This document shows, piece after piece, positions 1-51,626 of a stretch of 51,626 nucleotides of DNA. The notes beneath the pieces are model-generated. The model had not been told where the DNA came from. It saw nothing but the letters and a program-made list of their open reading frames with translations, and ran no database searches. How positions within the stretch are numbered: the first letter of the stretch is position 1; each line of letters starts with the position of its first letter. The position numbers were made by a program, and so were the translations under genes. The DNA is from Geobacteraceae bacterium (lineage in GTDB: Bacteria > Desulfobacterota > Desulfuromonadia > Geobacterales > Pseudopelobacteraceae): contig JANXYR010000021.1 of the NCBI GenBank assembly GCA_025355965.1, positions 1 through 51,626 on the forward strand, in the 5' to 3' direction.

Positions 1-456
1 AAGCCCGCTTCCGCAGGTGCATGGGTCGTTGCGACCGATCTTGGCTACGGTCAAAGGTTTCGAGCGAATCATTTTTCCTTCGGTGAAATACCAGCTACCG
101 TCTTTTCGCTTGAATTGCCCCGCTTCGTGATGTTCACGGCGTTCGCCTTTTTCGTTGAAACGTGCAATGAACTCTACTTCTCCGACCGAATCTTCAGCCC
201 TGCCTTTTTTAGTGCCGATTATTTCAAGCCCCAGCCATTCGGCCGTTTCAGCCCACTCTTTAGTGCCGGCGTGATCGTAACCCTCGCGGTGGTCAGGGTG
301 TGTACTATCAAAAATAAAATCCATCTTGGCAGAAACATAGCCAGAATAGCGGGCACGCATAAGTTGCTCAGCTGTATTTGCAAGTCGGTCGCCTGATATG
401 ATCGGTTCACAGCATTCGGAGTAGGGATTTCCGCTTCCGCATGGACATATAGTCAT
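1..456 (-). CDS. YchJ-family SEC-C metal-binding protein, 3' end outside window
   Basis: The frame is open from an ATG at 456 to the window edge, giving 152 residues without the C-terminus. It starts MTICPCGSGNPYSECC, the CxCGSGxxxxxCC zinc-binding SEC-C motif, and a second one (DPCTCGSG) begins at the cut end. Between them is an NTF2-like YchJ (UPF0225) middle domain with the typical AEWLGLEI and GEVEFIARF strings. Two SEC-C motifs flanking this domain are the usual YchJ layout of about 160 residues, so only a few residues are missing. A good ribosome site (AAGGAG, 8 bases before ATG) supports the start. The role of YchJ proteins is not established. No partner gene is visible on this side. 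Confidence 0.85.
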   Translation of the reverse strand, partial: MTICPCGSGNPYSECCEPIISGDRLANTAEQLMRARYSGYVSAKMDFIFDSTHPDHREGYDHAGTKEWAETAEWLGLEIIGTKKGRAEDSVGEVEFIARFNEKGERREHHEAGQFKRKDGSWYFTEGKMIRSKPLTVAKIGRNDPCTCGSGL

Positions 457-652
457 GGTTGATTCTCCTTGGTAAGTTAGGGACAGTTTGCTGGAAGCAC
501 TTATTCGTTATTAAGAGTTCCAAAATTGTGGCTGTTTGGTGACACATTTTATGCCCTTTTGTCAATTAGTATCTCAATTAAGGCTTGTCTGAAATCAATT
601 TTACTTGTATGTATAACGGTTCCAAAAAAATGTGGCAAGCACGAGGACATAT

Positions 653-874
653 ATGACGATTTCAAACAGGGAATTGCTGGAAATTCCATTGACACCTCAT
701 GAAACGCGGTGGGCGAGTGATCTCGCTGACAAGCTGCCTGATGATGTAGACTTGACCTTCGAGGAATCGAAGATTTTGACAAGGCTTTCGATAAGAGAGT
801 GGCCGGATGCTCTAATACTCAAGGTAAAAGATGTTATTGATGCCGAGGATTTTCTGATTGAAGATCCGGATTAA
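653..874 (+). CDS. small hypothetical protein
   Basis: This is a 73-residue acidic protein that I do not recognise. A GTG at 632 is in frame, but the ATG at 653 has a purine-rich GAGG about 6 bases upstream and is preferred. The product starts MTISNRELLEIPLTPHE and ends EDFLIEDPD, with no signal peptide, membrane segment or metal motif. It is rich in Asp, Glu and Leu and may be helical. The stop codon lies shortly before the lipoprotein gene that follows on the same strand, so the two could share a transcript. The 196 bases upstream (457-652) hold only the divergent start regions and no recognisable element. Confidence 0.5.
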   Translation: MTISNRELLEIPLTPHETRWASDLADKLPDDVDLTFEESKILTRLSIREWPDALILKVKDVIDAEDFLIEDPD

Positions 875-933
875 TGCCGCTCGGATGCGCGCTAAAACAA
901 GTAACCCATACAAAAGTGAAGGAGTACCATCGT

Positions 934-2025
934 TTGAAATACCAAAGTAAAATATTTCTCCCATTATTGCTGACTTTAGCACTGCTTGCACTATCGGCTT
1001 GTACAGACAATAGAAACGCTGAAATAGAGGCAAAAGCAAAAGCCCAAAAAGAATCTGAACAGCTTGCCGCTAAAGCCGCTTTTGCGGCCACTACGACTGC
1101 TACCAGAAAGGCTGCGGCTTTTGCAGCTCAGACCAGCGCCGCCCGTAAATCGGCTTCCAACATTAAATACAACGCGGGTGAGAGCCCGGAGTACGCCAAA
1201 AAGTGCGGCTGGCCGGTGAATTGTTCTGCACCTCTGCCGGGCTCAATTCTGCCGTCAAAACGCATTGTTGCTTACTACGGTAATCCTCTTTCTAAGAAGA
1301 TGGGGGCACTCGGAGAATTTCCAAAGGATGAAATGTTACAACGCCTGAAAGGTGAAGTCGCCAAGTGGCAGGCGGCAGACCCCGCTACTCCGGTACAACC
1401 GGCGCTGCATCTGATTGCGGTGGTGGCACAAGGGGCACCCGGTAAGGATAGTAAATACCGTATGATTATGCCGGACAAAATCATTAACCAGGTATATGGC
1501 TGGACCAAAGAAGCGGGTGCGGTCATGTTTATTGATATCCAGACCGGACATGACGATATCCGCTCGGTTTTGCCGCGCTTTGAATGGATTTTAAAGAACC
1601 CCGACGTGCATCTGGGGATTGATCCGGAATTTAACTTGATAAAAAGCGGCAAAAAGCCGGGCAAGAAGATCGGCACGTACGATGCGGCTGATATAAATTA
1701 TGCTTCAGCGTATCTGAAAGATCTGGTCAAGAAGTATAATCTGCCCCCGAAAGTCTTCACCGTGCACAGATTTACCCGCAACGGCGTCACAAATTCAAAA
1801 AATATTGTGCTGCATCCGGAAGTGCAGCTGGTCATGCATATGGATGGATGGGGCGCTCCTTGGTTGAAGCGTGATTCCTACAAGGATTACGTTGTCTCTG
1901 AGCCGGTTCAGTACACAGGATTCAAGCTTTTTTACCACAATGATACAAAGAAGGGTGATCCGTTGATGACTCCGCAGGATTTGCTCAAACTGAATCCGAA
2001 GCCGCTCTATATCCAGTACCAGTAG
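934..2025 (+). CDS. lipoprotein of unknown function, possible barrel-like fold
   Basis: The open frame runs from 874, but the likely start is the TTG at 934: AAGGAG lies about 9 bases upstream and translation then opens directly with a lipoprotein signal peptide (basic start, Leu-rich core, lipobox LSAC, Cys23). Residues about 25-70 are Ala/Lys-rich and probably coiled. The remaining 290 residues form a soluble domain with strand-helix strings such as RIVAYYGNP, LHLIAVVAQG, AVMFIDIQTGH, DVHLGIDPEF, PKVFTVHRFT and VQLVMHMDGWG. This alternation, with Asp and Glu at strand ends, suggests a TIM-barrel-like fold (inference). I cannot assign a reaction. It would be anchored in the cell envelope. 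The next gene, a radical SAM protein, starts 16 bases downstream. Confidence 0.7.
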   Translation: MKYQSKIFLPLLLTLALLALSACTDNRNAEIEAKAKAQKESEQLAAKAAFAATTTATRKAAAFAAQTSAARKSASNIKYNAGESPEYAKKCGWPVNCSAPLPGSILPSKRIVAYYGNPLSKKMGALGEFPKDEMLQRLKGEVAKWQAADPATPVQPALHLIAVVAQGAPGKDSKYRMIMPDKIINQVYGWTKEAGAVMFIDIQTGHDDIRSVLPRFEWILKNPDVHLGIDPEFNLIKSGKKPGKKIGTYDAADINYASAYLKDLVKKYNLPPKVFTVHRFTRNGVTNSKNIVLHPEVQLVMHMDGWGAPWLKRDSYKDYVVSEPVQYTGFKLFYHNDTKKGDPLMTPQDLLKLNPKPLYIQYQ

Positions 2026-2041
2026 CTGGTCAGCACCCGGC

Positions 2042-3553
2042 ATGTTGCTCATATTTCCGCCACTTGCCAAGGCCTGCGAACCTCCAGCCGGCATAGCACG
2101 CCTGGGGGCCTCATTGAAGGCTCAAGGCATATCATGTCGAACAGTTGATGCCAATCTGGAGGGGCAACTCTGGTTGCTGAAACAACCTCTGAGCGCAACT
2201 GATACCTGGAGTCGCCGGGCGTTTAAGGGGCGGGAACGCAACCTGGTCGCTCTGCGCGACATTAAAACCTATCAGAATCCTGATCGTTATCGCCGGGCAG
2301 TTAGCGACCTTAACCGTATCCTTGCAATCTCTGCCGCCGAAACCGGCGTAACGGTCGGGCTTGCCGACTACCAGCAGAGGGCCCTCTCGCCATTACGCAG
2401 TGCTGATCTGCTTGCAGCGGCGGAGGAGCCGGAGCAGAATCCGTTTTACCCCTATTTCAGTCAGCGCCTGCCAGAACTTCTAGCCGATGTAGGAACCGTA
2501 GGTTTCTCACTTAATTATCTCAGCCAGGTGCTCTGCACATTCGCCATGATTGGCTACATCAGGAAAAACTATCCAGCGTTGAAAATAGTTCTTGGTGGTG
2601 GTTTGATAACCTCATGGATGCAACGTCCCGGTTGGAGCAACCCCTTTGGGAATCTTGTGGACGATCTGATTTCCGGGCCAGGAGAAGAACCGTTGCTGGC
2701 TCTCCTCGGGGGTACTTCTGCTCCAATGCGGCATGTAACCCCGGATTACACAACTCTTCCGCTGGTGGAATATCTTTCGCCCGGTCTGATCCTCCCTTAC
2801 AGTGCAGGCAGTGGTTGCTACTGGAACCGTTGCTCGTTCTGCCCGGAGCGTGCTGAGGGTAATGCATACCATCCCGTGCCAACCTCTCAAGTGCTGTCGG
2901 ACTTGCAGCTTTTGGTCGAACAAACCGGGCCGGTCCTGATCCATCTGCTTGATAACGCTATCAGTCCTGCGTTGTTGCATACCCTTGCAAAAAATCCACC
3001 CGGAGCCCCATGGTACGGCTTTGCCCGTATTGATGAACATCTTGCTGATCCGGAATTCTGTCACGCCCTGAAACGTTCCGGGTGTGCCATGCTCAAGCTG
3101 GGACTCGAATCCGGAGATCAGAGTGTGCTGGATCGGATGTGCAAGGGAATAAACCTAGCTACCGTCTCGCGGGTGTTGAACAACCTCAAGGAGGCCGGGA
3201 TCCGGGTCTACTGCTATCTGCTGTTCGGAACGCCGGGCGAAACGGTCGTTGAGGCTCGCCGCACGCTTGAGTTTGTTGCCGGTCACCATCAGGCGATCAA
3301 TTTTCTTAATCTGGCACTGTTCAATATGCCGCTTTATGGAGATGAAACATCGGAATACGGAAATGAACTGTTCTATGAGGGGGATCTTTCTCTCTACACC
3401 TCTTTCAGACATCCTGATGGTTGGGATCGCAAACAGGTGCGCCGTTTTCTGGATAGTGAATTCAAACGTCATCCGGCCATAGCTGCCATAGTCAGGAACG
3501 ATCCGCCGCAGTTCAGCTCAAATCATGCCGCCTTGCTCTGCGGTATACGGTAA
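2042..3553 (+). CDS. B12-binding-type radical SAM protein with CX4CX2C cluster motif
   Basis: The 503-residue protein starts MLLIFPPLAKACEPP, the opening of many proteins with an N-terminal cobalamin-binding-like domain. Residues about 150-190 (VGFSLNYLSQV, IVLGGGLIT) fit the end of that Rossmann-like fold. The radical SAM domain begins near residue 255. Its cluster cysteines are C259, C264 and C267 (CYWNRCSFC), spaced CX4CX2C and not the usual CX3CX2C. The following strands (LLDNAI, GFARIDEHL, LGLESGDQSVLDRM, YLLFGTPGET) are typical of the radical SAM barrel in the Elp3/B12 group. Substrate is unknown. It follows the orphan lipoprotein with a 16-base gap, so the two may be functionally linked. 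The start lacks a strong ribosome site. Confidence 0.8.
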   Translation: MLLIFPPLAKACEPPAGIARLGASLKAQGISCRTVDANLEGQLWLLKQPLSATDTWSRRAFKGRERNLVALRDIKTYQNPDRYRRAVSDLNRILAISAAETGVTVGLADYQQRALSPLRSADLLAAAEEPEQNPFYPYFSQRLPELLADVGTVGFSLNYLSQVLCTFAMIGYIRKNYPALKIVLGGGLITSWMQRPGWSNPFGNLVDDLISGPGEEPLLALLGGTSAPMRHVTPDYTTLPLVEYLSPGLILPYSAGSGCYWNRCSFCPERAEGNAYHPVPTSQVLSDLQLLVEQTGPVLIHLLDNAISPALLHTLAKNPPGAPWYGFARIDEHLADPEFCHALKRSGCAMLKLGLESGDQSVLDRMCKGINLATVSRVLNNLKEAGIRVYCYLLFGTPGETVVEARRTLEFVAGHHQAINFLNLALFNMPLYGDETSEYGNELFYEGDLSLYTSFRHPDGWDRKQVRRFLDSEFKRHPAIAAIVRNDPPQFSSNHAALLCGIR

Positions 3554-3618
3554 TTATCGCCTTAACTTTTTTTTGCTGGCGTGGTATAAGCGACGCTCAT
3601 ATTTTAGCGGGAGATGAC

Positions 3619-3915
3619 ATGGAGATTTTTGGCGGGTTCATGGTGATGATGAGTATCATCATTCTTTTTCTGGCGGTAGTGTGGTTGATTATGCCTTTTG
3701 TAGTATTTGCGATAAAAGGGAAACAGGATCGGACGCTGGAGATACTCGAAGCAATAGAGGGGCGACTGGCGATACTTGAAGCCCATCTTCATCCGGCTGA
3801 ACCTGAAAATAATAAAGCTGACCTGACAGGACAGAGTAGCATTTCAACCGAATCATCTGTCGAGAAAAGTGGGTCGGAAGCTTCACCTGAATTGCCTAAC
3901 AATGGGGGATTATAA
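3619..3915 (+). CDS. small single-span membrane protein with coiled coil
   Basis: This 98-residue protein has one hydrophobic segment at residues about 8-33 (MVMMSIIILFLAVVWLIMPFVVFAI) followed by a basic turn and a short heptad-like helix (TLEILEAIEGRLAILEAHL). The last 40 residues are polar and low-complexity. A GGGAG site precedes the ATG by about 7 bases. The layout, with a membrane anchor, a short coil and a disordered tail, is common in unnamed small inner-membrane proteins. It ends 2 bases before fabI, so co-transcription is very likely. No function can be assigned. Confidence 0.65.
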   Translation: MEIFGGFMVMMSIIILFLAVVWLIMPFVVFAIKGKQDRTLEILEAIEGRLAILEAHLHPAEPENNKADLTGQSSISTESSVEKSGSEASPELPNNGGL

Positions 3916-3917
3916 AG

Positions 3918-4685
3918 ATGTTGTTACGTGGAAAAAAAGTTGTAATTTTTGGAGTTGCCAACGACAAGAGTATCGCCTGGGCGATCGCCAGGCTTTTTCA
4001 TGAGCAAGGAGCCGAGCTGGCGATAACCTATGCCGGAGAGGCCTTTGAGAAAAGGGTACGTCCATTGGCGGAGTCGATTGATGCGGCAGCAATACTCCCA
4101 TGTAATGTTACCAGTGATGATGAGATAACTGCCGTCTTCAGCGAACTTGCCAAAGTTTGGGATGGTGTTGATGTTGTCATCCATGCGGTTGCTTTTGCTA
4201 ATAAGGAAGAGCTGAAGGGGACTATTTTAAACACTACCCGTGAAGGTTTTGCTACCGCCATGGACATCAGTGTTTACTCCTTCCTGGCAATCATGAAAGC
4301 GGCCGAGTCGATGATGCAGGGGAGGGGTGGCTCTGCCCTGACACTCAGTTACTACGGGGCTATGAAGGTGTTCCCGAGCTACAATGTTATGGGGGTCGCC
4401 AAAGCGGCACTGGAGGCGTCTGTACGCTACCTGTCCGAGGCGCTTGGACCCGATGGTACCAGGATAAATGCCATTTCTGCCGGTCCGATCCGAACCCTGG
4501 CTGCGGCGGGGGTTAACGGCTTTCACAATATTCTCAACCATGTCGAGTCAAAAGCACCGCTCAGGCGGACCATCACTCAGGAAGATGTTGCCAATTCGGC
4601 ACTCTACCTTTGTAGCGACATGGCCAGTGGTGTCAGCGGTGAAATTCATTATGTTGACGGCGGCTACAACATCATCGGTTTGTAA
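3918..4685 (+). CDS. fabI: enoyl-[acyl-carrier-protein] reductase (NADH), FabI
   Basis: FabI performs the last reduction of each fatty-acid elongation cycle, converting trans-2-enoyl-ACP to acyl-ACP with NADH in the cytoplasm. The 255-residue length is normal. The atypical SDR nucleotide site GVANDKSIAWAIA is at residues 12-24. The catalytic Tyr-x6-Lys is Y155 and K162 (YNVMGVAK), with the FabI-specific second Tyr at 145/146 (SYYGAMK). The C-terminal strings RINAISAGPIRTLAA and CSDMASGVSGEIHYVDGG are diagnostic. It directly follows the small membrane protein. Confidence is high because both tyrosines and the SAGPIRTLA loop are present. Confidence 0.96.
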   Translation: MLLRGKKVVIFGVANDKSIAWAIARLFHEQGAELAITYAGEAFEKRVRPLAESIDAAAILPCNVTSDDEITAVFSELAKVWDGVDVVIHAVAFANKEELKGTILNTTREGFATAMDISVYSFLAIMKAAESMMQGRGGSALTLSYYGAMKVFPSYNVMGVAKAALEASVRYLSEALGPDGTRINAISAGPIRTLAAAGVNGFHNILNHVESKAPLRRTITQEDVANSALYLCSDMASGVSGEIHYVDGGYNIIGL

Positions 4686-4700
4686 TTTTGGAGTTATCCT

Positions 4701-6392
4701 ATTAAAGAAGTATTCGGCAATCTTGCAGGATTAAAATCAAGCCAGATCCAGTCTCTGGAACGCCTTTACCGGAGGCGGATACCGGTCGCTGAATTCTGTT
4801 CTCATGAACTGGCTGCCCGTCTCGTAGAGCTCTCCAGCGACCTCCGTCGCCAAATCTGCATCCTCGTCAACCGCGCCGGCAGTGTGGAATACGTCATTGT
4901 CGGAGATGAAAAAGGGGTGGTGATCCCGGAACTGCGCGATTACCCGCTCGGCAAAAGGGTCATGCGTGGGCTGCGTTTGATCCATACCCACCTGAAAAAC
5001 GAACCGCTCTCTGAAGACGACCTGACAGATCTTTCCCTGTTGCGCTTTGATCTGCTGGCCGCCCTTCTTTTTACTCCCGGTAAAGCCCAGATAAACGCTC
5101 AGTTGGCTTGGCTGTCACCTGATCAACGCGGGACAACTACGACCCTCGATCCGATTTTACCGCTTGAGAGAATTGACCTCGACTGCATTCACTTCATACC
5201 TGAGCTGGAAGCCGATCTGGAAAAAGCGGCCCGTGCAGAAACGCGGGCCAAGGATGCTCTTGAGCGGGCGATTCTGATCTCCGTTACCACCAAAGGAACC
5301 CGCCAGGAAGCAGAAGATTCAATCGCCGAGTTACGCGAACTGGCACGCACCGCCCAGGTGGAAGCGCTGGACGAATTTATCCAGCGGCCAAAAACCCTTA
5401 ACCCCCGCACTCTGATGGGGGAGGGGATGATGCGTGACGTTGTTATCAGGGCGATGCAACGTGGAGCCAGCATGCTGATCTTCGATCAGGAACTGACTCC
5501 AGCCCAGATGCGCTCAATCTCTGCGATGACGGAGCTGAAAGTTATCGACCGCAGCCAATTGATACTGGATATTTTTGCCCGTCGCGCGAAAACGCTGGAT
5601 GGTAAAGTGCAGGTTGAACTGGCACAACTTAAGTATCTGCTGCCGCGTCTTTCCGGCCGTGGTGTGCAGATGTCACGCCTGATGGGTGGTATTGGCGGCC
5701 GTGGGCCCGGTGAAACCAAGCTGGAGACGGATCGTCGCCGTGTCCGTGATCGAATTACCAGCCTGGAGCGTGAGCTTAAGGAGATTTCCCAGGGGCGTGA
5801 CCAGCGGCGAAAGCAGCGGGTCAAGGCTGGGGTGCCGATTATATCGATCGTTGGCTATACAAATGCCGGAAAATCGACTCTGCTTAACTCCTTGACCAAG
5901 AGCGACGTTTTTACCGAGGACCTCCTGTTTGCCACGCTTGATACCTCCAGCCGTCGTCTCCGCTTCCCACGGGAGCGAGAGGTGATCATCACCGACACGG
6001 TTGGTTTTATCCGCTCCCTGCCGAAATCTTTGATGGGGGCTTTCAAAGCCACATTAGAGGAGATGCGCGATGCCGATCTACTGCTGCATGTGGTAGACGC
6101 TTCCCATCCCCGTTTTGAAGATCAGATAACTCAGGTGCGGGCTATTTTGGCAGAGTTGGGACTGGGTGATAAGCAGGAGTTGCTGGTGTACAACAAAGCT
6201 GATCTTATGAATGATATGAGAAAGAAGGATATGGTGGCATTTCTCAAGGTTCGTCAGTCAGCCAGGGCCCAGAACAGCGTCACGGTGTCGGCCCGAGACC
6301 GCAAAAGCCTTAAGCCCCTGATGGATGAGCTGCAGAGAAGATTCTGGTCGGAGGACGAAATTATAAATGAGGATTGCGACCAAATCGGGTAG
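4701..6392 (+). CDS. hflX: ribosome-associated GTPase HflX, probable AUU start
   Basis: HflX is a GTPase that binds ribosomes and splits or rescues stalled ones under stress. An ORF search gives a start at GTG 4884, but the frame is open back to the stop at 4683-4685, and the extra 61 residues (GNLAGLKSSQIQSLERLY and onward) match the usual HflX N-terminus. No ATG, GTG or TTG lies in that stretch. An ATT at 4701 sits 7 bases after GGAG and is my choice of start, giving 563 residues. Visible motifs are the glycine-rich GGIGGRGPGETKLE linker, P-loop GYTNAGKST, switch DTVGFIRSLP and NKAD. The gene follows fabI by 15 bases. The exact first codon is inferred; the function is secure. Confidence 0.92.
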   Translation: MKEVFGNLAGLKSSQIQSLERLYRRRIPVAEFCSHELAARLVELSSDLRRQICILVNRAGSVEYVIVGDEKGVVIPELRDYPLGKRVMRGLRLIHTHLKNEPLSEDDLTDLSLLRFDLLAALLFTPGKAQINAQLAWLSPDQRGTTTTLDPILPLERIDLDCIHFIPELEADLEKAARAETRAKDALERAILISVTTKGTRQEAEDSIAELRELARTAQVEALDEFIQRPKTLNPRTLMGEGMMRDVVIRAMQRGASMLIFDQELTPAQMRSISAMTELKVIDRSQLILDIFARRAKTLDGKVQVELAQLKYLLPRLSGRGVQMSRLMGGIGGRGPGETKLETDRRRVRDRITSLERELKEISQGRDQRRKQRVKAGVPIISIVGYTNAGKSTLLNSLTKSDVFTEDLLFATLDTSSRRLRFPREREVIITDTVGFIRSLPKSLMGAFKATLEEMRDADLLLHVVDASHPRFEDQITQVRAILAELGLGDKQELLVYNKADLMNDMRKKDMVAFLKVRQSARAQNSVTVSARDRKSLKPLMDELQRRFWSEDEIINEDCDQIG

Positions 6393-6413
6393 CGCTGTCT
6401 TTTCAGTAAGTTA

Positions 6414-6452
6414 GAAGTTGTTTTCTGAGTTTTTATGGCAGAAAACAACTTC
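6414..6452. repeat. perfect 14-bp inverted repeat after hflX
   Basis: GAAGTTGTTTTCTG at 6414-6427 is answered by its exact complement at 6439-6452, with an 11-base loop. It lies 22 bases after the hflX stop and lacks a following T-run, so it is not a standard terminator. It could be an mRNA-stabilising 3' hairpin or a protein-binding site. Confidence 0.75.
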
Positions 6453-6506
6453 GTTAACGCACTTATCCCGTTTATCGGGGCCATGTAATATTGTCGGGAA
6501 ATTAAA

Positions 6507-6545
6507 CGCCCCGCTTCCTTAAAGGAGGCGGGGCGTGTTTGTTGT
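6507..6545. terminator. GC-rich terminator between convergent hflX and cytochrome gene
   Basis: The 8-bp stem CGCCCCGC (6507-6514) pairs with GCGGGGCG (6528-6535), and the pairing continues inward through TTCC/GGA. The plus-strand tail is TGTTTGTTG and the minus-strand tail is GTTTAATTT. It sits between two converging genes and could serve both. Confidence 0.8.
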
Positions 6546-6610
6546 AACGTCATATCGTTGACTTATATATAGTAGTTCCGGGTTTGGGAAAACCCCGTCC
6601 CGGGCGGGAG

Positions 6611-8101
6611 TCAAGGTGCGCCAAGCCAGTTTCGATTGGCAGCAGGGGCGATGTTTCCGTGAATCTTTATCGTACTATTCCCGCTGTCATGGCATTCGAA
6701 CGTACAGGTATAGGTGTGGGTTGATTGATCGTAGGTTGCGTTGAGAATAGTCCCGGTGATCGGGTCCTTGAAGGTCAAAGTTGCTTTCGGATGCTGCTCG
6801 AAGGTTGAAGTGGCTAGGTTGCTGAAGTGCCCGATAGAGAGCTTTGCAGTGTCGTGGCAGTCCCAGCAGCGGATTGAATGATCAATGTGAGCGGTGTGCC
6901 AGCCTGAATTGTAGCTGTTGTACTGGTTGGTGCCGGTGCTGTGGCACATGTCGCATTCGGTATTCAGGTTTATGGCCGCGCCCCCCCAGGCCGGGCTGTC
7001 TTTGCCGCCGTGGCAGCTGACGTTGCTGCAGATCCCCCCTGTGTAGACTGGCGCTAACGCCGGTTTTGCCATGTAAATGGCCGTAGAGAGGGCGAGGTTG
7101 GTGGTCCCGTTGGCGTGGGTCAGTGTACCGGTGGCAAAGTCGGGAACGAAACCACTATGGCAGACGGCACAGTTGGCAGCAACCCCGGCGATGGCGTTGT
7201 GCTTGGAGTGAGCGCCTCTCCTGTTCGGCGCCACGCTACCGCTGGGCGGACTGCCGTGGCACGAAAGGCAGCCGGTCGGATTCGCCACGGGGCTGCTGCT
7301 ATGGCAGCGGATCCCGTTTACCGTTGATGCCATGCACGACGGAGCGGTGGCGCCACCGGTCAGATCAACTCCGTGGCATAGACCGCAGGAGATAACAGAG
7401 TTGGTGGCAGTGGTATTAATATGGCTGGTGGTATTGGCCGGGATTCCCCTTCCGGCCAGCCACGGTGCCGGGTGAGCTGTGTTGGCGATATGACAGCCGG
7501 CTGATTCGCAGCCTGCCGGCAAGTTTGTTTTCGGGATAGCGAAGCGTGGGGGGGTGGCGGAGTTCGCATGGCACTTCTGGCAGTAGACCAGATTGTCCTT
7601 GGCCAGACGGCCGTGCAGTCCAGGGGCCGCAAAGCCGGCAGGGTGCAGAGGGCCGGACGCGTGGCAGCTCTGCTCTCTTAGGCTTGCGCTGAAGCAGCTG
7701 ACGTTGGCTACTCCTGTAGCGGCAGCCGGATCGGTGTAGGAACCGTGGCAGACAACGCACTGCTCCCTGTCACTATTGAACACGACAAAATGTGTAGCGA
7801 TAAAGCCTGCTGCGTGGCCGTCCGGTCCGTTGGCATGACAGCGGCGGTTACCTATATTCGTGTTGAAGCAGCTCAGATTGGCAATACCCCCTTTGAGGTC
7901 GTTACCGTGGCATGTTCTGCATTGAGTTCGGTTTTTCTGGTATTCGGACCAGTGCCGGTCGAGCCAGGCTGCTGGATGTTTGCCATTGGCATTGATCATT
8001 GGTGACTTGTCGTTGCCGGTGCCGCATCCGCCAAGAAGGACCATTAGCAGGGCCAGGCTGCCAGTCAGCAACAGTGCCGTCAGAATTCTTTTTCTACTCA
8101 T
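6611..8101 (-). CDS. outer-membrane multiheme c-type cytochrome lipoprotein (ExtD/Omc-like)
   Basis: The start is the ATG at 8101 (GAGGG 7 bases upstream), which opens with a lipoprotein signal ending LLGGC (Cys26); the longer frame from 8176 is not needed. The 496-residue product has eight CXXCH motifs (CRTCH, CVVCH, CQKCH, CGLCH, CLSCH, CAVCH, CDMCH, CWDCH), two CX4CH (CESAGCH, CSNVSCH), one CX3CH (CTFECH) and three CX9CH. That makes up to 14 heme sites. CSNVSCH followed by CDMCH is the Geobacter CX4CH...CXXCH domain. It is the last gene of a porin-pentaheme-multiheme cluster and is probably the cell-surface member that passes electrons to external acceptors. Order and sizes resemble extB-extC-extD of G. 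sulfurreducens (family knowledge; identity not tested). Confidence 0.85.
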   Translation of the reverse strand: MSRKRILTALLLTGSLALLMVLLGGCGTGNDKSPMINANGKHPAAWLDRHWSEYQKNRTQCRTCHGNDLKGGIANLSCFNTNIGNRRCHANGPDGHAAGFIATHFVVFNSDREQCVVCHGSYTDPAAATGVANVSCFSASLREQSCHASGPLHPAGFAAPGLHGRLAKDNLVYCQKCHANSATPPRFAIPKTNLPAGCESAGCHIANTAHPAPWLAGRGIPANTTSHINTTATNSVISCGLCHGVDLTGGATAPSCMASTVNGIRCHSSSPVANPTGCLSCHGSPPSGSVAPNRRGAHSKHNAIAGVAANCAVCHSGFVPDFATGTLTHANGTTNLALSTAIYMAKPALAPVYTGGICSNVSCHGGKDSPAWGGAAINLNTECDMCHSTGTNQYNSYNSGWHTAHIDHSIRCWDCHDTAKLSIGHFSNLATSTFEQHPKATLTFKDPITGTILNATYDQSTHTYTCTFECHDSGNSTIKIHGNIAPAANRNWLGAP

Positions 8102-8148
8102 TACAGTTCCCTCACTCGGGCATTTTTTCCAGACTCGCCAGGCACCAT

Positions 8149-8628
8149 TTATCGCTGGCGATGACAGCTGATGCACTTCTCGTTGTTGCCCCGGCCGTGA
8201 CAGCGGTAACAGCTGACCGGATCGATCTTGCCGTCGATGCGGTGGCGGGTCATGAAGTCACCCCGGTGGGGAAGCTCCCGGTCCGGTCGGTCGCCTAGTT
8301 TGGTCGAAGGTTTGACCTCATTCCGGTTGGCGTGGCAGTCGGTGCAAAAGGAAGCGGCATGACAGAGAGTGCAGAGCTGGCCGTCTTGTCCGGCTGGGAA
8401 GCGGTGCTCTTTAATGAAAAATGGAGTGTGATCAAAGGTTGCATAGGGTTTTAATACACTCTTAAGCTGATCCTGATGGCATTCGGAGCAAATTGGTCTT
8501 GCTTCAGTAAGCTTTTCCGGGTGGGTTGTCGGAAACCGGTCAGAGTTTGCACTGAGGATGCTGCAGGCGGTGAAGAGAAACAGTCCGCCAATAAGCGCCA
8601 GCGGGAAGAAAAGATTGATCGGTTTCAT
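8149..8628 (-). CDS. pentaheme c-type cytochrome lipoprotein (ExtC-like)
   Basis: The start is the ATG at 8628, overlapping the porin stop codon (ATGA) and preceded by AGGAG at 7 bases. Upstream codons of the longer frame are porin sequence read in another frame. The 159-residue protein has a lipoprotein signal ending FTAC and five CXXCH motifs: CSECH, CTLCH, CTDCH, CYRCH and CISCH. Several further His residues are available as distal heme ligands. It is translationally coupled to the porin and followed after 47 bases by the large multiheme lipoprotein. A five-heme lipoprotein in this position fits ExtC of the ExtABCD conduit. It is probably on the outer membrane, relaying electrons near the porin. 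Confidence 0.83.
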   Translation of the reverse strand: MKPINLFFPLALIGGLFLFTACSILSANSDRFPTTHPEKLTEARPICSECHQDQLKSVLKPYATFDHTPFFIKEHRFPAGQDGQLCTLCHAASFCTDCHANRNEVKPSTKLGDRPDRELPHRGDFMTRHRIDGKIDPVSCYRCHGRGNNEKCISCHRQR

Positions 8629-9929
8629 TTGCCGGCTCCTTTGATGATAAGTTTGTCGAAAGCGAAAGTGACGCGGGCGAGCCCCTTGAACTCGATATCG
8701 ACAAGGGGGTTGTCGCCGATGCTGAGGTCGACCGAAAACTTCAACTCTGGCATCAGGTGGTAGCCACAAGAGGCCTGCAGCTCGTAACCATGGTTCTTGC
8801 CGTAGATGGCATCGTCGTAGAACTGGGCGATGGCGTCCAGGCTTCCATCTATTTTCCCCTTGCGGTAAAGGGTATAGCCGCGAAGCTCATGGTAGGAAGA
8901 GAAGTCGGTTTCGCTTCCGGCCTTGAGTTTGCCGGCGCTGGTTCGATGATAGCCGAATCCGGAGAGGTAAGGTCCGCTTGGTATGCGGATGTCGAATCCA
9001 TAGCGATCAGAGGAGTTGCGGCTGTCGCGGCTGAAGTGGCGATAGTCGACTGCCACCTCGGCAGGAACTGGGAGAGCCATGGTTGCGGAGGTGCCGAAGC
9101 TGGAAAAGTTTTCGGCGCGGTCGGTGATAAAAGGGGTCCGGCCGAGATTCGTAGCTGCGAAAAAGTGCTCAAGCGGTGTGCGCTGGGAGTCTGCTGCCAG
9201 TGTGAGGGTTTTGAGCGGCTTATAGGAAAGGCTGTAAAAATGCTCGGTGAACCCGCCGGTGGCCGTGTCATAAAATGATCGGCCATTCAGTTCAAAAGAA
9301 GGGTCGCGCCTGTACCAGAGGTCAACTCCGAGAATTTGCCGGTAGTCGTTAAGTGCTGTTGTTGGGCCGTTATTGTTCATCCCCCCTTCGCGGAGCATTA
9401 AAACTCCGACCTCAAGGATTCCGGCTAACCGCTGGCTGAGTCTGCTACCGACCAGATAATCTCCGGTATTGCCGTTGTCTGTCGGGACTGGCCGACCGGC
9501 GAACAGGGAGAGAGCAAGCCCTGCCGGAGGAAGATCCGCTCTGGCGGAGACTCCGTCTAGCTGAGTGATCATCCCCGCATCGCTCTGGGAAAATCTTCCC
9601 GCCTTCACTTCGCCGTTTGCTTTGGGAAGGCTGTAGCGCAGATAGCCGTAACTGAAGGTACTGTCGGTCGAACCTTTTTCGCTGCTGTTATCGGCGAAGT
9701 CGGCCCGCTTCCAGCCGTACAGATTGAGAGAAAGATTACCGTCGTACAGGCCGGAGCTGTCAAACCCGAAAAACTGGGTTGCCGGCAGCAGGGTCTTTTT
9801 GGCAAACCCGGGGTAGGACTGCTTTTCCAGACGGACGAGCGTGGTGCTGTTCACCCCGAAGTCGGCGGCTGCAGTGAACGACGGCAGTAGCGCGGCAAGA
9901 AGGAGACAGAAACCGACACGTCTTTTCAT
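8625..9929 (-). CDS. outer-membrane beta-barrel porin of a porin-cytochrome conduit (ExtB-like)
   Basis: The 434-residue protein has a Sec signal peptide (MKRRVGFCLLLAALLPSFTA, cleavage near AAA-DF). The mature part alternates polar and hydrophobic residues over about 16 or more amphipathic strands, such as LSLNLYGWKRADF, FSYGYLRYSLP and EVAVDYRHFSRDS. The last strand, VTFAFDKLIIKGAGK, is atypical in not ending with Phe. It has no heme motif. In Geobacter conduits the porin encloses a periplasmic cytochrome and lets electrons cross the outer membrane. Here it is the first gene of the minus-strand operon and overlaps the pentaheme gene by four bases. No periplasmic partner cytochrome precedes it, which is unusual. 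Confidence 0.82.
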   Translation of the reverse strand: MKRRVGFCLLLAALLPSFTAAADFGVNSTTLVRLEKQSYPGFAKKTLLPATQFFGFDSSGLYDGNLSLNLYGWKRADFADNSSEKGSTDSTFSYGYLRYSLPKANGEVKAGRFSQSDAGMITQLDGVSARADLPPAGLALSLFAGRPVPTDNGNTGDYLVGSRLSQRLAGILEVGVLMLREGGMNNNGPTTALNDYRQILGVDLWYRRDPSFELNGRSFYDTATGGFTEHFYSLSYKPLKTLTLAADSQRTPLEHFFAATNLGRTPFITDRAENFSSFGTSATMALPVPAEVAVDYRHFSRDSRNSSDRYGFDIRIPSGPYLSGFGYHRTSAGKLKAGSETDFSSYHELRGYTLYRKGKIDGSLDAIAQFYDDAIYGKNHGYELQASCGYHLMPELKFSVDLSIGDNPLVDIEFKGLARVTFAFDKLIIKGAGK

Positions 9930-9966
9930 GGGTGCTCCCTACAATATAAAGTAAAATCTGGAATGA

Positions 9967-9994
9967 GATATACTAGATAGTGTGAGAATGTCAA
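9967..9994 (-). promoter_or_regulatory. sigma-70-like promoter of the porin-cytochrome operon
   Basis: On the minus strand TTGACA (9994-9989), a 16-base spacer and TATATC (9972-9967) precede the porin start at 9929. The start is about 38 bases below the -10 box, with GGGAG before the ATG. Position and boxes are seen; activity is inferred. The rest of 9930-10163 holds the divergent promoter of the kinase gene. Confidence 0.6.
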
Positions 9995-10081
9995 ACAACA
10001 GCCGAAAATAACCGAAAAAATCTGAGCTTCTTGCAAAAGTCAAAAAAGTCTCCTATCCCCTGGCGGGGGAGTTTGATCCGA

Positions 10082-10149
10082 AATTGCGTTGACACTACCC
10101 TGCTCCGAGTGTATTTTTTGACCATCAAAAAAACAAATTCTGATCCTTT
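10082..10149 (+). promoter_or_regulatory. promoter/operator block, copy A (before hybrid kinase)
   Basis: TTGACA at 10089-10094, a 17-base spacer and TATTTT at 10112-10117 form a strong sigma-70 promoter. Right after the -10 box lies an inverted repeat, TTTTTTGA-CCA-TCAAAAAA (10114-10132), covering the expected transcription start. The whole 68-base block matches 29832-29900 at about 80% by eye, with one gap. Upstream flanks are unrelated. The inverted repeat is a likely operator. Confidence 0.75.
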
Positions 10150-10163
10150 CTAATGGGGCGCAA

Positions 10164-12662
10164 ATGACCGCCACAACACGCCTGCCACTTAAGACATACA
10201 GCGCAATTCCACTTCTCCTGCTCTGCCTGCTCCTCTGTACGGTAACTTCAGGTTTATGCAGCGCAGAGAACAACGCCCAGACCGCCCCGCGCAAGGTTAT
10301 TGCTGCAATACCCATTGATTTTCCGCCGACCTATTTTCTGGACAAGAGTGGCAAACCGGTCGGCTTTGCCATTGACGTGATGAACGAACTTGCGCAAAGG
10401 GCGGGACTGAAGCTTGAATATGTTACCGGACAGGCATGGGATGATGTTATCCAAATGGTTCTGTCCGGCAAAGCCGACCTGATTCCGAGCCTGACCATCG
10501 ACGAGAGGCGCAAGGAGCTGCTTGCCTTTACCAACAGTGTTGAATTTATGCCGGCCAATCTGATCGTGGCGAGCGGGAATCATACGGTCAGGGGGATATC
10601 TCCGGGGCTTAACATCGGCGTTATGAAGGGGAGCGCTCCTGACAATCTTCTGAAGAAGAATCAGACCATACGGCTTACGACCTTTACCAATCTCCAGACA
10701 ATGCTGTTTGAGCTCCTTGCAGGCCAAGTAGACGGCATAGTGCCATTGACACCGAACCTTATGAAGCTGGCAATTGATGCGGGTGTTGAGGGCAAGATCA
10801 AGGTGGTCGGCAATCCGATCATCGAAGCAAAACGTGGTATCGCCCTTAGGAAAGGGGATACGGAGCTGCTCACTCGTCTCGATAAGGCAATAGATGAATT
10901 TGTTGGTACTCCCGAACACCAGCTGATCTACGCGAAATGGTACGGCAAACCGAAGCTTTACTGGACAGTGGGCAAGATTTCCGCTGTCGGTGGCATGTTT
11001 CTGGTTCTTATCCTGTGTGGCATGGTTTTCTGGCGCTATCGCTCAATTTTGCAGCTCAATAACAGCCTTGCACAAAGTATTGCCGAGCGTGAACGTGCCG
11101 TGGAGGAGTTGCGGGGAAGTGAGCAACAGTTAAGCCTGTTGCTGGCAAGCACTGCCGAGGCCATCTATGGGGTGGATCTGGAAGGGAATTGTACCTTTGC
11201 CAATCCTTCCTGCATAAGGATGCTCGGATTAGACTCGGCTGCCGACATACTTGGCAAGAACATTCACGACCTGATTCATTATAAGCGGCCGGACGGCACG
11301 CCTTTTCTTTCTGCGGAATGCGACAAGCTCAAAACAATTCAAGAGGGGAAAATCTGTCACGCAGATGACGAGGTTTTCTTGCGTGCCGATGGTTCGTCCG
11401 TTTATGTTGAGTATAGGTCCTATCCCATCATAAAAGACGGGAGACTGCTTGGTGCTGTTGTCACCTTTCTGGATATCTCCGAGCGCAAACGGACCGAGGA
11501 AGAGCGTCTCCAACTGGAAAAACAGCTCCTCCACGCCCAGAAGCTGGAGAGCCTGGGGGTGCTGGCCGGGGGGATTGCTCATGACTTTAACAACATCCTC
11601 ACCTCCATCATGGGTAATGCCGATCTTGCCCTGATGCGTCTGAACCCCGAATCTCCCGCAGTCGACAACCTGCGCCGGATCGAACAATCGGCAGTCCGGG
11701 CTGCCGATCTGGCCAAGCAGATGCTTGCCTACTCCGGCAAAGGCAAGTTTGTCATCGAACAGCTCGACATAAACCGGCTCGTCGAAGAGATGCTCCATAT
11801 GCTGGAAGTCTCCATCTCCAAAAAAGCAGTACTCCGACTGAACCTGCACCAACCGCTGCCTGGCGTAGCAGCCGACGCCACCCAACTGCGTCAGATCATA
11901 ATGAATTTGGTGATCAACGCTTCCGAAGCGATCGGTGACAAGAGCGGTGTCATCGCCATAACCACCGGTTGCATGGAATGCGACCACAACTACCTGAAAG
12001 ACGTCTGGCTGGACGAAAATCTGAACGAAGGTCTGTATGTTTACCTGGAGATAGCGGACAGCGGCTGTGGTATGGATCGGGGTACACTGGCGAAAATCTT
12101 CGACCCCTTTTTCACCACCAAATTAACAGGCAGAGGCTTGGGGATGGCCGCCGTAATGGGGATAGTCCGTGGTCATAAAGGTGCCATCAAAGTCTACAGC
12201 GAGCCGAAAAAAGGGACGACCTTCAAAGTTCTTTTTCCTGCAGACAGCAGGCCGGCCGAACTGTTCGATAGCCAACCCTCTCCGGAAGAGTGGCAGGGGT
12301 GCGGCACCGTTCTACTGGTTGATGACGAAGAAACCGTGCGGGCTATCGGCAGCGAGATGCTGCGCGAATTAGGTTTTAAGGTGATAACCGCCGATGACGG
12401 GCGCCATGCTCTGGAACAGTACAAAGCCCACGACGGGATATGCCTGGTCATTCTCGATTTGACCATGCCGCATCTGGACGGCGAACAGACTTTTCGGGAG
12501 TTGCGGCGGATTAATTCCGAGGTGAAAGTGATCATGTCAAGTGGCTACAACGAGAGCGAAGTTACCCAGAAATTTGCCGGCAAGGGGCTCTCAGGGTTCA
12601 TTCAGAAGCCATATAGGATGTCAGTATTCAAAGAGGTCTTGGGTAAACTAAATAATACGTGA
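10164..12662 (+). CDS. hybrid sensor histidine kinase with periplasmic solute-binding sensor, PAS and receiver domains
   Basis: The 832-residue inner-membrane protein has, in order, a signal sequence (about 13-33), a periplasmic SBP_bac_3-type sensor (about 42-270, VIAAIPIDFPPTYFLDKSGKPVGFAIDV), one membrane span (about 275-297), a PAS domain (about 320-435), a HisKA region with phospho-acceptor His in GGIAHDFNNILTSI, an ATPase domain (NLVINASEAI, DSGCGMDRG) and a C-terminal receiver (LLVDDEETV, LVILDLTMP, K in FIQKPY). The solute-binding domain suggests direct sensing of an amino acid or similar small molecule. It has no DNA-binding domain, so a separate regulator must act on its output. It is divergent from the porin-cytochrome operon and carries the copy A promoter, which suggests a role in controlling electron-transfer genes (inference). 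Confidence 0.93.
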   Translation: MTATTRLPLKTYSAIPLLLLCLLLCTVTSGLCSAENNAQTAPRKVIAAIPIDFPPTYFLDKSGKPVGFAIDVMNELAQRAGLKLEYVTGQAWDDVIQMVLSGKADLIPSLTIDERRKELLAFTNSVEFMPANLIVASGNHTVRGISPGLNIGVMKGSAPDNLLKKNQTIRLTTFTNLQTMLFELLAGQVDGIVPLTPNLMKLAIDAGVEGKIKVVGNPIIEAKRGIALRKGDTELLTRLDKAIDEFVGTPEHQLIYAKWYGKPKLYWTVGKISAVGGMFLVLILCGMVFWRYRSILQLNNSLAQSIAERERAVEELRGSEQQLSLLLASTAEAIYGVDLEGNCTFANPSCIRMLGLDSAADILGKNIHDLIHYKRPDGTPFLSAECDKLKTIQEGKICHADDEVFLRADGSSVYVEYRSYPIIKDGRLLGAVVTFLDISERKRTEEERLQLEKQLLHAQKLESLGVLAGGIAHDFNNILTSIMGNADLALMRLNPESPAVDNLRRIEQSAVRAADLAKQMLAYSGKGKFVIEQLDINRLVEEMLHMLEVSISKKAVLRLNLHQPLPGVAADATQLRQIIMNLVINASEAIGDKSGVIAITTGCMECDHNYLKDVWLDENLNEGLYVYLEIADSGCGMDRGTLAKIFDPFFTTKLTGRGLGMAAVMGIVRGHKGAIKVYSEPKKGTTFKVLFPADSRPAELFDSQPSPEEWQGCGTVLLVDDEETVRAIGSEMLRELGFKVITADDGRHALEQYKAHDGICLVILDLTMPHLDGEQTFRELRRINSEVKVIMSSGYNESEVTQKFAGKGLSGFIQKPYRMSVFKEVLGKLNNT

Positions 12663-12680
12663 TAGGTGGTATACGGCGCT

Positions 12681-13340
12681 TTACTCGAACTGTTTTTTGA
12701 ACTCCTCCATCAACTGCCGAAGAGCTGCAACTTCTTCATGTAATTCCGTGACCTCTGCCTCCAGCTTCGCAATTCGTTCATTTTCTGCCACTACTCTCTG
12801 CCGAGCTGGTTCAGGGCGTGCTTCAGAACTTTCTTCACCACACTCCGGCAGCCCGGAAAAAAGCTGGGCGTAACGTCCTTCCTTCCTCCCCGGTTGACGG
12901 GGCAATAGGGTGATCAGTGGAGTTTCTCGCACCATCAGTTCCTGCAGCACCTCTTCAACTGCGGCTAGGTCACCAAAAGGATACATGCGCTCTCCACGTG
13001 TACGCAGCTCGCCACCGGTCTGTGGTCCGCGTACCAGCAGTTCGCAGAGAATCGCCTGTTCAGCCGCCATCAACCCCAGTTTTTCAGCCAGCAGATGGCG
13101 ATACTTCGGTACGCGGCCGCCTTCCGCTGAAAGCACCGCCAGCTGTTTGAAACGGAGTGAGTCGAGAGCTCGAACGACATCTTCTTCAGTCAGAGCCATA
13201 GCCGGGTCACGGTTTGACTTTTGGTTGCAGGCGTTGGTGAGAGAGTTGAGTGACAGCGGATAATACTCCGGTGTAGTCAGCTCCTTTTCTATCAGACTAC
13301 CCAGAACGCGTACTTCAACATCGTTAAGAATTATATCCAC
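12681..13340 (-). CDS. YceH-family protein (UPF0502/DUF480)
   Basis: The 219-residue protein starts at GTG 13340 with GAGGT 7-8 bases upstream. The strings LNDVEVRVLGSLIEKELTTPEYYPLSLNSL and NQKSNRDP are diagnostic of YceH (each shown piece is part of the same N-terminal winged-helix domain). A second winged-helix follows (LLVRGPQTGGELRTR), then the C-terminus forms a coiled coil (ENERIAKLEAEVTELHEEVA). The fold suggests DNA binding or protein interaction, but the family's role is not settled. It converges on the hybrid kinase with only 18 bases between stops and no clear terminator. A second small gene lies 18 bases upstream on the same strand. Confidence 0.9.
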   Translation of the reverse strand: MDIILNDVEVRVLGSLIEKELTTPEYYPLSLNSLTNACNQKSNRDPAMALTEEDVVRALDSLRFKQLAVLSAEGGRVPKYRHLLAEKLGLMAAEQAILCELLVRGPQTGGELRTRGERMYPFGDLAAVEEVLQELMVRETPLITLLPRQPGRKEGRYAQLFSGLPECGEESSEARPEPARQRVVAENERIAKLEAEVTELHEEVAALRQLMEEFKKQFE

Positions 13341-13358
13341 GTTTTACCTCGTTCGGGT

Positions 13359-13661
13359 TCAATGAAATGTTGGCATTTTTTCCTGGAATAACACGTAGGG
13401 GCTAACAATCAGCATGGCAAATTTTTTAAGTTTGTCCTCTTCCCATGAGCGAATTTTTGATTCTGATGGTTTGCCGATCATGCCATTCTCAACCATATGT
13501 TGGATAACTTCGACGTCATCAGCAGCAACTTTATGGGCTGTATCAGCCAGATCAAGGGTATCATCAACCAGGATCAGTCCACCGCGCAGCAGGTGGGCTC
13601 GCAGGCAGCTCCAGTCGGCTTCGTCAATTGTAAGAGCCATTTCTTCTTTACTTGGTAACAT
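13359..13661 (-). CDS. DUF2288 family protein
   Basis: The start is the ATG at 13661, six bases after AAGGAG; the TTG codons before it fall inside the ribosome-site spacing. The 100-residue protein contains the DUF2288 pattern: DWSCLRAHLLRGGLILVDDTLDL, then DDVEVIQHMVENGMIGKPSE, a Trp, and FAMLIVSPYVLFQE at the end. The family is small, cytoplasmic and of unknown function. It is followed after 18 bases by yceH, so the two are probably co-transcribed. Confidence 0.8.
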   Translation of the reverse strand: MLPSKEEMALTIDEADWSCLRAHLLRGGLILVDDTLDLADTAHKVAADDVEVIQHMVENGMIGKPSESKIRSWEEDKLKKFAMLIVSPYVLFQEKMPTFH

Positions 13662-13712
13662 CAACAACTCCTTCTATTTGCATTTCTGCCATTTCGGGCG
13701 ACTCAGTTTTTA

Positions 13713-14738
13713 TCATGCGACGCAGACAAAGTCTATGCCTTCGTGCCATCCACGCCCTTCCGCCACTCCCCGGAATTGCTCTCGCGCACCGCGCACGCCG
13801 ATGGCTACGATCATTTTTCTGCCATTTAGATGAAGCTCTTTAGGGAATATTACCGGCGCATTGTGCAGAATCTGCCCGATTTTTTTCGGATCAACATCCA
13901 GCCAAGTGGAAACGGTTACACCTGCAGCCGTCAGCAGTCGCTGCCATGCCCGTGCTTCCAGTCCAGCACCGGCAATAACAACATCTGAATTGTTTTTAAG
14001 AAAACTGTGCAGTAGATGGTGACATTTGCAGGCGCGAAAAGCATTTAAAGCATATTCATCCATGGTACGGGTTGCCCGTTCCGGGTGGTCTCTCCAGAAC
14101 AGGAGTGTCTGCGGCAATCTGGCAAATTGTATGTCGGCAGCCGCCATGCGCAGCCAAAGATCATAGTCCTCGGGCCAGCGATTGTCCTGATATCCCATCA
14201 GTCCTCTCATGATGGTTCGCCGCGTCATTATGGAAGGGTGAACAAATGGCGATTCTACAAACAGGTCCCGGATGACCTGAGAATGTTCAGTCAGGCCGTT
14301 TTGCCACATTTCATAGTCAATCATTCCCTGTTTAAGGCCTGTTCGTGGGAAATGGCGGAAGTTGCAGGCCACCAGTCCTATGTCAGGGTGTGCATCCAGA
14401 TAGTTGACCTGCAGCTCCAGTCGCTTGGGGTGACAGATGTCATCACCGTCCAATCGTGCCAACAGCGGGGCCTGGCATGTTTCAAGTCCGGCATTTAGTG
14501 CAGCTACCAATCCGCCACCTTTGAGGCTGATGACCTGAACACGGCTGTCCTTGCGTGCGGCTTCAACAAGGATGGTTGCTGTTTGGTCGTTTGAACCGTC
14601 GTCAACTGCAATCAGCTCCCAGTTGGCGAAGGTTTGGCGATACAGGGAGTCAAGCGTAGCCTGCAGGTAGCGCTCTTCGTTGCGGATCGGCATAAGGATT
14701 GAGACCTGCGGCGTGGCAGGTAACAGCTGTTTTGGCAT
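13713..14738 (-). CDS. family 2 glycosyltransferase with C-terminal Rossmann-like domain
   Basis: The 341-residue protein begins with a GT-A fold: VSILMPIRNEERYLQATLDSL, AVDDGSNDQTA, the DXD-type LARLDGDDICHPKRL, and WPEDYDLWLRMA for the acceptor side. After about residue 245 a second domain starts, DVVIAGAGLEARAWQRLL, then VSTWLDVDPKKIGQ and MIVAIGVRGAREQF. It resembles a PglD_N-type nucleotide-binding fold (inference from GxGxxA and the DxDPxKIG string). Such fusions occur in glycan-modifying loci, but no other glycan gene lies next to it here. Donor and acceptor are unknown. No membrane segment is seen, so it should act on the cytoplasmic side. Confidence 0.88.
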   Translation of the reverse strand: MPKQLLPATPQVSILMPIRNEERYLQATLDSLYRQTFANWELIAVDDGSNDQTATILVEAARKDSRVQVISLKGGGLVAALNAGLETCQAPLLARLDGDDICHPKRLELQVNYLDAHPDIGLVACNFRHFPRTGLKQGMIDYEMWQNGLTEHSQVIRDLFVESPFVHPSIMTRRTIMRGLMGYQDNRWPEDYDLWLRMAAADIQFARLPQTLLFWRDHPERATRTMDEYALNAFRACKCHHLLHSFLKNNSDVVIAGAGLEARAWQRLLTAAGVTVSTWLDVDPKKIGQILHNAPVIFPKELHLNGRKMIVAIGVRGAREQFRGVAEGRGWHEGIDFVCVA

Positions 14739-14825
14739 AGTGGCATGTCCTGTGAAAAAATGCTTGACGGTACCGAATGATACGGTAAGTATGTAAAATA
14801 ATCCAGACAGGAATAAGCGGAAACT

Positions 14826-15494
14826 ATGGAAGGTTTATCAACAGGGCCTAGTTGCATGTTTGGTCGTATTGCAGAATTGCTTTCTGAGCGTAAGAGTGAT
14901 GCTGTGCCTGATTTATGCGACAGCACGCGTGCTTCAGTCGCCATGATACTGCATCAGGGTGATAGTGATGTTGAAATTCTGTTTATTCAGCGTGCCGCTC
15001 ATGATCTTGACCCTTGGTCAGGGCATATTGCCTTTCCGGGCGGTAAGCTGGAAGAGGGTGAGCTTGAGTGCCAGGCAGCCCTCCGGGAAACGTATGAAGA
15101 GGTCGGAATCGACCTGGATCAAGGTTGTTATTTGGGGCGACTTTCCGACATAACAGGAGCCAATCTGCCGGTGAGGGTTTCCTGTTGTCTGTTCAGTGTA
15201 GACCGGCTGCGTTGCAGCCCGGTTTTGAACGAAGAGGTATGTGATCTTTTTTGGGTAACGCTGTCGGATCTGCGTGATCCGGAACGGCATCTCCAGAGCC
15301 GTGTTGCATTTGGGGAAAAGTATTTTGAAGTGCCGGCAATCAGGCTTCCCGTTGAAAATAAACCGGTCTTATGGGGGATTACCTACAGATTGGTGATGCA
15401 ATTTCTTTGCATTCTTGAAGGTGAGGGTGCTTGTAACGAAGAATACCGTAGACTACCTGAAGTGGTAGAACTAGACGAGGAGGTCCTGTTATGA
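14826..15494 (+). CDS. Nudix hydrolase, CoA pyrophosphatase type
   Basis: The 222-residue protein carries a full Nudix box, G-x5-E-x7-R-E-x2-E-E-x-G, at residues about 73-95 (GGKLEEGELECQ, RETYEEVGI). The preceding IQRAAHDLDPWSGHIAFPGG resembles the UPF0035/NudL signature of the coenzyme A pyrophosphatase group, which cleaves CoA to phosphopantetheine and 3',5'-ADP. The substrate is assigned from this resemblance only. It starts a short plus-strand operon: its stop overlaps the start of the thiol peroxidase (ATGA-type overlap at 15491-15494). It is divergent from the glycosyltransferase with 87 bases between them. Confidence 0.88.
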   Translation: MEGLSTGPSCMFGRIAELLSERKSDAVPDLCDSTRASVAMILHQGDSDVEILFIQRAAHDLDPWSGHIAFPGGKLEEGELECQAALRETYEEVGIDLDQGCYLGRLSDITGANLPVRVSCCLFSVDRLRCSPVLNEEVCDLFWVTLSDLRDPERHLQSRVAFGEKYFEVPAIRLPVENKPVLWGITYRLVMQFLCILEGEGACNEEYRRLPEVVELDEEVLL

Positions 15495-16006
15495 ATGAAA
15501 AGACTGGAATTATTACGTTTAAAGGTAACCCGATGATCCTGCTTGGGCCAGAGCTCAAAGTGGGTGACGCTGCTCCGGACTTTGTAGCTGTTGACAACGG
15601 ACTGGTTGCCGTGTCGCTCGCCAACTACACCGGTAAAATCAAGATCATCAGTGCGGTGCCCTCTCTGGATACGCCGGTTTGCGATACCGAAACCCGTCGC
15701 TTTAACCAGGAAGCTGCTTCATTGCCGGGTGAGGTTATTGTTTTGACTGTTAGTCTGGATCTTCCGTTTGCCCAGAAACGGTGGTGCGGTGCCGCCGGTA
15801 TCGATAAGGTTGTCACGCTTTCTGACTACCGCGAACGTTCCTTCGGACTTGGCTACGGAGTACTGATCAAGGAATTGCTTTTGCTGACCCGTGCAGTTTT
15901 TGTTGTTGATGTTTCCAACACCATTCGTTACATCCAGATTGTCCCGGAAGTCACCGGCGAGCCTGATTATGCGGCTGCGATTGCCGCTGCAAAAGCGCTG
16001 CTGTAG
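15491..16006 (+). CDS. tpx: thiol peroxidase (atypical 2-Cys peroxiredoxin)
   Basis: Tpx reduces hydrogen peroxide and alkyl hydroperoxides with thioredoxin. The 171-residue length is normal. The peroxidatic cysteine is C64 in PSLDTPVCD, and the resolving cysteine is C99 in KRWCGAAG. The N-terminal strings ITFKGNP and VGDAAPDF are typical of the family. GGAGG lies 7 bases before the ATG, which overlaps the end of the Nudix gene by four bases. In a strict or near-strict anaerobe it serves peroxide defence. The isochorismatase-like gene follows after 31 bases. Confidence 0.95.
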   Translation: MNEKTGIITFKGNPMILLGPELKVGDAAPDFVAVDNGLVAVSLANYTGKIKIISAVPSLDTPVCDTETRRFNQEAASLPGEVIVLTVSLDLPFAQKRWCGAAGIDKVVTLSDYRERSFGLGYGVLIKELLLLTRAVFVVDVSNTIRYIQIVPEVTGEPDYAAAIAAAKALL

Positions 16007-16037
16007 TATAATTATCATTTAAAAACAGGGAGTTGAT

Positions 16038-16604
16038 ATGCCAATCAAGGACAGTTTTTTTCTGGAGCGTGACAAGGTGGTACTGGTTGTGATTGATGTG
16101 CAGGAAAAACTGTGTATTGCGATGGATGAAGTTGTGCTGAAGCAGCTTGTAAAAAACGTTGGTATCCTGCTTGAGAGCGCTGCCGAATTAAATATTCCGG
16201 TTATGGTGACAGAGCAGTATGTAAAGGGGTTAGGGGCGACTCTGCCGGAGCTTAAGGAAAAAGCGGCTTTAGCTTCGTACTATGAAAAGATGACGTTCAG
16301 CTGTTGCGGGAGTGTTGAGTTTGTCGATGCTATCAAGTCAACCGGGAGGACGCAGGTGATAATCACCGGCATGGAAACTCATGTTTGTGTGTTGCAGACG
16401 GTTATTGAACTTCGTGACGCCGGTCTGGATGTTCACGTGGTGAAGGATGCCGTCATGAGCCGCAGTAAGCAAAATTGGCAAACTGCCATTCAAACCATGA
16501 CCCTTGCCGGAGCGATCCCGACCTGTACGGAATCTGCACTGTTTCAGTTGTTGAAGGTTGCTGGTACCGAGGAGTTCAAAAAACTGTCAAAACTGGTGAG
16601 ATAA
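16038..16604 (+). CDS. isochorismatase-family cysteine hydrolase
   Basis: The 188-residue protein has the Asp-Lys-Cys triad of the family: D20 in VVIDVQEKL, K84 in YYEKMTFSCC, and C117 in GMETHVCVLQT. The sequence FELRDAG-like stretch after the Cys (VIELRDAGLDVHVVKDAV) is standard. Members act on isochorismate, nicotinamide or N-carbamoyl compounds; members of this length with VTEQYVKGLG are generally unassigned hydrolases, so no substrate is given. It has a GGGAG ribosome site and probably shares the Nudix-tpx transcript. It converges with the HAD gene with nine bases between stops. Confidence 0.88.
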   Translation: MPIKDSFFLERDKVVLVVIDVQEKLCIAMDEVVLKQLVKNVGILLESAAELNIPVMVTEQYVKGLGATLPELKEKAALASYYEKMTFSCCGSVEFVDAIKSTGRTQVIITGMETHVCVLQTVIELRDAGLDVHVVKDAVMSRSKQNWQTAIQTMTLAGAIPTCTESALFQLLKVAGTEEFKKLSKLVR

Positions 16605-16613
16605 AGAGCGCAG

Positions 16614-17255
16614 TTATAGAGTCGCAAACACATGTTGGACGATCTCGGCGTGGTGCTGGATACGGGCCAGTGCCGGCAGGTGGGATTTGTAAGAGATAAA
16701 GGGAACACCTGCACTGTTGGCAGCCTGCATGTCAACTTCGCCGTCACCAATAAAAAGAGCCTCTTCCGGAGCTATTTTAAAGTGATCCAGCACTTTCAGC
16801 AGTGGTTCCGGGTGCGGCTTCGGGTTGGTCACCTGTGACGCCGTCATAACGTATTCAAAATAACCGGTCAGTCCAAAATCCTCAATGATCATATCCATGG
16901 AAGTCGCTCGATTGGTGCAAATTGCCAGTGAAGTGTGCCCCTTTAGCTGGTCAAGGGCGCTGACAAAACCATCTTCCATCCGCATATATGGCATCAGATC
17001 GCTATAATGAATGGTTTTGGCAAATCTGAAGGCATCTTCCCGCTTTGGGTCCCCAACAAAGAAATATTCCATTACATTATTGAACGAATAGGTGTGGAGA
17101 ATTCTTCTTGCATCAGTGTCATCCCGGTCAATTTCGGGTCTGCCCAAAAAATCCATGACCCGGTTGTAAAAAACATAGTTGGATTCAATTGAATCAAGGA
17201 TTACGCCGTCACAGTCATAGATGACAACTTTATAGCGGCTCTTCAATTTATTCAC
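16614..17255 (-). CDS. HAD-superfamily phosphatase (phosphoglycolate-phosphatase-like)
   Basis: A longer frame reaches 17363, but those codons lie in the HNH gene. The likely start is GTG 17255 with GGAG about 7 bases upstream, giving 213 residues. HAD motif I is VVIYDCDGVILDS, motif II is CTNRATSMD (Thr after Cys), motif III includes NPKPHPEPLL and motif IV is FIGDGEVDMQAANSAG. The helical cap between residues 20 and 85 is of the C1 type. The substrate is uncertain; phosphoglycolate or another small phosphomonoester is usual. The start overlaps the end of the HNH gene by 8 bases, so translation is coupled. Confidence 0.87.
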   Translation of the reverse strand: MNKLKSRYKVVIYDCDGVILDSIESNYVFYNRVMDFLGRPEIDRDDTDARRILHTYSFNNVMEYFFVGDPKREDAFRFAKTIHYSDLMPYMRMEDGFVSALDQLKGHTSLAICTNRATSMDMIIEDFGLTGYFEYVMTASQVTNPKPHPEPLLKVLDHFKIAPEEALFIGDGEVDMQAANSAGVPFISYKSHLPALARIQHHAEIVQHVFATL

Positions 17256-17565
17256 TTGTTGGCTCCGGTGCTGGATTCTTTTGCTTCTCCAAGTATTCTT
17301 CCCACTCAATCGGAAGCAGGTATTTTTTGCGACTGTTGCACTCCTTGCACGCCGGGACAACATTGTTACGGGATGCTTTCCCGCCGCGCGATACGGGAAC
17401 CAGGTGGTCCATAGTTAATTCTTCCGGAGCAAAATTCCCATCACAATAGTGGCAATGTCCCAAAGCGACGCGGTTTTTCCACCAGCGACTCTTGCGAAGT
17501 TCCCGTGATTTTTCCCGTTCCCGTTTGATCTCAGCTTCGCTGATTTCCAGTGTAAAGTGATCCAT
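17248..17565 (-). CDS. HNH nuclease-domain protein
   Basis: The 105-residue protein has a zinc pair CHYCDG, the HNH core TMDHLVPVSRGG, NNVVPACKECNSRK, and a basic, helical N-terminus (EAEIKREREKSRELRKSRWW). These residues form a complete beta-beta-alpha-metal site. The protein is short and is not inside an intron, phage or toxin context. It is coupled to a HAD phosphatase by overlap, which argues for a cellular role, not homing. The natural substrate is unknown. The tRNA-Arg promoter region lies upstream, divergent. Confidence 0.85.
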   Translation of the reverse strand: MDHFTLEISEAEIKREREKSRELRKSRWWKNRVALGHCHYCDGNFAPEELTMDHLVPVSRGGKASRNNVVPACKECNSRKKYLLPIEWEEYLEKQKNPAPEPTSE

Positions 17566-17690
17566 AAACAGGTGTCCTTCATGAAGATAGCCATCTCACT
17601 GCATTTTATGAGAATATCTGAAAACAGCTCGATATGGTAGTGATAATAATTGGCAAACAGTGAATAGATGCAATATCTGACAAAAAATGG

Positions 17691-17719
17691 TTGATATATT
17701 CTGCCCGGTGGGTTATAAG
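17691..17719 (+). promoter_or_regulatory. sigma-70-like promoter of tRNA-Arg
   Basis: TTGATA (17691-17696), a 17-base spacer and TATAAG (17714-17719) lie 13 bases before the first base of the tRNA, the expected spacing. A GC-rich CCCGG stretch in the spacer may act in stringent control, as is common for tRNA promoters (inference). Confidence 0.65.
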
Positions 17720-17732
17720 ATCAACTCTTAAT

Positions 17733-17809
17733 GCGCTTGTAGCTCAGCTGGATAGAGCAACGGACTACGAATCCGTAGGTCGGGCGTTCGAATCGCTCCA
17801 GGCGCACCA
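17733..17809 (+). tRNA. tRNA-Arg (anticodon ACG)
   Basis: The 77-base gene folds as a standard cloverleaf. The acceptor GCGCTTG pairs with CAGGCGC (one G-T pair), the D arm contains AGCTCAGCTGGATAGAGC, the anticodon stem ACGGA/TCCGT holds the loop CTACGAA with anticodon ACG, and the T arm contains GTTCGAATC. The 3' CCA is encoded. A34 is expected to be edited to inosine by TadA to read CGU, CGC and CGA. Confidence 0.97.
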
Positions 17810-17820
17810 ATAAATCAAGT

Positions 17821-17850
17821 GGCTAGGCAGAAATGTCTAGCCCTTTTTTT
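17821..17850 (+). terminator. intrinsic terminator after tRNA-Arg
   Basis: GGCTAG (17821-17826) pairs with CTAGCC (17837-17842), followed by C and seven T. It begins 12 bases after the tRNA end. It overlaps the upstream extension of the MFS frame, which is one reason to place that gene's start downstream. Confidence 0.9.
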
Positions 17851-17880
17851 ATGCAGCGCCGATCGGGGGCACAGGTAACC

Positions 17881-19098
17881 ATGTCCAGTTTAAACCGTAA
17901 TATCGTACTGCTTTTCACTACCCGCATTCTCAGACTCTTCGGATACGGCTTTCTGTCCGTTGTTCTCGCTCTTTATCTGATAAAATCAGGTTTCGATGAT
18001 TTTCTCATGGGGCTACTGTTCTCGTTGACGCTCGTCGGTGATGCGGGAATATCGCTTTTGCTTACCACAACCGCGGATCGGTTCGGGCGCAAGAAAACAT
18101 TGGTAATTGGCGCTCTTTTGATGATGCTGGCCGGTGTGGTTTTTATCCTCACAAGTAACCCGCTGCTTCTCATCATTGCTGCAATAATCGGAGTTATCAG
18201 CCCAAGTGGTAACGAAATCGGGCCATTTCTTCCGGTTGAACAGGCAATGCTCTCACAGCTCGTCTCAAAAGATCAGCGAACTGGAATATTTGCCTGGTAT
18301 GGTTTGGCTGGGTCGTTAGCAACGGCGTTAGGCGCCCTTGCGGGAGGGTTTCTGGCTACTCTGTTGCAGAACCGTGGCATGAGCCCGCTGGATTCTTATA
18401 GGGTTATTTTGCTTGGCTACGCAATCATCGGTGGGATTCTTGCGCTTGTGTTCACAGGGCTTTCAAGGGAGTGTGAAGTCGCTCAGAATGTATCTTCTTC
18501 TGCGCCGCAAAGTCGCATTGGCCTGCATAAATCTCGTGGAGTGATCTTTAAACTATCGATGCTTTTCTCACTTGATGCTTTTGCGGGTGGCTTCGTATTG
18601 CAGAGCTTTATGGCGTACTGGTTCCATGTTCGCTACGGAGCAGACGAGGCGGCGCTCGGCAGCATATTTTTCGGAGCTAACCTGCTTGCCGGTTTTTCGG
18701 CGCTGCTTGCCGTGCCGATTGCCAAAAAAATCGGACTCATTCGGACTATGGTGTTTACACATCTGCCGTCGAATGTCCTTCTTATACTTGTCCCGCTCAT
18801 GCCGAGTTTTCCACTTGCTATCAGTGTTCTTCTGTTACGATTCAGTATTTCACAGATGGACGTACCAACCCGGCAGGCTTATACCATGGCTGTGGTCGAT
18901 CCGGATGAACGTTCCGCTGCAGCTGGCATTACCGGTATCGCCAGGTCTGTTGGCGCGTCGCTCTCTCCGGTAGTTGCCGGTGCTTTATTATCCGTGTTTC
19001 CGGGCGGCCCGTTCATAGTCGCCGGAGGGTTGAAAATTGTCTATGATTTAATCCTGTTCAGGAGTTTCAAGGCATCTAACGTTTCCGATGAATTGTAA
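17881..19098 (+). CDS. major facilitator superfamily transporter
   Basis: The frame opens at 17833, but that codon is inside the tRNA terminator. The ATG at 17881 starts the protein directly before the first membrane helix and gives 405 residues. About 12 hydrophobic segments are visible. The MFS signature between helices 2 and 3 is TADRFGRKKTLVIG, and a weaker copy occurs between helices 8 and 9 (PIAKKIGLIRTM). Substrate cannot be told; a sugar or drug-type exporter is possible. A standing helix pair near residue 105-130 (GVISPSGNEIGPFLPVEQAML) is typical of unassigned efflux-like members. It is transcribed alone and converges on the hexaheme cytochrome gene. Confidence 0.88.
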   Translation: MSSLNRNIVLLFTTRILRLFGYGFLSVVLALYLIKSGFDDFLMGLLFSLTLVGDAGISLLLTTTADRFGRKKTLVIGALLMMLAGVVFILTSNPLLLIIAAIIGVISPSGNEIGPFLPVEQAMLSQLVSKDQRTGIFAWYGLAGSLATALGALAGGFLATLLQNRGMSPLDSYRVILLGYAIIGGILALVFTGLSRECEVAQNVSSSAPQSRIGLHKSRGVIFKLSMLFSLDAFAGGFVLQSFMAYWFHVRYGADEAALGSIFFGANLLAGFSALLAVPIAKKIGLIRTMVFTHLPSNVLLILVPLMPSFPLAISVLLLRFSISQMDVPTRQAYTMAVVDPDERSAAAGITGIARSVGASLSPVVAGALLSVFPGGPFIVAGGLKIVYDLILFRSFKASNVSDEL

Positions 19099-19130
19099 AA
19101 AGGTAAGGCCCACAAAATTGTGGGCCTTAC
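19096..19130 (-). terminator. terminator between MFS gene and hexaheme cytochrome gene
   Basis: GTAAGGCCCACAA at 19103-19115 is exactly complementary to 19118-19130. Read on the minus strand it is followed by CCTTTTTAC, so it ends the cytochrome transcript. It may also slow plus-strand transcription from the MFS gene, although the T-run there is absent. Confidence 0.8.
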
Positions 19131-19163
19131 GTCATTCTGCCGCATTTCGAATTTTATTAAATG

Positions 19164-20354
19164 TTACTCGTAGTAGTTAACAGGCCCCATATCGCCAGCG
19201 CCGGCTCCGCCTTTGCGTGGGTTCTTGCCAAAGGTGTGAGTGCGCATGAACAGGTTGCCGGCGGTCTGGCCTGTGTTGGGCATATATTTCTCCACGGTGT
19301 ATGATGCGTCGTGGCACTTGGCACAGGCGTCTTTACGTACTTTTTGCAGTTTGCCTTTGCCGGCGTGTGGTGAATGGCAGGTGATGCAGGAGATCGAACC
19401 ATTCAGATAGTGCTTGGACTGCAGGAATCCCTGGTACTGCTGGTGATGTTTGGCTTCCTCAAAAATCCCGTTTGCCTTCGCATGGTCATCCAGTTTGAAG
19501 AGTCCTTTTAGATCACCAACGTACTCCTTGTTGGTTGGCTGGTCTGCGTGGACACCGGGGATAATGGCTTGTTCCGGATACCAGGTTGTCCAGTCATCGC
19601 CGGCTTTATAGCTGTCGCCAACTTTTGGCGCCGGCAGGTCTTCACGCGGATTTCCCTGTGCGGTCATGAACTTTTCATTTTCGATTCTTATGTGACAGTA
19701 ACCGCATACTTTCGACTGTGCTTTGATGTCAGCGTTGGCAGGGTTAAAGATGGTTTTCTTCTTATCTGCCTTACTTGCCTTGATGTGTTTGTTCGCCGGT
19801 CCATGGCACGCTTCGCAGCCGACATTCATCTCACTGTAGCTGTCCTTGACTGTTCGGCCATGTTTGCCAAACTTCTCGTCATACTCCAAGATGCGATAAC
19901 CGGTAGTGTGGCAGGTACCGCAGTTAGTGTTCCAGTCGTTAGCGTTGCCGTAGTTTTCCCACTTGGCGGTATAACGGTTGAACTGCTTGTTGAGGAACTG
20001 CATGCCGCCGGTTTGATCATTCATGACCAGAAAACGCTGCTTCCATCGGGAACCGACCACATACTTGACATCATCCAGTTTGAACTTAGCTTTGGTGATG
20101 TTTCCGACAGTTGGACCTTCACCGGTACCATCGCTCGTCCACTTTTCAACGACCTCTTTGAGAATACCGGATTTTTTTGGTTGTACCATCTTGCTGTGCC
20201 AGCTGTCCTTCCAGCTTTTGTATTCTACGGAGTGGCATGCTTTACATTTTTCGGATCCAACGAATTCACCCTTTGGATCGGCAGCGCCGGCTACAGCGGT
20301 CAGTCCCAGCATCAGGACGCCCGCAGCTGCGGTTACAGCAAATTGCTTTTTCAT
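19164..20354 (-). CDS. periplasmic hexaheme c-type cytochrome (cytochrome c554-like)
   Basis: The 396-residue protein has a cleavable signal peptide (ending AVAGAADPKG, cleavage likely after AGA). It contains six CXXCH motifs: CKACH, CGTCH, CEACH, CGYCH, CITCH and CAKCH. VGSEKCKACHSVEYKSWKDSWHS is the typical first-heme string of the cytochrome c554/multiheme periplasmic group. It lacks a lipobox, so it should be periplasmic or released. It does not resemble what I know of OmcS, although both have six hemes. AAGGAG lies 9 bases before the ATG. It sits downstream of a two-component system on the same strand with 104 bases between, which may place it under that system's control (inference). Confidence 0.88.
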   Translation of the reverse strand: MKKQFAVTAAAGVLMLGLTAVAGAADPKGEFVGSEKCKACHSVEYKSWKDSWHSKMVQPKKSGILKEVVEKWTSDGTGEGPTVGNITKAKFKLDDVKYVVGSRWKQRFLVMNDQTGGMQFLNKQFNRYTAKWENYGNANDWNTNCGTCHTTGYRILEYDEKFGKHGRTVKDSYSEMNVGCEACHGPANKHIKASKADKKKTIFNPANADIKAQSKVCGYCHIRIENEKFMTAQGNPREDLPAPKVGDSYKAGDDWTTWYPEQAIIPGVHADQPTNKEYVGDLKGLFKLDDHAKANGIFEEAKHHQQYQGFLQSKHYLNGSISCITCHSPHAGKGKLQKVRKDACAKCHDASYTVEKYMPNTGQTAGNLFMRTHTFGKNPRKGGAGAGDMGPVNYYE

Positions 20355-20458
20355 AGTGATTTCTCCTTTTTCGGTTAGTGTGACTGTTTAACGCTTCACA
20401 ACAAGGATAAATAGCTGCTTTTCTTCACCTCCCCGTACAGCAATTTGACACATAAAAC

Positions 20459-21832
20459 CTACCATGGAAAAGATACCCTAAATTGACTGCCCTGGTTGAT
20501 TGTACTTGCCACTACTATCCTTCCCCCATTTCTTTCCACTGCCCACTTGGAAATTGATAAGCCCAGTCCTGCTCCACCTTTTTCACGTGACCTCCCTTTG
20601 TCGACACGATAAAACCTGTCAAAGATTAGTTTGATATCTTCATCGGGAATTCCGCAGCCACGATCTGCTATTTCAATAAAAGACTCCCCGCTGGTAGTAC
20701 TGCCAACAGTGATGTTTATCTCACTTTCTGCCGGCGCGTACTTTATGGCATTATCAAGCAGATTGGTTAATGCCTGGCGTACACTGGTCCGGTCAATTGA
20801 GGCCATGGCCTTTCCGATGGTGGAAATGTTAATAGACTGGCGTTTTTCTTCAGCCAGAACATTCAGAAGTTCGACTGTTTCCTTCGCCAGGTCAAACAGA
20901 TCCACCGTCTCTTTATGTAGTGATATTTCGCCAGCATCTGCTCGTGAGAGTTGTAACAGCGAGTCTATTAACTGGCGTAACCGGTCACTCTCTTCAAGGA
21001 TGCTGCCGATAGATTCGCGGCAGATCTCGCGACAATCTGTATTTTTTTCAGAAGGCGTGTGCAGGGCCGTCTCGCCAATACTGCGGATGGCTGCCAGCGG
21101 AGTACGTAGTTCGTGGGACGCATCCGCCGTGAAACGGTGGAGACGAACAAAAGAGTCTTCAATACGGGCAAAGGTCTGGTTGAAGACGACAGCCAGACGG
21201 GAAAATTCATTATCTTCATCGCCGACCGGCAAACGTTCTGACAGATTCTCAGCACCAATCTCCTGAGCCTTGCGGGTTATAACCTCTATAGGTGCCAGGA
21301 CGCGTCCGGCGATGAAATATCCTATTCCTAACGAGATGGCTACCGCCAGTGGCAGAATGAGCAGGATAATCAGTGCCAGCGTACGCAGAGTCTGATGTAC
21401 CGCATCCTCATTATGAGCAACCGTTATCTGGTAGTTTTGTGTGTTGATTGTAACGGGCTGAATCAGAATCCTATAGCGTGCGCCGTTCGCTGTCTTAATT
21501 GAAAAGGGGCGATCCTGCTGCTGGCCGTCAATCTGGGTTTCATCAAGCTTTTCGTCGTGCCAATGCCTTGATGCAACCAACTTTTTTGAACCTTGCATGA
21601 CGCTGAACAGGTGGATTGTCCCCCGCTCCGACATGTATGCGAGCTGGTTCGGATCGGATTTCAGATAGGTGCTGATGGTGGCTTGATCCTTATGGAGGTG
21701 GTTTTCAATCTGATCCAAAAGTGCCCGCTGCACAAAAAAGTAAATACCGCTGGATACCATCGTGACCGTCAATATCAGCGCTATGCTGTATAACAGGGTA
21801 AAGCGGACTCTGACCCCCAGGTGGCTAGACAT
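20459..21832 (-). CDS. two-component sensor histidine kinase (HAMP type)
   Basis: The 457-residue inner-membrane kinase has one span at about 10-31, a periplasmic sensor of about 120 residues, a second span at about 150-175, a HAMP linker (GRVLAPIEVITRKAQEIG), HisKA with ADASHELRTPLAAI, and an ATPase domain with NLLDNAIKYAP, DRGCGIPDEDI and GAGLGLSISKW. The layout and the sequence RFYRVDKGRSREKGGAGLGL match the CusS/metal-responsive family. The start overlaps the response regulator stop by eight bases, so the two proteins are made together. The ligand is unknown. The neighbouring hexaheme cytochrome is a candidate target gene. Confidence 0.93.
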   Translation of the reverse strand: MSSHLGVRVRFTLLYSIALILTVTMVSSGIYFFVQRALLDQIENHLHKDQATISTYLKSDPNQLAYMSERGTIHLFSVMQGSKKLVASRHWHDEKLDETQIDGQQQDRPFSIKTANGARYRILIQPVTINTQNYQITVAHNEDAVHQTLRTLALIILLILPLAVAISLGIGYFIAGRVLAPIEVITRKAQEIGAENLSERLPVGDEDNEFSRLAVVFNQTFARIEDSFVRLHRFTADASHELRTPLAAIRSIGETALHTPSEKNTDCREICRESIGSILEESDRLRQLIDSLLQLSRADAGEISLHKETVDLFDLAKETVELLNVLAEEKRQSINISTIGKAMASIDRTSVRQALTNLLDNAIKYAPAESEINITVGSTTSGESFIEIADRGCGIPDEDIKLIFDRFYRVDKGRSREKGGAGLGLSISKWAVERNGGRIVVASTINQGSQFRVSFPW

Positions 21833-22511
21833 GCTCCGTACCCCCTAGGCAAAAACCGACTCCCCTCATCGTCCGGATCAGCTTTTTCTCAAACGGACCA
21901 TCCACTTTGCGCCTTAGCCTAGCGATAGTCACATCGATTACATTGTCAAGCGGGGTTGATCTTTCGCGAATCTGCCAGACATCCTGAGCCAGCATTTCGC
22001 GGGAAACCACCTGCCCTTGGTTTTGCAGTAGATACTCAAGCAGCTCAAACTCCTTGGCGGTTAGCTCAAGTGGTTGTCCCGCGCGGCTTGCGCGGTGAGT
22101 CAGCAGGTTAAGTTCCAGATCGTCCAATTTGAATGCGTGTTGCGGTTCCTGATTGCCACGTCGTAAGAGCAGGCGGATGCGGGCGAGTAATTCGGGGAAA
22201 GCAAAGGGTTTAACCAGGTAATCATCGGCACCGCTGTCAAGCCCAAGGACGCGATCTTCAACGGTGTCGCGACCGGTCAGAAGCAAAATCGGAGTCGCGA
22301 TGCCTTTTTTGCGGATGGTCTGCAGGATCTCGATGCCGTCACGTCCAGGTAACATCAGGTCGAGAAGCATCAGGTCGTACTCTTCCGTGGTCAGGCAAAA
22401 GAAACCATCCTCACCTGACGCCGCCGTAGTGACCTGGTAGCCGACCGCTTCCAGTCCTTTTTTAAGGGCATCGGCTATTTTCCGTTCGTCTTCTACCACC
22501 AGAATACGCAT
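21825..22511 (-). CDS. OmpR/PhoB-family response regulator
   Basis: The frame extends to 22556, but ATG 22511 has GAGG 5 bases upstream and begins the canonical MRILVVEDERKIADAL. The 228-residue protein has a receiver domain with phospho-acceptor D51 (LLDLMLPGRDG) and conserved Lys in DDYLVKPFAF. The C-terminal winged helix starts at about residue 130 (LDDLELNLLTHRASR, LTAKEFELLEYLL, VIDVTIARLRRKVD, IRTMRGVGFCL). It is partner to the kinase encoded by the overlapping next gene. Likely targets are its own operon and possibly the hexaheme cytochrome downstream. Confidence 0.95.
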   Translation of the reverse strand: MRILVVEDERKIADALKKGLEAVGYQVTTAASGEDGFFCLTTEEYDLMLLDLMLPGRDGIEILQTIRKKGIATPILLLTGRDTVEDRVLGLDSGADDYLVKPFAFPELLARIRLLLRRGNQEPQHAFKLDDLELNLLTHRASRAGQPLELTAKEFELLEYLLQNQGQVVSREMLAQDVWQIRERSTPLDNVIDVTIARLRRKVDGPFEKKLIRTMRGVGFCLGGTEHV

Positions 22512-22590
22512 ATCATCCTCTGTGGTTGAGAATACCATCCGCTGTATGGTTTGCAACTGACGATTTCCTTACATATCGGTAAGGGAACCG

Positions 22591-22625
22591 CCACAAAAAA
22601 AGAGGCCAGGTCTCCCTGGCCTCTT
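22591..22625 (-). terminator. terminator after the PstS-like gene
   Basis: AAGAGGCCAGG (22600-22610), loop TCTC and CCTGGCCTCTT (22615-22625) form a perfect 11-bp stem. On the minus strand it is followed by seven T. It separates the PstS-like gene from the response regulator, so they are not one operon. Confidence 0.93.
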
Positions 22626-22659
22626 ATAAAGTCATACTTGTCGAAGGTTACTATGCCAT

Positions 22660-23409
22660 CTACTTTTTACCCTCTGTCTTGATGAAGTCGATCAATTTCT
22701 GCACCTTAGCTGACGGGGCTCCTTTGGTGATGAGCGTAATCTGCCTTGCAACTTCCGGTGTTTCCGGTGAACGTATGGCCTGGTTTAGAATAGCCTGCGG
22801 TCCGATCCCGATGGCTTCCGGGTTGGATAAGACATTTTGGCGAATATCTTCAGCTGTGGTTGCTGCGATTACTTCATCCGTAGGCTTGGCTCCACCCATG
22901 ATATTTTTGATAAACATGGAATTGGTCCCCTGGATTAAGCCACCCCAGACAACCAGGATGGGAGAATCCTTGCCGCCAACATCTTTCCAGTTGGTGATCT
23001 TGCCGGTAAAAATGCCTGTCAACTGCTCTTTACTGAGTGTCGCAACAGGATTGTCTTTGTGAACAATGACAATCACCTTGTCTTTGCCTATAACAACCGC
23101 CTGGTACACTTTGGGGTCAGCGACAGGAACCCCTTCCTTTTTCAGCAGAGCCATCCAGTCATCAAAGGAAAGTCCCGCTGCTGCAGCATCAACAGTACCT
23201 CGATCAAGATCGACAAAGGCTTGCTTGGGGCCACTGGAAATAATAGATAAATCCAGGCCGGATGCTTTTTCAAATGCGGCCTCAACCGGTTTTAAAACAT
23301 TTTCGGTCGGGGCGGCTCCAGCACCGATTTTCAATACATCAGCCATTACGTTTGTTGCAAAGAGAGAAAACAAAACAGTACTGATGGCAATAATTTTAGT
23401 CATTTTCAT
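22660..23409 (-). CDS. PstS-like periplasmic substrate-binding protein
   Basis: The 249-residue protein has a signal peptide (MKMTKIIAISTVLFSLFATNVMA) and belongs to the PBP-like-2 family: LKIGAGAAPTENVLKPVEAAFEKASG, VDAAAAGLSFDDW, LSKEQLTGIFTGKITNWKDVGG. The last is a standard phosphate-binding-protein signature. It is smaller than classical PstS (about 320 residues), and no pst permease or phoU is nearby. It may bind phosphate, molybdate-like anions or act as a stand-alone sensor partner. It lies between a chemoreceptor gene upstream and a terminator downstream. Pairing with the chemoreceptor is possible (inference). Confidence 0.82.
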   Translation of the reverse strand: MKMTKIIAISTVLFSLFATNVMADVLKIGAGAAPTENVLKPVEAAFEKASGLDLSIISSGPKQAFVDLDRGTVDAAAAGLSFDDWMALLKKEGVPVADPKVYQAVVIGKDKVIVIVHKDNPVATLSKEQLTGIFTGKITNWKDVGGKDSPILVVWGGLIQGTNSMFIKNIMGGAKPTDEVIAATTAEDIRQNVLSNPEAIGIGPQAILNQAIRSPETPEVARQITLITKGAPSAKVQKLIDFIKTEGKK

Positions 23410-23502
23410 TTGAAAACTCCTTTATTTAGGTTGGGAATTGTTTCTTGCTCAAAACAACTCCATTAACGCTATTGTTTTGTATGTCAGGTCCTGATGGCTG
23501 TA

Positions 23503-25953
23503 TTACAGCTTAAACCAGCCGATCATCTGCTGCAGGTCACCTGCCAGACGGGCAAAGTTTTCGGATGTCCCCTTGATTTCCTCAACTGATACGGTCAGTT
23601 GGCGGGTGACGTCATTTATGCTGACCATGGTGCGGTTAACATCTTCTGCGGTGGCTGATTGCTCCTCGGTGGCGGTGGCTATGGTTTGTACCATGCCGAA
23701 GACCTGCTCTACATGGTTAACGATATCCCCCATCGATTGGAGCGTGCCATCGACGTGCCGAATAATTCCCTCAATGGCCTCTCGTTCTTTCTTCATTATC
23801 AGTACCGACGCATCCACCTCGTCGTGCATATCTTTGACGGTACGGCTGATTTCACTGGATGATTCAATTGTGCGATGTGCCAGCTGGCGAACACTGTCGG
23901 CAACCACCGCAAATCCCCGCCCCATTTCACCGGCACGTGCAGCTTCAATTGAGGCGTTCAGCGCCAGCAGGTTGGTTTGGTCGGCGATGTCCTTGATCAT
24001 ATCAACAATCTCGTTGATCGCTTCAGACTTTGTACCGAGCGCCTCGGTTTTTTCTGCGGACTGGCGCACTATATCCGCAAAGGCGAACAGCTCTTTCGAG
24101 GTGTTGACCAGCGCCTCCTGGCCATCCAGTGCGATCTGCTTCATGCGACCGGCCGAATCTGAGGTGTTGATGGCGTTACCGGAAACATCCTGAATGGTCT
24201 GCACCATTTCGGTCATGGCTGTTACAGTTGTCTCAATACCGTTTGTCTGGGTCTGGGAATTTCGTTCCAGTTCGCCTGCAGTGGACGCAAGTTCCTGGGA
24301 ACTGTTGGCAACCGTGGTGGTGGTATCGGTAATTCGCCCAACCATGTCACGCAGATTATGCACCATTTTGTCCATTGCATTCTGCACCTGGCCAAACTCA
24401 TCGTTACTATTCTTGATGTCTCGGATATGTAGATTACCTTCAGCAACGCTTGAAGCAACTCCGACAAGAGCCGTAAGTGGGTTGATAACTGAGCGGAAGC
24501 TCCATACACCAAAGAATATACCGATGACCGCAGCTACGGAACCGATGGCGATCAGCAGGATAATGCTGCTTTTGACCATTTTATTTACCGTGCCGATGGC
24601 CTTTTCCTGCTCACCCTTGGCTGTGCTTACGCTCTCCTTACCTTTTACTGCCTGCTTGAGTACAATTTCCCGCAATTTATCGCCAGACTTTACCGTCTGA
24701 TCAATTGCAGCAATACGCTTCTTGAGGGTATTCATGATTCCATCGGCGGCATTCAAGTCGTTGTGGATGCTCCCAAGTGTGGCCACAACTCCCTTGAGTA
24801 TTTTAATCTCATCTTTGGCACCCAGTTTGCCCAGTGCTTTTTCTACTGTGCTGGAGCGCGCGGTGATTTTGGAGAATAGTCCGCGTATTTCCGGGTCAAG
24901 TTTTTCGATCTCGGCAGTAGATTCCAGCGTAAAGAGCCGATTGGTCTGAGCTTCTACCATAAGCCCCAGTGCTACCAGCTCGGAATTTTCGAGAAGGATC
25001 GAATTAGCGGCATTGGACTGTCCATAAATATTCCCCTGTTTCTGTGTCTCAACTCCAACCTTTTCACCCGCCAGGGACGCATCCTGCTCAAGGGTCAGAT
25101 AAAGGGTGTTCAGCTTTTCTGATAGATCTTTGCCGGATTCTATCGCCCTGTTTTTTGCTTCATCATCCTTTGAAGAGAGCGCGGCTGTCTGTAATTTGAT
25201 GTAATCCGCCAGTTTGTCGGAAACCGCCCTGGTATCCTTTGCGATCATTTCGTTGCCGTTGTGATAGTCATTTTTGGCAATGCGTCCCAGGGTTGAATTA
25301 ATCTTCCCCTTGGCAATAAGCACAGAGCTGCTTTTCTGCGCATTCTGCACGGTGACAAAGACCATCTGCAGATCCTTGATAAGGTTGCGCAACTCTTCAA
25401 CGCTGCGGAGACGGGAGGAGTAGCTACCGGTATCCTTTAGTGCCAATGCGAAGGAGTTGGACCTTCCGGTCTGAAGAACGCGTATTCGTTTATCCAGTTC
25501 CTTCAGGCGGGTTGACGATTCCTTCATTTTCAAGGCGATCCTGCTGTTTGCCTCTGTTGCAGCCTTACTGGTGGAAATGCGGGATGAAGCGGCGGTGAAA
25601 AGCTCTTCAGCAATCCGGGACAATTCTTCGGCCGTACCCATTTTGCTGTTGCTCATCTCCTCCAGTGACTGCTGGGCATTTTTGACCGTGACCAGTGATT
25701 TGTCGGCTTCCCCCTTGTATAGCTTGTACTCTTCGGCTGTGCGGGCAGTATTGAGTTTGACGAGATCAGTAATGACTCCTTGAAGTTCCTTTTGGAATTC
25801 AACTGTCCGGATCTGATAGGGGGTGCTTTTTTCGGTCAAGTAAGAGAGCTTGTTTTTTATGAAGGTCAAGCCGAAAACACTGGTGATGACGATCGACCAG
25901 ACAGCTACGGCGCCAACAACCATGTTTAGAATGAGCTTGGTTTTTATTTTCAT
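23503..25953 (-). CDS. methyl-accepting chemotaxis protein with long helical sensor domain
   Basis: The 816-residue protein has a span at about 8-30, a very long periplasmic region (about 30-455) that is almost wholly helical with repeated Lys/Glu heptads, a second span at about 458-485 ([20 protein letters not shown]), a HAMP domain, and a cytoplasmic signalling domain with the conserved tip [19 protein letters not shown]. The C-terminus ends [10 protein letters not shown] with no CheR pentapeptide. The sensor length, more than 400 residues, is unusual and points to a helical-bundle ligand domain. It is followed after 93 bases by the PstS-like gene on the same strand, a possible ligand-binding partner. 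Confidence 0.93.
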
Positions 25954-26241
25954 TATTAACCATCCTCTATAAAGTGTCTGTTAAATGGACCTGTAATGAT
26001 GTAAAATAATTATAATTAATAAAAAATACATATTATTTTTGATATGTTACAGCATTTTTTGATTTAATTCTCTCTCCATATACCGCAAAAAAAATACTTT
26101 AGTCAAGAATGTTATGGATACGTATTTTAATAAGTTATATTGTGCCAAAGTAAGGTGTTCAAAAACGATAGTTGTTCCTAAAATAAGTATCTAAAATAAA
26201 TAGTACAACAGCGTTATCAAAAGTTGGAGGTTATGCGAAGC
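25954..26241. other. AT-rich divergent intergenic region
   Basis: About 290 bases separate the chemoreceptor (minus) from slyX (plus). The stretch is very AT-rich, with runs such as AATAATTATAATTAAT near 26005 and two close repeats of CTAAAATAA near 26180-26200. No open frame of note, RNA or clear promoter boxes can be fixed. It probably holds the promoters of both genes. Confidence 0.5.
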
Positions 26242-26445
26242 ATGGAAGAAAGAATCAATGAACTGGAGATGCATTATATGCAGCAGGAAGTGACTATTCA
26301 GGAATTGAATGAAATTGTCTGTCGCCAGGAGTTGATAATTGGGCAGTTACAGAGGGAGTTTGCAACACTGAAGGAACAATTTCTGGTTATGTCACCATCC
26401 GTATCGCGAAACGCTGACCAGGAAGAACCGCCGCCTCATTATTAA
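26242..26445 (+). CDS. slyX: SlyX-family protein
   Basis: The protein of 67 residues is one long coiled coil starting MEERINELEMHYMQQE and ending in the SlyX hallmark EEPPPHY. The core ELNEIVCRQELIIGQLQREFATLKEQ matches the family. An in-frame ATG at 26233 lies only two bases from GGAGG, while 26242 lies 11 bases from it; the latter is preferred, but either may be used. SlyX function is unknown. It stands alone, just upstream of the cobalamin riboswitch. Confidence 0.85.
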   Translation: MEERINELEMHYMQQEVTIQELNEIVCRQELIIGQLQREFATLKEQFLVMSPSVSRNADQEEPPPHY

Positions 26446-26546
26446 CGTTTTTCCGCCAGTAGACTTTCTGTGGCTGCGTCAATTTCCTTTTGACTTTCAT
26501 CTCCCCTGTCTGCTACAAACTTCAACACAATTGTTTTACCACACGG

Positions 26547-26712
26547 ATTTGGTGCCGTGCCCCGCAGGCACGGTTAAAAGGGAAGAAGGTTAAAATCCTT
26601 CGCTGACCCGCAACTGTAACAGGCGATGAACGCCGCATTATGCCACTGGATCTTTCCGGGAAGGCGCGGTTAGTAAGATGACCCTGAAGCCAGGAAACCT
26701 GCCATTCCGATT
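26547..26712 (+). promoter_or_regulatory. cobalamin (AdoCbl) riboswitch aptamer
   Basis: The leader has the full set of B12-box strings: GGTGCC near 26551, GGGAA..GGT near 26581, GACCCGCAACTGT near 26614, GCCACTGG at 26642, CCGGGAAGGC near 26657 and the B12 box GAAGCCAGGAAACCTGCC at 26686-26703. It lies before cobU and ends upstream of an intrinsic terminator. When cobalamin binds, the terminator should form and shut off cobU-cobT-bzaF. Edges are approximate. Confidence 0.95.
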
Positions 26713-26777
26713 TAGTTTTGGGACCTCCGTGGAACGAGTGGCCGAAGCCTGATCGTATCTAGATTACCTGGTTTTCG

Positions 26778-26817
26778 AGCCCCTGTCCCTTCCATGGACA
26801 GGGGCTTTATATTTTTT
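26778..26817 (+). terminator. riboswitch expression-platform terminator
   Basis: AGCCCCTGTCC (26778-26788), loop CTTCCAT and GGACAGGGGCT (26796-26806) form a perfect 11-bp stem, followed by TTATATTTTTT. It ends 16 bases before the cobU start. This shows that the riboswitch acts by transcription attenuation. Confidence 0.93.
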
Positions 26818-26832
26818 GGATTGGAGGACAGC

Positions 26833-27366
26833 ATGGCACGGACAATTTTTATTACCGGTGGGGCGCGCAGTGGTAAAAGCACCTTTGCTGAAAAGCTGGC
26901 ACTGCAGTTTGGCGGGCCGCTCGGTTATCTGGCAACGGCTCAGGTCATGGATAACGAGATGGATGAGCGGGTAAGGAGTCATCGCGAGCGGCGCGGCGGA
27001 GAATGGAGCACGATCGAGGAGCCGATTCACTTGTCGCAGGCTTTGGCATGTTGTGATGGCCGGTATCAGGCGATTCTGGTGGATTGTGTGACGCTGTGGC
27101 TTTCCAATCTGCTGTTCAAGTATGAAGAAAGCGCGGAGAACATTGAAGAGCGGATTCAAGAAGATCTGCAACGATTGAAGAGTACGCTGCAGGGGATGGT
27201 GACGCCGGTTATTCTGGTCAGCAATGAGGTCGGTATGGGGATCGTGCCGGATAATGCTCTTGCGCGAATGTTTCGAGATATCGCCGGTACAACTAATCAG
27301 ACCCTGGCCGCTACTGCGCATGAGGTGCATGTCGTTATCAGCGGTATACCGTTGAAACTGAAATAA
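26833..27366 (+). CDS. cobU: adenosylcobinamide kinase / adenosylcobinamide-phosphate guanylyltransferase
   Basis: CobU phosphorylates adenosylcobinamide and activates it with GTP to AdoCbi-GDP, the first step of nucleotide-loop assembly. The start at 26833 has GGAGG at 6 bases; upstream codons lie in the terminator. The 177-residue length is normal. The P-loop is [11 protein letters not shown] at residues 7-17; [34 protein letters not shown] and [13 protein letters not shown] are family signatures. It is the first gene under the cobalamin riboswitch, 22 bases before cobT. Confidence 0.96.
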
Positions 27367-27388
27367 TCAAACGAAAGGAGAGCTTTTC

Positions 27389-28441
27389 ATGGACATCATC
27401 AAGAACACACTTTCCCGAATCAAGCCGGTCAGTCAGGAACTGCTGCAGCAGGCACAGGCAAAGTTGGACAATAAAACCAAACCGCTTGGTTCGCTGGGGC
27501 GACTTGAAGAATTTGCCCGCCGTATAGTTGCAATAAGTGGCAACCGGAATCCGGATATTTCCAAGAAGGTCGTTTTTACGTTTGCCGGAGATCATGGCGT
27601 TACGGAAGAAGGCGTTTCGCTGTTTCCACGTGAAGTTACACCTCAGATGGTGCTGAATTTCCTTTCCGGCGGCGCCGGTGTCAACGTGCTGGCCCGACAT
27701 GTCGGAGCAGATGTACGGGTCGTCGATGTCGGAGTCGATTATGACTTTGCGGATACGGCCGGATTGATCAAGAAAAAAGTTGCCCGCGGCACGAAGAATT
27801 TTGCCAAAGGTCCGGCCATGACCCGTGATGAAACTATTGCGGCTTTGACGGTTGGTATCGAACTGGCGGATCAGTGCCGTGCCGAAGGTGTCGGTCTGGT
27901 AGGCACCGGTGAAATGGGAATAGGCAATACGACGCCGTCATCGGCGATCATTGCGGTCATATCCGGCAAAACGGTGGCGGAGGTGACTCACCGCGGCACC
28001 GGTATCGGCGACGAGGCGTTGGTTAACAAGATTCGCGTTATCGAACAGGGGTTGGCCCTCAATAAGCCCGATCCAAAGGATCCGCTCGATGTGCTGGCCA
28101 AGGTGGGGGGGCTGGAAATAGCTGCTATTGCCGGTCTGGTGCTTGGGTGTGCGGCCAACTCGATTCCAGTTGTGATAGACGGTTTTATCTCCACGGCCGG
28201 AGCTCTAATTGCTTCCGAGCTGCATCCTGATGTACGCGATTATATCTTCGCCGCCCATCAGTCTGTTGAAATCGGCCATAGCTTTATGCTGGAGCGGATC
28301 GGCGTGGAACCCATTCTTGATCTCAAACTTCGACTGGGTGAAGGGACCGGAGCCGCTCTCGCCATGACGCTGATTGAGGCTGGAGTAAAGGTGCTGAAAG
28401 AGATGGCTACCTTTGAACAGGCCGGAGTGGCGCAAGGATAA
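27389..28441 (+). CDS. cobT: nicotinate-nucleotide--dimethylbenzimidazole phosphoribosyltransferase
   Basis: CobT activates the lower-ligand base by transferring phosphoribose from nicotinate mononucleotide, giving alpha-ribazole phosphate. The 350-residue length is typical. The strings [13 protein letters not shown] (N-terminus), [49 protein letters not shown] and the C-terminal [13 protein letters not shown] with the catalytic Glu are all present. AAGGAG precedes the ATG. It lies between cobU and a bzaF/thiC-type gene, so its substrate is probably a benzimidazole made by that neighbour. Confidence 0.97.
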
Positions 28442-28455
28442 AAGGAGTTGTACCA

Positions 28456-29763
28456 ATGTCTACCCAGATTGAATTCGCCCGTCAGGGTATTGTCACCCCA
28501 CAGATGCAGACTGTAGCGTTCAACGAGCAGCTTGAGGTTGAATACATCCGCCGGATGGTTGCCGAAGGGAAGATCGTAATCCCCTGGAACCACGGTCGCA
28601 AACCCAAGGTGGTGGGCATCGGCAAGGGACTCTCAACCAAGGTCAACGCTTCGATCGGCACCTCATCCGACATCATTGACTACGAGGCCGAAGTGCGCAA
28701 GGCGTTGGCGGCACAGGAATCCGGCGCCGACACGCTGATGGAACTTTCCGTGGGGGGCGACCTGGACCGCGTCCGGCGCGAGGTAATCGCCTCCGTAGAC
28801 CTGCCGGTGGGGAATGTGCCACTCTACCAAGCGTTCTGCGAGGCGGCCCGCAAATACGGTGACCCTAACAGGCTGGATGATGAGATGCTCTTTGATATTA
28901 TAGAAAAGCAGTGTGCCGACGGCATGGCTTTTATGGCGGTACACTGTGGCATCAACCGCTGCACGATTGAGCGGTTGCGCAAGCAGGGATACCGCTACGG
29001 CGGGCTGGTTTCCAAGGGGGGGGTGTCGATGGTTGCCTGGATGATCGCCAACAACCGGGAAAACCCGCTTTACGAAAAGTTCGACCGGGTCGCCTCGATC
29101 CTTAAGAAATACGACACCGTACTTTCCCTTGGCAATGGTCTGCGCGCCGGGGCGATCCATGATTCATCGGACCGCGCCCAGATCCAGGAGCTGATATTCA
29201 ACTGCGAGCTGGCCGAGATCGGTCGCGACATGGGGTGCCAGATGCTGGTGGAAGGGCCTGGACACGTGCCGCTGGACGAGATTGAGGGGAATATTCAGCT
29301 ACAAAAGCGGATGAGCGGCGGAGCGCCATATTATATGCTTGGTCCGATCGCTACTGACGTCGCACCCGGTTTTGACCATATCACCGCCGCGATCGGCGCG
29401 GCCCAGTCCAGCCGCTTTGGGGCCGACCTGATCTGTTACATAACTCCTGCCGAGCATCTTGCCCTCCCGAACGAAGAGGATGTGCGTACCGGCGTCAAAA
29501 CCGCCAAGATTGCGGCCTATATCGGCGACATGAACAAGTACCCTGAAAAAGGGCGCCAGCGGGACAAGGAGATGTCCAAAGCGCGCCGCGATCTGGACTG
29601 GGAAAAACAGTTCCAATTGGCGCTCTATCCTGAGGATGCCCGTGCGATCCGTGCCAGCCGCACTCCGGAGGATGAGGCCACCTGCACGATGTGCGGCGAT
29701 TTCTGTGCATCACGCGGGGCGGGGAAGCTGTTTGCCTGTGATTTGAAGGGCGACAAAATTTAG
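28456..29763 (+). CDS. bzaF: ThiC-family radical SAM enzyme, probable 5-hydroxybenzimidazole synthase BzaF
   Basis: The 435-residue protein is of the ThiC fold: QIEFARQGIVTPQM, IPWNHGRKPKVVGIG, KVNASIGTSSD, DTLMELSVGGDL, MAVHCGINRCTI and the C-terminal cluster motif CTMCGDFC. ThiC proteins make the thiamin pyrimidine from aminoimidazole ribotide; their paralogue BzaF makes 5-hydroxybenzimidazole, an anaerobic B12 lower-ligand precursor. I favour BzaF because the gene is 15 bases after cobT, shares the cobalamin riboswitch, and has no TPP riboswitch or thi gene near it. The cluster cysteines are spaced CX2CX3C, one shorter than the CX2CX4C of E. coli ThiC. A thiC assignment cannot be fully excluded. 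Confidence 0.85.
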   Translation: MSTQIEFARQGIVTPQMQTVAFNEQLEVEYIRRMVAEGKIVIPWNHGRKPKVVGIGKGLSTKVNASIGTSSDIIDYEAEVRKALAAQESGADTLMELSVGGDLDRVRREVIASVDLPVGNVPLYQAFCEAARKYGDPNRLDDEMLFDIIEKQCADGMAFMAVHCGINRCTIERLRKQGYRYGGLVSKGGVSMVAWMIANNRENPLYEKFDRVASILKKYDTVLSLGNGLRAGAIHDSSDRAQIQELIFNCELAEIGRDMGCQMLVEGPGHVPLDEIEGNIQLQKRMSGGAPYYMLGPIATDVAPGFDHITAAIGAAQSSRFGADLICYITPAEHLALPNEEDVRTGVKTAKIAAYIGDMNKYPEKGRQRDKEMSKARRDLDWEKQFQLALYPEDARAIRASRTPEDEATCTMCGDFCASRGAGKLFACDLKGDKI

Positions 29764-29831
29764 CGTGAACAAAGTAAGCTGGCCAGCCACGATCTCTTCT
29801 TCTCGTATACAATTTCATTAAAATCTTTAGG

Positions 29832-29900
29832 AATTGCGTTGACACTGACTTGCTTCAGGTGTATTTTTCGACATTCAAAAAAAGCAAATTCCAATCATTT
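29832..29900 (+). promoter_or_regulatory. promoter/operator block, copy B (before dodecaheme cytochrome)
   Basis: TTGACA (29839-29844), a 17-base spacer and TATTTT (29862-29867) repeat the copy A arrangement exactly. The inverted repeat TTTTTCGA-CAT-TCAAAAAA (29864-29882) has one mismatch. The 69-base block aligns with 10082-10149 with about 12 differences and one inserted base. It is followed by a 44-base leader and the cytochrome start. Confidence 0.75.
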
Positions 29901-29944
29901 ATCCTTTGATTGGTTCAAATCACACAGAAATAGGGGGGGAACAG

Positions 29945-30802
29945 ATGAACAAGTTGTTAACAACGTTGAAAATGGTCACTTTGTCAGCATTGCTGATGGG
30001 GATGACGGTAGTGGCTGCCGGAGCAGCAGAAGAGCCGAAGCCGGTGCTGAGCAATACAGATTGTGTTAAGTGTCACTCGGCAGCACCTGCGGCGATTGCT
30101 GCAAATGGTCGCGCACACAAAACAGAGATCGGCTGTCAGGATTGTCATAACGGCCATCCGCCAACGGTTAAAAAAATAATTCCGGCCTGTAGCCAGTGTC
30201 ACAGCGACAAACCACACTACAAGCTTGTTAACTGTATGCGTTGTCACACCAATCCGCACACACCGAAAATTATCAAACTGCCTAAAGATATTACTGCTGA
30301 GTGCCTCACCTGCCATACAAAGCAGAATGAAAAACTGAAACAGTTCAAAAGCAAGCACTCTGCTCTTTCTTGCAGTTTCTGCCATACTACTCATGGCAAG
30401 ATTCCGCTCTGTACCCAGTGCCACAAGTCGCATAGTCCTGAAATGCTAGTGGGTGACTGCAAGCGTTGTCACCAGGCCCATATGCCGAAGGTGGTAACGT
30501 ATACTTCGGATACAGCCAACAATCTATGTGGATCATGCCACAAGAAGGCTTCTGTGCTGCACTCAAAGACCGATACCAAGCATAATAAAGTTGCCTGTGT
30601 TGCCTGTCATAAAGACAAACACAAAATGGTTCCATCCTGTAAGGATTGCCATGGAGCACCGCATCCGGCACGTATAATGGAGCGTTTTAACAAGTGCTCG
30701 TACTGTCACAACATCGCACACGACCTGAATCGCTGGGAGCCTGAAGCTCCGAAAAAGCCGGGTACTGCGGTAAAACAGTCTCCAAAAGCCGTTAAAAAGT
30801 AA
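29945..30802 (+). CDS. periplasmic dodecaheme c-type cytochrome (ExtA-like)
   Basis: The frame reaches back to 29906, but ATG 29945 has GGGGGGAA 5 bases upstream and opens a Sec signal peptide (cleavage near AAGAAEEP). The 285-residue product holds twelve CXXCH motifs: CVKCH, CQDCH, CSQCH, CMRCH, CLTCH, CSFCH, CTQCH, CKRCH, CGSCH, CVACH, CKDCH and CSYCH, about one per 19 residues. It has no lipobox and should be soluble in the periplasm. The size and heme number are those of the ExtA component of Geobacter ExtABCD (family knowledge; identity untested). Its promoter block is shared with the region beside the extBCD-like cluster 20 kb away. It interrupts the cobalamin gene set and has its own terminator. 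Confidence 0.87.
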   Translation: MNKLLTTLKMVTLSALLMGMTVVAAGAAEEPKPVLSNTDCVKCHSAAPAAIAANGRAHKTEIGCQDCHNGHPPTVKKIIPACSQCHSDKPHYKLVNCMRCHTNPHTPKIIKLPKDITAECLTCHTKQNEKLKQFKSKHSALSCSFCHTTHGKIPLCTQCHKSHSPEMLVGDCKRCHQAHMPKVVTYTSDTANNLCGSCHKKASVLHSKTDTKHNKVACVACHKDKHKMVPSCKDCHGAPHPARIMERFNKCSYCHNIAHDLNRWEPEAPKKPGTAVKQSPKAVKK

Positions 30803-30829
30803 GTAAGATAGTATTACAAGTTGCATTAA

Positions 30830-30862
30830 GGGCCGACGGATTACTCCGTCGGTCCTTTTTTT
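30830..30862 (+). terminator. intrinsic terminator after dodecaheme cytochrome
   Basis: GGGCCGACGGA (30830-30840), loop TTAC and TCCGTCGGTCC (30845-30855) form an 11-bp stem with one G-T pair, followed by seven T. It lies 27 bases after the stop codon, so the cytochrome is a single-gene transcript. Confidence 0.94.
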
Positions 30863-30949
30863 GTCTCAGATGGATGTATATTCCCAATATTTGCGGAAAT
30901 ACATGCCGCCGCTAACTTTCCACGCAGATATTCTATGGTATGATTCAGC

Positions 30950-31501
30950 ATGACCCTCGAATCGTTCATTGCAACCTACGGATATCCGGCACTTCTGACC
31001 GGCGCATTGCTGGAAGGGGAGACCATCGTTATCATCGCCGGAATTATGGCGCACAGCGGCTATCTTCAGCTGCCGTGGGTCATCGGGGTTGCTTTCTGCG
31101 GTGCATTTTGTGCGGACCAGTTTTGTTTCCAGGTGGGGAAGCGAAAGGGGAAGCGGTTTTTAGAGAAAAGGCCCCAGTGGGAGCCTCGCATCGACAAGGT
31201 ACGTCGTTTTCTGGTCAGCTATCAGGCTGTCGCTGTGCTCTGTTATCGCTTTATCTACGGCATGCGGACAATCACGCCGATCGTCATTGGTGCGAGCGAC
31301 TTTTCTACCCGGCGGTTCGTGTTCCTCAACCTGTGCAGCACTCTTCTCTGGGCGGTGGTGGTTTCATCTGCCGGTTATTTTTTCGGCAATGTCATCGAGG
31401 CGGTTATCAACGATTTCCAAAGGTACGAGTTAGCCATCATGCTGGTTGTAGCTGTGGTGGGTGGCGGGGTCTGGTTCTATCGATATCGGTTTAAAAACTG
31501 A
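30950..31501 (+). CDS. DedA-family membrane protein
   Basis: The 183-residue protein shows the DedA/VTT pattern: an N-terminal re-entrant helix region (FIATYGYPALLTGALLEGETIVIIAGIMAHSG), then ADQFCFQVGKRKG, VAVLCYRFIYGMRTITPIVIGAS with the conserved Arg and Pro, and two C-terminal spans. DedA proteins act as lipid scramblases or flippases for carriers such as undecaprenyl phosphate. The GxxxGD motif is partly replaced (CGAFCADQFCF). It lies between the cytochrome terminator and a convergent DUF2845 gene. Its ribosome site is weak. Confidence 0.86.
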   Translation: MTLESFIATYGYPALLTGALLEGETIVIIAGIMAHSGYLQLPWVIGVAFCGAFCADQFCFQVGKRKGKRFLEKRPQWEPRIDKVRRFLVSYQAVAVLCYRFIYGMRTITPIVIGASDFSTRRFVFLNLCSTLLWAVVVSSAGYFFGNVIEAVINDFQRYELAIMLVVAVVGGGVWFYRYRFKN

Positions 31502-31524
31502 TTAGGTTCCAGCAAAAAAACATA

Positions 31525-31851
31525 TTACTTGGCAAAACCGCCAAAACGGATTTCTGACAGGATGCCGTTACGGAATACCAATGTATGCAAGAAGCCTTGA
31601 TTGTAAGTCCACTCCTGCACCTCTATATAAATGATTCTGGTCCTTGTCTTGTCGTCTGTCCTGTTATCTTCAACCGTCATCGGCTCCTCTCGCTTAAACG
31701 TGAAGGCAGGGGAATCGCATTTGGACGCAACGACAGAGATGCTATCTCCGGTGGAGACTATATTGTCGTTGGGACAGCGAAAGTTGTCGGCATACGCCTG
31801 TTTTGTTGAAATCGCGATCCCAACGGCTAAAATTGCGAAAATCCATTTCAT
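31525..31851 (-). CDS. DUF2845 family secreted protein
   Basis: The start at ATG 31851 (GGAG, 8 bases upstream) opens a signal peptide, MKWIFAILAVGIAIST, with cleavage near AYA-DN; longer codons upstream are not needed. The 108-residue product then has the DUF2845 pattern FRCPNDNIVSTGDSISVVASKCDSP and VQEWTYNQG...LVFRNGILSEIRFGGF. The two Cys residues may form a disulfide. The fold is probably similar to small periplasmic beta proteins. Function unknown. It follows the monoheme cytochrome gene on the same strand after 52 bases. Confidence 0.8.
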   Translation of the reverse strand: MKWIFAILAVGIAISTKQAYADNFRCPNDNIVSTGDSISVVASKCDSPAFTFKREEPMTVEDNRTDDKTRTRIIYIEVQEWTYNQGFLHTLVFRNGILSEIRFGGFAK

Positions 31852-31903
31852 AAATATTACTCCATGATTGTTTTCAGGTCTTGTTCGCAGCAATGGTAAG
31901 CTG

Positions 31904-32230
31904 TTACTTGGGGTTATTTTTACCAAACGTGTTCAGATACATTACGAGCGAGCCAAGTTCGGGTGAATCGTCGGCGAGGGACTTTCCTTTGAGCGCATTT
32001 ACGATGCAGCTGTTTACAATCGGTAGCAGTTTTTTTTCATCAAGGTCTGCAATATATTCCAGCCTTTTGCCATTTGGATGGCAAGTTGCGCAACTTTTAC
32101 CATTAGTTCCCAGTGATGTGCTATTAAACAGTTTATTTCCATGTTCCACGGAAGGCGCGTCTTTCGCTGCTGCTGCCGTTGTCGTTACCAAAACAAGCAG
32201 TGTAATTATTGCATGGGTAGTGCGATTCAT
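31904..32230 (-). CDS. small monoheme c-type cytochrome
   Basis: The start at ATG 32230 follows GAGGAGG with 7 bases spacing; the longer frame to 32269 is not needed. The 108-residue protein has a signal peptide (cleavage near AAA-KD) and one heme site, CATCH in NGKSCATCHPNGKRLEY. The possible axial Met is in the C-terminal third (LVMYLNTF). It resembles class I-type small cytochromes, with the sequence HGNKLFNSTSLGTNGKSC before the heme. It is probably a soluble periplasmic electron carrier. It lies in the block that separates bzaF from cobS. Confidence 0.83.
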   Translation of the reverse strand: MNRTTHAIITLLVLVTTTAAAAKDAPSVEHGNKLFNSTSLGTNGKSCATCHPNGKRLEYIADLDEKKLLPIVNSCIVNALKGKSLADDSPELGSLVMYLNTFGKNNPK

Positions 32231-32402
32231 TGTAAACCTCCTCTTACGGAATTTAACAGTTAAGGTCAATTTATATCAACCCGGAATATACTGTGACAGT
32301 CCGTATTATGCAATGAGTAAAAATTAGTTTAACTGGCTTCATGACCCGCTTGCCGTAACTTTTTGCTGTTCCGTACTGCGCCCCTGTGGTAATTGATGTG
32401 AC

Positions 32403-33149
32403 ATGCGCCTATTATTGATTGCCTTCCAATTTCTGACTATCATACCGCTCTCCTTTCGTTTCCGCTGTGAAAAGGAGGACTTGGGGCGTTCGACATTGTT
32501 TTTCCCAATTGTGGGCCTTGCTATCGGTGGACTGTTGGTGACGTGCAACTGGCTGATATCCCCCTGGATTGCCAGACCCCTCTGTGATGCCTTGCTGATA
32601 ACCCTGCTGGCCCTGATTACCGGCGCACTGCACCTAGATGGCTTGGCGGATGTCTGCGATGGCCTAGCGGCCCGTGGCGGCCGGGAACGATTTCTCGCGG
32701 TTATGAAGGATTCGCAGGTCGGTGCGGTCGGTGCGGTCGGACTCGTGCTCGGAATCCTGCTGAAGTGGCAGGCGCTTGAGGCGGTGCCTTCGGAACTGAA
32801 ATGGCAGGCGTTACTGCTCTTCCCTGCTCTGGCCCGATTTGGCCAGGTTCTGACGATGACCGGTGCCCGCCACGCCAGGCAGGATGGGCTCGGCGCTGCT
32901 GTTGCCCAGGGAACTGGCTCTGCCCCTCTTTTTTTTGCGTTTGCTACGGTAGCCTTTGCCGCCTTTTACCTGCTTGGTCCAAAAGGGTTTGTGCCGCTGA
33001 TTGCGGTATGTCTGCTGACGTTTGCCGGGCGGATTTTCTTTCAACGCAAGCTTGGCGGCCTGACCGGCGATACGATCGGCTGCATCAGCGAGCTCAATGA
33101 AATTCTGGTTCTGATTGTTATTCCCGCTCTGCCGCTGATAAGATTCTAA
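32403..33149 (+). CDS. cobS: adenosylcobinamide-GDP ribazoletransferase (cobalamin synthase)
   Basis: CobS joins AdoCbi-GDP (from CobU) and alpha-ribazole (from CobT and CobC) to make cobalamin in the membrane. The 248-residue protein has the N-terminal AFQFLTIIPL, GRSTLFFPIVGLAIG, and the metal-binding LHLDGLADVCDGLAA, followed by MKDSQVGAVGAVGLVL. Six or seven membrane spans are visible. It is separated from cobU-cobT-bzaF by about 2.6 kb of other genes but is on the same strand and followed by cobC after 21 bases. No second riboswitch precedes it. Confidence 0.95.
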   Translation: MRLLLIAFQFLTIIPLSFRFRCEKEDLGRSTLFFPIVGLAIGGLLVTCNWLISPWIARPLCDALLITLLALITGALHLDGLADVCDGLAARGGRERFLAVMKDSQVGAVGAVGLVLGILLKWQALEAVPSELKWQALLLFPALARFGQVLTMTGARHARQDGLGAAVAQGTGSAPLFFAFATVAFAAFYLLGPKGFVPLIAVCLLTFAGRIFFQRKLGGLTGDTIGCISELNEILVLIVIPALPLIRF

Positions 33150-33170
33150 AAGTTAACCCGGAGAATAATC

Positions 33171-33773
33171 ATGACACCCCATACCCGCATCTATCTCATA
33201 CGCCATGGTCAGGTGGCAGGTTTTGACCAACCCCGTTACAACGGCCAGACCGATGTTGCACTGACCGATTATGGTATTGAGCAGTACCATTGCCTCAAAG
33301 ATCGCCTGGCAGATAAGAAAATATCAGCCTGTTATACGAGCGATCTGACGCGCTGTACGACAGGCGCCGGAATCATCTGTCAGACGTTCGGTATAGATCC
33401 GACCCCCCGTCGTGAACTGCGTGAGTTGAATATTGGAGTCTGGGAAGGTTTAACCTGGGAAGAGATCCGCTCTAACTGGCCTGATTGCTGGCAGGCGCGA
33501 TTGAATGATCTGGTTAATTATCGGGTGCCGGGGGGAGAGAACCTGCTGGATGTCGAAGCGCGGGTCATGCCGGTTATTAACGAATTGGTAGAACGGCACA
33601 AAGGGCAGGAGGTGCTGGTGGTCGGACATGGCGGGGTCAACCGCATTGTGCTGTTGAATGCCATCGGTGCGCCTCTGGCAGGGATGTTTAATGTCGAGCA
33701 AAATTACGGCTGCTTGAATATTATTGACTATTATGCCGATGGCCGGGCGACGGTAAAGTTGTTGAATGGATAA
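33171..33773 (+). CDS. cobC: alpha-ribazole phosphatase
   Basis: The 200-residue histidine-phosphatase has the catalytic RHG at residues 11-13 (YLIRHGQVAG), the second Arg/Glu site LRELNIGVWEGLTWEE, and the C-terminal His in VVGHGGVNR. The function as CobC, removing phosphate from alpha-ribazole phosphate, is taken from its place right after cobS. A phosphoglycerate-mutase-like activity would be hard to exclude from sequence alone. GGAG lies 7 bases before the ATG. The stop overlaps the PilZ gene by eight bases. Confidence 0.9.
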   Translation: MTPHTRIYLIRHGQVAGFDQPRYNGQTDVALTDYGIEQYHCLKDRLADKKISACYTSDLTRCTTGAGIICQTFGIDPTPRRELRELNIGVWEGLTWEEIRSNWPDCWQARLNDLVNYRVPGGENLLDVEARVMPVINELVERHKGQEVLVVGHGGVNRIVLLNAIGAPLAGMFNVEQNYGCLNIIDYYADGRATVKLLNG

Positions 33774-34557
33774 TAACCTGCCCAACATAAGCGATTACAG
33801 TCGCTACTTCACTCTGAGGCAGAAGGTATATCTGGTCAATATGTCGGTGGACCGTAACACTGATATCTACGAGTCGCTGAGTGGTGTCGTTACCTTCAGC
33901 GGCGTTGATTCACTCGAACTCATGATTACCCATGGTGGTGTCGGTATACATGACAATGAGATTGGTGTTGCAACCTACAAACTGACAAGCCAGGCGCTCG
34001 GTAGCGGTATTCAGGTGCTGGCCGACCTGATCGGCATTGTCTCCGAAAATGTCTTTAAATTTCGCATGCATGGGATATTGGAGATGTTCCAACGCCGTAG
34101 TGTCCCTCGTGTTGACCTCTATGCACGAATCTTTCATGTACGCGGTAATTTCCCGCTGGCATCTTTTAAAAAGGAGTGGCAGCGGGTTATGGATCGTCTG
34201 CGTAACAATGCCGTCCTGCCTGGTCTTGTCCTGCAGGAGACCGAGATCAATCTGAGCGCTGGCGGGATCGGTCTTACCGTTGACTTGAAAAACCGCCCCA
34301 CGCCGCTTTCAATGTTTTTTGTCGCACTGGATGAAGGTCTGCCGATCTGCGCCCTGGCGGAAACTGCATGGGAACAGGTTGAGGATGAGAAGCTTCGCTG
34401 CGGATTTCGCTTTATTCAAATTCTTAAGACGGATCAGGAGCGCATAAACAGTTGTATTAGCGATTTGATACGGAAAAGTGGCGGGGCCCATCTGGACTAC
34501 AAGCGCAATTGGGTGCTTGTGGACAAGATGGTGGCGGATGGACGTAAACCTGGGTAA
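33766..34557 (+). CDS. PilZ-domain protein (c-di-GMP receptor candidate)
   Basis: The 263-residue cytoplasmic protein has an N-terminal YcgR-like beta domain (about 1-100: TLRQKVYLVNMSVDRN, GVVTFSGVDSLELMI) and a C-terminal PilZ domain that starts with RRSVPRVDL (RxxxR, residues about 111-116) and has NLSAGGIGL (NxSxxG) near residue 165. Both c-di-GMP-binding motifs are complete. There is an insertion of about 40 residues between them. YcgR-type proteins control motility or surface behaviour. The gene overlaps cobC by eight bases, probably only a shared transcript. A c-di-GMP-related MshEN protein occurs 10 kb downstream. Confidence 0.87.
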   Translation: MDNNLPNISDYSRYFTLRQKVYLVNMSVDRNTDIYESLSGVVTFSGVDSLELMITHGGVGIHDNEIGVATYKLTSQALGSGIQVLADLIGIVSENVFKFRMHGILEMFQRRSVPRVDLYARIFHVRGNFPLASFKKEWQRVMDRLRNNAVLPGLVLQETEINLSAGGIGLTVDLKNRPTPLSMFFVALDEGLPICALAETAWEQVEDEKLRCGFRFIQILKTDQERINSCISDLIRKSGGAHLDYKRNWVLVDKMVADGRKPG

Positions 34558-34595
34558 ATGCATCGGGTAATAAATAGCACGTATAAGGTGGGAAA

Positions 34596-34913
34596 ATGAG
34601 ATCACGAGGCCCAAGGACAGTTACCCTTCCGAGCGCCGACGAGGCTGCTATAATTCTTAAGCGGATGCGCGGCGAGGTTGACAATAACTCCAACTACCGG
34701 ACGAAATCCCTGAAGATTCATGGCCCTGTCTGTGCTAAATGTGGCCGCGAGTTTGATCAGGCAAGCCTTAATCTTCTGACCGTTCATCATAAGGACGGTA
34801 ATCACCATAACAATCCGCCCAATGGCTCAAACTGGGAAAACCTATGTAGCCATTGTCATGACGATGAACATTCTCGTGGAGAGTTAGGAGAGTACTTTTC
34901 GAAGACTACTTGA
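34596..34913 (+). CDS. HNH nuclease-domain protein, YajD-like
   Basis: The 105-residue protein has a zinc pair CAKCGREF, the HNH core LTVHHKDGNHHNNPPNGS, and NWENLCSHCHDDEH. This matches E. coli YajD, an HNH nuclease-like protein of unknown cellular role. The N-terminus (RSRGPRTVTLPSADEAA) is basic and flexible. No restriction or toxin partner is nearby. The ribosome site, AGGTGGGAAA, is close to the ATG. Confidence 0.88.
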   Translation: MRSRGPRTVTLPSADEAAIILKRMRGEVDNNSNYRTKSLKIHGPVCAKCGREFDQASLNLLTVHHKDGNHHNNPPNGSNWENLCSHCHDDEHSRGELGEYFSKTT

Positions 34914-35047
34914 CGTCCAGCATAAACCAGCATCAAAAGAGCCCGAGAAATCAGTGAAAAATATTTATTTTAGAGTACAATATACGCGTAATCCGTTATG
35001 AATGAGAGGGTGACTTTGTTAAAAACATGGCGAGTTGGAGGTGCTGA

Positions 35048-37117
35048 ATGTATAGATCTCATGGCCGAGTTTATCTTTTTACGCTCTGTATATTGTTCGC
35101 ATTTACAATAATTTCCGCCTGCAGCAACACCTCTTCTCCCCCCGTAAATCAACCATCTGTCTCTGCCAAGCTTGTCAAACCTGCCAGTAACACAGAACTG
35201 GAGCAATGGCTCAAAGCTCAACTGGTGAAAAGTTACCAGGTTAGAGACGTTCGCTACTATTATGCAACAATGGGTTCCAGAGTGACAACGGGAGCAAATG
35301 TTGAACTGACTCTTGGGGCAGCTGCCGCTAACTCGGCATCTACACAAGCATCAGGGAGCAGCGTAGCGGATTCCTATTCCAGAACCAATGTTCAGGAAAA
35401 TGGAGTAGACGAAGGCGATCTGGTAAAGACGGACGGGAACTATATTTACCTGGCCCGCGGCAGTCGTTTTCTTGTTCTGAAGGCGCAACCGGTTATGGAA
35501 ACGGCGATAGTCAGCGACATCGACCTCACGGAACAGATCAACGAACTGCACTTGGTTGGCAGCCATGTTTCGATCATTACAGCACCGTACAATGCAGTCG
35601 GGTTGACCATCGGGGTAATGCCTGGGGTTGCCACAACCAGGCTTTACAATTATGACATTTCTACCCCTACTGCACCGGTATTGTCTTCACGATTTGATTT
35701 CCCCGGTTCCCTCCAGGGGAGCAGGAGAATCAACGATACGATCTATCTTATTACAAACCATCAAATCGACCTCCCCTCACCTGTTTCTGCATGGAATTAT
35801 CTTCCATCCGGTAACTACAGCATAGATGCTTACAGTCAGGCCAGCGCCACTGCTACAGCAGAAAATTTGCGCCGTATCGATGCCTTAACTCTTGAAGACA
35901 TGCTCCCTTCCTACAGCCGGACAAACTACTCAGAAGGAGTAGCGGGAGTGGCAAGCATCACTCCTGTGGTGGCAAGTGGTGATATTTATATTCCAGTGAA
36001 CGGAAACGGAACTGATCTCTCCCTGGTCATCGCAGTCGATAGTGCCGCAGCCACGCCTGTTGTCACATGCAGCGGGGTTATCAGTTCATGGTGTCAGATT
36101 TATATGTCGCCAGAAAGTCTCTATCTGGCCTCCAGCAACAGCTGGGCCTGGGTTGAACCCGTTCAGGGAGTGTCTCAGATATCGAGTAACCCCGAACCAT
36201 GGACAGCACTACACAAGTTTGCCCTGGCGAATGGGGTCGGTAAGCCGCTTTATAAAGGAAGTGGGACGGTGGCAGGTTGGCTCAATAACCAGTTCAGTAT
36301 GGGAGAATACAACGGCAATCTCCGGATTGGTACGACACGCGGAGGGTGGTGGGGTGAAGGAATCAGCAACCGTCTCGCCATCCTGGCCGAACAGGATGGA
36401 ATTCTCGTTGAAAAAGGGCGTATCGAGGGGTTGGCTCCGGGAGAAAAGATCTATTCCATGCGCTTTGATCGTGACCGTGGCTACATGGTGACATTTCGCC
36501 AGACAGATCCGCTGTTCACCTTTGATTTGAGCGATCCACAGAATCCAAGGAAGGGGGGAGAACTCAAGGTGAATGGTTTCGCTACATATATTCATCTTGT
36601 AGGGCAAAATAACAACCGGCTTCTCACCGTGGGGCGGTCGGCTGATAGTAATGGCCGCGTAACCGGTAATAAACTCCAGCTGTTTGATGTGACAAGTTTG
36701 ACAAATCCTACACTCCTTGGAGAGTTTGAGATGGGAAGCGGTTGGTCATCAGCGCTGTATGATTATCATGCCTTTCTCTACTACGAACCACTGGGGATTC
36801 TTGCCATTCCATACTACAGCTACGGTAGTGCATCTGAACCCTACAGCTCCGGTCTCTCGGTATTCGATGTTGCCGCAAGTGGACTATCTCAGCGGGGTGT
36901 GATCCAATCCCAAGCTGTCATTAGTGGCTATGGTTCGTATTTCGATACGGTAGATCGCGCCGTGATCATCGGCACAGATATCTATGTGATTGCCCATAGG
37001 TCGTTAACCGTGGCAAGCGCAGATCTGTTGGCTATAAAGAAGGTGGTTGGCTTGCCGGAAGGGTACGGTTACTATGCTATTACTGGGCAGGGTGGGGTAG
37101 TCATGCCGGCTTTATGA
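35048..37117 (+). CDS. secreted beta-propeller-domain lipoprotein
   Basis: The 689-residue protein has a lipoprotein signal (ending TIISAC, Cys near 25). Residues about 110-640 match the beta-propeller domain of PF09826: SRTNVQENGVDEGDLVKTDGNYIYLARG, then blades with LYNYDISTPTAPVLSS, GEKIYSMRFDRDRGYMVTF, TFDLSDPQNPRKGGELKVNGF, LQLFDVTSLTNPTLLGEFE. Such proteins are found on the outer surface of many bacteria and archaea; no activity is established. It is transcribed alone, with GGAGG 6 bases upstream. The convergent DUF3108 gene follows 27 bases after the stop. Confidence 0.86.
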   Translation: MYRSHGRVYLFTLCILFAFTIISACSNTSSPPVNQPSVSAKLVKPASNTELEQWLKAQLVKSYQVRDVRYYYATMGSRVTTGANVELTLGAAAANSASTQASGSSVADSYSRTNVQENGVDEGDLVKTDGNYIYLARGSRFLVLKAQPVMETAIVSDIDLTEQINELHLVGSHVSIITAPYNAVGLTIGVMPGVATTRLYNYDISTPTAPVLSSRFDFPGSLQGSRRINDTIYLITNHQIDLPSPVSAWNYLPSGNYSIDAYSQASATATAENLRRIDALTLEDMLPSYSRTNYSEGVAGVASITPVVASGDIYIPVNGNGTDLSLVIAVDSAAATPVVTCSGVISSWCQIYMSPESLYLASSNSWAWVEPVQGVSQISSNPEPWTALHKFALANGVGKPLYKGSGTVAGWLNNQFSMGEYNGNLRIGTTRGGWWGEGISNRLAILAEQDGILVEKGRIEGLAPGEKIYSMRFDRDRGYMVTFRQTDPLFTFDLSDPQNPRKGGELKVNGFATYIHLVGQNNNRLLTVGRSADSNGRVTGNKLQLFDVTSLTNPTLLGEFEMGSGWSSALYDYHAFLYYEPLGILAIPYYSYGSASEPYSSGLSVFDVAASGLSQRGVIQSQAVISGYGSYFDTVDRAVIIGTDIYVIAHRSLTVASADLLAIKKVVGLPEGYGYYAITGQGGVVMPAL

Positions 37118-37144
37118 TGTAGATTCTTACTCTTGCTTCGGTGC

Positions 37145-37909
37145 TTACTTTCCGATTGGCCAGTAACTTCCCCCGGTCAGGGTCGCAGTTATACTTCCCA
37201 CGATGACCTTTGATTTCATCTGCACCGGTATCCGGCGGTCATCGTCTGTAAGCCAGATAAACATATCTCCTGTCCGGGCAAAAATACCCTCTGATTTCAG
37301 GAGCGGGTGGATCACTATTGTTTTAAAACGCCCTAGTGGCAAGACAAGTTCTTCCCGGCGCAGTACCTTTACTTCAGTGTTCCAGATTCTCTTGCAGTCG
37401 AATATGTCGATAAAATAGGATGTACCGACCTGTAAAGGAATAGTGCGAAAATAGTAAAAACTGGAAATGTTATCGTAGGTGCGTTTTGTGATGGCTTGTT
37501 GTTTCTCACTTTTGTTGCGGTGATCAATGGTTGTTACTTCCATTTTTTGGAAGTCAAAGCGTGCTTCCCGGTTGGTTATGGTCTTGCCTTCATGTTTTCG
37601 TTCCTGATACAGTCGTGGTGAACCGATGTACAAAGGGGGAGAACCAGGGGTCAGAAAGGATTCAATACGGTCGTCTACGGGGAAAAAAAAGCGCAGCCAA
37701 TCAGCGGATTTTGCAGTAGAAACGATATGGGTTTCATTTTCAACCTGTTTGACCTCCTGAACGGCACGACCGGCGGTAATTCCGGAATATGAAAGTTCAT
37801 ACTCCAACCGTTCCGGAATCTGGAATGCGTCCACGTTCGAGGCAAAGCTGGGCAGAAGTAATGCAACTGTCAAAAATATTGCTATATACAAAAAATATTT
37901 TCCGTGCAT
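37145..37909 (-). CDS. DUF3108 periplasmic protein
   Basis: The start is ATG 37909, where a signal sequence opens (MHGKYFLYIAIFLTVALLLP, cleavage near VDA-FQ). The product is 254 residues. DUF3108 signatures are ERLEYELSYSGITAGRA, STAKSADWLRFFFPVDDRIESF, and C-terminal GDMFIWLTDDDRRIPVQMKSKVIVGSITATL. The family is a periplasmic beta-sandwich of unknown role, often beside envelope genes. A small conserved gene lies 22 bases upstream on the same strand, probably in one transcript. Confidence 0.87.
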   Translation of the reverse strand: MHGKYFLYIAIFLTVALLLPSFASNVDAFQIPERLEYELSYSGITAGRAVQEVKQVENETHIVSTAKSADWLRFFFPVDDRIESFLTPGSPPLYIGSPRLYQERKHEGKTITNREARFDFQKMEVTTIDHRNKSEKQQAITKRTYDNISSFYYFRTIPLQVGTSYFIDIFDCKRIWNTEVKVLRREELVLPLGRFKTIVIHPLLKSEGIFARTGDMFIWLTDDDRRIPVQMKSKVIVGSITATLTGGSYWPIGK

Positions 37910-37931
37910 TACCCTGCCCTTTGATCCGCTG

Positions 37932-38306
37932 TTAAGCTTGACCGGCGGCCTGAGATTGTTCAAACTCGGTGCGAGCCTTGTGCATTTCTTCAACATCCCT
38001 TATTTTGTCACCCATCCAGGCATGAAAAACTTTGGCGTTTTCGTAACTCATGACAACCCCGGTATCAATGAAGCGGACCATGCTGCTGGCAAGGTCATTG
38101 GGCTCTACGCTGGTTTCACTACCAATAGCACCTTCGGGTGTGATTTCGTGTGAAATGGCATTCGGGAGTGGTTGACGCTCAAGGTAAAAGTTGATTACCA
38201 TTTCACCACGAGGGGAAAAACCGCCCTGTGCACCGTTGACATAGCTGGGGTTGTAGCCGTAATTGAATACATATTTGAACGTTAACTCAGGTTTTTTGTT
38301 GCTCAT
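37932..38306 (-). CDS. small conserved cytoplasmic protein, DUF3467-like
   Basis: This 124-residue protein has no signal peptide. The strings KYVFNYGYNPSYVNGAQGGFSPRGEMVINFYLE and VRFIDTGVVMSYENAKVFHAWMGDKI resemble DUF3467, in which a short beta part is followed by a helix with aligned Ser/Ala (MS..NAK). The match is weak and I offer it as a suggestion. The C-terminus is charged and helical. It is divergent from the ComEA-like gene and is followed by the DUF3108 gene after 22 bases. Confidence 0.62.
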   Translation of the reverse strand: MSNKKPELTFKYVFNYGYNPSYVNGAQGGFSPRGEMVINFYLERQPLPNAISHEITPEGAIGSETSVEPNDLASSMVRFIDTGVVMSYENAKVFHAWMGDKIRDVEEMHKARTEFEQSQAAGQA

Positions 38307-38421
38307 CGGTCTCTTCTCCTTTGATTCACTTAAATTGTGAGTTTAATAACAACTACTGACTACCTACCATAATCAGAGGGGCAAGGAAAAGAATTTCTTG
38401 CAACAGCTGTAAAAATCTTGA

Positions 38422-38450
38422 TTGACATACAGTGCTGTTGTTTGTAGAAG
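38422..38450 (+). promoter_or_regulatory. sigma-70-like promoter of the ComEA-like gene
   Basis: TTGACA (38422-38427) and, after 17 bases, TAGAAG (38445-38450) precede the gene start at 38485 with a leader of about 28 bases. The -10 box is poor, so a regulator may be needed. Confidence 0.5.
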
Positions 38451-38484
38451 GGTCATAATTCAAATCCAACTTTGGGGGTCTGTT

Positions 38485-38841
38485 ATGAAAAATTTTGCCA
38501 AAACCGTTCTGGTTGTAGTTTCGCTACTGTTATCTGTCGGCCTTGGTTTTGCGGCAGATGTAAAAAAACCTTTGGCAGACATAGCAGGTGCCGCAAAGTC
38601 TAGCGGAGACGTTGTAAAAACTGATTCAAAAACCGCTGCTAAAGCCAAGCTTGTTGATATTAACACCGCTGCTGAGGCTGAGTTGAAGGCCATTCCTGGA
38701 ATTGGTGATGCCTATGCTGCAAAAATTATTGCCGGCCGACCTTACGCTAATAAAACGCAGCTAAAATCCAGAAAAGTTTTGCCGGGAAACATTTACGAGC
38801 AGGTTAAAGATATGATTATTGCCAAGCTTCTTAAAAAATAA
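38485..38841 (+). CDS. ComEA-like helix-hairpin-helix secreted protein
   Basis: The start ATG 38485 follows GGGGGT by about 6 bases; upstream codons hold the promoter. The 118-residue protein has a signal peptide (MKNFAKTVLVVVSLLLSVG, cleavage near GFA-AD), a spacer rich in Ala and Lys, and a helix-hairpin-helix unit VDINTAAEAELKAIPGIGDAYAAKIIAGRPY with KTQLKSRKVLPGNIYEQV. This is the DNA-binding fold of ComEA, but no comEC is near. It may bind DNA at the cell surface or in the periplasm. It has its own terminator. Confidence 0.87.
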   Translation: MKNFAKTVLVVVSLLLSVGLGFAADVKKPLADIAGAAKSSGDVVKTDSKTAAKAKLVDINTAAEAELKAIPGIGDAYAAKIIAGRPYANKTQLKSRKVLPGNIYEQVKDMIIAKLLKK

Positions 38842-38869
38842 CATCAGGTTCTTGTTTAGTTCGTTCAAG

Positions 38870-38901
38870 CGGGGCATCCAACTGTGGAGCCCCGTTTTTT
38901 T
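38870..38901 (+). terminator. intrinsic terminator after ComEA-like gene
   Basis: CGGGGC (38870-38875) pairs with GCCCCG (38889-38894), with an inner TCCA/TGGA pairing, followed by seven T. It lies 28 bases after the stop. Confidence 0.93.
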
Positions 38902-38954
38902 GTGTTCCAAACCTTGTAAATCTTGACTTTACGCCAAGATACCTGCTATTCAGT

Positions 38955-38975
38955 TTGACTCTATAGAATAGTCAA
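38955..38975. promoter_or_regulatory. inverted repeat before hpnJ, possible operator or leader hairpin
   Basis: TTGACT (38955-38960) and AGTCAA (38970-38975) flank nine AT-rich bases, making a 21-base near-palindrome right before the GGAG of hpnJ. It could bind a repressor over the start site or fold to hide the ribosome site. A TTGACT/TATTCA pair just upstream (about 38924-38953) may be the promoter. Confidence 0.5.
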
Positions 38976-38984
38976 GGAGCTGTA

Positions 38985-40415
38985 ATGAAACCGCTTTTTT
39001 TAAATCCACCAACTTTTGAAGACTTTGACGGCGGAGCCGGCGCTCGCTACCAGGCTTCCCGTGAAGTAACCTCCTTCTGGTATCCAACCTGGCTCTGTTT
39101 TCCTGCCGGAATGATTGAGGGGAGCCGTGTTGTGGATGCCCCGGTGCAGAAATTCACCATGGAACAGTGCCTTGCCATCGCGCAGGAATTCGACATGGTG
39201 GTGATGTATACCTCAACACCGACGCTAAAGATTGACATTGAGACCGCCCGTCGGATCAAGGAGGTCAAGCCCGGTATCGTCACAGTATTGACCGGTCCGC
39301 ACGTTTCCGTATTGCCGGAAGAGTCCCTCAGCGCCGGGGCCGGTATTATCGATATTGTTTGTCGTGGAGAGTTTGATTACTCCACAAAAGAGCTCTGCGA
39401 AGGTCGCGAATGGAGCCGCGTGGATGGCATCAGTTTTGTGAATGATGGCAAGGTCGTCCATACCCCGGATCGTCCTCCGATAACAGACCTGGACGAATTG
39501 CCATTTGTGGCACCGATCTATAAAAGGGACCTGCCGATCTCTGAATATGTCATTCCGCATTTCAAAAATCCCTATGTTTCGATCTATTCCAGTCGCGGTT
39601 GTCCATCTCACTGCATCTACTGCCTCTGGCCTCAAACCTTTTCCGGTCGCACCATGCGGGTCAGGTCACCCCAGAATGTGTATGAGGAGATCAAATGGAT
39701 AGTCGACAATATTCCCGAAATGCGCGAACTCTCTTTTGACGACGACACCTTTACCGCAAACCGGCAACACGCCCGTGAAATTGCCGGGCTGATCAAGCCG
39801 CTTGGTATCTCCTGGACGATTAACGCCCGTGCCAATACAGATTACGAAACACTTAAAACGCTTCGTGAGGCAGGTTTACGGCATGTGGTGGTAGGTTTTG
39901 AAAGTGGCAATGATCCGATCCTGAAAAATATCAAAAAGGGGGTTACGGTCGCTCAGGCGGTACAATTTGCCAAGGATTGTAAAAAACTCGGTCTGTCTAT
40001 ACATGGTGCCTTCATCATGGGACTGCCTGGGGAAACCAAGGAAACCATCCGGAAGACGATTGAATTTGCCAAACAGCTCGACCTGAATTCGATTCAGGCC
40101 TCACTCGCCTCACCTTATCCGGGCACCGAATTTTATTCGCTCTGCGTTAAGGAGGGGTGGATATCCTCGGATAGTTTTCTCGATGACAGCGGCCACCAGA
40201 AGTGCGTCATAAACTATCCCAACCTCTCCAACACAGAGATTTTTAACTCGGTCGAAGAATTCTACAACAAATTCTATTTCCGTCCCAAGTATATTGCCCG
40301 TAGTATCGGCCGGATGTTAATCGATGGCGATGAGCGTCGGAAGCTGCTTCGCGAAGGAAAGCAGTATCTGGAATATATGCGGAAACGTAAGGCCTCTGGT
40401 TCGGATTGCCAATGA
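38985..40415 (+). CDS. hpnJ: hopanoid biosynthesis radical SAM protein HpnJ
   Basis: HpnJ is a B12-type radical SAM enzyme needed to convert the hopanoid glucosamine head group to a cyclitol ether. The 476-residue protein starts MKPLFLNPPTFEDFDGGAGARYQ, a diagnostic opening. A B12-binding-like domain follows (MVVMYTSTPT, TVLTGPHVSVLPEE). The cluster motif is canonical CX3CX2C (SSRGCPSHCIYCLWP, near residue 208-216). GFESGNDPILKNIKKG and MGLPGETKETI are typical of the barrel. The stop overlaps hpnK by four bases. The usual third gene of the set, the glycosyltransferase hpnI, is not in this window. Confidence 0.93.
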   Translation: MKPLFLNPPTFEDFDGGAGARYQASREVTSFWYPTWLCFPAGMIEGSRVVDAPVQKFTMEQCLAIAQEFDMVVMYTSTPTLKIDIETARRIKEVKPGIVTVLTGPHVSVLPEESLSAGAGIIDIVCRGEFDYSTKELCEGREWSRVDGISFVNDGKVVHTPDRPPITDLDELPFVAPIYKRDLPISEYVIPHFKNPYVSIYSSRGCPSHCIYCLWPQTFSGRTMRVRSPQNVYEEIKWIVDNIPEMRELSFDDDTFTANRQHAREIAGLIKPLGISWTINARANTDYETLKTLREAGLRHVVVGFESGNDPILKNIKKGVTVAQAVQFAKDCKKLGLSIHGAFIMGLPGETKETIRKTIEFAKQLDLNSIQASLASPYPGTEFYSLCVKEGWISSDSFLDDSGHQKCVINYPNLSNTEIFNSVEEFYNKFYFRPKYIARSIGRMLIDGDERRKLLREGKQYLEYMRKRKASGSDCQ

Positions 40416-41272
40416 AACGACTGATCATCACCTCTGATGATTTCGGACTTTCCGCCGGTGTCAATCGGGCTGTCGAACAGGCCTGGAAAAACGGTCTGCT
40501 GACCTGCGCTTCGATCATGCCTGGTGCGCCTGCATTTGACGAGGCTGTTAAAATTGCCCGTCGCAATCAAGGCCTGCAGATCGGTATTCATCTGACTCTT
40601 GTACAGGGTCGCGGCGTGTTGCCTCCGGCTGAAATCCCCTCTCTGGTAGATGCCGATGGCAATTTTACAGATAATCCCGTCATGGGTGGAATACGTTATT
40701 TTTTCGATAGAGGTCTCTATTGTCAGCTTAAACGGGAGATAGAGGCTCAAATCAAAAAGGTACTAGCCGCCGGAATCCAGTTCACTCACATTGATGGTCA
40801 CCTGAATATTCATCTTCACCCGACAGTGTTCAGAATTCTGTCTGAATTAATGCCTAGTTACGGCATCACAACTTTTCGCCTGGCGCGTGAGCGGCTTTCC
40901 CATAACCTCCGTTTTGACGGCCAGCGGAAATTTGGTAAGGCTCTGGAAAGCCTGATTTTCGGTTTTCTTACCGATCATGCCAGACCAGAGCTGGATCGGC
41001 TGGGGATTCAGTACGCTTCAGAGGTCAAAGGGGTGCTTAACTCAGGACGGATGACGGAGGAGTATATCCTCAACATCATTGACGACCTGCAGGATGGAGT
41101 GACGGAGATTTATTTTCACCCGGGGATTATGCCGGATGCCGCGATTAGCCGCCTGATGCCCGGTTATCGCCATCAGGAAGAGCTGGATGCCATAACAAGT
41201 CCGAGAGTCAGGCAACGGCTAATAGAATTACAGATACAGGTACAAAATTACCGTGGAGAGATAAAATGCTGA
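40412..41272 (+). CDS. hpnK: hopanoid biosynthesis deacetylase-like protein HpnK
   Basis: The ATG at 40412 overlaps the hpnJ stop; the TTG six bases before it is not needed. The 286-residue protein is of the YdjC/ChbG carbohydrate deacetylase family: LIITSDDFGLSAGVNRA (metal Asp-Asp), QIGIHLTLVQG, and FTHIDGHLNIHLHP (metal His), then EIYFHPGI. In the hopanoid pathway HpnK removes acetyl from N-acetylglucosaminyl bacteriohopanetetrol before HpnJ acts. Neighbour order hpnJ-hpnK is standard. It overlaps the next membrane-protein gene by seven bases. Confidence 0.93.
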   Translation: MKRLIITSDDFGLSAGVNRAVEQAWKNGLLTCASIMPGAPAFDEAVKIARRNQGLQIGIHLTLVQGRGVLPPAEIPSLVDADGNFTDNPVMGGIRYFFDRGLYCQLKREIEAQIKKVLAAGIQFTHIDGHLNIHLHPTVFRILSELMPSYGITTFRLARERLSHNLRFDGQRKFGKALESLIFGFLTDHARPELDRLGIQYASEVKGVLNSGRMTEEYILNIIDDLQDGVTEIYFHPGIMPDAAISRLMPGYRHQEELDAITSPRVRQRLIELQIQVQNYRGEIKC

Positions 41273-41646
41273 AGACGCTGGTCGTCATGTTGATAGCAAT
41301 AACTGCCGGAGCGATAGGCGACATCTTCCTGACTCTGGGGATGAAGAGCACCGGCGATATTTCGGCGATGAATCTGCGGCAGATTATTGAAACCGTGTTC
41401 AAAGCCTTGAGCAACTGGCGACTGATTTTTGGTACTGCTCTGCAGGCGGTTTATTTTGGACTCTGGCTGGCTGTGCTGTCATGGGAAGATCTTTCTGTAG
41501 CGCTGCCGCTGCAGGCACTCAGTTATCTGGTGGTTGCCTTTCTGGCCCGGTGGTATCTTGGCGAACAGGTCGGCGGAATGCGCTGGGCCGGCATCTGTTT
41601 GATCTGTGTCGGCGTAGCCTTGGTAACCAGAAGCGGCACAAATTAG
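41266..41646 (+). CDS. small DMT/EamA-type membrane protein
   Basis: This 126-residue protein has four membrane spans, with the typical SMR/EamA strings MLIAITAGAIGDIFLTLGMK, SWEDLSVALPLQALSYLVVAFLA and the C-terminal GICLICVGVALVTRSG. It is half the size of a normal EamA transporter and should work as a dimer. The overlap with hpnK by seven bases and the presence of similar genes after hpnK in relatives (recollection, not checked) suggest a role in moving a hopanoid or its sugar-linked precursor. This is inference. proC follows after 20 bases. Confidence 0.82.
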   Translation: MLKTLVVMLIAITAGAIGDIFLTLGMKSTGDISAMNLRQIIETVFKALSNWRLIFGTALQAVYFGLWLAVLSWEDLSVALPLQALSYLVVAFLARWYLGEQVGGMRWAGICLICVGVALVTRSGTN

Positions 41647-41666
41647 TGAGAAAGGGGAGGAACGGC

Positions 41667-42479
41667 GTGTTGACTATACGTAAAATTGCTTTTATTGGTG
41701 GCGGCAATATGGCTGAAGCCATTATTCGAGGGTTGTTGCGTGAGGATGTTGGAGTCGGGATCTGTGTCGCTGAAATCAGTCCCAAGCGAAGGGACGAGTT
41801 GACGGCAAAATTTCCTAACGTGCGGGTTGTCAGTGATGCTGCAGAAGCGGCAGAGTGGGGCGAGGTTGTCATTCTGGCGATAAAACCGCAACAGGCGGAG
41901 GGTGGGCTTGACCTTATAGAACGGGTAGTTACCCCGAAAAAACTGGTAATTTCAATCATGGCCGGAATACCGACTGCAAAGATTGAAGCTAACCTGATTC
42001 CCGGTTGTCGTGTCATACGGGCGATGCCAAATACACCGGCGCTTATTGGTGCCGGGGCGACCGCAGTCTGCTCCGGTCGCAAGGCATCTTCAGACGATCT
42101 GGATCTTGCCCGTCAGATTTTTTCTCTGGTCGGTACTGCCGTGTCTGTGGAAGAGAAACTGATGGATGCAGTCACTGGCCTTTCAGGCAGTGGTCCTGCT
42201 TATGTATTTACCTTCATTGAAGCACTCTCTGATGCTGGTGTGAAGAACGGTCTGCCACGAGAGGTGGCTGCTAAGTTAGCTGCCCAGACTGTGCTTGGTG
42301 CTGCCCGGATGGTTATTGAGACCGGTGAACATCCGGCCCTGTTGAAGGAGAAGGTAACATCACCAGGTGGGACGACCATCGCGGCCCTGCATGCTCTTGA
42401 AAACGGCAGTTTTCGCGGTATTGTCATGGACGCCGTTGAGGCAGCCTGCCTCAAATCAAAGGAACTGGCCGGAAAGTAA
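41667..42479 (+). CDS. proC: pyrroline-5-carboxylate reductase
   Basis: ProC makes proline from 1-pyrroline-5-carboxylate with NAD(P)H. A longer frame reaches 41481 but runs inside the previous gene; GTG 41667 has GGGGAGG 6 bases upstream and gives 270 residues, the normal size. The nucleotide site is IAFIGGGNMAEAII; family strings RAMPNTPALIGAGATAV, VTGLSGSGPAYVFTFIEAL and VTSPGGTTIAALHALE are complete. It follows the hopanoid genes and is probably on the same transcript, with no functional link. Confidence 0.96.
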   Translation: MLTIRKIAFIGGGNMAEAIIRGLLREDVGVGICVAEISPKRRDELTAKFPNVRVVSDAAEAAEWGEVVILAIKPQQAEGGLDLIERVVTPKKLVISIMAGIPTAKIEANLIPGCRVIRAMPNTPALIGAGATAVCSGRKASSDDLDLARQIFSLVGTAVSVEEKLMDAVTGLSGSGPAYVFTFIEALSDAGVKNGLPREVAAKLAAQTVLGAARMVIETGEHPALLKEKVTSPGGTTIAALHALENGSFRGIVMDAVEAACLKSKELAGK

Positions 42480-42532
42480 TTTGAGATATACTGTTTACCA
42501 GATCGTCCAGACTGTACATCAGGGAGGACACC

Positions 42533-44017
42533 ATGTTTGAATCCGCAGAGTTGGGTCACAAAATCAGCAAGGAAGTCTGGAAAAAGGAAATTTCCGGACT
42601 GCGTGAGGGGCTTCTCGATGCCCAGCTTGACCTGGCCCAGTCGAAAAAGTTTCCGGTGATAATTCTGGTGGCTGGAGTTGATTGTGCGGGTAAAGGTGAA
42701 ACAGTTAATCTTCTTAACGAATGGATGGACCCACGGCATATTGAAACACACGCAGTGCGCGACCTGACTGACGAAGAGCTTGAACGACCACAAATGTGGC
42801 GCTATTGGCGGGTTCTCCCACCAAGTGGCAAGGTCGGTGTATTTATCGGCACCTGGTATTCGGCACCATTGGTAGAAAATGTCTACGGTACGATCAAAAA
42901 TTCCGAACTAGATCAACGATTGGAGCGGATCATTCGCTTCGAGAAAATGCTCTGTGATGAGGGGGCTCTGGTACTCAAATTCTGGTTGCATCTGTCTAAG
43001 GATGAACAGAAGAAACGTCTCAAACTCCTTGAAAACGATTCAAAAACACGTTGGAGAGTTACAGATACTGATTGGGACCACTATAAACAATATGATAAAT
43101 TCCGCAAAGTTTCCGAAAGGATGCTCCGCTCGACCAGCACTGCCGAATCTCCCTGGACCATCGTCGAAGGGACTGACCCGCGCTATCGCTATCTGACCAT
43201 CGGTAAGTCGATTCTCAGTGCCATGCGTCAGCGTCTTGATGCGCCGGAAGCACCCCGTCATGAGGAGCCGATTCCTCCTATTATGCCGACGATCGATAAT
43301 CTGCTGATATTGCAAACGTTGGACATGTCCAAAAAACTTAAAAAGGCGGAGTTTGAAAGTGAGCTGGAAAAATATCAGGGTAAGCTAAACCTGTTGACCC
43401 GTCATCAAGATTTTAAAAAGTTATCGGTTGTAGTCGCCTTTGAAGGGAACGACGCAGCCGGCAAGGGCGGCAGTATACGGCGCATCATCCAGGCGCTTGA
43501 TGCCCGCCAATATCGGGTTATACCGGTTGCTGCACCGACCGAGGAAGAGCGTGCTCAACCATATATGTGGCGTTTCTGGCGGAGCATCCCACGCAAAAGC
43601 CGCTTTGCCATTTTTGATCGCACCTGGTATGGGCGCGTTCTGGTGGAGCGGGTTGAGGGATACTGTGAACACAAGGATTGGATGCGTGCCTACGGTGAAA
43701 TCAATGATTTTGAAGAGCAGATGGTGCGGAACAAAACAGTCGTCGTAAAATTCTGGCTTTCCATTACCAAGGAAGAGCAGCTTCGGCGCTTTAAGGAACG
43801 GGAAAAGATTGGCTTCAAGCGCTACAAGATTACTGATGAGGATTGGCGTAATCGGGAGAAATGGGACGAATATGAACTGGCGGTTTGTGACATGATCGAC
43901 CGTACCAGTACCGAAATAGCTCCTTGGACGCTGGTCGAGGCTAACGACAAGTATTTTGCCAGGATCAAGGTTTTGAAAACGCTCTGTGATAAGATTGAGA
44001 AGGCGTTGGAGAAATAG
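42533..44017 (+). CDS. pap: polyphosphate:AMP phosphotransferase (two-domain PPK2)
   Basis: PAP phosphorylates AMP to ADP with polyphosphate. The 494-residue protein consists of two fused PPK2 domains. The first has a Walker A-like GVDCAGKGETV (about 48-58) and RRPQMWRYWRVLPP-type lid; the second has EGNDAAGKGGSIRRI (about 303-317), QPYMWRFWRSIP and the Walker B-like FAIFDRTWYGRVLVERVEGY. In domain 1 the matching segment is GVFIGTWYSAPL, lacking the Asp-Arg pair, so domain 2 is probably the catalytic one, as in known PAPs. It starts with a GGGAGG site and has its own terminator. Confidence 0.94.
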   Translation: MFESAELGHKISKEVWKKEISGLREGLLDAQLDLAQSKKFPVIILVAGVDCAGKGETVNLLNEWMDPRHIETHAVRDLTDEELERPQMWRYWRVLPPSGKVGVFIGTWYSAPLVENVYGTIKNSELDQRLERIIRFEKMLCDEGALVLKFWLHLSKDEQKKRLKLLENDSKTRWRVTDTDWDHYKQYDKFRKVSERMLRSTSTAESPWTIVEGTDPRYRYLTIGKSILSAMRQRLDAPEAPRHEEPIPPIMPTIDNLLILQTLDMSKKLKKAEFESELEKYQGKLNLLTRHQDFKKLSVVVAFEGNDAAGKGGSIRRIIQALDARQYRVIPVAAPTEEERAQPYMWRFWRSIPRKSRFAIFDRTWYGRVLVERVEGYCEHKDWMRAYGEINDFEEQMVRNKTVVVKFWLSITKEEQLRRFKEREKIGFKRYKITDEDWRNREKWDEYELAVCDMIDRTSTEIAPWTLVEANDKYFARIKVLKTLCDKIEKALEK

Positions 44018-44042
44018 GATTTAGTTGGATATGTTAGAAATG

Positions 44043-44075
44043 AACGCCTTCCGGGAAACCGGGGGGCGTTTTTTT
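44043..44075 (+). terminator. intrinsic terminator after pap
   Basis: AACGCC (44043-44048) and CCGG pair through the GAAA tetraloop with CCGG and GGCGTT, followed by seven T. The next ~110 bases to 44188 contain TATAAT near 44132, a probable -10 box for the following gene. Confidence 0.9.
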
Positions 44076-44188
44076 GTCACTTATTGATCTCATGATTCTG
44101 TAGCATTTTTGTTTTTTTCTACAATTTGAGGTATAATAAAGGTCATGATTCTCAGGCCATTTTGAGCGTGAAGTAAGGAGGTTATCAT

Positions 44189-46474
44189 ATGGGACAATTA
44201 GCGAAGCGCCATATTGGCAGGATTCTGCTGGATGGCAGTTTTCTGTCGCAACATGACCTTGATAGTGCTCTGGAGGAACAGAAACGTACCAAAGAACTTT
44301 TGGGCCAGGTCTTGGTCAGGATGGGGGTGCTCAAAAGTGTGGAGGTCATGGTTCCACTGCTGGTCCAAGAACACTTGGGCACCATTGAAGATGCCGTAAA
44401 AGTCGCCGCTGGCGAACGACAGTTACTTGGTGAGTTACTTGTTCATTCAGGGCATATAACTAACAAACAGCTTGATTACGCAATTGCCGAACAGCCGCAA
44501 AGTGGAGAGAAGCTTGGCGAGATCTTCATGCGCCTCGGTTTACTCACTGAACGACAGCTGAATGGCCTGATTGACTTCCAGATGAATCAGGAAGTTGCTC
44601 AAGATTCTCCTCTTCGGCTTGGCGAACTCTTGGTTGCGACAGGACATATCAATCGCGGGCAGTTGGAGGATGCACTTCATCGGCAGGACTTTTCCAAGAA
44701 AAAACTTGGTGAAATACTCGTAGAAGCGGGGTATGTCGCCCCAAGTCGCGTCAAATATGGTATCCGCTTGCAGAAGATGCTGGTGAAAGCAGTGCTGGCG
44801 GCCATCCTTGCCCTCGGGGTGAGTACAGAAAGCGACGCATCTTCGGTGGTGCTGCAGTGGGACCAAAATACCGAATCTGACCTGGCCGGGTACAAGGTAT
44901 ATTCCAGTGCCGACTCTGCTACATTTGTCGGGAGTACACCGGTTGACGTGCAAAAGCAGACAACCGCGACCATCAGCGGACTTGATCCTGACAAAACATA
45001 CATTTTTGCAGTAACGGCATATAATGCGGCGGGAGTAGAGAGTTCCTATTCAAATATCGTATCCGCTGCAGAACAGTCACCTCCGACGGTTGCCATCACT
45101 TCTCCGGCAGATTCTGTCAGTGTAAGTGGTGTTGTTTCCATGAATGTCAATGCCGTAGACAATGTTGGGGTCACAAAGGTTGAGTTCTATGTCAATGACA
45201 TTTTGAAGGCTTCTGATAGCGGAGCGCCATATGTCTACTCGTGGGATACCTCATCTCTTGCCACAGGTGTATATACGCTTATGGCCAAGGCATATGATGC
45301 AGCCGGAAACGTCAGTCAGTCAAGCAGGTCGGTAACGGTTGTAAATGATCTTATCGCTCCAGCGGTAGCTTTAACCTCACCTGCAAACAATACTACCGTT
45401 AATGGAACGGTAACAATCAGTTCCAGTGCCAGTGATAATGTCGGCGTGACCAAGGTCGAGTTCTACTGCAACGGTGTTCTTCTGTATGCAAGCAATATGT
45501 CACCGTACAGCTTCAGCTGGAATACCAAGGGAGTGGCCGATGGTGTCTATGTGTTAATCGCCAAGGCATATGATAATGCCGGAAATTACACGCAGTCATC
45601 ATCTGTGACCGTTGCGGTGAGCAATCCTGTTCCTGACATAACAGCACCGACCATCAGTAGCTTCACGCTGCCAGCCACCTCCAGCTCGTTAACCGTCCCG
45701 GTATCCGGCCTAAGCGCCAGCGATGCCTTCGGCGTCACCGGCTACCTGATCACAGAAAGCGGCAGCGCCCCAGCAGCCACAGCTACCGGCTGGAGTGCCA
45801 CTGCGCCAACCAGCTTCACCTTCAGCGGCGAAGGGTCAAAAACCGCCTACGCCTGGGCCAAAGATGCCGCCGGCAACATATCTGCCAGCCGAACCGCCAG
45901 CGTCACCATAACGCTCCCTGACATAACTGCACCGACCATCAGTAGCTTCACGCTGCCAGCGACCTCCAGCTCATTAACCGTCCCGGTATCCGGCCTAAGT
46001 GCCAGCGATGCCTTCGGTGTCACCGGCTACCTGATCACAGAAAGCGGCAGCGCCCCAGCAGCCACAGTTACCGGCTGGAGCGTCACTGCGCCAACCAGCT
46101 TCACCTTCCGCGGCGAAGGGTCAAAAACCGCCTACGCCTGGGCCAAAGATGCCGCCGGCAACATATCTGCCAGCCGAACCGCCAGCGTCACCATAACGCT
46201 CCCTGACATAACTGCACCAGTGATTAATTTCATGCTGCCCAGTTCGAGTTCTACAAACAGTTCCTTTATTGTAATAAGTGCATTTGCGGCCGACAATGTC
46301 GCAGTAACCAAAATGGAACTTTACGTTGACGGTGTACTGCAATTAACGACAAGTGCCAGCTCAATCAACACCAGGGTGAGTATTGCCAAAGGAACACATG
46401 TAATTGTAGTTAAAGCTTATGATGCTGCTGATAACGTGAACTCATCTTCAAAGACAGTGAAAAGATTTTTCTAA
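44189..46474 (+). CDS. MshEN-type repeats fused through a membrane/signal segment to Fn3 and Ig-like repeats
   Basis: The 761-residue protein has no N-terminal signal. Residues 1-195 hold six half-repeats of the MshEN/GspE N-terminal type (IGRILLDGSFLSQHDL, LGQVLVRMGVL, LGELLVHSGHITNKQL, LGEIFMRLGLLTERQL, LGELLVATGHINRGQL, LGEILVEAGYV), a fold known to bind c-di-GMP in MshE. Residues about 197-217 (MLVKAVLAAILALGVSTESDA) look like a signal peptide. Then come a fibronectin-III domain (about 220-290), two Ig-like domains (about 293-475), two nearly identical 95-residue repeats and a last Ig-like domain. It thus joins a cytoplasmic sensor-like part to an exported adhesin-like part. A signal anchor is the simplest topology. 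Ribosome site AAGGAGG is strong. Confidence 0.82.
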   Translation: MGQLAKRHIGRILLDGSFLSQHDLDSALEEQKRTKELLGQVLVRMGVLKSVEVMVPLLVQEHLGTIEDAVKVAAGERQLLGELLVHSGHITNKQLDYAIAEQPQSGEKLGEIFMRLGLLTERQLNGLIDFQMNQEVAQDSPLRLGELLVATGHINRGQLEDALHRQDFSKKKLGEILVEAGYVAPSRVKYGIRLQKMLVKAVLAAILALGVSTESDASSVVLQWDQNTESDLAGYKVYSSADSATFVGSTPVDVQKQTTATISGLDPDKTYIFAVTAYNAAGVESSYSNIVSAAEQSPPTVAITSPADSVSVSGVVSMNVNAVDNVGVTKVEFYVNDILKASDSGAPYVYSWDTSSLATGVYTLMAKAYDAAGNVSQSSRSVTVVNDLIAPAVALTSPANNTTVNGTVTISSSASDNVGVTKVEFYCNGVLLYASNMSPYSFSWNTKGVADGVYVLIAKAYDNAGNYTQSSSVTVAVSNPVPDITAPTISSFTLPATSSSLTVPVSGLSASDAFGVTGYLITESGSAPAATATGWSATAPTSFTFSGEGSKTAYAWAKDAAGNISASRTASVTITLPDITAPTISSFTLPATSSSLTVPVSGLSASDAFGVTGYLITESGSAPAATVTGWSVTAPTSFTFRGEGSKTAYAWAKDAAGNISASRTASVTITLPDITAPVINFMLPSSSSTNSSFIVISAFAADNVAVTKMELYVDGVLQLTTSASSINTRVSIAKGTHVIVVKAYDAADNVNSSSKTVKRFF
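45632..46201 (+). repeat. two tandem 285-bp coding repeats
   Basis: Units 45632-45916 and 45917-46201 are almost identical, differing by only a handful of bases, and encode two 95-residue Ig-like repeats beginning PDITAPTISSFTLP. A third copy starts at 46202 (CCTGACATAACTGCACC) but diverges at once. The units are GC-richer than flanking codons. This is a recent internal duplication. Confidence 0.92.
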
Positions 46475-46498
46475 GACTCTACAACTTAAATTAAATAC

Positions 46499-46534
46499 AG
46501 AAAAGGGCCCAGGATTTCTCCTGAGCCCTTTTCT
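46499..46534. terminator. terminator hairpin after the MshEN-Ig gene
   Basis: AGAAAAGGGC and CAGG pair with CCTG and GCCCTTTTCT (46499-46513 with 46520-46534, one mismatch). T-rich sequence in the 3' arm and GTTGT downstream favour plus-strand termination; the minus direction is also possible. Confidence 0.75.
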
Positions 46535-46562
46535 GTTGTGATAAGTCGTTGTGAAATCCAGA

Positions 46563-46661
46563 TTATCTCTTCGAAGCATGTGCCCTAATATTCCCGAAAC
46601 TTGCAATTCCGGCCACTAGGAGTAAAAATGAAGATGGTTCTGGGGCATGGGTGAAGTATTG
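46563..46661 (-). pseudogene. remnant of a PEP-CTERM protein gene (C-terminal sorting signal only)
   Basis: On the minus strand, codons from 46661 to the TAA at 46565-46563 read QYFTHA, then PEPSSFLLLVAGIASFG, then NIRAHASKR and stop. This is the complete PEP-CTERM pattern: Pro-Glu-Pro, a hydrophobic stretch and a basic end. An in-frame TGA at 46664-46662 and no start or ribosome site show that the body of the gene is gone. PEP-CTERM tails are substrates of exosortases. The exosortase locus begins less than 1 kb away. The remaining bases between 46535 and 46740 show nothing else. Confidence 0.72.
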
Positions 46662-46739
46662 TCAAGTGCAGTGCCCCTGCCTCGTCTAATCATCCCAGGT
46701 GGGTCGGGCGCTGCTTATGCTAGCTGAAAACATTCTCGA

Positions 46740-47108
46740 TTATTTACTGAGTTTGATTTTTGTTGCAGAGAAGTATTGTCCACCGTCTTTGAACGAACCG
46801 GTGATGGTGGCCTTGTCTCCATATGTGGGGCGTGGACTGCCTTCATAGCGGACTTGCAAGAAGACCCGCTGTGGCAGTGGCACATTGTTATTAACTTCGT
46901 CGACATCCATTAATGCAAACATATTTGGGTCTTTCTGGGAAATCATAGCCACGAACCCAACAATGGTTACCGTTCCCTGATAGGCTGCACTGTCAGTTTT
47001 CATCCCCTTCACGCTCAAGGCTTTGGAACTGTCATTTTTGTTGCAGCCGCCTAAAAGCATCCCGAGTACAAGCATCATTGTTGTTAGAAAAATAATCAGT
47101 CTATTCAA
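46740..47108 (-). CDS. small lipoprotein, possible OB-fold
   Basis: The 122-residue protein has a lipoprotein signal ending LLGGC (Cys22). The mature part (VTIVGFVAMISQKDPNMFALMDVDE, RVFLQVRYEGSPRPTYGDKATITGSFKDGGQYFSATKIKL) has the five-strand pattern of an OB-fold of the kind in nucleic-acid- or heme-chaperone-like proteins; I infer fold only. It follows the exosortase-associated gene by 145 bases on the same strand, and may or may not be part of that locus. AGGAGGATTAAATTG precedes the start. Confidence 0.75.
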   Translation of the reverse strand: MNRLIIFLTTMMLVLGMLLGGCNKNDSSKALSVKGMKTDSAAYQGTVTIVGFVAMISQKDPNMFALMDVDEVNNNVPLPQRVFLQVRYEGSPRPTYGDKATITGSFKDGGQYFSATKIKLSK

Positions 47109-47253
47109 TTTAATCCTCCTTCATAATTTTCCAGTCAGCATGGCTTCTTTCTGCGAAGTCTCACTGGCTGATTCTCTTAGCACAAAATAGTATAAACTTC
47201 CAGTTAGAATGTAATACTGTCATTCGATCAAATAATCTGTATTCCAATAACGA

Positions 47254-47730
47254 TCATTGGACCGGCTTGGTCTGATGTGCTGGTAAGATTCCACCAAGAA
47301 GTGCAACTATTTCTTCCTTTGCGGCGATAATCCAGATGCCGAGCGGCAGGATCCAGTGGCCGAACAGTTCCAAGGTTAAGAAATGAAGGCGGTATATGGC
47401 AGATTCTTCATTTCCACTGAAGGTCGGAGGTGTCTGCCAGAGAATGATACCGCTTAAATCCATCAGAAGGAAAGCAACAGATCCTAACAAGATTGTAGTA
47501 ATTCGTCTTTTAATGCTGAGGCGTGAGGTTGCCAGCACGAGGGCAATAAACGGTATAAGCTGTGTGGAGCTGTCATAGGGAAGGGTATTGGCCGGAAAAC
47601 GTGGGCCACCTATCATTTTGTAGCTCATCATCACGCTGATTTGATAGGCCATGAAGAGTATATCCCTAGCCATAAAAAGAACCAGCGAAAATAACAGAAG
47701 CTTAGCCAGAAACTTGAATATGTTTTTCAC
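47254..47730 (-). CDS. exosortase-associated integral membrane protein
   Basis: The protein of 158 residues starts at GTG 47730 and overlaps the exosortase end by 29 bases. Four membrane spans are visible (FLAKLLLFSLVLFMARDILF, IPFIALVLATSRL, ITTILLGSVAFLLMDLSGIIL, FGHWILPLGIWIIAA). The layout resembles the membrane protein that regularly accompanies exosortase H; I know of this family but cannot test the match. It may help substrate processing or anchoring. Overlapping genes indicate tight co-expression. Confidence 0.75.
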   Translation of the reverse strand: MKNIFKFLAKLLLFSLVLFMARDILFMAYQISVMMSYKMIGGPRFPANTLPYDSSTQLIPFIALVLATSRLSIKRRITTILLGSVAFLLMDLSGIILWQTPPTFSGNEESAIYRLHFLTLELFGHWILPLGIWIIAAKEEIVALLGGILPAHQTKPVQ

Positions 47731-48292
47731 GATTTACCACCAGTGAGAGCCAGGCAATCCACATCAGGACTACCATAAAGAGAAAAACCACCTGCCAGAT
47801 GTAATCATGGATAAATTCCGATGACTTAGGAATCTTCTGGGTTAACCAGGCAAGGGTGACAAGCCTTAAGATGTTGGCGGCCAGGATAAACGGCACTCCG
47901 GTGCAGATGCCGATTGCCCTTGACCGCCATGTTGCCGGAAAGGCGATGATGAACGAGATAAACACCACCACTGCGGTGAGAGCCGTACACTCAAGGACCA
48001 CGTTCCAAACTGTATGAGGCATTGTGATTTGGGAGCCGTTGAGGGTGCAGTTGATGCCAATAATGGAAACAAGCTGAGCCACCGTGTAGGCGGTAACGTC
48101 TTGAAATATTGTGATGGGTCGAAATAAAGCGTAGGTCCATTCAAGAACATGGAAGCCCAAAACTAGCGTGCAGAAAACAAGAGCTACCCTGAACAGGGGA
48201 AACCCGGAGCTGTTCCCAGCTCCGGGTTGTGAAGTGACTTGGCCGTTAATTTGCTTATTTCCGTCTTTTACGGGCCATTTTATAAATGCCAT
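47702..48292 (-). CDS. exosortase (XrtH-like) transpeptidase-like membrane protease
   Basis: Exosortases cleave C-terminal sorting signals and pass the protein to an envelope carrier. The 196-residue protein has about five to six membrane spans and the complete catalytic set: C102 in VVLECTAL, R143 in ANILRLV, and H162 in EFIHDYIWQ. The short size and the soluble Lys-rich N-terminus fit the XrtH group, which in other bacteria handles IPTLxxWG-type tails. Its gene starts 12 bases after the giant repeat protein whose C-terminus carries a comparable tail. The membrane partner overlaps its end. Confidence 0.88.
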   Translation of the reverse strand: MAFIKWPVKDGNKQINGQVTSQPGAGNSSGFPLFRVALVFCTLVLGFHVLEWTYALFRPITIFQDVTAYTVAQLVSIIGINCTLNGSQITMPHTVWNVVLECTALTAVVVFISFIIAFPATWRSRAIGICTGVPFILAANILRLVTLAWLTQKIPKSSEFIHDYIWQVVFLFMVVLMWIAWLSLVVNREKHIQVSG

Positions 48293-48304
48293 CTGTTCCT
48301 TTTC

Positions 48305-48382
48305 CTAGAATTTTCTACGTACAAGCAGTCCGAGCCCCGCTAAAACGCCAGTCAGGAGCCATATGCCGTTGAATACCGGAAC
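48305..48382 (-). other. C-terminal sorting-like signal, VPxxNGxW type
   Basis: The last 25 codons read VPVFNGIW, LLTGVLAGLGLLV, RRKF. The pattern of Pro, Trp, a hydrophobic helix and basic end is that of exosortase substrates and resembles IPTLxxWG-CTERM, but with Trp one position later and no Gly after it. Confidence 0.75.
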
Positions 48383-51300
48383 GTTGACTGGCGAGGCTAG
48401 CGGTTCGCCTAATGTAAACGGCGAGAGCGAAGTCGTCATGCCACATACTATGTTATTAGTCGTATCCACAGCGTTGGTGATGTCATCCCAGCCTAGTCCA
48501 TTATAATGGAATAAGCGTATTTTTGTTTCATTACTGATGCTGGCCAGTGCGGCTTCGCTGTAGTTTAAACAGACTGTGATTTGTCCGTTGTAGGCTGCGG
48601 AAGTGGTTATATCATAGGATGAACCGGACAGGATCCTGTAGTCAGCAGGGGGCGAGGGGACACCGGAGGTCGTAACCGTTACGTTGCCGGCAGAAGTAAC
48701 TGCAGCGAAGGTCAGCGCAACCGTGGAGTTTGGATTTACCGTCACATTATTACCTATAGCGACGTTGCCTAGATTGTTGGTTACAGTGATAGTTACGGTG
48801 CCGCTTGCGGTGTAGTAGTTAGTCGTATCAGTAGGTGTGAATGTTATTGGAACAATGTAGTCGCTGGCAACACTAGGAGTTGTTGACGGATATGTAAAGG
48901 CGAAGGAACCAGGAACTGATGCAACACCACCCGAAAGGGTTGAGGCTGAGAAGGCCTGGCCAAGACTGATTCCACTGGCCGTTGGAGGTGTCGTGATAGT
49001 TGGTGTGATTTTGGCGACCGCTTTGACCACTACCGTCACCGCGCCGCTTGCGGTGTTGTAGTTAACCGCATCAGTAGGTGTGAATGTTATAGCAGCGCTG
49101 TAATTGCCGACTGCACTTGGTATATTTGCCGGTGCGTTAAAGGTAAATAAACCAGGAACTGAAGCAATGCCGCCTGAAAGAGTCGATGCCGAGAGAGCCT
49201 CACCAAAATTGATTGCGCTGGCTGTCGGTAAGGTAGTGATGGTCGAAGTAGCTTTGCTGACGACAACAGTTACGGTGCCGCTTGCGGTGTTGTAGTTAGC
49301 TGTATCAGTTGGTGTAAAGGTTATTGCAGCGCTGTAGTTGCCGACAGCATCCGGTATGGTTGCCGGTGCGGTGAAGGCGAATAAACCAGGAACCGAAGCA
49401 ACGCCGCCTGAAAGGGTTGAAGCTGTGAGAGCTTGGCCAAATCTGATTGGGATAGCCGTTGGTAAGGTCGTGATGGTCGGTGTGACTTTGCCTGCCGCTG
49501 CAACTACAACAGTCACGGTGCCGCTTGTGGTATTGTAGTTAGTTATATCAGTAGGTGTGAATGTTATTGCAGCGCTGTAGTTGCCGATTGCAGCCGGTAT
49601 AGTTGCCGGCGTGGTAAAGGCGAATGAACCTGTTACCGAGCCAACACCACCCGAAAGGGTCGAGGCGGAGAGGGCCTGGCCGAGATTGATTCCGCTGGTT
49701 GCTGGCAAGGTTGTAATGCTTGGCGTTGCTTTGCCGACGACAATAGTCACGGTGCCGCTTGCGGTGCTGTAGTTAGTCGTGTCGGTCGGTGTGAAGGTGA
49801 CCGATAGGGACTGGTTGTTACCGGCGGAGAGTACAGTTCCCGATACCGGGTTGTAGACAAACGTGCCTGGAACCGAGGCGGTTGCATTCAACTGCGTAGC
49901 GGAGAGTGCAGTGCCGTAGGTTATCGCAGCCGGGTTCGCCCAGGTAATAGTTGGTACTGTTTTTGTTACCACGTCGATCAGGACGCTGGCAGTAGCATTG
50001 TTGTAGTTAGTCGTGTCGGTCGGTGTGAAGGTGACCGAGAGAGTCTGGCCGTTACCGGTGGAGAGTACACTTCCCGATACCGGGCTGTAGGCAAACGTGC
50101 CTGGAACCGAGGCGGTTGCATTCAGTTGTGTGGCGGAGAGAGCTGTTCCGTTGGTGATCGAGGTAGGGTTTGCCCAAGTGATCGTCGGGGTTGCCTTGGT
50201 GATGGTTAGGTTTGCTCCGGTATAGGTAATGGTGTAATTAGTACCGGCGCTGAGGGTTCCCTGCTGGATAGCATAAGTTCCGACGTCAGTACCTGCAAGT
50301 CTTGTGAGGCTGCCGACCATGATAGAGTTGGTGTCACCGCCGACAAAGGCGCCGGTTGTGTAGGTGAGAACCGGGTCAGCCTGTCCATACGCCTTGGTTT
50401 TTGCATCGGCGGTGACGGTGAGGTTGGCCTGGGCAACGTTGATCTGGACAGTTGCTGTGGCGATAACGTAGGTAGCGGTATCAGTCGGTGTGAAGGTAAC
50501 CGACAGGGTCTGGTTGTTGCCTGCAGAAAGTTTCGTTCCCGATGCCGGGCTGTAGACAAAGGATCCGGGAACCGAGGGAGTTGCATTCAGCTGCGCGGCG
50601 GAGAGTGTCGTGCCGTAGGTAATCCCGGCTGGGTTTGCCCAGGTGATGACCGGGGTGGCCATTGTGATGGTCAGGTTTGCTCCGGTATAGAGAATGTTGT
50701 AATTAGCACCGGCGCTGAGTGTTCCCAGCTGAATAGCGTAGATCCCGACATTAGTACCTGCTGCCCTTGTGAGGCTGCCGGTCACGATAGCGCTGGTGTC
50801 ACCGTTGGTGAAGGCGCCGGTGGTGTAGGTAAGGGCCGGGTCAACTTGGCCATACGTCTTGGCTTTTGCATCGGCAGTAACGGTAAGGTTGGCCTTGTTG
50901 ACGTTAATCTGAACAGTTGCTGTGGCCGTGGCGTAAGTAACGGTATCAGTCGGTGTGAAGGTGACTGACAGGATCTGGCTGTTGCCTGCGTTGAGAACAG
51001 TTCCCAATACAGGGCTGTAGACAAACGCGCCTGGAACCGAGGCGGTTGCATTCAGTTGCGTAGCGGAGAGCGCAGTGCCGTAGTTTATAGCAGCCGGGTT
51101 CGCCCAGGTAATCGTCGGTACTATTTTTCCCACTACGTTGATCAGGACGCTGGCAGTGGCGTTGTTGTAGTTAGTTGTGTCGGTCGGTGTGAAGGTGACC
51201 GAAAGAGTCTGGCCGTTACCGGTGGAGAGTACAGTTCCTGATACCGGGCTGTAGACAAACACACCTGGAACCGAGGCAGTTGCATTCAGCTGTGTGGCTG

Positions 51301-51626
51301 AGAGCGCTGTTCCGGTAGAGATCGCGATAGGGGTCGCCCAAGTGATGGTTGGTGTCACTTTGGTCAGTGTGACGGTCGCTGCAGCCGATGTTGCGGCACT
51401 GTAGCTAGCGTCAGCTGCTTTTGTTGCGGTTATCGAGCAAGTACCGCTGGCATTAGTAACCGACAGTGTGGTGCCCGCTACTGAGCAGCCGGTTGAAGCG
51501 CCAGCACTGAATGTAACTGCGCCGCTGCCGCTGCCGCCACTGGTAGTCAGTGCCGATGTGCTGCCGTAAGCTACGGTAGACGGAGTTGCTATTGCTGTCA
51601 GTGTTGCCTGAGCAGCGAGGCCAACT
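48305..51626 (-). CDS. giant secreted Ig-like/MBG repeat protein with C-terminal sorting-like signal, 5' end outside window
   Basis: The frame is open from the stop at 48305 to the window edge (at least 1,106 residues); GTG 51358 is internal. Repeats in order from the visible start: an Ala/Thr-rich Ig-like unit (containing a Cys pair), then about 11 units of 75-80 residues. These are five TITWANP-type Ig-like repeats, two MBG-type units (LTVTADAKxKxYGQxDP) set between them, and four TITTLP-type repeats. A 150-residue cap domain follows, with two Cys (VCLNYSE, VCGMTTSLSPFTLGEP). The last 25 residues are a sorting-like tail: VPVFNGIW, a hydrophobic stretch and RRKF. It is probably an exported, surface-bound adhesin-like protein processed by the exosortase encoded next. 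Confidence 0.86.
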   Translation of the reverse strand, partial: VGLAAQATLTAIATPSTVAYGSTSALTTSGGSGSGAVTFSAGASTGCSVAGTTLSVTNASGTCSITATKAADASYSAATSAAATVTLTKVTPTITWATPIAISTGTALSATQLNATASVPGVFVYSPVSGTVLSTGNGQTLSVTFTPTDTTNYNNATASVLINVVGKIVPTITWANPAAINYGTALSATQLNATASVPGAFVYSPVLGTVLNAGNSQILSVTFTPTDTVTYATATATVQINVNKANLTVTADAKAKTYGQVDPALTYTTGAFTNGDTSAIVTGSLTRAAGTNVGIYAIQLGTLSAGANYNILYTGANLTITMATPVITWANPAGITYGTTLSAAQLNATPSVPGSFVYSPASGTKLSAGNNQTLSVTFTPTDTATYVIATATVQINVAQANLTVTADAKTKAYGQADPVLTYTTGAFVGGDTNSIMVGSLTRLAGTDVGTYAIQQGTLSAGTNYTITYTGANLTITKATPTITWANPTSITNGTALSATQLNATASVPGTFAYSPVSGSVLSTGNGQTLSVTFTPTDTTNYNNATASVLIDVVTKTVPTITWANPAAITYGTALSATQLNATASVPGTFVYNPVSGTVLSAGNNQSLSVTFTPTDTTNYSTASGTVTIVVGKATPSITTLPATSGINLGQALSASTLSGGVGSVTGSFAFTTPATIPAAIGNYSAAITFTPTDITNYNTTSGTVTVVVAAAGKVTPTITTLPTAIPIRFGQALTASTLSGGVASVPGLFAFTAPATIPDAVGNYSAAITFTPTDTANYNTASGTVTVVVSKATSTITTLPTASAINFGEALSASTLSGGIASVPGLFTFNAPANIPSAVGNYSAAITFTPTDAVNYNTASGAVTVVVKAVAKITPTITTPPTASGISLGQAFSASTLSGGVASVPGSFAFTYPSTTPSVASDYIVPITFTPTDTTNYYTASGTVTITVTNNLGNVAIGNNVTVNPNSTVALTFAAVTSAGNVTVTTSGVPSPPADYRILSGSSYDITTSAAYNGQITVCLNYSEAALASISNETKIRLFHYNGLGWDDITNAVDTTNNIVCGMTTSLSPFTLGEPLASPVNVPVFNGIWLLTGVLAGLGLLVRRKF
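48760..51358 (-). repeat. array of about 11 Ig-like/MBG coding repeats
   Basis: Units of about 225-245 bp recur with strings such as GTGTCGGTCGGTGTGAAGG and ACCGAGGCGGTTGCATTCAG. They fall into three kinds at protein level (TITWANP, MBG and TITTLP). Kinds are ordered in blocks, with the two MBG units each after a TITWANP unit. Near-identity of neighbours suggests repeat gain and loss by recombination. Confidence 0.88.

Follow-up and report, generated by a model that had tools for sequence, protein, structure and literature searches.

Two promoter blocks in a Geobacteraceae contig are probably truncated right ends of an IS91-family element

The window, that is, the whole stretch of 51,626 nucleotides of Geobacteraceae DNA that was analysed, contains two similar intergenic blocks in front of different genes. 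The first block (10080..10148, plus strand; R1 match of 67.6 bits, E 2.1e-18; one of the 58 rows of alignment A2) lies before the gene of an 832-aa hybrid kinase (10164..12662, plus strand), in which a domain search found the architecture SBP_bac_3-PAS-HisKA-HATPase_c-REC, and the second (29831..29899, plus strand; R1 match of 64.2 bits, E 2.3e-17) precedes the gene of a 285-aa dodecaheme c-type cytochrome (29945..30802, plus strand), recognized by domain search and by its 12 CXXCH motifs. Both genes had been named correctly in the original prediction, as had the repetition itself, placed there at 10082-10149 and 29832-29900: BLASTN aligned 10082-10149 with bases 18-86 of a 29815-29910 query at 81% identity (E 2.5e-11 for the genome). 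The flanks are unrelated, again as predicted, since the similarity between the two copies spans -3 to about +65 relative to GCGTTGACA and then stops. A promoter scan also confirmed TTGACA, a 17-bp spacer and TATTTT in both blocks (10089..10117 and 29839..29867, plus strand); each hexamer pair matches the consensus at 10/12 positions and is the sole promoter-like site in its scanned intergenic region, where shuffled versions of the two regions gave means of 0.3 and 0.4 such sites. Judged by sequence, each block appears to be a functional sigma70 promoter for the gene that follows. Further downstream lie the hand-counted positions of a terminal motif that marks the right end of the element proposed below, in a diverged form, ACAAATTCTGATCC, in copy 1 (10133..10146, plus strand; family form GCAAATTCCTATCC) and as GCAAATTCCAATCA in copy 2 (29884..29897, plus strand). 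Two copies in this genome were detected by BLASTN and three by profile search (C18:10080, C18:29831 and C3:12057), the third and weaker one (G000:C3:12057-12123) being located upstream of the gene of a 629-aa protein with 9 CXXCH motifs and an MtrC/MtrF-like domain, with an orthologous copy in G015:C11. Divergently from the kinase gene, the minus strand of window positions 6611-9929 encodes predicted proteins with 8 and 5 CXXCH motifs and a 434-aa protein that has no Pfam match and is porin-like by eye, a set consistent with the porin-cytochrome cluster named by the original prediction.

The block belongs to a family of about 67 bp, which a profile search (E 1e-5, stricter filters) placed in 30/141 genomes of the order Geobacterales. 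Within the genus, 21/39 genomes had a profile match at E<=0.01, with 15 copies in G008, and 8/39, the own genome included, had a BLASTN match; a draw across the phylum returned the block at 1e-5 in 2/297 genomes, namely the own genome and a second one from its family. The exact pattern of the hexamer region matched 24 stretches in the GTDB collection, 21 of which were Geobacter, Geobacteraceae or Desulfuromonadaceae MAGs, and the remaining 3 are near the number calculated for chance (~3.7, uniform base composition). Spread by phage was rejected, with 0 matches of the exact pattern in viral contigs. Two alignments were used. A1 (26 copies), the basis of the sequence-only profile, omits 3 matches from other phyla or orders as well as L037, which by eye has no downstream half, and adds the two window copies and 4 further ones; it was drawn largely from the exact-pattern search, so the invariance of its pattern columns is partly selected. 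The genomic context was examined for 62 of the 70 order-level places, the 8 weakest (E 1.3e-7 to 3.3e-6) being left out, and A2 comprises 58 of those 62 copies, without the partial, -35-less ones of G130, G030, G120 and G138. Conservation in A2 peaks at AAATTGCGTTGACAC, GTGTATTTT and AAAAAGCAAATTCCTATCC, and the spacer and the start region are weaker. The four partial copies (L117, L118, L119 and L129) have look-alike surroundings in genomes of two families and are perhaps an old end without promoter.

The copies differ at their left and share their right end, because the left reach of similarity varies while the right edge is constant: between unrelated loci the similarity covers about -5 to +62 relative to GCGTTGACA, in some pairs it reaches leftward to about -43, -97 or -194, and most of the longer matches share a right edge at +57 to +70. 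Among 33 copies that match the end motif at >=11/14 positions, conservation drops from >1 bit to almost nothing over the few bases that follow CCTATCC(CT); as these copies were chosen by that motif, conservation inside it is selected, and the drop beyond it is not. Several other identities for the block were considered and rejected. A riboswitch or other conserved RNA did not fit, as the block has no Rfam match and RNAalifold predicted no pair on A1 (the only Rfam matches in the window at the gathering score were a cobalamin riboswitch and a tRNA); a dyad ACCC/GGGT in the spacer showed no excess over shuffles; and inspection by eye found nothing that fitted an integron attC site or a CRISPR leader.

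In less truncated copies, the block terminates a tail of ~235 bp behind an IS91-type (Y2) transposase. The stretch to the left of the block is itself dispersed (13/141 genomes), and at several loci it begins at the stop codon of a protein whose tail ends in VYADSQVIEYQEAYYIPEYL, preceded by DPLTCPNCGGTMRVLAFIEEAAVIRKILDHLGLWD. The 133-residue transposase tail matched no Pfam family by itself; used as a query it found matches in 11/141 genomes, including a full-length relative in G007 (54% identity over 108 C-terminal residues) that scores 178 bits against NF033538 transpos_IS91 (cut-off 125) and carries both Y2_Tnp and Zn_Tnp_IS91. Y2_Tnp (PF04986) remnants that score above cut-off also lie a short distance ahead of the block in G022:C219 and G089, and upstream of a bare end motif in contig C62 of the own genome; both the G089 and the C62 transposase gene are shortened and pass directly into the end, an arrangement that an internal deletion would leave. 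In the C62 case (G000:C62:32470-32802) the remnant meets the terminal motif GCAAATTCCTATCCC, and an apparent tRNA gene lies nearby by eye. The distance from the transposase stop to the end motif was 229-239 bp in 8/15 loci, of which two have similar sequences (G016:C69 and G017:C217); in the other 7/15, pattern searches did not find both the stop region and the end motif. Two additional copies of the motif lie at 265 and 287 in G104. This distance, together with the sharp edge in 33 copies, points to a distinct end downstream of the transposase, and by eye the more divergent members of the family have other promoter-like hexamers in the place of the block before the same end motif. The third copy of the own genome is preceded by 71 bp of this transposase-side tail at 80% identity (C3:11970-12040). 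Searches upstream of the block at either window site found neither transposase nor tail sequence, and similarity to other copies reaches about -12, so that the link of these two sites to IS91 rests on the block itself. An intact transposase of the exact subfamily with both ends was not recovered and its left end was not located; the end motif was not found in 30 Y2_Tnp loci, and the loci inspected later belonged mostly to other IS91-type groups. The end motif occurs in tandem in some places, three times in G104:C115 (L263) and as two adjacent partial matches in G017:C218 (L264), and CCCTAT repeats lie beyond the end in L083 and L095; these features perhaps reflect slippage or repeated processing of the end.

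The copies are strongly oriented with respect to the genes behind them. Using a simple ORF caller, and counting a downstream gene if its near edge lay <=300 bases past the 50th base of the match (the longest such ORF deciding), we found the closely downstream gene on the same strand in 49 of 62 copies, on the opposite strand in 8 and no such gene in 5 (P = 2.7e-8), with upstream neighbours distributed as 26 plus, 29 minus and 7 none. One of the 8 opposite calls is a miscall, dtd in G062 (Tyr_Deacylase), which is thus among the 13/62 copies that the simple ORF caller left without a near same-strand gene. Together with TTGACA-17-TATTTT, this bias argues for an outward sigma70 promoter facing host genes. 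The original prediction had named a dispersed repeat unrelated to promoters as the finding that would refute it: a dispersed repeat it is, but not one unrelated to promoters. Ten proteins identified behind nine blocks are of varied kinds and include DUF488, DUF6627, a protein with a pilin-type methylation motif, an NMT1-like binding protein, an MtrC-like cytochrome, an AAA ATPase, a response regulator and D-Tyr-tRNA deacylase. A cytochrome regulon was rejected, as only 4/49 same-strand downstream genes encode >=2 CXXCH motifs, and the four make up two ortholog pairs of the own genome and G015. At L108 the block precedes a MotA/ExbB and OmpA pair, in which the OmpA protein matches ZorB models and the MotA/ExbB protein matched no PADLOC model; a Zorya-like defence pair under a transposon-end promoter is a possible reading. 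Orthologous genes lie behind the block in three genomes (L108, L123 and L126).

The cytochrome gene offers the clearest view of what such a block may do. It occurs in 21 genomes of the genus (E<=1e-60), and only in the own genome and G015 is it preceded by the block; in both it also adjoins thiC (28456..29763, plus strand, in the window), which was not found near the other 19 orthologs within the fetched flanks of at most 1.5 kb. Neighbourhoods were fetched for seven of these 19 block-less orthologs, and 15 window genes used as queries against them had only the cytochrome in common with them, plus one 36% match in L258. Compared with the G018 neighbourhood, 5/6 of the others have flanking genes in common with it on one or both sides, and in G010 the common genes are more distant; G015 has only the cytochrome in common with it. 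In other species, seven regions upstream of the gene (L204-L210) share a different promoter-like stretch around TTGACG. Over the last 40 bases before the ATG the window is 0.77 identical to these seven native leaders, so that 29905..29944 (plus strand) represents the ancestral leader kept behind the putative transposon end; from -125 to -45 (80 bases) the identity drops to 0.51, equal to that of shuffled sequence (0.50), as against 0.72 among the seven. Within the block itself, the ungapped comparison of copy 2 with its G015 counterpart gave identities of 17/17 in the -35 block, 2/12 in the spacer, 9/9 in the -10 block and 8/15 behind the -10. The simplest reading of these sequences is that in an ancestor of the own genome and G015 the gene was relocated and its promoter replaced by a transposon end. 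Since rolling-circle transfer runs from oriIS to terIS, it would not carry a gene outside the oriIS end, and the move next to thiC is left unexplained by it. The scan detected no terminator-like site between thiC and the cytochrome gene, and read-through from the thiC side could therefore also express the latter. A cobalamin riboswitch (121 bits; window 26533-26720, plus strand) lies before the gene at 26794, two genes ahead of thiC, and, given the lack of a terminator-like site, might also affect the cytochrome gene. At the kinase gene, no promoter change could be shown: its closest near-full-length relative among the matches listed (G012:C32, 64%) has no block at that locus, and a genus profile search at E<=0.01 found no block in G012, G043 or G006. 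A mobile promoter with an IS91-family source at copy 1 is thus suggested from the block alone.

We consider it probable, at roughly 0.83, that the blocks are left-truncated right ends of IS91-family rolling-circle insertion sequences which carry an outward sigma70 promoter and now lie before host genes. Each block would be the right (3', oriIS-side) end of such an element, its left side cut off, stranded before a host gene, and the end would hold a complete outward promoter some tens of bases ahead of the element's terminal bases (AAAGCAAATTCCTATCC); a fragment upstream of a gene could thus start transcription of that gene. The end presumably works as oriIS, the fragments may derive from one-ended or partial transposition rather than later rearrangement, and RNA polymerase would start near 10124 and 29874. 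At the level of sequence, the family, its link to a transposase tail, its orientation bias and the changed cytochrome promoter are all evident. On this explanation the shared block sequence would go back to common descent from a transposon end, and the two window genes would share a promoter because the same kind of end lies before both, and not because one regulator joins them.

Such a regulator was the core of the original prediction, in which a single repressor binds an inverted repeat over the start site and thereby controls kinase and cytochrome together. The repeat is present: TTTTTYGANNNTCAAAAAA occurs exactly twice on the plus strand of the window, at 10114 and 29864, and the arms pair at 8/8 positions in copy 1 (TTTTTTGA-CCA-TCAAAAAA, 10114..10132) and at 7/8 in copy 2 (TTTTTCGA-CAT-TCAAAAAA, 29864..29882). 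Among the 58 aligned copies, only these two reach >=7/8 and the other 56 stay at <=6, two of which pair 0/8 in an aligned stretch that is probably too short to score; a young, lineage-specific operator would match this distribution. The palindrome is nevertheless weak in the third copy of the own genome, where it is absent as a repeat, and also absent upstream of the same cytochrome gene in G015 (protein 94% identical), which has CCAACCGCTT at the place of the window's TCGACATTCA; it is thus conserved neither across members nor across orthologs. Arm pairing showed no excess over shuffles on A1 and no clear excess on A2, where five measures were reached by 316, 379, 50, 487 and 81 of 500 shuffles, the one reached by 50 being cells changed on both sides. 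A T-run and an A-run are features of the whole family, in which the palindrome is not the conserved part, so chance is needed for the inner bases only. As the family moreover precedes unrelated genes, neither the binding of a single regulator to the repeat nor the joint control of the two genes was upheld, and we regard co-control by one repressor as extremely unlikely. An outer repeat, GAAATTGC...GCAAATTC, did exceed shuffles (reached by 7-30 of 500) and may be a feature of the transposon end.

Little more can be said for a host-derived class of promoters that spread through ordinary recombination, with the transposase remnants as coincidental neighbours. Most compared copies do share just the ~67-bp core without a longer tail, and AAATTGCG ahead of the -35 is strongly conserved, but coincidence would have to account for the stop-to-motif distance of 229-239 bp in 8/15 loci, for shortened transposase genes that run into the end in G089 and in C62 of the own genome, and for a sharp right edge before varied downstream genes, which makes this account very unlikely. 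The chance is slimmer still that the block is a neutral relic of a repeat, with no promoter role and with hexamers that arose by chance: the 8/62 copies facing an opposite gene, the 5/62 facing none and the -35-less partial copies of G130, G030, G120 and G138, which lie beside genes of other orientation or with none near, would suit a relic, and yet the orientation bias (P = 2.7e-8), the hexamers kept between orthologs while the spacer changes, and the cytochrome promoter region of other species, unrecognisable where the block stands, all speak against it. More tentatively, the ~67-bp unit could itself be a minimal rolling-circle element, non-autonomous and acting as a mobile promoter that IS91-type transposases still move in trans and that keeps rewiring Geobacterales genes; we think this rather doubtful. 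Two G008 copies (C271 and C110) have look-alike spacers and two G107 copies (C62 and C77) look-alike flanks, and if the unit is such a mini-element, these pairs would be recent jumps. With truncated IS91-family ends as the preferred explanation, the blocks serve as a warning that shared promoter blocks need not mean shared regulation, their likeness being best explained by descent from a transposon end. They also provide a traceable case in which the promoter position of an electron-transfer cytochrome gene is occupied by a transposon end, and because the other promoter is still visible in relatives, the effect of the change on expression is directly testable.

Putative mobile promoters, with the same promoter found before unrelated genes within and between prokaryote genomes, have reportedly been described by Nijveen, van Passel and colleagues; for the present family we propose a source, an IS91-family end. 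In the open-access literature on IS91, MITEs and outward promoters and on Geobacter, no title or opening of an abstract among the papers listed describes the block family. Dispersed multicopy intergenic sequences are known from Geobacter metallireducens and G. bemidjiensis, one family of which often precedes c-type cytochrome genes (PMC2700814, PMC2996986, as far as the parts consulted go), and that family, unlike the block, which has no Rfam match, overlaps predicted cyclic diguanylate riboswitches. According to the sections consulted of PMC6218425, replication of the element by IS91-type transposases proceeds from oriIS to terIS, and ISCR1 has two outward promoters in a 232-bp oriIS region downstream of the transposase, both of which raise downstream expression; the consulted portion of PMC13393415 is in agreement, and complete outward promoters are called a common feature of ISCR-like elements in the part consulted of a review (PMC9330008). 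ISCR1 as described in PMC6218425 resembles the block family, as interpreted here, in its IS91-related transposase, in outward promoters on the oriIS side through which unrelated genes can be expressed, and in tail length (232 bp versus about 235 bp). It differs in its promoters, PCR1-1 and PCR1-2 (POUT) being TAAACG-N17-TAAGAT and TTCGGA-N18-TTTATA, whereas the block has a single predicted near-consensus promoter of different sequence; and the block family consists mostly of truncated solo ends before ordinary genes of the chromosome rather than resistance genes. IS801 belongs to the IS91 family and frequently transposes in the form of miniature fragments with a common right terminus, and most of its genomic fragments probably come from DNA rearrangement and not from transposition, which may therefore hold for the block fragments as well (PMC3189936, consulted in part). 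The IS801 fragments of Pseudomonas syringae in that same source share with the blocks, on the preferred explanation, their IS91-family origin, and also a common right terminus and differing left sides; they measure 229, 360 and 679 nt and were seen to be mobilised, whereas many of the blocks are about 67 bp, diverged and promoter-bearing.
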